Below are positions 1 to 25,677 of a stretch of DNA of 25,677 nucleotides, in pieces; the first letter of the stretch is position 1; every line of letters begins with the position of its first letter. The notes beneath the pieces were generated by a model. It was not told where the DNA came from, searched no databases, and was given only the letters and a program-made list of their open reading frames with translations. A program made the translations under genes and the position numbers. The stretch is from a virus: IMG/VR virus record IMGVR_UViG_3300017957_000065, positions 1 through 25,677 of that record; one strand, given 5' to 3'.

Positions 1-401
1 GAAGTGATCTCTTTATCTGCAGTTTCAATGTTTGCGTAACCATCACCAATATCAACCTCAATATCGAATGAGGCGATGTTGATCAGTTGCATATCAAAAG
101 AAACTTTTGATGGGTATTTCTCTTGAATGAACTGTGCCACATAACTCTGTGTACCATTGATACTAAAGTTAGAAACATCTTTGTAGTCTTCTATAAACTG
201 TTTCGCCTCCGACATAGAGTCGAAGGTTTTCTTTGCAAGTGGTTTGTTTCCAATCAAAGAACGGAAGTCGCCACCTGACTTAGATTGTAGATAGAAAGAT
301 GGTTTGAACTTTACTTTGCGGGAAAAACGTTTACCGTTCTCGTACCCTCTCCAAAGTATATTGTTACCAAACCTCTCTACTGATGTGTAGAAAGAACTCA
401 T
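1..401 (-). CDS. 43: DNA polymerase gp43, N-terminal fragment (family B)
   Basis: This is the first 133 codons of a T4 gp43-type replicative DNA polymerase; the rest lies beyond the left edge of the window. The protein begins MSSFYTSVERFGNNILWRGY, which parallels the T4 start (MKEFYISIETVGNNIVERY). Around residue 113 it has FDIEV, the Exo I motif of the 3'-5' proofreading exonuclease, with the metal-binding Asp and Glu. The polymerase domain is not visible here. The ATG at 401-399 overlaps the TGA of the upstream gene (ATGA), so translation is probably coupled. Gene 43 lying downstream of 46/47 on the same strand fits a compact T4-like replication module. The family call rests on the Exo I motif, the N-terminal similarity and the context. 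Confidence 0.9.
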   Translation of the reverse strand, partial: MSSFYTSVERFGNNILWRGYENGKRFSRKVKFKPSFYLQSKSGGDFRSLIGNKPLAKKTFDSMSEAKQFIEDYKDVSNFSINGTQSYVAQFIQEKYPSKVSFDMQLINIASFDIEVDIGDGYANIETADKEIT

Positions 402-679
402 TGTTTACCTTGTGTTGCTGTAATTGACTGCATCTTTAGTAGTATACCAGAAACAGCGTCCTCTGTCAAGAACCCTTTTACTGTGTCGTGGTCTTCTGTG
501 ATGCCAGGCAGAACAACTTGTTCCTTACCTTTGAACGCAGCGATCTCGTAGAGACCAGTCTTGTTTCCATAAGACATCTCGTTCTTGATGACACTCAGAG
601 AGTATTCACCGAAGTCGACAATCGACTGTATACCTTTAGGGAAGTTTGTTTGTCTGAAAACTAGATCTGAAAATCTCAT
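398..679 (-). CDS. Small conserved phage protein upstream of gp43
   Basis: A 93-residue soluble protein starting MRFSDLVFRQTNFP, with no signal peptide or membrane segment. It contains the stretch SYGNKTGLYEIAAF and then an LTEDAVSGILLKMQ helix. I recall similarly organised short proteins (MxFSDL start, YGxxxGLYE, then a xxDVxxxLxxIQ tail) from marine T4-like phages, but know no function. The start is well supported by an AAGGAG Shine-Dalgarno about 7 nt upstream. The stop overlaps the gp43 start by 4 nt (ATGA), so the protein is likely co-translated with the polymerase and may belong to the replication module by position only. Confidence 0.75.
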   Translation of the reverse strand: MRFSDLVFRQTNFPKGIQSIVDFGEYSLSVIKNEMSYGNKTGLYEIAAFKGKEQVVLPGITEDHDTVKGFLTEDAVSGILLKMQSITATQGKQ

Positions 680-691
680 GACATTTCTCCT

Positions 692-904
692 TTACATGGG
701 GAATGTCGGTATCCCCGCTGTGGTGTCGTTTGCAATACATATAGCTTGCATATTATTTGGTGGTATTCCATCTCGTCCACCAATTTGATTTACCAGTCGT
801 TCTCTTGCCATGAAACATTCTGTCATGGTGTTGAATACACCGTCACCTGTTGTCATGACGTTACCGTTCCAGTACACGACCAATATCAACACCCAATTTA
901 TCAT
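692..904 (-). CDS. Small protein with N-terminal hydrophobic segment
   Basis: A 70-residue protein. Residues 1-11 (MINWVLILVVY) are hydrophobic and could be a short signal-anchor. After them come FNTMTECFMARERLVNQIG and two further cysteines. The pattern of a short hydrophobic N-terminus followed by an xxMTECFxARExL block recurs, from memory, in small proteins of marine phages; its function is unknown to me. It sits 12 nt upstream of the next gene and 15 nt downstream of gp46 on the same strand, so it reads as an operon member rather than a chance frame. The paired cysteines could form a disulphide in the periplasm, which is inference. Confidence 0.6.
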   Translation of the reverse strand: MINWVLILVVYWNGNVMTTGDGVFNTMTECFMARERLVNQIGGRDGIPPNNMQAICIANDTTAGIPTFPM

Positions 905-919
905 AATATCACCTGTTTG

Positions 920-2632
920 TCAAGGACTAATCTCACTAAAGTTTTTGTTTTTCATAAATTTGATATGTGACGTAAACTTCTCAGCGAACTGGTCCCCACG
1001 GTGAGAAATAACAAAGATGTTATCGTCCGTGTTTAGATTGTGGAGTGTTTCGATCAGACTGTCAATACCAACGCCATCAAGTGCACCGTCAAGTGTTTCA
1101 TCCAGTAAGAGTAAGTTTGTACTGACACTATTCCGCAACTTTGCGACTGAACGCCACGCAAGCATAATAGATAGTGTAATACGAAGTTTCTCTCCCTCAG
1201 AGAATGAAGCATATGAGAAGGTGTCACGAAAACGAGACTTGATAACCTCGTTAAAATTTTCATCTAGTTGGAAGTCGACGAACAGATCGAACGCACCCAA
1301 ATATTTATTAATGAGTTTGTTCATTACTGGAATGTACTGTGCAATAATTCTTGCTTTGATACCACCGTCCTTCAATATAGTCGAAAGGACACCCAAGACA
1401 CTTTGATTGTCTAGTAGTTCTGCACGATCCTTTTGTAAAACCTTTAATTCTTTTTCAAAAGATTTTAATTTTGATGTATCAACTTCTTCGACCAATGCTT
1501 CTGCATTGTCTAGATCATTTTTGTAAGACACAAGTGCATTCTTCGCAATCTTGATCTCACCACGGTTCTCTTTGATTTCTAAATTTTTGTTTTGAATCTC
1601 TTTTTCTATCTCTGAGATTTCTGCAATACGAGATTGGTATCCTTCGATTCGTTTATCGATTTCAACCATACCGCTCTCAATTTGGACTTTCTTGTCTTCT
1701 TTTTCTTGGATAACTGTTTCTTTAAAGTCATGTTCGATCCCCTGTTTGCAGACAGGACAACTATCATTATCATGGTAGAAGTTCAAGTCTTTTACGAAAT
1801 TGCGCAGATTGTTACTCAAATCCCTACGAATGTCTGTAGCTTGCGCAAACTTGTTTTCAATACCTTCTTTGTCAGATATTGTTTCATACAGAGATGCAAT
1901 CTCTGTTTCGATTCCTTCAATAAAATTTTTACATGAGTCAATCTTATCCAAGTGAACCTGCATCTTCTCACGAATCTTTTCTACTTCAGTTTCACGGATC
2001 TTACGAATAGACTCATTGTGTTCCTGTGCGCTTTCAATTCGTTGATTGACCAAATCGCTCTTGTAGTCATTATCTGTCAAGTTTGCACGGTTCTCTGCAA
2101 TACGATCCTTCGCAAGAAGGTTCATAGTACTGAACACTTGGATATCAAGAAGATCTTCAATGATTTCACGACGAGTGGACGCAGGAAGTTCCATAAACGG
2201 AACATACGTTGCACTACCAAGCACAACGATCTGATTGAAAGATTTGTAATTGATACCAAGAATAGATGATTCAAGATACGCTTGATAGTCTTTGACTGCA
2301 GCATCTTGATCAACCATTTTACCGTCTTTGATGATCTCAAAGAGATTTGGTTTCATTCCACGTCTGACTGTGTATTCGTTTCCACCAACACTAAAGTCGA
2401 TCTCAACCATAAGGTCTTTCTTGTTGATGGAGTTCATCAACTGACCCTTATTGATCTTGCGGAAAGGTTTACCATACAACCCAAAAGTAATTGCGTCCAA
2501 TAGTGTAGATTTCCCTGCACCATTAGTACCGCTTATGAGTGTTGTTGGTTTCCTATCTAGATCAATTTTTGTGAATACGTTACCAGTCGAAAGTATGTTC
2601 TTATATCGAACTTGTCTAAAGTGTATTCTCAT
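920..2632 (-). CDS. 46: gp46 recombination endonuclease subunit (Rad50/SbcC-like ATPase)
   Basis: A 570-residue SMC-like ATPase, close to T4 gp46 in size (560). Walker A is GTNGAGKST at residues 35-43. Two long heptad-rich coiled-coil arms (about 170-280 and 310-400) flank a zinc hook CPVC with cysteines at 292 and 295. The signature region FSEGEKLR, the Walker B LLLLDETLDG and the switch histidine in VISHR are near the C-terminus. In T4, gp46 with gp47 resects double-strand ends to start recombination-dependent replication, and also helps degrade host DNA. The start ATG overlaps the gp47 stop (ATGA), as expected for a stoichiometric complex. All key catalytic motifs are present. Confidence 0.97.
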   Translation of the reverse strand: MRIHFRQVRYKNILSTGNVFTKIDLDRKPTTLISGTNGAGKSTLLDAITFGLYGKPFRKINKGQLMNSINKKDLMVEIDFSVGGNEYTVRRGMKPNLFEIIKDGKMVDQDAAVKDYQAYLESSILGINYKSFNQIVVLGSATYVPFMELPASTRREIIEDLLDIQVFSTMNLLAKDRIAENRANLTDNDYKSDLVNQRIESAQEHNESIRKIRETEVEKIREKMQVHLDKIDSCKNFIEGIETEIASLYETISDKEGIENKFAQATDIRRDLSNNLRNFVKDLNFYHDNDSCPVCKQGIEHDFKETVIQEKEDKKVQIESGMVEIDKRIEGYQSRIAEISEIEKEIQNKNLEIKENRGEIKIAKNALVSYKNDLDNAEALVEEVDTSKLKSFEKELKVLQKDRAELLDNQSVLGVLSTILKDGGIKARIIAQYIPVMNKLINKYLGAFDLFVDFQLDENFNEVIKSRFRDTFSYASFSEGEKLRITLSIMLAWRSVAKLRNSVSTNLLLLDETLDGALDGVGIDSLIETLHNLNTDDNIFVISHRGDQFAEKFTSHIKFMKNKNFSEISP

Positions 2633-3693
2633 CCAAGATTCAAAGCCTCAAAATATAATTCATTTACCAAAGATTTGATCTTTTGCTTATCGATGTTTGT
2701 ATCCAAACCATCGATGTATTGATGCAAAATCTCTTTTGTATCCTTTGTCTCATCTAAGATTTCTTCCGCACCTACGTTTTCGAGGTTCAAGGAATCGTCA
2801 ATAGATTTGATATCCACTGCACCACTCTCTCCAAGTTTGTTCATGAACAAGTCATAGAGATATGCATTGGTACGGTTCTTGACAATCACCTTGATATACG
2901 CATCTTCCAACATAGACACGTCGAGACCGTTAATGTCATCGACAGTCATGTCTTCATCGTCGTAATCAATCTTGTGGAATATTCTATACGGATTTTCTAC
3001 AAATGTCAAGTCTTTTGTTTCGGTATCAAAAGTATGGAACCCACGTTTACCACCATAGTCTGACCAAGTCATCTCATATGGCGCACCAAGGTATTCAATG
3101 TTTGAGTACTTTGATGGGTGATGGAAGTGTCCAGAAAAAACGTTTTCAAAAGATTTAAATACATCCATGTCGAGACCATGTGTACATACAGTACCTCGCA
3201 TCATCTCGAAACCCTTTACTTCAAGATGTCCTAATAGAACATCTGCATCTGTATTCTCAACTTTTGTTAGAATTGCATCACGATTATTTTTTGTGATCCA
3301 AGGCGTCATCAAAAACTTTGTTGAACCTTTCTGCAGTTCAACCGCTTCGTTTTCATATAGGGTGAAGTTGTCGTATTCACGCAACAACAGATCCATACTG
3401 TTGATGTCATTTGTGTTTGTATAATATACTGAGTGGTTACCCACCAGTGCATGGTATTCGATATTACGTTTAGCGAGTTCGTCAAAGAAGAACTCTTTAC
3501 CACGTTTCAGTGTGTTGTAGTTGATGAACTTTCGACGATCAAAAGTATCACCCAAGTCAAACACGGTATCAATTTTATTCTCATCCAAATATGGAAAGAA
3601 CACATTGGCAAAAAATCGTTCTTGATTGTCTAGGAATACCTGACTATCTCCACGAACACCGATGTGCATATCTGTTATAATCGCAATCTTCAA
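2629..3693 (-). CDS. 47: gp47 recombination endonuclease subunit (Mre11/SbcD-like)
   Basis: A 354-residue calcineurin-like phosphoesterase. The metal-binding motifs appear in order: ITDMHIG (Asp8, His10), DLGDTFDRR near residue 47, GNHSVYY near residue 103, and the later GHFHHPS pair of histidines. Size and motif order match T4 gp47 (339 aa), the nuclease partner of gp46. The initiation codon appears to be TTG at 3693-3691, overlapping the upstream TGA by one base step (TTGA), because no in-frame ATG precedes the conserved strand KIAIITDMH. It is co-transcribed with gene 46 with a 4-nt overlap. Confidence 0.96.
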   Translation of the reverse strand: MKIAIITDMHIGVRGDSQVFLDNQERFFANVFFPYLDENKIDTVFDLGDTFDRRKFINYNTLKRGKEFFFDELAKRNIEYHALVGNHSVYYTNTNDINSMDLLLREYDNFTLYENEAVELQKGSTKFLMTPWITKNNRDAILTKVENTDADVLLGHLEVKGFEMMRGTVCTHGLDMDVFKSFENVFSGHFHHPSKYSNIEYLGAPYEMTWSDYGGKRGFHTFDTETKDLTFVENPYRIFHKIDYDDEDMTVDDINGLDVSMLEDAYIKVIVKNRTNAYLYDLFMNKLGESGAVDIKSIDDSLNLENVGAEEILDETKDTKEILHQYIDGLDTNIDKQKIKSLVNELYFEALNLG

Positions 3694-4097
3694 AGTTTAC
3701 CCTCTTCTCTCATTTGCGCTCTAATCTTCGTCGCTGAAATATCATGGATATCTTTGCCTAGATCGTGTTCAGTAAAAGTATAACCTACTCCACGACCATA
3801 ACTGATGTCTACGATATTTGGTACACGCATTATAACATACTCTTCTTCATATGTAAAGCCCTCTTTTTCAAGAGCGCCTTTGATGTTACTTTCTACAGTG
3901 TTCCAAGTAAAAGGGTTGTCGTTCTGTTCTACAGTTCGTCCTGCACCTGCGTCTCCATCAAAATTGAAGACATCACGACACATGATCACAACTTGACCAG
4001 TCTCTGCGAGTGCACGTTTGAATAGTTCTGTGTGACCATCGTGCCAAGGTTGCCAACGACCCAACATCTGAGTCGTTGGTTTCTTCCAATCAAACAT
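3690..4097 (-). CDS. Nucleotidyltransferase (NMN adenylyltransferase-like, HxGH family)
   Basis: A 135-residue Rossmann-type nucleotidylyltransferase. The N-terminal MLGRWQPWHDGHTELFKRAL has the G-R/F-x-P-x-H-x-G-H signature (here WHDGH), and the C-terminal ISATKIRAQMREEGKL has the ISxTxxR nucleotide-binding motif. These are the two hallmarks of the NadM/NadR/cytidylyltransferase superfamily, which transfers AMP or CMP onto a phosphate such as nicotinamide mononucleotide. The substrate cannot be read from the sequence. It lies directly downstream of the P-loop kinase gene at 4102-4536, with a 4-nt gap, and overlaps gp47. NAD salvage during infection is one reading; nucleotide-sugar or polar-head activation is another. 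Confidence 0.8.
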   Translation of the reverse strand: MFDWKKPTTQMLGRWQPWHDGHTELFKRALAETGQVVIMCRDVFNFDGDAGAGRTVEQNDNPFTWNTVESNIKGALEKEGFTYEEEYVIMRVPNIVDISYGRGVGYTFTEHDLGKDIHDISATKIRAQMREEGKL

Positions 4098-4101
4098 ATC
4101 T

Positions 4102-4536
4102 TTACCTTGTGTAATCCAAATCCAGATATTTCTCTAATACCTTTGCTAGTTGTTGATGAGTATCGTTGAACCATTTAGAGACATGATAATCATATTCATC
4201 TATAGATGGTTCCTCAAACATTTTATTTGTGTCCTCAAAACGACCCTCTTGAATTGTGTCCATCCAGACTGCGAAGTCAGCACGGAAGTTTTGTCTCGCT
4301 TCATATGTCGGACAAATGAAATCCGCAACTGCAACTTTACCTGCCTTGACAACACCGTCTGCAAGATATCTCATACGTGCTGCTTGACGCATACGTCCCT
4401 CTGGTGAAAAGTCCCAGTCGTTGTATTCTTCACGAACACGATCCGCATTTAAATGGACACCGCCGACGAGTTTCGCCAGCGGTTCTGCAAGAGTAGATTT
4501 GCCTGCACCTGGCAGACCAAAGATTAAGATCTTCAC
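4102..4536 (-). CDS. Adenylylsulfate-kinase-like P-loop kinase
   Basis: A 144-residue P-loop kinase starting MKILIFGLPGAGKSTLAEPL (Walker A at residues 8-15). It then has HLNADRVREEYNDWDFSPEGRMRQAARM and VAVADFICPTYEARQNFRADF, which resemble the APS-kinase (CysC) blocks around the substrate-binding DxxR/N and FISPxxxxR motifs. True CysC is nearer 200 residues, so this is a short, divergent relative that may phosphorylate another substrate. The stop is 4 nt before the nucleotidyltransferase, and the start overlaps the upstream gene by 4 nt. The kinase-transferase pairing is reminiscent of bifunctional NadR-like enzymes, but this kinase shows APS-kinase rather than ribosylnicotinamide-kinase features. 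Confidence 0.8.
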   Translation of the reverse strand: MKILIFGLPGAGKSTLAEPLAKLVGGVHLNADRVREEYNDWDFSPEGRMRQAARMRYLADGVVKAGKVAVADFICPTYEARQNFRADFAVWMDTIQEGRFEDTNKMFEEPSIDEYDYHVSKWFNDTHQQLAKVLEKYLDLDYTR

Positions 4537-5144
4537 GCTGCGGTTTCCTCTTCGCCTTTCAAGTCGTGTCCATGTTCATCACAAGGGATAATTTGTGGAC
4601 TACACTGCATTTCAAACATGTTATCGACAAACTCCCAACCAAGTTCTTCAACACCTTCTTGGTAGTCTTCTTCCCATGCTTCTTCTGCTTCTGCGATCCA
4701 GATTTCCTGTTGTTCATCATCAATATCTGTCTGGTATGATGTAACTGACCAGTCTTCCCAACAACCATCATCACAATATAACATTTCCATATTATAATCT
4801 TCAGTGATATCAACAAAATCATCCGATTCGTTCGGCAACACCTGAGACATAATCATTTCAAGTAGAGTTGTGTCAGGATCTAAGACTTCTTCATCGTTTT
4901 CGATAATGGTGTGTCCATAATCCATCGCCCAGTTCAGAATTGCATCTTCACCTTCATACCCCTCTCCTTTGAGATATTCCAAGGCTTCTTCATCAGTCTC
5001 TGGAACAGATACCAAAAAAGATCCCCAACGCCATCCTAGTTCTTTACGCAAAAAGACTAGATTTCCATCTTCATCGTGACGTTTAAAAATATCAAATTCT
5101 ACTACAGATTTTTTATAAGTGGGTTCGATACGATAATATTTCAT
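4533..5144 (-). CDS. Acidic conserved phage protein, function unknown
   Basis: A 203-residue, strongly acidic protein (many Glu/Asp, e.g. EAEEAWEEDYQEGVEELGWEF). It has a Trp-rich middle (CDDGCWEDWSVTSY) and cysteines near the C-terminus (MQCSPQIIPCDEHGHD) that could bind a metal, although no standard zinc ribbon is complete. There is no membrane segment or signal. I do not recognise the family. It overlaps the downstream kinase start by 4 nt (ATGA) and follows gene 55 after 9 nt, so it is transcribed with the late sigma factor and the metabolic pair. Its acidity could indicate a DNA-mimic or a protein-binding role, which is speculation. Confidence 0.8.
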   Translation of the reverse strand: MKYYRIEPTYKKSVVEFDIFKRHDEDGNLVFLRKELGWRWGSFLVSVPETDEEALEYLKGEGYEGEDAILNWAMDYGHTIIENDEEVLDPDTTLLEMIMSQVLPNESDDFVDITEDYNMEMLYCDDGCWEDWSVTSYQTDIDDEQQEIWIAEAEEAWEEDYQEGVEELGWEFVDNMFEMQCSPQIIPCDEHGHDLKGEEETAA

Positions 5145-5153
5145 TTTAGTTCC

Positions 5154-5639
5154 TCATTTCTTTTTAGCGAGTTTACCTTCAAACTCATCGATAAAGTCGT
5201 TTATATAATCTGGTGGTTCTGACATTGTAATAAGTCCTTCACTACCATCCACGACTTGCATATCCGACATCATTTTCTGTGATGATTTAAATCGAATGTA
5301 AAGTTGTTTCTTTTCTTTTTGGATCCGTCTTAGAAATGCATACCAAATGATCTGTGTAAAGTAAGCAAATGGATTCTTAGATTTTTCTGGATCAAAATTG
5401 TGAATATATTGTAGACAGTTTTCAATACCATCTGAAATCATATCTTCTTTATAGGAGTAACCAGAAAAGTTTGGTTTTGTTGCAAGACGGTTAGCGATCA
5501 TAAAGATACACTCACCGATATAGTCTGGGACTCTGGGGATCTCTTCCCCCGAATCTTCTGCCTCTTTACACGCCTCTTTATATTGAATAAGTGATTCCAG
5601 AAGGTCTTTGTTGTTGACGTAATTTCTCTTCTTAGACAA
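5154..5639 (-). CDS. 55: gp55 sigma factor for late transcription
   Basis: A 161-residue T4 gp55-like sigma factor that directs host RNA polymerase to late promoters (TATAAATA). Diagnostic is the region-2-like stretch YKEDMISDGIENCLQYIHNFDPEKSKNPFAYFTQIIWYAFLRRIQKEKKQ (about residues 64-114), which binds the beta' coiled coil and recognises the -10 box. The initiation codon is TTG at 5639-5637, because a strong AGGAGG lies 6-8 nt upstream and no in-frame ATG is available. A consensus minus-strand promoter is centred 50 nt upstream. Finding gp55 together with three exact TATAAATA boxes in this window makes a consistent late-transcription circuit. Confidence 0.93.
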   Translation of the reverse strand: MSKKRNYVNNKDLLESLIQYKEACKEAEDSGEEIPRVPDYIGECIFMIANRLATKPNFSGYSYKEDMISDGIENCLQYIHNFDPEKSKNPFAYFTQIIWYAFLRRIQKEKKQLYIRFKSSQKMMSDMQVVDGSEGLITMSEPPDYINDFIDEFEGKLAKKK

Positions 5640-5674
5640 ACGAGTCCTCCTTCTGTTGTGTTGAAATCCTTGAC

Positions 5675-5703
5675 AGTATACTACATCATGTAAACATTGT
5701 CAA
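5675..5703 (-). promoter_or_regulatory. Sigma70-type promoter for gene 55 operon
   Basis: On the minus strand a perfect -35 TTGACA (5703-5698) is followed after exactly 17 nt by TATACT (5680-5675). It lies 36 nt before the TTG start of gene 55, with the AGGAGG ribosome site between. It is back to back with the plus-strand promoter at 5729-5757. Confidence 0.8.
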
Positions 5704-5728
5704 GTAAAAAATTTTTTGAAAAAAGTGC

Positions 5729-5757
5729 TTGACTTTTGTGTTGACAACCGTTATAAT
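5729..5757 (+). promoter_or_regulatory. Sigma70-type promoter pointing into the antisense of uvsW
   Basis: TTGACT (5729-5734), 17 nt, then a perfect TATAAT (5752-5757), preceded by an A/T tract (5704-5724) like the other early promoters in this window. No plausible plus-strand reading frame follows: the first ATG frames give only 9-13 codons. Transcription from here would run antisense to uvsW. It could make a non-coding RNA or be a relic of a lost early gene. Confidence 0.65.
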
Positions 5758-5780
5758 CGAGCCATCGCTTTTAGAAACAC

Positions 5781-5794
5781 TTTAAGGCCTTAAA
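5781..5794. repeat. Perfect 14-bp palindrome at the end of uvsW
   Basis: TTTAAGGCCTTAAA is a perfect palindrome that includes the uvsW stop codon. It has no loop and no U-run, so it does not look like an intrinsic terminator. A protein-binding site or chance are the remaining options. Confidence 0.4.
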
Positions 5795-7277
5795 TTTCAA
5801 CTGTGTAAATCTTGAATGGAAATTCTTGATCTGAGTAGATCTCTATGCGTTTTCTGAAGTGGTTCATCGTGTAGTTCGTAAACGAACCAGATGACAAATC
5901 ATCTGCAATATCATATAGGGTAGCTTTGTCTGCATCGTTTCCTTTTCTGAGGGAACGACCAATCGACTGTAGAACTTTGATCTCAGACTTTGAACCAGAC
6001 GCAAAAATCACATTGTCCAGTTTCCGTAAGTTCACCCCAGTAGAAAAAACACCATATGATGCGAGGATGTCATGTTTCTTTTCTGGATCATTCTCAATCA
6101 AATGACGAATGCGTTCACGTTCATCTCCTTTTGTCGCACCATAAATGAAATGCAAGACTCTGTCTTCTTTGCGAAGCAAAGGCTCTAGGATCTTACCATG
6201 TTTCTCAACCAGATCAAACAAAACAAGATTGTTCTGTCCTTCTAACGACCAGAGTAGATTGCGGATAAACATGTTCCGTCTTTGTGAATTAATAAGAAAC
6301 TCTCGTTCAGCAGGATACTTTTTTGTAGAATCCAATTTTTTAATCGCACTTTTAAAGTCCTTTTTAACTTGATCTCCATATGTAAGTACAATTGCTTTTA
6401 CATTAAAATCTGCAACTGTACCAGAGTCGATAAGATTTTTTGTGGTGACTGCACGTTTGACAGGCCCAAAACAACCTTCCAGTACCATACGATGTGTTTT
6501 TGATTCAGATGATTTTAGTGTTCCAGTAAATCCATGTCTAAATTTACAGTCTATTAATTTTTCCATAATTGTGGTAAGCGACTTTGCTTGGAATAGATGT
6601 GCTTCATCTCCAAGTACAACATTGAATTGATCAAACCATTCTTTTGGCATCTTTGTGAGAGACTGCCATGTCGAGATGACGATAGGATCGTCTGAGTGTT
6701 TATCTACACCCCCCTGAATCTTATATATTGGATCCTTGCATCCGTAGTCGACAAAGTCTCCAGCCATCTGGTGAACCAAGCCGATTGTTGGAACAATGAT
6801 AAGTGTACGATGTCCATATGTTCTCCAATAGTGTTGTTGAAGTAGATATATGATAAGAGACTTACCAGACGATGTTGGTGATACACTAAGTGTTCTATTA
6901 TTCGCAATCGCATTAATAATATATTCACACTGATAATCACGTGGTTCGAACTTACATCCAATCTCTTGTGCAAGTTCTACTGGATAGTTCTCATCACATA
7001 TATCTATGTCATACGCATCTGTTTCAATTTCCAGTTCGTACTCACGTACATCACAAAACTCTTTTAGTTTTTCGAGAAGACCAACATATAGTTTGGGACG
7101 CATAGGCGAATAGATACGAATAATACCGTCCCACATCTTTGTCTTGACTTTTGGGTGATACTGCCAACCTTCTGGACGGAATGAGAAGAAGTCACTGATC
7201 TCTTGGCGCACTGATGGGTCTGCGGTCACCCGCATATGCACATGATCAAGAAATTCAACAGTAACTGTGTCGGTCAT
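5790..7277 (-). CDS. uvsW: UvsW DNA/RNA-DNA helicase
   Basis: A 495-residue superfamily 2 helicase, matching T4 UvsW (about 500 aa). Motifs in order: the Q-like PRDYQ near residue 112, Walker A SPTSSGKS (133-140), DEAH at 224-227, FTGT (motif III) near 255, and the C-terminal RecA domain ending in the motif VI block QSIGRSLRKG near 440. The N-terminal about 100 residues fit the small substrate-specificity domain of UvsW. The enzyme unwinds R-loops and branch-migrates recombination intermediates. In T4 it shuts off origin-dependent initiation in favour of recombination-dependent replication. It is 2 nt downstream of uvsY in the same operon, an informative functional pairing. Confidence 0.95.
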   Translation of the reverse strand: MTDTVTVEFLDHVHMRVTADPSVRQEISDFFSFRPEGWQYHPKVKTKMWDGIIRIYSPMRPKLYVGLLEKLKEFCDVREYELEIETDAYDIDICDENYPVELAQEIGCKFEPRDYQCEYIINAIANNRTLSVSPTSSGKSLIIYLLQQHYWRTYGHRTLIIVPTIGLVHQMAGDFVDYGCKDPIYKIQGGVDKHSDDPIVISTWQSLTKMPKEWFDQFNVVLGDEAHLFQAKSLTTIMEKLIDCKFRHGFTGTLKSSESKTHRMVLEGCFGPVKRAVTTKNLIDSGTVADFNVKAIVLTYGDQVKKDFKSAIKKLDSTKKYPAEREFLINSQRRNMFIRNLLWSLEGQNNLVLFDLVEKHGKILEPLLRKEDRVLHFIYGATKGDERERIRHLIENDPEKKHDILASYGVFSTGVNLRKLDNVIFASGSKSEIKVLQSIGRSLRKGNDADKATLYDIADDLSSGSFTNYTMNHFRKRIEIYSDQEFPFKIYTVEI

Positions 7278-7279
7278 AA

Positions 7280-7714
7280 TTAATAGTCACCTGACTGGAA
7301 CTTCATTACATCAATCATTGACTTGATGACGAAGTTACGAGAATGGATTGTTTTGATGATGTCTTCCAAATAGTTTGCACGTTCTGTGTGGTAATCTATC
7401 TTAAGACTAAGTTTGATAATATCTTTATCGCTTACAATATATTTATCTAAATCGTTTCGAAGAACTTTTAACTGGAATGGTTTCCAACCACGTTCTCGCA
7501 GATCTTCTTCCGCCATGGAACCACCGTAGTATTCCATCTTATCTCGTTTCAATTCTGCGAGATCTGCTTTCAGTTTCTTGACACGCAACGCTTCTTCGTA
7601 GTACATAGAATAGTACTTACTGTGGAGTGTTGGGATCCGTTTACTTTCACCAATCAGATTGGTCTCATCTATGGGCGCATCTTTAGCCCACATCTCATTA
7701 ATATCGTCGTTCAT
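7280..7714 (-). CDS. uvsY: UvsY recombination mediator
   Basis: A 144-residue protein close to T4 UvsY (137 aa). The landmarks align: TLHSKYYSMYYEEALRVKKLKADL, then LKRDKMEYYGG, VSDKDIIKLSLKIDYH, and the C-terminal IKTIHSRNFVIKSMIDVMKFQSGDY (T4 has AIKSRGFAIKHIQDMRAFEAG). UvsY loads the UvsX recombinase onto gp32-coated single strands. UvsX is not in this window. The start overlaps the stop of the 2OG oxygenase gene by 4 nt, and uvsW follows immediately. Confidence 0.93.
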   Translation of the reverse strand: MNDDINEMWAKDAPIDETNLIGESKRIPTLHSKYYSMYYEEALRVKKLKADLAELKRDKMEYYGGSMAEEDLRERGWKPFQLKVLRNDLDKYIVSDKDIIKLSLKIDYHTERANYLEDIIKTIHSRNFVIKSMIDVMKFQSGDY

Positions 7715-8310
7715 TTATCAAAAAATCCTGTAGGTTTCACACGACTGTTAAAAGAAAAAATTGTTCTTTGTTTAGATGATGCGTTTGGTTCTGCATAGTG
7801 CATCAAATAACTAGGGAAGAACAATATGTCACCCTCTTTTACTTGGGGGTCATATCTGTAATCCATAGCGTCGATAGTATTTTTAAATGGAGCCCAAAAT
7901 TTTGTTGCTTCATGTTCGTGTTCATCGAACTCTGCATAAAGAACTGCAGAAAAACCAGAAGGTTCGTGTGTATGAGGTGGCATAAAATTTTGGGAAGTAT
8001 ACCTTTGTGCCCAAAGGTTTTCTACTCTCATACTCAAATCTACGTTAAATCTGTTTAGTGGGGAGTTTTGCACTTGATGAACAAACGCATTCAGATCATA
8101 TTTTAGGATGTTTACAAACTGATCTGTGTAAGGTGCACGATGATCTTCTCTATTGACGTTCTTGTAATAGTCTGTAAAGTGTTCTACCATAAAACACTCT
8201 TTATCATTCCAATCGATAAGACTTAGTAACTGTTTTTTCTTTTCATTCCAATTGGTTATCGACACTTGGTAAAATGTCAACAGAAAAGGATTCAATTGTT
8301 TTACACTCAT
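7711..8310 (-). CDS. 2-oxoglutarate/Fe(II)-dependent oxygenase-like protein
   Basis: A 199-residue double-stranded beta-helix protein of the phage 2OG-FeII_Oxy_5 type. The iron ligands appear in PPHTHEPSGFSAVLYAEF (His113/His115) and in FFPSYLMHYAEPNASSKQRTIFSFN (His171, with Arg182 the likely 2-oxoglutarate carboxylate ligand). This spacing is typical of the family. Such genes are abundant in marine T4-like phages; proposed roles include hydroxylation of structural proteins or nucleic-acid bases, but the substrate is unknown. It heads the uvsY-uvsW operon, 31 nt downstream of a strong minus-strand promoter, so it is expressed with the recombination genes rather than with structural genes. 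Confidence 0.85.
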   Translation of the reverse strand: MSVKQLNPFLLTFYQVSITNWNEKKKQLLSLIDWNDKECFMVEHFTDYYKNVNREDHRAPYTDQFVNILKYDLNAFVHQVQNSPLNRFNVDLSMRVENLWAQRYTSQNFMPPHTHEPSGFSAVLYAEFDEHEHEATKFWAPFKNTIDAMDYRYDPQVKEGDILFFPSYLMHYAEPNASSKQRTIFSFNSRVKPTGFFDK

Positions 8311-8340
8311 TTTTCATAATCCTAAATTTCACTATATCAT

Positions 8341-8369
8341 ATTATATCACACTTATGAGTGAGATGCAA
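8341..8369 (-). promoter_or_regulatory. Sigma70-type promoter for the oxygenase-uvsY-uvsW operon
   Basis: On the minus strand TTGCAT (8369-8364) is followed after exactly 17 nt by a perfect TATAAT (8346-8341). The -35 lies inside the last codons of the upstream structural gene, and the start codon of the oxygenase is 31 nt downstream of the -10. Confidence 0.7.
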
Positions 8370-8841
8370 CAGTAAAGTTTGTGTATCTGAAGGTTGCAGT
8401 CGCTTCTGCATATATTGTGTCTGCAGCGGTCACGTCTAAACTTATCGATGAAATACTAACAGGAAAACAATCTTTAAAGACAAAATGTATATTTGGGTTC
8501 TTGTGGTTGTTGTTAACAACGATAGTAATATCTGATTGGATACCCTCGTCAGAAGCTTCAAGTTTCGCATATTGATCTTGGGTGTTGGGGGAACCCATAC
8601 CTTCCAACCAGTTCAAGATCTCTAAGTAGTTTTTCATATCCTCGTCGATGATGAATGTGATGTCCAAATCAGAATACTGTAATTGACTTGGTGAATCATA
8701 TATCAAACCAAGCGGTGTATTCGTTTGTTGTGGACTACCAGATACATCTGGAATCATCACTTTTTGTGTAAAAAACTCCACGTTAGGTAGTCTATCGATG
8801 GAAACGATGAATGACTGTGGAGATAAATAGTTAGTGATCAT
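8353..8841 (-). CDS. Probable tail-tube-like structural protein
   Basis: A 162-residue protein starting MITNYLSPQSFIVSIDRLPNVEFF. It has alternating beta-strand patterns and the blocks LQYSDLDITFIIDEDMKNYLEILNWLEGMG, VVNNNHKNPNIHFVFKDCFPVSISSISLDVT and EATATFRYTNF. This organisation (LxFxVDExxxNYxxIxxWL, then FxDAFP, then a final beta strand) matches, from memory, tail-tube-fold structural proteins of T4-like cyanophages, and the length equals T4 gp19 (163 aa). Which tube or tube-associated protein it is cannot be settled. A consensus late promoter 33 nt upstream fits a virion protein. It is isolated from other visible structural genes. Confidence 0.6.
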   Translation of the reverse strand: MITNYLSPQSFIVSIDRLPNVEFFTQKVMIPDVSGSPQQTNTPLGLIYDSPSQLQYSDLDITFIIDEDMKNYLEILNWLEGMGSPNTQDQYAKLEASDEGIQSDITIVVNNNHKNPNIHFVFKDCFPVSISSISLDVTAADTIYAEATATFRYTNFTVASHS

Positions 8842-8873
8842 TTACTTGATTACCTTTCGAAACTTGTTATTAC

Positions 8874-8881
8874 TATTTATA
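8874..8881 (-). promoter_or_regulatory. T4-type late promoter (TATAAATA)
   Basis: An exact TATAAATA on the minus strand (8881-8874), 33 nt before the ATG of the tail-tube-like gene and therefore at normal gp55 promoter spacing. The same 8 bp overlap the leader of the divergent plus-strand small gene. Confidence 0.75.
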
Positions 8882-8892
8882 TGGAGTACATT

Positions 8893-9096
8893 ATGAGAGA
8901 AATTCTTTTAGAAGCCCTGAGAAGTCATGCACAGGGTCATGTCGACAAACACAAAGCAAATGTCGAAGTATACTTAAATTCAACAACTGGTATTGGGGAA
9001 CACCCAGACATTATTGAAGCAATGGAAATGGAAATCATGGAAATTGCAAAATATGATGATGTCCTAGAAATGTTGGAAAAGTATTTTAACAAATGA
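8893..9096 (+). CDS. Small conserved phage protein (REILLEALRSHAQGHVDKH family)
   Basis: A 67-residue soluble, helical protein: MREILLEALRSHAQGHVDKHKANVEVY..., then GIGEHPDIIEAMEMEIMEIAKYDDVLEMLEKYF. From memory, closely similar proteins are widespread in T4-like cyanophages and pelagiphages; none has a known function. I place the start at the second ATG (8893) because a GGAG is 6 nt upstream, inside the first candidate ATG at 8881. Its stop overlaps the next start (ATGA), so it is coupled to the FkbM methyltransferase. The leader overlaps the divergent late promoter of the tail gene; a weak TTGATT/TATTAC pair at 8846-8873 is the only plus-strand promoter candidate. Confidence 0.75.
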   Translation: MREILLEALRSHAQGHVDKHKANVEVYLNSTTGIGEHPDIIEAMEMEIMEIAKYDDVLEMLEKYFNK

Positions 9097-9806
9097 ACCA
9101 CAAAGCTTTAGATCCTCACAAACTTAGTACTGAGGGTATTGATCTTTCACAGGCAGCACATCTTTATTCTGAGTTTTTCAAAACTTGTGAATATAACTGG
9201 TGGTATGAAGTACTACCAGATGATATTGTCGTGGACATTGGTGCCTGTGTCGGTTTCTTTTCTGCAAATGCATTAGACAAAGGTGCGGATCGTGTATACA
9301 TGATCGAACCCAATCGTGATCTATTGAAAACTGCAATACGGAATGTTTCCGATTACATCATTGATGATAACACTCGTGTTGTTCCAATTCATGGTGCAAT
9401 TTCATACAGTCCGTATGATACATTACATGTATTTGGTGAAGGTGATGTAGATTATCCTACATTTACCTTCACTCAATTTTTAAATGATTATAACATTGCT
9501 CAGATCGACTTTTTGAAAATCGATTGTGAAGGTGCAGAATATAATATCCTACAACCAGAAATGATAGATTGGTTTGAAAATAATGTTCGACACATGGCAA
9601 TTGAATGTCACTTACGTGCAGCGGATGATTCACCAAGACAGTTTATAAGATTTCGAGATACTTTTCTTCGACACTTTATGGATAAAAATAAAGTTCGTGT
9701 TCAGAACAATTATGTCCGTAATGCGATAAATGAAGATTGGGCAATGATGCAAAGAGACTGGACAAAAGTTCCACCAGAGTTCATGATCTATATCACGAAT
9801 TGGTGA
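9093..9806 (+). CDS. FkbM-family SAM-dependent methyltransferase, copy 1
   Basis: A 237-residue class I methyltransferase of the FkbM type. Motif I is IVVDIGACVGFFSANAL (about 46-62). The acidic ribose-binding position lies in VYMIEPNRD, and FLKIDCEGAEYNIL near residue 145 is the FkbM signature. FkbM enzymes usually O-methylate sugars or small molecules, and phage copies are often thought to modify glycans, but the substrate here is unknown. The start overlaps the preceding stop by 4 nt. The 3' end meets copy 2 tail to tail with a 14-nt overlap, and both proteins end in a matching FM(I/L)YITN tail encoded by one inverted repeat. Overall similarity to copy 2 is obvious along the whole length. 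Confidence 0.85.
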   Translation: MNHKALDPHKLSTEGIDLSQAAHLYSEFFKTCEYNWWYEVLPDDIVVDIGACVGFFSANALDKGADRVYMIEPNRDLLKTAIRNVSDYIIDDNTRVVPIHGAISYSPYDTLHVFGEGDVDYPTFTFTQFLNDYNIAQIDFLKIDCEGAEYNILQPEMIDWFENNVRHMAIECHLRAADDSPRQFIRFRDTFLRHFMDKNKVRVQNNYVRNAINEDWAMMQRDWTKVPPEFMIYITNW

Positions 9807-9816
9807 TGTACAACAT
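9783..9816. repeat. Imperfect inverted repeat shared by the two FkbM gene ends
   Basis: A 34-bp imperfect palindrome centred between 9799 and 9800, with core ATCACgAATTgGTGAT. On the plus strand it encodes MIYITNW-stop, and on the minus strand MLYITNS-stop, so the two convergent genes use the same DNA for the same C-terminal motif. The ATCAC/GTGAT stem is too weak, and lacks a U-run, for a terminator call. Confidence 0.7.
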
Positions 9817-10500
9817 AAAAGAAGATCCCCATCCGATTGGCCAATCTCCACGCAGCTTTTCGTCGTCGTGCGATAACACTCTATCTTTGTGTGTTAAAAA
9901 TCTCACTTGGTCTAAGTTAAAGTGGTTAACAACATGATCTCTAAAGTGTATCCATTCGTATGGTGCTTCTCTAAACGCATCCAAATGAAACTCAACTGCG
10001 ATGTGTTTAACGTGATGTTTTAAGAATAGAATATTTTCTTTCTTGAAGATATCAAATTCTGCTCCCTCAATATCAATTTTTAAAAAATCAATATTGTGGA
10101 TCTGGTGTTCGTGCATCAGTTCCATAAATTCTTTACGTGGTGCATCTACATTTTCACCATAGTAATTCAACGCATATCTATCTGCTTTACCTATTGCAGC
10201 ATGGATAGGTACAACACACGACTTTGAATTGTCGATCCAATGTTCAGAAACATTGTAACATAAAGTTTTAAGATGTTCTCTATTAGCTTCGACTGCATAA
10301 ACTTTCTTTGCCCCACGATCCAAAGCGTGACATGTGAAGAAACCAACACATGCGCCAAGGTCAACGACGATGTCGCCTTCTTGAACCTCATACCACCAGT
10401 CGTAATCTTTTCTTTGGAATAATTCGTGGAACATGGTGTTTACATCTAAAATGTTTAGACCATCTGTTCGCAAATTGTAATTTAGATACTTGTCTTTCAC
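9793..10500 (-). CDS. FkbM-family SAM-dependent methyltransferase, copy 2
   Basis: A 235-residue paralogue of the gene at 9093-9806. It has DWWYEVQEGDIVVDLGACVGFFTCHALDRGAKKVYAVEAN (motif I) and FLKIDIEGAEFDIF, and ends FMLYITNS. The initiation codon is GTG at 10500, with a GGAG 9 nt upstream. An in-place ATG upstream is followed at once by a stop, so it is not the start. It lies 17 nt downstream of a strong intrinsic terminator and has no clear promoter of its own, so expression may depend on terminator read-through or antitermination. It overlaps copy 1 tail to tail. Substrate unknown; glycan or small-molecule O-methylation is the family expectation. Confidence 0.83.
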   Translation of the reverse strand: MKDKYLNYNLRTDGLNILDVNTMFHELFQRKDYDWWYEVQEGDIVVDLGACVGFFTCHALDRGAKKVYAVEANREHLKTLCYNVSEHWIDNSKSCVVPIHAAIGKADRYALNYYGENVDAPRKEFMELMHEHQIHNIDFLKIDIEGAEFDIFKKENILFLKHHVKHIAVEFHLDAFREAPYEWIHFRDHVVNHFNLDQVRFLTHKDRVLSHDDEKLRGDWPIGWGSSFMLYITNS

Positions 10501-10517
10501 TTCTTACTCTCCATAAC

Positions 10518-10540
10518 AAAAAAGGGACCCGAAGGTCCCT
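10518..10540 (-). terminator. Rho-independent terminator after the exported barrel gene
   Basis: On the minus strand a 7-bp G+C-rich stem AGGGACC/GGTCCCT closes a TTCG tetraloop and is followed by six T residues. It sits about 25 nt after the stop of the 10565-10960 gene and is the clearest intrinsic terminator in the window. Confidence 0.9.
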
Positions 10541-10564
10541 CTTCGATCACCTATATTTAGGCGA

Positions 10565-10960
10565 TTAGAACGAGAAAGTTGCAGAGACTGTTACTTCCCC
10601 ACGTTCTTTTGCTTCTAGGTCATACGATGTACCTAGTTCTAGTTCTACATTGTCGATCATTGCTGGTACATATGTTGCACCAATTGACAATGTTGGTAGA
10701 GTGTCGAATTCGTCACCCAATGTGAAACCACCATCGTTATCCCACACATTTAGAGTTGTACCAGTTGTGAACTCAACACCATCAATAAAAGATGGAGTAT
10801 AAGCTAGTTCTGGTGCAAGTGTAGCTGCAGTTGTCTCTGCATCCATTTTATATTCTACTTTTGCATCTGTGTTCAACGCAAGACCTGGCACTGGCAGATC
10901 CAATGCCGCTGCGGATGTTGCGAAAGTAGTTGCGAAAATCGCTGCTGTAATAAAACGCAT
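10565..10960 (-). CDS. Exported beta-barrel-like (outer-membrane-type) protein
   Basis: A 131-residue protein starting MRFITAAIFATTFATSAAA, a Sec signal peptide with an AAA cleavage site, followed by alternating strand segments (AKVEYKMDAE, TLAPELAYTP, VEFTTGTTLNVW, PTLSIGATYVP, VELELGTSYDL). It ends VTVSATFSF, whose final Phe and alternating hydrophobics fit the BAM-recognised C-terminal strand of outer-membrane proteins. I chose this start because an AGAAGGAA site precedes it and the upstream in-frame extension is not protein-like. It is a single-gene unit closed by the terminator at 10518-10540. A phage-made outer-membrane protein could alter the cell surface or block superinfection, which is inference. 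The small size suggests a barrel of about 6-8 strands. Confidence 0.75.
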   Translation of the reverse strand: MRFITAAIFATTFATSAAALDLPVPGLALNTDAKVEYKMDAETTAATLAPELAYTPSFIDGVEFTTGTTLNVWDNDGGFTLGDEFDTLPTLSIGATYVPAMIDNVELELGTSYDLEAKERGEVTVSATFSF

Positions 10961-11149
10961 AATTGTGTTCCTTCTATTAAATTCTTCACACTTTTTGAAA
11001 GTGCACCTAATGTTTAGGCAAGTAATATCCAACTCTCTGCACTGCAGAAAAACATTTTTTGGTGTGTGTCTTTTATGCAACATTAATATCTTTTTCGAAA
11101 AAAAATTATAAGTGGTTGTTTTTAAAACAAACTTTTTTCGTCCAAAAGC

Positions 11150-11178
11150 TTGCAATTTCTAACTGGAAGTATTATATT
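11150..11178 (+). promoter_or_regulatory. Early sigma70-type promoter (cassette family)
   Basis: TTGCAA (11150-11155), 17 nt, TATATT (11173-11178), 30 nt before the first metalloprotein gene. The 19 nt starting at the -10 (TATATTAATAATGTAACAA) are identical to those of the promoter at 14417-14445. The 247-bp gap 10961-11207 otherwise holds only A/T tracts and leader sequences. Confidence 0.75.
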
Positions 11179-11207
11179 AATAATGTAACAACGAGAGAGG
11201 AAGATAT

Positions 11208-11846
11208 ATGCTTTGTTATCCAACATCAATGTCTGACCAAGTTAATGAGTGGCGCAATGAGGGTTACTCAACTGGTACAATTCAAAGTTACATCGATTAT
11301 CTTCGTAAACATCAACAGAAACAGAACAAAGGTTACGGAACCAAAGATTCTGAGAAGATGAAAACCTACAAAGCAGAGTGGGCGTTTCAACGTGAATACG
11401 GTAAGATCAAAGATTTCGATACAATCCGTCAAGCGCAGAAACGTTGTGACCAGATCACACAGTCTGACACTTGGAAAAAGTTACGTGCAGAACGAAACAG
11501 AGGTGGTTCTGAAATCCATGTCAAATCTAAAGCCCGTAACACTGGTCGTAAGACTGCAGGTTGGGCGTGTGGAAACACAATCACTCTGGATCTGATCGTG
11601 GGTCTTGATGAATACACATTGATCCATGAGATGACTCACTGCCTTGGACACTGGCACCATGGTCGTTCGTTTCGTCGAGATCTGTTGAAACTGGTTTCAC
11701 GGTTCATGGGTCGTGATGCGGCGACTATCCTAAAAGCAAAGTTCAAAGAAAAGAAACTTGCTTGTGGAGAACCACGTAAACCAATGGAGTTTGAACAGTG
11801 GTTGTCAACAAAAGAACGTATGGCGAAAATGCGGAGTGCAATGTAA
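11208..11846 (+). CDS. HExxH zinc metalloprotein 1 (SprT/WLM-like)
   Basis: A 212-residue basic protein. The N-terminal third contains SMSDQVNEWRNEGYSTGTIQSYIDYL, which resembles a small helical DNA-binding or scaffold segment. The catalytic-type motif IHEMTHCLGHWHHGRSF (His140, Glu141, His144 and a third His at 150/151) matches HExxHxxxxxHG zinc peptidases such as SprT- or WLM-type proteins. The start is supported by GAGAGGAAG 6-10 nt upstream, and the gene is first behind an early promoter. Its TAA overlaps the ATG of a second HExxH gene (TAATG). Early expression suggests takeover of host functions, for example proteolysis of DNA-bound proteins, but no substrate can be read. Confidence 0.75.
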   Translation: MLCYPTSMSDQVNEWRNEGYSTGTIQSYIDYLRKHQQKQNKGYGTKDSEKMKTYKAEWAFQREYGKIKDFDTIRQAQKRCDQITQSDTWKKLRAERNRGGSEIHVKSKARNTGRKTAGWACGNTITLDLIVGLDEYTLIHEMTHCLGHWHHGRSFRRDLLKLVSRFMGRDAATILKAKFKEKKLACGEPRKPMEFEQWLSTKERMAKMRSAM

Positions 11847-12241
11847 TGAATTATGTTTATGCAGAAGGTTCGACAAAAACCAAACGTCAACTTGCAGAAG
11901 ACGTAGTGAACTTCTGCATAGGTGAATTGATGCCTCGTATGAAAACCTTAGAAGTGGGTGTTCAGTTGTCCAACGACTTGAAAACTCACCAGTATGGTTT
12001 CTGTTGCGCAATCGATACTCGTGAGTTTGAGATTGAAGTGAATGCGAAGTTGTCTACTGATGATCTAATCACCACCATCTGTCATGAGATGGTGCACGTG
12101 AAACAGTATGCACGTAAAGAGTTGCATGTTGATAACAAAACAACATACGAATCATTTGATGAGTATTTGGACCTTTGGTACGAAAAAGAAGCAAGGGAAC
12201 TTGAAACTTTTTTGACAAAAAAATATAAGTCGTTGATTTAA
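11846..12241 (+). CDS. HExxH zinc metalloprotein 2 (SprT-like)
   Basis: A 131-residue protein with TTICHEMVHVKQYARKEL (His80, Glu81, His84) and a downstream LWYEKEARELE in which a Glu could be the third zinc ligand. It is little more than a minimal metallopeptidase core with one preceding sheet (FEIEVNAKLSTDDLI). I chose the ATG at 11846 because it overlaps the preceding stop (TAATG) and a GCGGAG lies upstream; an earlier in-frame ATG at 11798 would overlap gene 1 by 49 nt. It has little similarity to its neighbour beyond the metal motif, so it is not an obvious recent duplicate. The pair may act together or on different targets. Confidence 0.75.
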   Translation: MNYVYAEGSTKTKRQLAEDVVNFCIGELMPRMKTLEVGVQLSNDLKTHQYGFCCAIDTREFEIEVNAKLSTDDLITTICHEMVHVKQYARKELHVDNKTTYESFDEYLDLWYEKEARELETFLTKKYKSLI

Positions 12242-12277
12242 AAGGAAAAGAAAATTCAAAATAATTTCAAAAAACTC

Positions 12278-12306
12278 TTGACTTTTCCTTGTCTAGCCAC
12301 TATATT
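12278..12306 (+). promoter_or_regulatory. Early sigma70-type promoter (cassette family)
   Basis: TTGACT (12278-12283), 17 nt, TATATT (12301-12306), preceded by the A/T-rich block CAAAATAATTTCAAAA at 12257-12272. It starts the operon of four small genes 12335-13486. Confidence 0.8.
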
Positions 12307-12334
12307 ATAAGAGTAAGTTGATCGAAAGGACGAA

Positions 12335-12538
12335 ATGATGTTTGAAGTTGGTATGGGAATTATTCGGAAGTATCGCACAGATGTTGCAATACTAGGCGAG
12401 ATCACCAGTATCCATGAAGATGCAGACGGTGAAACTCTTGTGACTGTTATGTACGATGACGGTGCAGTAAAAACCTACGTCGAAAACGTACTAATTGATA
12501 ACCCACGTATGATCGTAACTGAAGAGGTAATTTGGTAA
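12335..12538 (+). CDS. Small early protein, unknown function
   Basis: A 67-residue protein (MMFEVGMGIIRKYRTDVAILGEITSIHEDADGETLVTVMYDDGAVKTYVENVLIDN...) that reads as a small, mostly beta, SH3-like or KOW-like barrel: short strands separated by DADGET and DDGA turns. I do not recognise a named family. An AAAGGA site 5 nt upstream supports the start, and either of two adjacent ATG codons could be used. It is first in an operon behind the 12278 promoter, and its stop overlaps the next start (TAATG). A short beta-barrel in an early phage operon could bind nucleic acid or protein, which is only a structural guess. Confidence 0.7.
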   Translation: MMFEVGMGIIRKYRTDVAILGEITSIHEDADGETLVTVMYDDGAVKTYVENVLIDNPRMIVTEEVIW

Positions 12539-12783
12539 TGGAAAATCAAATCGTTTTTAAAAAATGGACACAAGGTCAGTTGTCTGAGGCGTTCAACAAA
12601 CTGACAGAAGGTATGGAAAACTGGAAGATGCCTATTCGGACAATCATTCATACGAGTGAGTGGCCTATCATGCAGGACGCATGTGTTTACTTCACAGGAT
12701 CTGAACTGTGGCAACTCTACGACAATGGTGACGCAACTATGGAAGTTGCAGCCGAAGGTTATTACAATACGATTGGAGCTTAA
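12538..12783 (+). CDS. Small early protein, unknown function
   Basis: An 81-residue soluble protein: MENQIVFKKWTQGQLSEAFNKLTEGMENWKMPIRTIIHTSEWPIMQDACVYFTGSELW... The ending, EVAAEGYYNTIGA, is reminiscent of small conserved phage proteins, but I know no function. The ATG at 12538 is preferred over an upstream TTG because it overlaps the previous stop (TAATG) and an AGAGG lies upstream. Second gene in the 12335-13486 operon. Confidence 0.7.
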   Translation: MENQIVFKKWTQGQLSEAFNKLTEGMENWKMPIRTIIHTSEWPIMQDACVYFTGSELWQLYDNGDATMEVAAEGYYNTIGA

Positions 12784-12785
12784 TT

Positions 12786-13115
12786 ATGGGACTTAATGTT
12801 AGTGTTTACCGTAACTCAGAATTTGGAAACTATGACTGTACCAATGGTGGTATCAGTTCTGCGAACAACTCTTTGAATGTCGTCAACTGTGACGGCCCCT
12901 TTGATCCGCAGGATGATCGTCCTGCAGTGATGATTGTCGATGATCGTCCTTGTGGTAAACCTTACCCTAAGTTGGTTCCTGCAGTGTTCGACGAAGTCAC
13001 TGAGACTTGGGAACGTGCAAAGGGTTGGTTTATGTTTGGTGGTAACTATGGTGGTACATCAGACAGTCGTTTTGAACACCGTATTCTTCCTATTCATGAT
13101 CGTGTGGAGGCGTAA
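12786..13115 (+). CDS. Small early protein, unknown function
   Basis: A 109-residue protein with an NGGISS turn, a Pro/Asp-rich middle (DGPFDPQDDRPAVMIVDDRPCGKPYPKLVPAVFDE) and a Trp/Gly-rich C-terminal part (AKGWFMFGGNYGGTSDSRFEHRI). I recall proteins of this general composition from T4-like phages without a function. A GGAG 8 nt upstream supports the start. Soluble, no signal peptide. Third gene of the operon, spaced 2 nt from the next. Confidence 0.75.
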   Translation: MGLNVSVYRNSEFGNYDCTNGGISSANNSLNVVNCDGPFDPQDDRPAVMIVDDRPCGKPYPKLVPAVFDEVTETWERAKGWFMFGGNYGGTSDSRFEHRILPIHDRVEA

Positions 13116-13117
13116 TT

Positions 13118-13486
13118 ATGTTTAATCCTAAAAATGCAAACTGGGGATGTACTTGTGAAACTCGTCCTCTTGTGGATCAACTAAGTATGTTGGATGTCTT
13201 CCCATCCGAAGGACCTGTCAAACCTCTGAAGGGTAATCGTGCATTGGAGAAGTTCCGTAAAGCGCAGAATGTCGTTTGGGACATCTTCAATAACGGTCTT
13301 ATGAACCGTGGACGTGAGCTTCGTATCTTGGGATTACGGAAGTATGATCTCGCTCTTGAAGAGTGGAGTAGTTACAATGGTCGTCTGATCCGTGAAGCGA
13401 ACTGGGATCAGATCGAAGAGGTAGTGGAAGAAGCGTTCACTCCGATTGTCCTTGCTGCTGCGAAGGAACAGGGAATCCTCGTCTAA
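13118..13486 (+). CDS. Small early protein, unknown function
   Basis: A 122-residue, mainly helical protein (ALEKFRKAQNVVWDIFNNGLMNRGRELRILGLRKYDLALEEWSSYNGRLIREANWDQIEEVVEEAF) with two cysteines in the N-terminal WGCTCETRP. No recognised family. It has a good GGAGG ribosome site. Its last 50 nt overlap, tail to tail, the minus-strand lipoprotein gene, so early and late transcripts would be antisense to each other there. Confidence 0.75.
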   Translation: MFNPKNANWGCTCETRPLVDQLSMLDVFPSEGPVKPLKGNRALEKFRKAQNVVWDIFNNGLMNRGRELRILGLRKYDLALEEWSSYNGRLIREANWDQIEEVVEEAFTPIVLAAAKEQGILV

Positions 13487-13982
13487 TCGCCAACGCTTTA
13501 TATGCAGGAAAGATATCGTAGGTAACTGCGTTATCTTGATTGCCTCCAAGGATCACATAATAATCGATATCTTCTATTATACGAGTTTCGATATAGAACC
13601 CAACGTGACCTTGCCAACCTCTGGTTCCTCTTGGGAACACAATTACATCACCAATCTTGGGTTCATCAACTCTTTCACCCCAAAACATAAAACTGCGAGC
13701 CATAAGTGGATAGTCATTTACTGAGTCAGATCCAAGTGTATTATTCTCTTTTAGTACTGCGTTAACAAATGCGGCACACCATTCGGTACGGACAGGATCA
13801 ACACCAGTCAGTTGTTTTATTTCTTTTCTGTTTTCTTTTTCTGACCAACCAACATATTGATGCGCAGTTTTTGCAAACTGATATTGTGGGTGGTTGTATC
13901 CTCTTTGATACGTAGACGAAAAGTCTGTAGTACCACAAGCAGACACAAAAAATAAAATTAAAAAAATTTGAAATAATTTCAT
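13437..13982 (-). CDS. Lipoprotein with TIGR02594/CHAP-like cysteine peptidase domain
   Basis: A 181-residue protein with a lipoprotein signal: MKLFQIFLILFFVSACG, lipobox VSAC, with the lipidated Cys at 16. The mature part has the NlpC/P60-CHAP superfamily core: EWCAAFVNAVL (nucleophile Cys69), GDVIVFPRGTRGWQGHVGFYI (His126) and VILGGNQDNAV (Asn148), as in the TIGR02594 family. The predicted role is cleavage of peptidoglycan peptide or amide bonds from a membrane-anchored position. It has an exact late promoter TATAAATA 34 nt upstream and is embedded, in opposite orientation, among early genes. A second wall hydrolase (GH19, 16114-16992) is nearby. It could serve lysis, or remodel the wall of already infected cells. 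Confidence 0.85.
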   Translation of the reverse strand: MKLFQIFLILFFVSACGTTDFSSTYQRGYNHPQYQFAKTAHQYVGWSEKENRKEIKQLTGVDPVRTEWCAAFVNAVLKENNTLGSDSVNDYPLMARSFMFWGERVDEPKIGDVIVFPRGTRGWQGHVGFYIETRIIEDIDYYVILGGNQDNAVTYDIFPAYKALAIRRGFPVPSQQQGQSE

Positions 13983-13990
13983 AAAAACAC

Positions 13991-14019
13991 TTGACTTTCT
14001 TTGTTAGAAGCACTATATT
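13991..14019 (+). promoter_or_regulatory. Early sigma70-type promoter (cassette family)
   Basis: TTGACT (13991-13996), 17 nt, TATATT (14014-14019), preceded by GAAATAATTTC at 13970-13980. It drives the two small genes at 14051-14420. Its -10 shares base pairs with the minus-strand late promoter. Confidence 0.8.
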
Positions 14020-14023
14020 TATA
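14016..14023 (-). promoter_or_regulatory. T4-type late promoter (TATAAATA) overlapping an early promoter
   Basis: An exact TATAAATA on the minus strand (14023-14016), 34 nt upstream of the lipoprotein hydrolase ATG. Four base pairs are shared with the -10 hexamer of the divergent early promoter, so the two cannot be occupied together. Confidence 0.8.
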
Positions 14024-14050
14024 GTATAGAGAAAAAAAGAGAGAATCACT

Positions 14051-14206
14051 ATGGAACAAGGTATCAAAGATTATATCAAAGCGTGTGAAGAAAACATTGT
14101 CCGTTACAAAGCAATGGGTGATGATAAAGCGGTCAAAGCTGCTGAAGGTATGATCCGTGACTTCCAAGAAGCCTTAAAAGAAATCCAACTAATCCGTGAG
14201 GTGTAA
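14051..14206 (+). CDS. Small helical early protein
   Basis: A 51-residue protein: MEQGIKDYIKACEENIVRYKAMGDDKAVKAAEGMIRDFQEALKEIQLIREV. It is almost entirely amphipathic helix and probably forms a helical hairpin. A GAGAG lies 7 nt upstream, and the promoter at 13991-14019 is 32 nt upstream. The next gene starts 1 nt after its stop. Charge patterning and operon context support a real gene; function unknown. Confidence 0.7.
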   Translation: MEQGIKDYIKACEENIVRYKAMGDDKAVKAAEGMIRDFQEALKEIQLIREV

Positions 14207-14207
14207 A

Positions 14208-14420
14208 ATGATTATCACTCCCGAACTCAAAAACTTTATGAACACTCTCTGGACCGAAATCGGTACAGAGATCCCAGGCGAGGGTGTTATCACTAACGTC
14301 CGTGCAATGGCGGGCATCGATATTGAAATCACTGTCGACACTGGTGATGGTGATTTTAAACTTCTCAGTGGTCTAGAACTTTTTGAAAAAAATCCAAAAT
14401 TATTTCAAAAAAAGGCTTGA
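14208..14420 (+). CDS. Small early protein ending in a promoter
   Basis: A 70-residue protein (MIITPELKNFMNTLWTEIGTEIPGEGVITNVRAMAGIDIEITVDTGDGDFKLLSGLELFE...) that looks like a small beta-rich fold. The start is supported by a GAGGTG just upstream. The last dozen residues, KNPKLFQKKA, are encoded by the A-tract that forms the upstream element of the next promoter, and the stop TGA (14418-14420) is part of its -35 TTGACA. The natural C-terminus may therefore have been replaced when the promoter cassette arrived. Function unknown. Confidence 0.7.
   Translation: MIITPELKNFMNTLWTEIGTEIPGEGVITNVRAMAGIDIEITVDTGDGDFKLLSGLELFEKNPKLFQKKA
14380..14411 (+). repeat. Stem-loop upstream of an early promoter
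   Basis: TTTTTGAAA (14380-14388) and TTTCAAAAA (14403-14411) form a 9-bp inverted repeat immediately before the -35 box. It resembles the promoter-early stem-loop arrangement described in other T4-like phages. It lies within the 3' end of the preceding coding region. Confidence 0.5.
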
Positions 14421-14445
14421 CATTTGTTGCAAGAATCACTATATT
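14417..14445 (+). promoter_or_regulatory. Early sigma70-type promoter (cassette family)
   Basis: A perfect TTGACA (14417-14422), 17 nt, TATATT (14440-14445). The sequence from the -10 onward is identical for 19 nt to the promoter at 11150-11178. It serves the 14473-15447 operon. Confidence 0.85.
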
Positions 14446-14472
14446 AATAATGTAACAAAGAGAGGTTAACAC

Positions 14473-14733
14473 ATGTTTCGAATTCCTGAGTACTTCAAAA
14501 TGGATATGACCCTAGAAGATGCGTGGAAAACAATCCAAGGTATTGGTAAGGGTGATGCTCTTGCTGGTATGGAGTTTCTCGCCGACGAATGGGATGCGTA
14601 TGCCCGAGGTGATCAAGACGACTGTTACGATGGTGACAGTGATTGGTTTGAAAACTGGATCTATGAAGCGAACGCATACAACATTGTGTTCGAAGGAATG
14701 TCTAAATTGTTTGCGCCTAAGGAGACTGTATAA
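14473..14733 (+). CDS. Small acidic early protein
   Basis: An 86-residue acidic protein (MFRIPEYFKMDMTLEDAWKTIQGIGKGDALAGMEFLADEWDAYARGDQDDCYDGDSDWFENWIYEANAYNIVFEGMSKLF...). The DQDDCYDGDSD stretch is highly negatively charged. GAGAGG precedes the start. The stop overlaps the next ATG (TAATG). No family recognised; acidic early phage proteins often act by binding host proteins, which is only a class-level expectation. Confidence 0.75.
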   Translation: MFRIPEYFKMDMTLEDAWKTIQGIGKGDALAGMEFLADEWDAYARGDQDDCYDGDSDWFENWIYEANAYNIVFEGMSKLFAPKETV

Positions 14734-15161
14734 TGGCTTATATTTCACAAGACAAGAAAAAACAAATCGCACCTGCAATCAAATCTGTACTTAAAAAGTA
14801 TGGTATGAAAGGTACTATCGCAATCGATCATCACAGTTCTTTGGTTGTGAACTTGAAGTCTGGTGAACTTGATCTGATGGGTGCTGCACAGAAATACAAT
14901 GATTACTGTGCAGAATTTCGTGGGGAACAAAAACGCAATGTTGGTGGTAACATGCAGGTTAACACTTCTTGGGTTGAAGAGTGGATGAACCGTATTGGAG
15001 AAACCAAGATCGCAAACTTCTACTCAGAACTGATTGATGCGATGAAGTCTGGTGGTTGGTACAACAACTCTGACATCATGACTGATTACTTTGATATTGC
15101 GTACTACACTGATATCAATGTTGGTCGTTGGGATCGTGATTATGTATTGGAAACCAAATAA
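14733..15161 (+). CDS. Conserved phage protein (AYISQDKKKQIAPAIKSVLKKYGMKGTI family)
   Basis: A 142-residue protein beginning MAYISQDKKKQIAPAIKSVLKKYGMKGTIAIDHHSSLVVNLKSGELDL and ending WYNNSDIMTDYFDIAYYTDINVGRWDRDY. I recall near relatives in many T4-like and other large phages, annotated hypothetical. The pattern (basic N-terminal helix, HHSxLxVxxKSGxLD strand pair, C-terminal WxxSDxMTDYFDxxYY) looks like a conserved compact domain. It is coupled by a TAATG overlap to the preceding acidic gene. Function unknown to me. Confidence 0.85.
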   Translation: MAYISQDKKKQIAPAIKSVLKKYGMKGTIAIDHHSSLVVNLKSGELDLMGAAQKYNDYCAEFRGEQKRNVGGNMQVNTSWVEEWMNRIGETKIANFYSELIDAMKSGGWYNNSDIMTDYFDIAYYTDINVGRWDRDYVLETK

Positions 15162-15172
15162 GGATGTGGCCT

Positions 15173-15316
15173 ATGACACGAATATATCACGTATTACTAG
15201 ATGCGGAAGGCAATGAAGTCTTCCGTCACTGGAACAAACAAGATTGTTATCACTATCAGAACCACATTCGTCCTGATACTGTGTTACGAACTGTTCAAGA
15301 GGCGGTTGTAGTATGA
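15173..15316 (+). CDS. Small early protein (47 aa)
   Basis: MTRIYHVLLDAEGNEVFRHWNKQDCYHYQNHIRPDTVLRTVQEAVVV reads as a compact beta-hairpin-helix protein. It starts 11 nt after the previous stop, with GGATGTGG upstream as a weak ribosome site. Its TGA overlaps the next start (ATGATGG). The coding feel and tight operon spacing support it; function unknown. Confidence 0.65.
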   Translation: MTRIYHVLLDAEGNEVFRHWNKQDCYHYQNHIRPDTVLRTVQEAVVV

Positions 15317-15447
15317 TGGATATAATTATTATGAACCTTGTGTTCTGGCCTGTATGGATCATGATATGCATGTTACCTCAAAATATCGTGAGATACATAA
15401 TCGAAAATAATGAAATTTTTTTTGAAAATAATCAAAAAAAGGGTTGA
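15313..15447 (+). CDS. Small membrane protein ending in a promoter
   Basis: A 44-residue protein, MMDIIIMNLVFWPVWIMICMLP..., with one hydrophobic segment (about residues 3-21) followed by a polar tail ENNEIFFENNQKKG. The tail is encoded by the T-tract/A-tract stem-loop of the next promoter, and the stop TGA (15445-15447) lies inside its -35 TTGACA. It overlaps the previous gene by 4 nt. Plausible as a single-pass inner-membrane peptide; function unknown. Confidence 0.55.
   Translation: MMDIIIMNLVFWPVWIMICMLPQNIVRYIIENNEIFFENNQKKG
15417..15440 (+). repeat. Stem-loop upstream of an early promoter
   Basis: TTTTTTTGA (15417-15425) pairs with TCAAAAAAA (15432-15440) around a 6-nt loop, ending 3 nt before the -35 box. 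It is the same arrangement as at 14380-14411. Confidence 0.5.
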
Positions 15448-15472
15448 CATTTAAATCTGTTTGTAGTATATT
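15444..15472 (+). promoter_or_regulatory. Early sigma70-type promoter (cassette family)
   Basis: A perfect TTGACA (15444-15449), 17 nt, TATATT (15467-15472), 25 nt before the next start codon. It drives the 15498-16040 genes and probably the tRNA and endolysin. Confidence 0.85.
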
Positions 15473-15497
15473 TACTACATGATTTGGGAGATTAGTT

Positions 15498-15662
15498 ATG
15501 AATGACATCGCACACGATATTGAGGTTTTAGAAAACCTTGTGATTGCAATGAATGAAGGCGCAACTGATGAAAAACGCATGGCGCTTTGGTCAGTAGAAA
15601 AACTTCTACTAGAAAAGAAAGATGCACTTTTGAACTTTGAAATGGAGAATGCAAATGCCTAA
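15498..15662 (+). CDS. Small helical early protein (54 aa)
   Basis: MNDIAHDIEVLENLVIAMNEGATDEKRMALWSVEKLLLEKKDALLNFEMENANA is a two-helix protein with a charged surface. GGGAG 7 nt upstream supports the start, which is the first gene behind the 15444 promoter. The stop overlaps the next gene's start by 8 nt. Function unknown. Confidence 0.7.
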   Translation: MNDIAHDIEVLENLVIAMNEGATDEKRMALWSVEKLLLEKKDALLNFEMENANA

Positions 15663-15873
15663 GTCAAAACAAATGAATATCGAAGACATGTTTGACGATG
15701 AAACACTTGACGCAATGGATGACGCTGCAGGTGTTGATCGGTTAACTGAAGACGACGATTTCACTCTCTACTATGACCTTGGTAGTGAAGCACAAGGTTG
15801 GAGCAAACCTAGTCTTGAAGACTATGGGTTAGATAGTCACGCCTTTTCAACAGGTGGTCTAGACTTCGACTAA
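15655..15873 (+). CDS. Small acidic early protein
   Basis: A 72-residue acidic protein, MPKSKQMNIEDMFDDETLDAMDDAAGVDRLTEDDDFTLYYDLGSEAQGWSKPSLEDYGLDSHAFSTGGLDFD. The ATG at 15655 is chosen because a GGAG lies 7 nt upstream; an in-frame ATG at 15649 is too close to it. No recognised family. The N-terminal basic patch followed by a highly acidic body could suit protein-protein interaction. Confidence 0.7.
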   Translation: MPKSKQMNIEDMFDDETLDAMDDAAGVDRLTEDDDFTLYYDLGSEAQGWSKPSLEDYGLDSHAFSTGGLDFD

Positions 15874-15878
15874 ATATC

Positions 15879-16040
15879 ATGGAATGGGTTATCGCTTTTT
15901 TCATTATCTTTGTGGTAATGATAATCTGTTTTTCCCTGTTGCGATTTGCAATCGGTTTTTTGTCATGGTCATGGCGAAACTCATTCCTGATACTAATAAT
16001 TTTAACAGTTTTAATTCTCTCCTTAGCTCAGTTGGATTAG
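15879..16040 (+). CDS. Putative small two-pass membrane protein overlapping tRNA-Arg
   Basis: A 53-residue frame, MEWVIAFFIIFVVMIICFSLLRFAIGFLSWSWRNSFLILIILTVLILSLAQLD, with two strongly hydrophobic segments (about 4-25 and 35-50) separated by a short WSWRN turn. It starts 5 nt after the previous stop, but without a clear Shine-Dalgarno. Its last 24 nt lie inside the tRNA gene. A length and topology like a small holin or membrane effector, and placement just before the endolysin, make a lysis role possible, but sequence evidence for that is lacking. Confidence 0.5.
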   Translation: MEWVIAFFIIFVVMIICFSLLRFAIGFLSWSWRNSFLILIILTVLILSLAQLD

Positions 16041-16094
16041 AGCAACAGCCTTCTAAGCTGTGGGTCGTAGGTTCGAGTCCTACAGGGGAGGCCA
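16017..16094 (+). tRNA. tRNA-Arg (anticodon UCU)
   Basis: A full cloverleaf can be drawn: acceptor CTCTCCT/AGGGGAG (one G-U pair), D-arm GCTC/GAGC, anticodon stem ACAGC/GCTGT with loop CTTCTAA (anticodon TCT at 16052-16054), variable loop GGGTC, T-arm GTAGG-TTCGAGT-CCTAC, discriminator G and an encoded CCA. It reads AGA/AGG, codons favoured in A+T-rich phage genomes. It lies between the early cluster and the endolysin on the same strand. Confidence 0.95.
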
Positions 16095-16113
16095 AATAAG
16101 AGGAAAAAAATCC

Positions 16114-16992
16114 ATGTCATTTGATTTTGAATTTACGAAAGATCATCTTGCAGAGATCATTGATGCTAATCCAGATGATTGGTACGATGCACTATGTGAG
16201 ATGCTACCGAAATATGGTATTACAACAGAACGTAGAGTTGCGCACTTCTTATCACAATGTGCACATGAATCTGGTGGTTTTAGAAAACTAGAAGAAAACC
16301 TTAATTATTCTGCAAAAGCACTTCGTGCAGTCTTTGGTCGTTACTTTGGTGAACCACCAAAACGTGATGCAGATGAATATCATCGTCAACCAGAGATGAT
16401 TGCGAACTATGTCTATATGGATGAATTTCGTAAATACAAAATGGGGAACGTAAATGAAGGTGACGGTTGGTTGTTCCGTGGCAGAGGCCTAAAACAACTT
16501 ACAGGACGTGAAAACTACACACGCTTTGGTGAAAGTGTAGACATGACAGCAGAAGAAGCAGCAGAATATGTTGCAACACCTGCAGGCGCAATTGAATCTG
16601 CATGTTGGTTCTGGGATGCAAATAATCTAAACGACATTGCAGATGGTGATGATGTTAAGAAGATGACAAAGAAAATCAACGGTGGTACGATTGGTCTAGA
16701 AGATCGTCAATACCGTTATGCTCATGCAATGAAAGTATTGGGTCAAGATGCTGACATCCATCAAGTAGACGAAGAAGATGATGATGACGATATCCTAGAT
16801 GATATCGGTGTATTGCGCAAAGGTTCACGTGGTCAAGGCGTAGAAGCAATGCAAACTGCATTGGGTATCACTCCTGCAGACGGTATCTTTGGAAGAGGTA
16901 CAGAAGCAGCGCTAAAAAAATGGCAAAAAGAAAATGATCTCGTTGCAGATGGTATTGCAGGACCTGCGACATTCGAAAAGATGTTCCACTAA
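16114..16992 (+). CDS. Endolysin: GH19 glycosidase with C-terminal peptidoglycan-binding domain
   Basis: A 292-residue lysin. The N-terminal about 200 residues are a GH19 chitinase/lysozyme fold: FLSQCAHESGGFRKLEENLNYSAKAL (catalytic Glu52 in HES and Glu61), then LFRGRGLKQLTGRENYTRFG and ESACWFWDANNLNDIAD. An acidic Asp-rich linker (about 214-226) joins a PG_binding_1 repeat, LRKGSRGQGVEAMQTAL...DGIFGRGTEAALKKWQ. It hydrolyses the glycan strands of peptidoglycan at lysis. There is no signal peptide, so export needs a holin, perhaps the small membrane protein at 15879-16040. The ATG at 16114 follows AAGAGGAA; the longer in-frame extension runs into the tRNA and is rejected. Confidence 0.95.
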   Translation: MSFDFEFTKDHLAEIIDANPDDWYDALCEMLPKYGITTERRVAHFLSQCAHESGGFRKLEENLNYSAKALRAVFGRYFGEPPKRDADEYHRQPEMIANYVYMDEFRKYKMGNVNEGDGWLFRGRGLKQLTGRENYTRFGESVDMTAEEAAEYVATPAGAIESACWFWDANNLNDIADGDDVKKMTKKINGGTIGLEDRQYRYAHAMKVLGQDADIHQVDEEDDDDDILDDIGVLRKGSRGQGVEAMQTALGITPADGIFGRGTEAALKKWQKENDLVADGIAGPATFEKMFH

Positions 16993-17009
16993 AAAAGAAC
17001 TTTTTTGTT

Positions 17010-17288
17010 ATGATGAAACAATGGCGAATGGATATTAAACCAAAATGCGAGGGCGGATGCGAACTCTTTGTAACTTCAAGAGGGACTGTCCGTCCTTGCT
17101 TTTGGATTAGTGAAGCCAGTGAAGAAAAAAAGATTTTTGATGATAGTGATAATTGGAACTTAGATAAGACTTCAATGGATGAAATTGTAAACGTGCATCT
17201 TAAAAAATTTGTAGATGATATTAAGTTAAACCCTTTCAATGGTCTGAAGGTTTGTTTTTATGAATGCACGGAAAAATATAAAGATTGA
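17010..17288 (+). CDS. Stand-alone SPASM-like Fe-S domain protein
   Basis: A 92-residue protein. MDIKPKCEGGCELFVTSRGTVRPCFW, then NLDKTSMDEIVNVHLKKFVDDI and finally VCFYECTE, together resemble the SPASM/twitch auxiliary domain found at the C-terminus of radical SAM maturases (IxPxC...yvxxxGxvxPCC..., an xxSxxEI helix, terminal CxxxC). Here it is a separate gene preceding a short radical SAM gene, with a 29-nt overlap. Cysteines at about residues 13, 17, 30, 81 and 85 could ligate an auxiliary cluster. The start is uncertain: there are two adjacent ATGs at 17010/17013 with a poor ribosome site, and a third ATG at residue 7. Confidence 0.6.
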   Translation: MMKQWRMDIKPKCEGGCELFVTSRGTVRPCFWISEASEEKKIFDDSDNWNLDKTSMDEIVNVHLKKFVDDIKLNPFNGLKVCFYECTEKYKD

Positions 17289-17883
17289 ACTCACATCAAA
17301 GTGTTTTCAAGGATGTTTTAAATGTCCTAGAACTTTGTTGATGGGACAATATGACGTGTTGGATTTGCCAATAAAACATATCCGAACCATTATAAATAAC
17401 AAACCAGATAGAATAGTATTGATGGGAAATTTAGGAGATCCTATCTATCATTCGCAGTTTCCAGAAATTGTAGAAATGATTAATAGGAGTTCAATACCAT
17501 TTTCAATCTATACGGTTGGATCTGGATATAATGAAGAATGGTGGCGAAACATATATACCGTATCTACAAACGAAGATAATAGATTTGTTTTCGATGTAGA
17601 TGGACTTCAAGACACTGCAGGAACATACAGAAAGGGATTGTCCTTTGACCAATCCTTTACTGCTATGTGTGTTGGTGCATCAATGGGAAAATCTATTAGA
17701 TGGAGTTTTCCAGTTTTGAAACACAACCAACACCAAGTAGAAGAAGCTTGTCATCTTGCAAAAGAATTTGGAATACGTTTAGAAATAAACTATTCTGAAA
17801 GATGGGATACTAATGACCCGTGGAAACCAACAATCTCTAAAAAAGAGGTTGACAATGCATTGTTAAAATGTTATACTATTTAA
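17260..17883 (+). CDS. Short radical SAM protein
   Basis: A 207-residue protein with the radical SAM cluster motif CFQGCFKC (spacing CxxxCxxC) in IKIELTSKCFQGCFKCPR near residue 15. A GNLGDP-like block (VLMGNLGDPIYHSQF) corresponds to the GGEP SAM-binding motif, and later strands (FVFDVDGL, IRWSFPVL, IRLEINYSERW) complete a partial TIM barrel. Radical SAM enzymes usually have 250 or more residues, so this is a compact form. It lacks its own SPASM domain, and the gene directly upstream supplies something like one. Substrate unknown. The promoter for proX lies in its last 35 nt. Confidence 0.85.
   Translation: MNARKNIKIELTSKCFQGCFKCPRTLLMGQYDVLDLPIKHIRTIINNKPDRIVLMGNLGDPIYHSQFPEIVEMINRSSIPFSIYTVGSGYNEEWWRNIYTVSTNEDNRFVFDVDGLQDTAGTYRKGLSFDQSFTAMCVGASMGKSIRWSFPVLKHNQHQVEEACHLAKEFGIRLEINYSERWDTNDPWKPTISKKEVDNALLKCYTI
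17849..17877 (+). promoter_or_regulatory. Sigma70-type promoter for proX-proW-AKR
   Basis: A perfect TTGACA (17849-17854), 17 nt, TATACT (17872-17877), inside the 3' end of the radical SAM gene and 39 nt before the proX ATG. An AAAGGA ribosome site follows. The transporter operon can thus be transcribed independently. Confidence 0.8.
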
Positions 17884-17915
17884 GTTATGTCATAATTATG
17901 AAAGGATGAACATAC

Positions 17916-18911
17916 ATGAAAAAAACTTTGGTTACTCTCGCTGCAGCGGCAGCAACCTTTGGTTTCGTCACAACCGCTAGCGCAAGCGATTGTGGTGATG
18001 TCACAATGGCAGGACTAGGATGGGGCTCTGCATCCATCTTGGGTGAAATTGATAAACTAGTCCTTGAAGAAGGATTTGATTGCAAAGTCACCATGATCCC
18101 AGGCGGGACAGTTCCTTCGTTCACTTCTATGGTTGAACAGTCTCAACCAGATATTATGGGTGAATTGTGGCCAAACGCTGCAGGCATCGATCTATATAAT
18201 GCCGCACTGGCAGATGGTCGTATGACTGAATCCGCAGCACAATCACCAATTGGTGGTGTTGCAGAAGGATGGTATATCCATCCAAACATTCTGGAAACGA
18301 ACCCAGAACTGACTACACTAGAAGCAGTTTTGGCACGTCCAGATCTTTTCCCACATCCTGATGATGCGAGCAAGGGTGGTTTTGTAACCTGCCCGCCAGG
18401 CTCTGGTTGTCAGATTTCAAATGCGAATTTGTTCAACGCATTTGACATGGAAGCAAAAGGTTGGAAGATGATCGAACCTGGCTCATATGCTGCAGAAGAT
18501 GCAACTATCAGTCGTGCCCATGACCGTGGCGAACCATGGTTCGGATACTACTCTGCACCAACCGCATTTGTAGGTAAGTATGACCTACGTGTGCTTGATT
18601 GGGGCGTAGATTTCGCAGGACAAGAAAACTGGAATTGTATTACAAAACCAGATTGTCCAAATCCACAACCATCCTCTTGGACATCTTCATTTGTGCGTAC
18701 AGTCGTAACAGATGAATTTGCTGCCTCAGGTAGTGCAGAAGTGCAAGACTATCTTGCCGCACGTGTGATCCCTGGCCCAGTGATGAACTCACTATTGGGT
18801 TACATGGATGACAACCAAGCAGCACCAGATGAAGTAGCAGAATACTTTGTAGAAAACTACGACATGTGGAAAGATTGGGTTTCAGAAGACGTAGCAGCGA
18901 AACTACAATAA
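17916..18911 (+). CDS. proX: ProX-like glycine betaine/proline ABC transporter substrate-binding protein
   Basis: A 331-residue periplasmic binding protein of the OpuAC/ProX family. A Sec signal peptide (MKKTLVTLAAAAATFGFVTTASA) precedes CGDVTMAGLGWGSASILGEIDKLVLEEGFDCKVTMIPGG, followed by QPDIMGELWPN, EGWYIHP and EPWFGYYSAPTAFVGKYDL. The Trp/Tyr residues in the last three blocks are of the kind that form the aromatic cage for quaternary amines. Paired cysteines (e.g. in CPPGSGC) may form disulphides. Family function is binding glycine betaine, proline betaine or similar osmolytes and handing them to ProW. It has its own promoter and is followed after 4 nt by proW. In a phage it is a rare host-derived metabolic gene, presumably raising uptake of a compatible solute or of carbon/nitrogen during infection. 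Confidence 0.92.
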   Translation: MKKTLVTLAAAAATFGFVTTASASDCGDVTMAGLGWGSASILGEIDKLVLEEGFDCKVTMIPGGTVPSFTSMVEQSQPDIMGELWPNAAGIDLYNAALADGRMTESAAQSPIGGVAEGWYIHPNILETNPELTTLEAVLARPDLFPHPDDASKGGFVTCPPGSGCQISNANLFNAFDMEAKGWKMIEPGSYAAEDATISRAHDRGEPWFGYYSAPTAFVGKYDLRVLDWGVDFAGQENWNCITKPDCPNPQPSSWTSSFVRTVVTDEFAASGSAEVQDYLAARVIPGPVMNSLLGYMDDNQAAPDEVAEYFVENYDMWKDWVSEDVAAKLQ

Positions 18912-18915
18912 ACCC

Positions 18916-19767
18916 ATGATCGATCTCTTTGAGTTCCCAGAACTACATCGGAGCACGATACGGACTATTAAAAAGTCCATTGACAACTCCTTCAGAGAAT
19001 TTTCTCGTAGTTATGGGGACTCAATAGAGGTCATATTCTACCCACTCAAAACTTTCATGAATTGGGTAGAGTTTACATTAGTAAACGCACCATGGCCCTT
19101 GACAATGATTCTTCTTGTCGGGGCCATTTTTTATCTTACTAAAGACAAAATACTCTGTGCAGGTTCTATCCTGTACATGATTTTTATTGGAGTATTTGGT
19201 CTGTGGGAAGATACGATGTACACTTTAAGTCTTGTGTTAACTTCTGGACTTCTGAGTGTGATGATCGGTATCCCATTTGGTATTTGGATGTCACGAAGTG
19301 ATCGTGTACAAAGGTTTACCAACCCTGTGTTAGATGTAATGCAGACAATCCCTATCTTTGTCTACTTAATCCCTGTTGTTATGTTGTTTGGTCTAGGTAA
19401 GATCCCAGGCGTGATTGCAATGACAATCTATGCAGTGCCACCTATTATTCGTTTAACAAACTTAGGACTTCGTCAAGTTGGTATTGGTATGATTGAAGCT
19501 GCCCTGAGTATGGGGATGAGACCACGTCAAATTCTTTGGACAATTGAACTACCTCTCGCAAAGAAGTCAATCCTTGCAGGTGCAAACCAGACAACTATGA
19601 TGGCGATTTCAATGGTTGTGATCGCAAGTATGATTGGTGTTCAAGGTTTGGGTGTGCCTGTTTTACAGGCAGTACAAAATCAATATATTGGTAGTGGCAT
19701 CATTAGTGGAACTGCAATCGTAGGGCTTGCAATCATATTAGATAGGGTTATTCAGAATGCAAAATAA
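18916..19767 (+). CDS. proW: ProW-like glycine betaine/proline ABC transporter permease
   Basis: A 283-residue inner-membrane permease with about six hydrophobic segments and the EAA loop EAALSMGMRPRQILWTIELPLAKKSILAG, which contacts the ATPase. The region SGLLSVMIGIPFGIWMSRSD and the end GTAIVGLAIILDRV are typical of ProW/OpuAB. It is shorter than E. coli ProW (354 aa) because the N-terminal extension is reduced; the conserved core appears whole. No ProV ATPase gene is seen in this window, so the permease would need the host ATPase or one encoded elsewhere. Weak ribosome site, 4 nt from proX, so probably coupled. It overlaps the reductase gene by 11 nt. Confidence 0.93.
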   Translation: MIDLFEFPELHRSTIRTIKKSIDNSFREFSRSYGDSIEVIFYPLKTFMNWVEFTLVNAPWPLTMILLVGAIFYLTKDKILCAGSILYMIFIGVFGLWEDTMYTLSLVLTSGLLSVMIGIPFGIWMSRSDRVQRFTNPVLDVMQTIPIFVYLIPVVMLFGLGKIPGVIAMTIYAVPPIIRLTNLGLRQVGIGMIEAALSMGMRPRQILWTIELPLAKKSILAGANQTTMMAISMVVIASMIGVQGLGVPVLQAVQNQYIGSGIISGTAIVGLAIILDRVIQNAK

Positions 19768-20710
19768 TATTTGTATTGGAACAATGTTGTGGGGATCCAG
19801 AACCACTGCACAAGAAGCACATAAGATTATCAATGCCGCTTTAGATTACGGTGTAGATTTTTTCGATACTGCACAGATATATCCAACATTTCCTTATAAC
19901 GAATGGACGCACGGTGTCAGTGAAAGTATATTGGGAGATTGGATGTGGTCAAACAAAAAGAAACTTCGTATCAGTACAAAATTAAAAAGTCCAATTGAAC
20001 CCGAAGAGATTGATGAACAAGTAGATGCAAGTCTCAAAAGACTTGGAGTAGAATGTATTGATTATTGTCACTTCCACTGGCCAAAAAGAAATCATTATCA
20101 CTTTAGAAATGTCTGGGATTATTCCCCAGAAGGAAATACTGAAGAGATTTTAGATTACTTTGATATGTGTAGTGAGAAACTAAAAGACTTACAACAACAA
20201 GGTAAAATTAAACATATCTGTATGAGTAATGAAACCGCATGGGGTGTTACTCAGTGGGCGCAACGTCTACCATTAAAATGTATTCAAAACGAATATAGTC
20301 TTCTACACAGAATATTTGAATTGGATGTTGCAGAAGCATGTTATCACAACGGTGTAAAACTTCTTGCGTGGACACCACTTGCGGGTGGACTGTTGACTGG
20401 TAAGTATAATAGATTTCTAGAAGGATCGCCTGTAGGTAGTCGAAGAACCTATGGTGGATTAGGACCACGAGATAACAAAAATGTTTGGGAACCTATTGAT
20501 AAGTATCAGAAGATTGCAGAAAATGCAGGAATGTCTTTGACACAAATGTCTATGTCGTGGGTGTTACGACAACCTCTATTAGAAGCCATGATATTGGGAG
20601 TAACTGACAGTCACCAATTAAAATTAAACTTAGACTGGATACCAGAATTAGAAGATGATGTGATCAGACAGATTCAGTCTGTATTCAAAGATCATCCTCT
20701 TCCTTTTTAA
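19757..20710 (+). CDS. Aldo/keto reductase
   Basis: A 317-residue NADPH-dependent aldo/keto reductase with a TIM barrel. The catalytic tetrad is readable: Asp37 and Tyr42 in DFFDTAQIYP, Lys75 in ISTKL, and His107 in CHFHWPK. The cofactor-binding end shows LAWTPLAGGLLTGKY and LGVTDSHQLKLNL. It is the third gene of the proX-proW operon, overlapping proW by 11 nt, so it may act on an imported or osmotic-stress-linked carbonyl compound, but the substrate cannot be read. It ends with a 26-nt tail-to-tail overlap with the minus-strand membrane protein gene. Confidence 0.92.
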   Translation: MQNNICIGTMLWGSRTTAQEAHKIINAALDYGVDFFDTAQIYPTFPYNEWTHGVSESILGDWMWSNKKKLRISTKLKSPIEPEEIDEQVDASLKRLGVECIDYCHFHWPKRNHYHFRNVWDYSPEGNTEEILDYFDMCSEKLKDLQQQGKIKHICMSNETAWGVTQWAQRLPLKCIQNEYSLLHRIFELDVAEACYHNGVKLLAWTPLAGGLLTGKYNRFLEGSPVGSRRTYGGLGPRDNKNVWEPIDKYQKIAENAGMSLTQMSMSWVLRQPLLEAMILGVTDSHQLKLNLDWIPELEDDVIRQIQSVFKDHPLPF

Positions 20711-20906
20711 AAGTTTTTTCCGTTCCGTCTGTAATCATCTTTGCTAGTTTGTATGGTGTGAATGCAAAGAGAAAGGGAACAAATGCGTGTATTGTTCCAG
20801 TTACAAACACGAGCAATGCAATCAGATTAAACTTCATCGCAACATACAAGTGTTTGAAGTAGTTACTCTTAATCTTTCTTAAATGTTTAAAGTCTACGTC
20901 TAACAT
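20685..20906 (-). CDS. Small membrane protein, DUF6356-like
   Basis: A 73-residue protein with basic N-terminal residues (HLRKIKSNYFKHLYVAMKFN), one or two hydrophobic segments (LIALLVFVTGTIHAFVPFLFAF) and a charged C-terminus. The pattern of a YxxH-containing amphipathic helix followed by a membrane segment with a central xHAxxPFLF is what I recall of DUF6356 small membrane proteins. A second protein with the same H-x-x-x-P-x-L-F logic is at 22894-23190. It is the last gene of the minus-strand cluster, overlapping the GNAT-like gene by 7 nt. Its function is not known. Confidence 0.65.
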   Translation of the reverse strand: MLDVDFKHLRKIKSNYFKHLYVAMKFNLIALLVFVTGTIHAFVPFLFAFTPYKLAKMITDGTEKTFKKEEDDL

Positions 20907-21490
20907 TTTTTTAACTCATCTATAATGTAGTAAGGTTCTGGTTGAAGCTTTGATATTGTATCGATGTATACGTTAACATCATACTCCCAAAGAGACTGTA
21001 CTGAATTAAAGATTTTTCGATCTCCCAAATAATTACACAGATTTGTGTACTTATTGATTTGTATTTCCATTCTGTGAGACATATCCATATGACCATCTCT
21101 ATCAGAATTTGTTGTCAAAATGAATCTATTAACGCCTATCTTTTGACAGAATCTAATTTGATATTGAAACAAAATTCTGTTTGGGATTGCATTGTATCCA
21201 TACCTTGATATCCCCTTGAAAGGATCTGTGCCAGGCAGGACAACAGATCTGTAACCTATACGGTAAGCGTCTTCGATATCTGGAAATGGATGACAACCAG
21301 ATAGAGATATGATTTCGTCATCTCTTACGAATGCCCAGAACGCACCCATGTTTTCTGTGACCCAGTCCCATCTCATCTCTTTCTTCGAAGAGTTATTCTT
21401 GTAACCCAACTCTGCACATTTGTGCATAAATCCGTCTAGGTCATACCTATCAAAATCTTGCGTTACCAAGTACTGATGTGTGGTTGTCAT
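20900..21490 (-). CDS. GNAT-like acyltransferase-type protein
   Basis: A 196-residue protein. AFWAFVRDDEIISLSGCHPFP resembles strands 2-3 of a GNAT fold, IGYRSVVLPGTDPFKGISRYGYNAIPNRILFQYQIRFCQKIGVNRFILTTN resembles the acceptor/CoA-binding core, and the later NKYTNLCNYLGDRKIFNSVQSLWEYDV matches the terminal strands. The classical Q/RxxGxG/A pyrophosphate loop is not clear, so the assignment is tentative. The ATG at 21490 lies 41 nt inside the upstream gene. With a minimal AMP-forming ligase two genes upstream, transfer of an activated acyl group is a natural guess. Confidence 0.5.
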   Translation of the reverse strand: MTTTHQYLVTQDFDRYDLDGFMHKCAELGYKNNSSKKEMRWDWVTENMGAFWAFVRDDEIISLSGCHPFPDIEDAYRIGYRSVVLPGTDPFKGISRYGYNAIPNRILFQYQIRFCQKIGVNRFILTTNSDRDGHMDMSHRMEIQINKYTNLCNYLGDRKIFNSVQSLWEYDVNVYIDTISKLQPEPYYIIDELKKC

Positions 21491-22253
21491 CTAATTCACC
21501 AAGAAAAGGTTTCAGTTGATTAGGATGGAACTCATCCCAAGTCGTCGTAAAGTCTGCCCAGTCTCTTTGTTCATATCTCATCCAGTTTTCTTCATCAACA
21601 AATTGATATTCATGTTGTTTATATTCTTCGTATAGATCGTCAGTCCATTCTAATACACCATGCGTTTCACACAACCAAATGTCTTTGAATGTGGCTTCAG
21701 ATCCTTTGATGTCTATAATCCAGTCCATTGTTCTTTGAAGCTGATTTCTATAATCTGGTTTCATATCACTGAAGTGATGACTGATCCTATAGTTTGCAGA
21801 AGTCTGTAAGTGCCAGTTCGCAGAAACCTTGGAGTCATAATCGTATAGGTTTATGATCGTGCTATTAGGAAACCACTCTCTAATTTGTTTCGGTTCGTCG
21901 TGAACTACATATACCAACTTCTCTTTTGGTAGATCTAATTTATTCCAAATTTCTATCCATCTATCTTTCCACTCATCATCATTCCAAAATCTAGATACAC
22001 GTTCTCCAAAAAGCGGTGTAACATTTCCATCTGGCAAATCTCTATCAAAGTGGTTTGGTGCAAGTAGTCTTTCTGTACAGGAAAAATCTTTTGGGAATGA
22101 CCAAGGAAACTCACCGTTCTTTTCTGACTTGTACCAATACACTCCACTATAACAAGTAGATAGACGTGCCATTCTCCAACCCCGCCCTCCAAAGTTGGCA
22201 GATATAACTAATATTCTATCGTCGTGAGATATAGTAGAGGGCATTGTTTTCAT
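21450..22253 (-). CDS. Unknown protein, distantly sulfotransferase-like
   Basis: A 267-residue protein. Near the start, RILVISANFGGRGWRMARLST is a strand followed by a Gly-rich loop and helix at the position of a sulfotransferase PAPS-binding loop. Later, KLVYVVHDEPKQIREWFPNSTIINLYDYD resembles the xxxxFPxxKxIxLxRD strand of that family. The rest (WLCETHGVLEWTDDLYEEYKQHEYQF) is unfamiliar. I prefer the ATG at 22253, though 22244 is equally possible; the longer frame to 22328 would overlap the ligase gene by 113 nt. It overlaps the ligase end by 38 nt and the GNAT-like start by 41 nt, unusually tight packing. The function call is weak. Confidence 0.4.
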   Translation of the reverse strand: MKTMPSTISHDDRILVISANFGGRGWRMARLSTCYSGVYWYKSEKNGEFPWSFPKDFSCTERLLAPNHFDRDLPDGNVTPLFGERVSRFWNDDEWKDRWIEIWNKLDLPKEKLVYVVHDEPKQIREWFPNSTIINLYDYDSKVSANWHLQTSANYRISHHFSDMKPDYRNQLQRTMDWIIDIKGSEATFKDIWLCETHGVLEWTDDLYEEYKQHEYQFVDEENWMRYEQRDWADFTTTWDEFHPNQLKPFLGELDDNHTSVLGNARF

Positions 22254-22890
22254 ACTTGACGTTGTCGCCAGTATAGTACCAGTCTCTGTAGATTGACATT
22301 TCGGATCTAACAACAAGTTCTCCGTCATCGATTTTCCACTCTATTTCTATGTTGTCACCCAGTAGTGCGCCAGGTTCAAACATACGTTTTACGTGTTCGG
22401 TGTCATATGGTTGGAATGTTGTGTTGACACATAATGGTCCACACTCAGTCATACCCCAATTACAGAATACTGTTGCACCTCTCTCCACAAGTGCGATAAT
22501 GTTATCTACTGTGTGTGGTTCAGTTCCAACATGTATAAAAGTACCAGAAAAGTCATAGTTGTTAAACTGTTTTACTTTTCTGATACCAGTAATTGCAGTA
22601 TCCGTCAACATAGTATGACTATAAGGACGAAGTTCGTCTAGGTATGTGTAGGGATTGAATTTTGTCTGAGTAACCTTACACCCGACATATTCTCCAGCCA
22701 AGGTCAATGCAAGACCTCCGATGTGGTCGAGTGAAAGGAAGTTCAGTATACTAGAATTTTTAGTGAGGTCGTGAGTTCTTCTATAAACCTCAGATACCAA
22801 ATTCAATTTTTCTGCAGAGTGCCATATTCTTTTTGGTTTACCAGTTGTACCACTCGAATACGTTATCCGCCCATCATCAACTTTATTCAT
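22216..22890 (-). CDS. Minimal AMP-forming ligase (ANL superfamily) core
   Basis: A 224-residue protein containing the central ANL motifs: A3 TYSSGTTGKPK (10-20), A5 NWGMTECGP (144-152) and A7 WYYTGDNVKY (about 205-213), ending ISRR exactly where the hinge motif A8 (GRxxD) would begin. ANL enzymes (acyl-CoA synthetases, NRPS adenylation domains) have about 500 residues; both the first about 150 residues and the C-terminal lid with the catalytic Lys of motif A10 are missing. Motif spacing is regular, and neighbours overlap its ends cleanly, so this is not a random break. It may adenylate a small acid, with a partner completing the reaction. Confidence 0.8.
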   Translation of the reverse strand: MNKVDDGRITYSSGTTGKPKRIWHSAEKLNLVSEVYRRTHDLTKNSSILNFLSLDHIGGLALTLAGEYVGCKVTQTKFNPYTYLDELRPYSHTMLTDTAITGIRKVKQFNNYDFSGTFIHVGTEPHTVDNIIALVERGATVFCNWGMTECGPLCVNTTFQPYDTEHVKRMFEPGALLGDNIEIEWKIDDGELVVRSEMSIYRDWYYTGDNVKYENNALYYISRR

Positions 22891-22893
22891 TTT

Positions 22894-23190
22894 TTACTTT
22901 TTTGCTTTAGTGAACTTTACTCTTTTGAACAGTGGAAGGTCTGGTAGAATTCTAGAAATCATGTGAAGTCTATTGACTTGCGCTTCCAGTAGTTTGAAGT
23001 CAAACAACCAAGGCAGTAGTCCATGTAGGAACCAACCGATTGCCATTAGTAGAGAGAACCCAGCTTCTTTGAATGCAAGTTTAGCGTGCCACCAATATCC
23101 ACCTTTTTCATTTTTCAATGCACGAGATTTGACTACCTCTGCTTCTGCAAGATGTTGTGAATTCCATGCAAGGATATCTTTAAAACTCAT
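22894..23190 (-). CDS. Small membrane protein, DUF6356-like
   Basis: A 98-residue protein: MSFKDILAWNSQHLAEAEVVKSRALKNEKGGYWWHAKLAFKEAGFSLLMAIGWFLHGLLPWLFDF, then FKLLEAQVNRLHMISRILPD. An amphipathic N-terminal helix, a WWH motif and a membrane segment with HGLLPWLF give the DUF6356-type outline that I also see at 20685-20906. The start has GGAGACGAAAT upstream. It is the first gene downstream of the exact late promoter at 23239-23246 and lies 3 nt before the ligase gene, so it is late-expressed with it. Confidence 0.7.
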   Translation of the reverse strand: MSFKDILAWNSQHLAEAEVVKSRALKNEKGGYWWHAKLAFKEAGFSLLMAIGWFLHGLLPWLFDFKLLEAQVNRLHMISRILPDLPLFKRVKFTKAKK

Positions 23191-23213
23191 ATTTCGTCTC
23201 CATAGGGTTGGGG

Positions 23214-23408
23214 TTACTTAACTTTTTGCGTTTGATAGTATTTATACATCTTAATATACCATTCAAATGATTTTGGATAGTTATGAGGGTTAGGAATTTT
23301 TATTCCTCTGCTTGTGAAATAGTGCATAAACATCAGAACTTCACGGTCTTTTTGGTTTTCCTCGTATTCTTGTCTTTGTCTATACTGCAAAACTTTCTCC
23401 ACATCCAC
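23214..23408 (-). CDS. Small protein, unknown function
   Basis: A 64-residue protein with a charged helical N-terminus (QYRQRQEYEENQKDREVLMFMHYF) and RGIKIPNPHNYPKSFEWYIKMYKYYQ. The block GIKIPNPxxYPKSFExYxxMY seems familiar from small marine phage proteins, without a function. The start is uncertain: the GTG at 23408 overlaps the IscA-like gene by 29 nt, and a shorter form starting at MFMHYF is possible. The late promoter for downstream genes lies inside its 3' end. Confidence 0.55.
   Translation of the reverse strand: MDVEKVLQYRQRQEYEENQKDREVLMFMHYFTSRGIKIPNPHNYPKSFEWYIKMYKYYQTQKVK
23239..23246 (-). promoter_or_regulatory. T4-type late promoter (TATAAATA)
   Basis: An exact TATAAATA on the minus strand (23246-23239), 49 nt before the ATG of the DUF6356-like gene. 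It lies within the end of the preceding coding region and would give late expression of the 20685-23190 cluster. Confidence 0.65.
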
Positions 23409-23688
23409 AGGATGCAGTTGCGTTAGGATTTATCACCTTTAAATAACTACCACCCAATTCTTGTACATAGTCTACCGTACATCCAAATAAAAACATTTCT
23501 GACATTATATCTACTACTAGAATATCTCCAATTAGATTTCCGCCTGTGGTTTCATTTGTGTACCCCCAATCATATTGAAACCCTGAACACCCACCACCTT
23601 TTACTTGAAGAGATATGTAAAGTGATCCCTTTGCAATAGCCATATTCATTAAATAATCTTTTGCTCTGTCTGTTATTGATAGGTTCAT
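23380..23688 (-). CDS. A-type iron-sulfur carrier (IscA/ErpA/HesB-like)
   Basis: A 102-residue protein with the three conserved cysteines of A-type carriers: GGGCSGFQYDW (Cys34) and SCGCGESFAV (Cys94, Cys96). The length matches IscA (107). A-type carriers hold and deliver Fe-S clusters or iron to target enzymes. The gene overlaps the upstream 2OG oxygenase by 4 nt, and the same phage encodes a radical SAM protein, so supply of iron or clusters to phage or host enzymes is a reasonable inference. IscA-like genes are known in marine T4-like phages. Confidence 0.92.
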   Translation of the reverse strand: MNLSITDRAKDYLMNMAIAKGSLYISLQVKGGGCSGFQYDWGYTNETTGGNLIGDILVVDIMSEMFLFGCTVDYVQELGGSYLKVINPNATASCGCGESFAV

Positions 23689-24332
23689 AACTTGATCTTT
23701 CTGTTTTTTCCTACAATTAAATCACGAGTAACGTCTGTCATAGTTCCTGTTAATTGAATAAGACATCTTGGTTCCCACCCTGCGTTTGCACTTGCGTGTG
23801 GTGTATCTTTCCAATCGAAGTGTATTACATCTCCTTTACGCCACTGAATAAAACTTGTGCCCATTTGTAAGAAATGGCCAGGTTTCCAGTCTTCTAAGAA
23901 TATAAAGAAACGTGCAACTTGTGTAGAATCATCATTCATCTCATGTTGCTTATCGACATGCAAGTTCAACATCTCGCCTGGATATTGAATATGGAACGCT
24001 TGCTTCGTGTTTATTAATCCGAAACTATTTATTACGTCTGACCAAATTCCTTCGAACTCAAAGTGTTTGCGAAAGATCACAGTGTCAGTAGACATCCCTG
24101 CGTTGCGCAAATCATTCTCTTCTGCCTCTAACTGTGGATGGTCTGGATGGTACTTCTTTCCCCTAGTACCCCAAGTCTTTGGTTGTGCTTGTTCTTTTAT
24201 GAGTTCTAAATCTTTTTCCCAGTTACAGTCAAAACGTGCAATCCACCTGTAGTCATAACCCGCAGCTTCATGTCTCTGCCAGTCGAAGTGATAATCACTT
24301 TGCTTTTGTCCTGCTTCCCAGTTACTATTCAT
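23685..24332 (-). CDS. 2OG-Fe(II) oxygenase-like protein
   Basis: A 215-residue protein with a jelly-roll iron site: FHIQYPGEMLNLHVDKQH (His125, Asp127), DTPHASANAG (His179) and EPRCLIQLTG (Arg189, likely 2-oxoglutarate ligand), with the intervening ARFFIFLEDWKPGHFLQMG strand pair. The HxD...H...R order is complete, so the enzyme is probably active. The N-terminal 80 residues (Trp/His-rich, DYRWIARFDCNWEKDLELI) may form a substrate-specific lid. Substrate unknown. It is linked by a 4-nt overlap to the IscA-like gene and by 2 nt to the upstream methyltransferase. Confidence 0.83.
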   Translation of the reverse strand: MNSNWEAGQKQSDYHFDWQRHEAAGYDYRWIARFDCNWEKDLELIKEQAQPKTWGTRGKKYHPDHPQLEAEENDLRNAGMSTDTVIFRKHFEFEGIWSDVINSFGLINTKQAFHIQYPGEMLNLHVDKQHEMNDDSTQVARFFIFLEDWKPGHFLQMGTSFIQWRKGDVIHFDWKDTPHASANAGWEPRCLIQLTGTMTDVTRDLIVGKNRKIKL

Positions 24333-24334
24333 AA

Positions 24335-25024
24335 CTATATCTTTTTACCTGTGTAATCTACATCCAATTGTTCAATTGTGAGTGGTTCATATAGAGGTGG
24401 GAACTCGTCTATTTTATCTCTTTTTTTCAATACCCATACTTGATATTGAAATTCTGTAGTTTCTTGGGTTCCATCTTTTTTAGTTGATGTCAAATTTGCT
24501 TTTCTACCTACCCACGCTTTACCTTTATTCCATACTTCAAAATGAGACATCCAATTCTCTATATCTTTATATTCTGTTTTGCCTGCAGGTATTGTCATAA
24601 CTATTTCACCACCTTCATCTAAACTATTGTAGATGTTTTCTTTGCATTCTGAAGTTAATCCGCTAAAGTCAAAAATTCCACTTGCAATAATAACAGAATA
24701 TTTTTTTGGTAATGGAGATGCGTTGATGTCGCAAAAAGAAACTTCTCTATAATATTGATAAGATGTTTCTATATAATTTTCTACTATATCGTATCCGTCC
24801 ACATTGGTAAAACCCGCAAGTTTGAAAATTGCCCCTGAGAAACCAGTTCCACATCCTAGATCTGCAACTTCAGTATTGCTTTCAAAATTGTATATAATAT
24901 ATCCTGCAGTCTTTGCATATCCATCCCATTTTTGGGATAAGACCACATCTCTCGTGAAATCTAAGTTCTTGTATATATCATATTGATTTTGAGATGAAGA
25001 CTCAAATACGTGATCATGATTCAT
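24335..25024 (-). CDS. Class I SAM-dependent methyltransferase
   Basis: A 229-residue methyltransferase. Motif I is VADLGCGTGFSGAIFKLAGF (about 53-72), with DGYDIVENYIETS providing the acidic ribose ligand, then SVIIASGIFDF (motif II/III position), and NSLDEGGEIVMTIP. The C-terminal WVLKKRDKIDEFPPLYEPL is not familiar. It resembles small-molecule methyltransferases (Methyltransf_25/31-like), not the FkbM pair. It overlaps the upstream P-loop gene by 11 nt. Substrate unknown. Confidence 0.83.
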   Translation of the reverse strand: MNHDHVFESSSQNQYDIYKNLDFTRDVVLSQKWDGYAKTAGYIIYNFESNTEVADLGCGTGFSGAIFKLAGFTNVDGYDIVENYIETSYQYYREVSFCDINASPLPKKYSVIIASGIFDFSGLTSECKENIYNSLDEGGEIVMTIPAGKTEYKDIENWMSHFEVWNKGKAWVGRKANLTSTKKDGTQETTEFQYQVWVLKKRDKIDEFPPLYEPLTIEQLDVDYTGKKI

Positions 25025-25616
25025 TTGATACCCTTTTTACTTCTAAGTCCAGAGGCTGTTCATCAACTGATGTTATATATTTTGCGTTCGCATCTTCAGA
25101 GATGTCCTGTGGTAAAATAGGAAACCCCAACTCTATACTTAAACTGTGTAAGTAATAGTTACCATATAATTGATACAACTCTTGACTTATAAATGTAGGA
25201 TTAAACTGTATCAGATAGTCTAAGCTTTGTTGGAAAAACTTTAATGTACTTTTTCCTCTTACACGCTCTTGTTGAAGTTTTAATATATTGGAGTCTCTAC
25301 CTATAATACCAATCTTCACATCTGCAAAATTCATTGCCGTTTCTATGAAAGATCTATACTTGGGAATGTGGGGAACCTTTTCTTTTATATAAGGACAACT
25401 CACACTCGTGAACATGAAATCGTGTTCTTCCCACGGAAAATCTTTTAACTTTGATGGATCTCTCCAATACTCATTAAAAGGTTCTTCATGATGTCCTTCC
25501 CAGTAAGATTTCATCTCCCACCCATATACTCTTGGATGTTTAGAAAAAACCTTACTGAAAAGATGATTACCAGATCCTTGTGGTCCAGTAATTATGAGAA
25601 GTTTAGGCTTCTGCAA
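25014..25616 (-). CDS. P-loop sulfotransferase-like protein
   Basis: A 200-residue protein. The N-terminal LLIITGPQGSGNHLFSKVFSKHPRVYG has a P-loop (about 10-18) that fits sulfotransferase or nucleotide-kinase-type folds. KIGIIGRDSNILKLQQERVRG near residue 100 resembles the second PAPS-binding strand (xxRDP...S...). No other recognisable domain. The only available start is TTG at 25616, 11 nt inside the preceding gene, with a GGGGA about 9 nt upstream. The sulfotransferase assignment is tentative; substrate unknown. Confidence 0.6.
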   Translation of the reverse strand: MQKPKLLIITGPQGSGNHLFSKVFSKHPRVYGWEMKSYWEGHHEEPFNEYWRDPSKLKDFPWEEHDFMFTSVSCPYIKEKVPHIPKYRSFIETAMNFADVKIGIIGRDSNILKLQQERVRGKSTLKFFQQSLDYLIQFNPTFISQELYQLYGNYYLHSLSIELGFPILPQDISEDANAKYITSVDEQPLDLEVKRVSNES

Positions 25617-25677
25617 CTTCTTTTTTCCCCATACTACTAAACAATAGTGTCAGTACAGGTGCACCAAAGATCGCAAC
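25603..25677 (-). CDS. C-terminal fragment of an upstream gene
   Basis: The last 24 codons of a minus-strand gene cut by the right window edge: VAIFGAPVLTLLFSSMGKKEVAEA, then TAA at 25605-25603. The segment is hydrophobic and then basic/acidic, as at the end of a membrane protein. Its stop lies 11-14 nt beyond the TTG start of the P-loop gene, continuing the overlapping style of this cluster. No family can be read. Confidence 0.5.
   Translation of the reverse strand, partial: VAIFGAPVLTLLFSSMGKKEVAEA

Follow-up and report, generated by a model that had tools for sequence, protein, structure and literature searches.

We found that a cluster of five genes in a T4-like virus is best read as one local form of a biosynthetic cassette that is conserved among marine T4-like phages. 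The cluster lies at positions 20685-23190 of the window (the whole stretch of DNA analysed, an IMG/VR record of 25,677 bases). The best explanation for the cassette as a whole, to which we give a probability of about 0.4, is that it would activate an acid by adenylation and use it for N-acylation at the membrane, late in infection. What is new, and unusual, is a minimal ANL (AMP-binding) protein at the centre of a phage auxiliary biosynthetic cassette that is otherwise of a familiar type.

The gene cluster and its late promoter

The virus was recognised as T4-like on the basis of PHROG matches to an SbcC-type gp46 nuclease subunit, a helicase, a gp55-type late sigma factor and a tail tube, and the nearest relatives of its UvsW-type helicase are those of Synechococcus myophages (~43% identity). 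All five genes of the cluster are on the minus strand (Table 1). In the initial annotation they were described as overlapping; all five are indeed present and tightly packed, but the first pair is parted by 3 nt, and true overlaps (of 29, 41 and 7 nt) are found only between the later genes, with the third gene counted from 22244. The open reading frame of this third gene begins at 22328 (292 aa), and a start near 22244 is the likely one because the homologous reading frame in locus L003 fits it. The last gene of the cluster and a convergent aldo-keto reductase gene overlap by 26 nt.

Table 1. Coordinates of the cluster genes and of the elements related to late transcription in the window.
Feature	Position	Strand	Evidence or remark
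DUF6356-like small membrane protein A, 98 aa	22894..23190	(-)	family marker gene; under the Pfam DUF6356 cut-off at 19.2 bits
Minimal ANL (AMP-binding) protein, 224 aa	22216..22890	(-)	50.7 bits over positions 167-337 of the Pfam AMP-binding profile
'Sulfotransferase-like' protein, no family assigned, 264 aa from likely start	21450..22244	(-)	G-x-x-G-x-x-x-x-R loop near the N-terminus
GNAT-fold acyltransferase, 196 aa	20900..21490	(-)	AF2 model, Foldseek, profile against PDB
DUF6356 membrane protein B, 73 aa	20685..20906	(-)	Pfam DUF6356 40.1 bits
gp55-type late sigma factor	5154..5639	(-)	phrog_234, E 4.1e-62
T4-type late promoter octamer TATAAATA	23239..23246	(-)	exact match, 48 nt upstream of the ATG of the first gene

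The exact late promoter that had been reported ahead of the cluster is present, as the octamer TATAAATA; a GGAG precedes the ATG of the first gene, and the gp55-type sigma factor encoded in the window would be the expected reader of the octamer. Exact copies of the octamer are found four times in the window (1.4 expected), and two of the others are located 32-33 nt upstream of the tail-tube gene and of a tail-lysozyme-like gene. These additional octamers and the encoded gp55 make late expression in this phage well supported. With an octamer before the first gene and a gp55 gene in the same genome, the window shows both hallmarks of T4-type late transcription, and the five genes, as had been proposed, are probably expressed late, although the octamer is absent upstream of the cassette in most relatives and thus not conserved over the family.

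Conservation of the cassette in marine phages

With the ANL protein of the window as query, the initial scan retrieved a nearly identical copy and a homologue of 65% identity, and an alignment-based ANL scan reached the loci L008 and L009. Scans with the GNAT protein and with membrane protein A (DUF6356A) gave about 50 loci in far more divergent phages. The DUF6356A scan, which covered 2.9 million viral contigs, resulted in 26 non-redundant loci after removal of near-copies, and separate GNAT and ANL scans recovered the same clusters. A GNAT gene and a minimal ANL gene were found in all of the non-redundant loci that had adequate flanks (16/16), down to ~30% protein identity, and a class-IV aminotransferase gene in 14 of these 16, the exceptions being the window and L009. 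In the other loci that miss cassette genes the gaps fall at contig ends. Clustering of the ORFs of 51 loci connected DUF6356A (51 loci) with the GNAT (47), the class-IV aminotransferase (45), the minimal ANL (44) and the sulfotransferase-like protein (17). The idea that the five genes travel together was thus borne out for DUF6356A, the GNAT and the minimal ANL, also in divergent phages, which makes the membrane protein a part of the gene unit; the sulfotransferase-like gene joins them in 17/51 loci.

The genes could in principle be unrelated cargo that share a hypervariable island by chance, since such islands with mixed cargo do occur in T4-like marine phages (PMC7029224). The host recognition cluster of pelagimyophages is an island of this kind, similar to the setting of the cassette, and contains tail fibres, LPS and radical SAM genes; the main text of that study names neither an aminotransferase or acetyltransferase nor an AMP-binding or DUF gene, and does not describe the cassette (PMC7029224). 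A chance neighbourhood is contradicted, however, by the 16/16 co-occurrence in non-redundant loci, in overlapping reading frames, and DUF6356 and ANL genes adjoin on bacterial chromosomes too, so that we regard this explanation as highly improbable.

In the main branch of the family the gene order is 2OG oxygenase, GNAT, DUF6356A, class-IV aminotransferase, several optional enzymes (two further putative oxygenases, a methyltransferase, a B12-radical-SAM protein and a GMP-reductase-like protein) and minimal ANL. The GNAT gene overlaps that of DUF6356A by 8-29 nt and the aminotransferase gene does so by 8-38 nt, and translation of the three is therefore probably coupled. The aminotransferase profile matched (R)-selective amine transaminases and branched-chain transaminases best (E 7e-48), the upstream oxygenase has aspartyl/asparaginyl hydroxylases as nearest match, and the GMP-reductase-like protein has GMP reductase. 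In five fragmentary records of the branch to which the window belongs no aminotransferase was found, and the enzyme went unseen in the initial annotation because this divergent branch does not have the gene nearby. The expanded clusters in L008 and L009 encode DUF6356A, a minimal ANL, a GNAT, a GDSL-like protein (so named by eye, without a match in Pfam), a full-length ANL, a sulfotransferase-like protein, a second GNAT and DUF6356B. The bracketing of the genes by two DUF6356 proteins, which had been put forward as a property of the cluster, therefore recurs in L008 and L009 and is special to the window's own branch.

The cassette had no match in 50,697 INPHARED phage records. Relatives of the ANL, sulfotransferase-like and DUF6356A proteins were absent from cultured phages, relatives of the GNAT were found neither in cultured phages nor in cellular genomes, and the full-length ANL and GDSL-like genes of L009 had only distant partial matches in cultured phages. 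The earlier remark that no phage pathway of such composition has been described agrees with our literature searches, in which nothing of the kind was found.

The encoded proteins and the DUF6356-ANL pair of bacteria

The GNAT-like assignment of the 196-aa protein was confirmed. The protein gave no match of its own in Pfam; the profile of its family matched 3t9y in the PDB (E 1.5e-5), the AF2 model (pLDDT 87, pTM 0.84) has GNAT topology, and a Foldseek search of the PDB with this model placed acetyltransferases on top (best E 2.6e-6, probability 1.0, TM about 0.5). In the pyrophosphate loop of motif A, (Q/R)xxGx(G/A), many GNATs of the main branch show (K/R)GxGK(G/A), which the protein of the window and its sisters do not; that the GNAT of the window has no canonical CoA-loop motif weighs against the chemistry proposed below.

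The sugar N-acyltransferase FdhC is among the fold matches of the GNAT model, in line with a role of the cassette in N-acylation of an amino sugar, either in the host O-chain or in a virion glycan, related to superinfection exclusion or fibre function. Genes that by eye encode a putative UDP-glucose dehydrogenase, an epimerase and a DegT-type aminotransferase often adjoin the loci, a putative tail-fibre gene is found beside them, and in pelagimyophages the host recognition cluster is rich in LPS and radical SAM genes and a GMP reductase is found in one ecotype (PMC7029224). Nevertheless, the sugar genes are outside the conserved core and none adjoins the cluster in the window, and N-acylation of a sugar alone would need neither a DUF6356 membrane protein nor an aminotransferase of the (R)-amine type. 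We consider a glycan as the target unlikely.

Of the two membrane proteins that had been called DUF6356-like, protein B clearly belongs to the family (PF19883; 40.1 bits against a gathering cut-off of 24.4), while protein A stays below the cut-off (19.2 bits). The two align across an H..P core at 26-29% identity and for these reasons protein A is termed DUF6356-like only. It is a small membrane protein by hydropathy, and is 81-86% identical to its counterparts in the sister loci and 39-46% to those of the main branch.

The reading of the third protein as a sulfotransferase found no clear support from profiles or folds. No convincing match was obtained with Pfam, PHROG or PDB profiles, none of 10 family members had a Pfam sulfotransferase match, and with hhalign its alignment to P-loop sulfotransferase-like proteins encoded in sister loci was not significant (29 columns, E 0.11). 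The AF2 model is poor (pLDDT 53), and its best fold matches, to P-loop kinases and sulfotransferases, are weak (E 0.02-0.04).

The 224-aa protein is an ANL core, as had been proposed: it scores well above the cut-off of the AMP-binding profile (PF00501; 50.7 against 29.9 bits, over positions 167-337 of 384), the ATP/AMP motifs are conserved, and the family profile compared with the PDB (E 1e-9) established homology to the ANL superfamily. The P-loop SSGTTGxPK, NWGM(S/T)ExGP and a TGD motif are present in the family. All 21 non-redundant homologues, down to ~30% identity, retain motif A3 (the P-loop), the A4 histidine, A5 (NWGM(S/T)ExGP) and the A7 aspartate, which serve in binding of the ATP phosphates, Mg and ribose. 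Motifs A3-A8 are common to the superfamily (e.g. 4-coumarate-CoA ligase, the o-succinylbenzoate-CoA ligase MenE, acyl-CoA synthetases and the adenylation domains of NRPS). Unlike these members, the cassette proteins are 223-258 aa long, miss ~165 positions at the start of the AMP-binding profile (21/21), have no lid with the catalytic A10 lysine and are genetically tied to DUF6356. The chain ends at most 12 residues past the hinge arginine of A8, again in 21/21 non-redundant members. With Pfam no C-terminal lid domain (PF13193) was detected in the minimal ANL of the window or of L009, the separate full-length ligase of L009 has a weak PF13193 match, and no conserved neighbouring gene that could supply a lid was found among the loci compared. 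In ANL enzymes adenylation normally requires the lid-domain lysine of motif A10, and its absence here weighs against the adenylation proposed below; the lid is also the part that as a rule brings catalysis to completion and offers CoA or a carrier.

On the chromosomes of Methylophilaceae we found adjacent, frame-overlapping genes for DUF6356 and a minimal ANL of 246-248 aa (L069, L070, L083 and L084), with the DUF6356 gene directly ahead of the ANL gene and ordinary bacterial genes around the pair. Compared to the window, DUF6356B is 62% and the ANL 33% identical. In contrast to the phage cassette, no GNAT, aminotransferase or sulfotransferase-like gene adjoins the pair, and the GNAT step may therefore be separate. 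A lone minimal ANL of 269 aa, without DUF6356, occurs in a Rhodospirillaceae MAG (TMED23). Three other genome matches (L067, L068 and L071), with further genes of the cassette alongside, look like phage DNA that ended up in MAGs. The exact core pattern of the minimal ANL was found in 3/100 Methylophilaceae and 1/385 Alphaproteobacteria genomes (centre genomes included), by which count the protein would be rare in bacteria. In a midpoint-rooted ANL tree the chromosomal sequences form one clade among the phage sequences, and the branch of the window is very long. The DUF6356 genes of Alphaproteobacteria adjoin Lrp/AsnC regulators, an amino-acid-sensing family, in 5 loci, which hints at a link to amino acids.

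That the minimal ANL is a phage truncation of an ordinary ligase is excluded by the identical end points in 21/21 divergent members and by the pairing with DUF6356 on Methylophilaceae chromosomes. It may alternatively be a regulator or scaffold for DUF6356 that binds AMP or an acyl-adenylate, with the GNAT and the aminotransferase acting separately. The loss of the lid with its A10 lysine and of the N-terminal ~165 profile positions in all 21 members would fit such a role, as would the bacterial DUF6356-ANL pairs without a GNAT. However, retention of A3, A4, A5 and A7 in all members, down to ~30% identity, is unusual for a pseudoenzyme, and we find a non-enzymatic role doubtful.

Proposed chemistry and its meaning for marine phages

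In the adenylation and N-acylation reading that we prefer, the minimal ANL would convert a small carboxylic acid (an amino, keto or hydroxy acid) into the activated AMP ester. The activated acyl group would probably be passed to a partner and not to free CoA, because the minimal ANL does not have the C-terminal lid; no carrier-protein gene recurs among the 51 loci either, and with the lid missing a hand-over of the acyl-adenylate would be the simplest mechanism. The GNAT protein would be the likely transferase that puts the acyl group on an amine, the class-IV aminotransferase may, in most family members, provide this amine or an amino acid, and DUF6356 would be the membrane partner of the ANL that locates the reaction at the inner membrane. 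The product is predicted to be N-acylated (an amine, an amino acid, a lipid head group or an amino sugar), and late in infection it would change the envelope of the host or the virion. Its most specific form, in which a lid-less ANL of half size passes acyl-adenylates via DUF6356 to the acyltransferase at the membrane, without CoA or carrier, would be a new mode of acyl transfer, and we put it forward as a speculative proposal that is on balance improbable.

Pairs of an adenylate-forming enzyme and a GNAT that produce amides or esters are known from SbzB/SbzC and SbzL/SbzI (SB-203208 biosynthesis) and from FeeM, an N-acyl amino acid synthase (PMC6331615). The cassette resembles these systems in pairing an adenylate-forming protein with a GNAT. 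It differs from them in that they use acyl carrier proteins, of which none recurs in the cassette loci, in the half-size adenylate-forming protein and in the membrane protein that belongs to the unit.

Another possible product is an aminolipid of the membrane, or an N-acyl amino acid, through which the host inner membrane would be remodelled. N-acyl amino acids are known products of GNATs, which also resemble the N-acyltransferases that act in aminolipid synthesis (PMC11631085), hydropathy marks DUF6356 as a small membrane protein, and the Lrp/AsnC neighbours of bacterial DUF6356 genes point in the same direction. On the other hand, the donor of aminolipid synthases is acyl-ACP, use of an adenylate in that pathway is not established (PMC11631085), and no second acyltransferase recurs among the loci; membrane remodelling of this type seems quite unlikely to us.

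The loci represent a recurrent and undescribed metabolic cassette in marine phages that has no counterpart among the INPHARED records, and they provide the first functional context that we have seen for DUF6356, a family scarcely named in the literature searched. The compact class of adenylate-forming proteins offers a test of how much of the ANL fold catalysis really needs. If the proposed hand-over of acyl-adenylates is true, a CoA- and carrier-free mode of acyl transfer would be common to marine phages and streamlined ocean bacteria, and should the product modify the envelope of the host or the virion, the cassette would stand for phage-made chemistry of a new kind in the ocean.

Neighbours of the five-gene cluster

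In the window, the gene for an A-type iron-sulfur carrier protein lies immediately upstream of the cluster, and a close homologue of this protein is encoded near a DUF6356 gene on a Rhodobacteraceae MAG contig (L078:2867-3151). In Alphaproteobacteria, a gene for an Lrp/AsnC regulator repeatedly adjoins the DUF6356 gene (L087, L088, L089, L091 and L073).

Features in the window and in related phage loci
Feature	Position	Strand or orientation	Remark
Two FkbM-type methyltransferase genes	9093-10500	convergent	related to each other
92-aa and 207-aa ORFs	17010-17883	+	putative split radical-SAM protein
OpuAC and ProW-like genes, then aldo-keto reductase	17916-20710	+	
A-type iron-sulfur carrier protein	23380-23688	-	Fe-S_biosyn, phrog_17776
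Full-length ANL ligase, 478 aa	L009:10046-11482		C-terminal-domain match weak
Rieske-type ring-hydroxylating oxygenase gene	L003:4033-5100		
GMP-reductase-like gene	L025:14958-15995		also in 23 sister loci

Further enzymes in related phages

The cluster of L009, a locus of the window's own branch, holds both a full-length ANL ligase and the minimal, lidless ANL protein; additional ANL proteins occur in L034-type loci (387 aa) and in L043 (361 aa). In the sister phage L003 the oxygenase gene is located immediately upstream of the cluster, and in the main branch the GMP-reductase-like gene mostly immediately precedes the minimal ANL gene.

Other genes in the window

The convergent methyltransferase genes share a few bases where they overlap (the Pfam test covered the first gene only). 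The 92-aa and 207-aa ORFs look like a radical-SAM protein in two pieces, with a cysteine-rich partner, and a comparable pair (207 and 107 aa), reversed in order relative to the window, was found in L017 and its sister loci. OpuAC and the ProW-like protein represent the substrate-binding and permease components of a glycine-betaine/choline ABC transporter, and no ATPase gene was seen near their genes. For a T4-like phage, these transporter genes and that for the aldo-keto reductase are unusual cargo.
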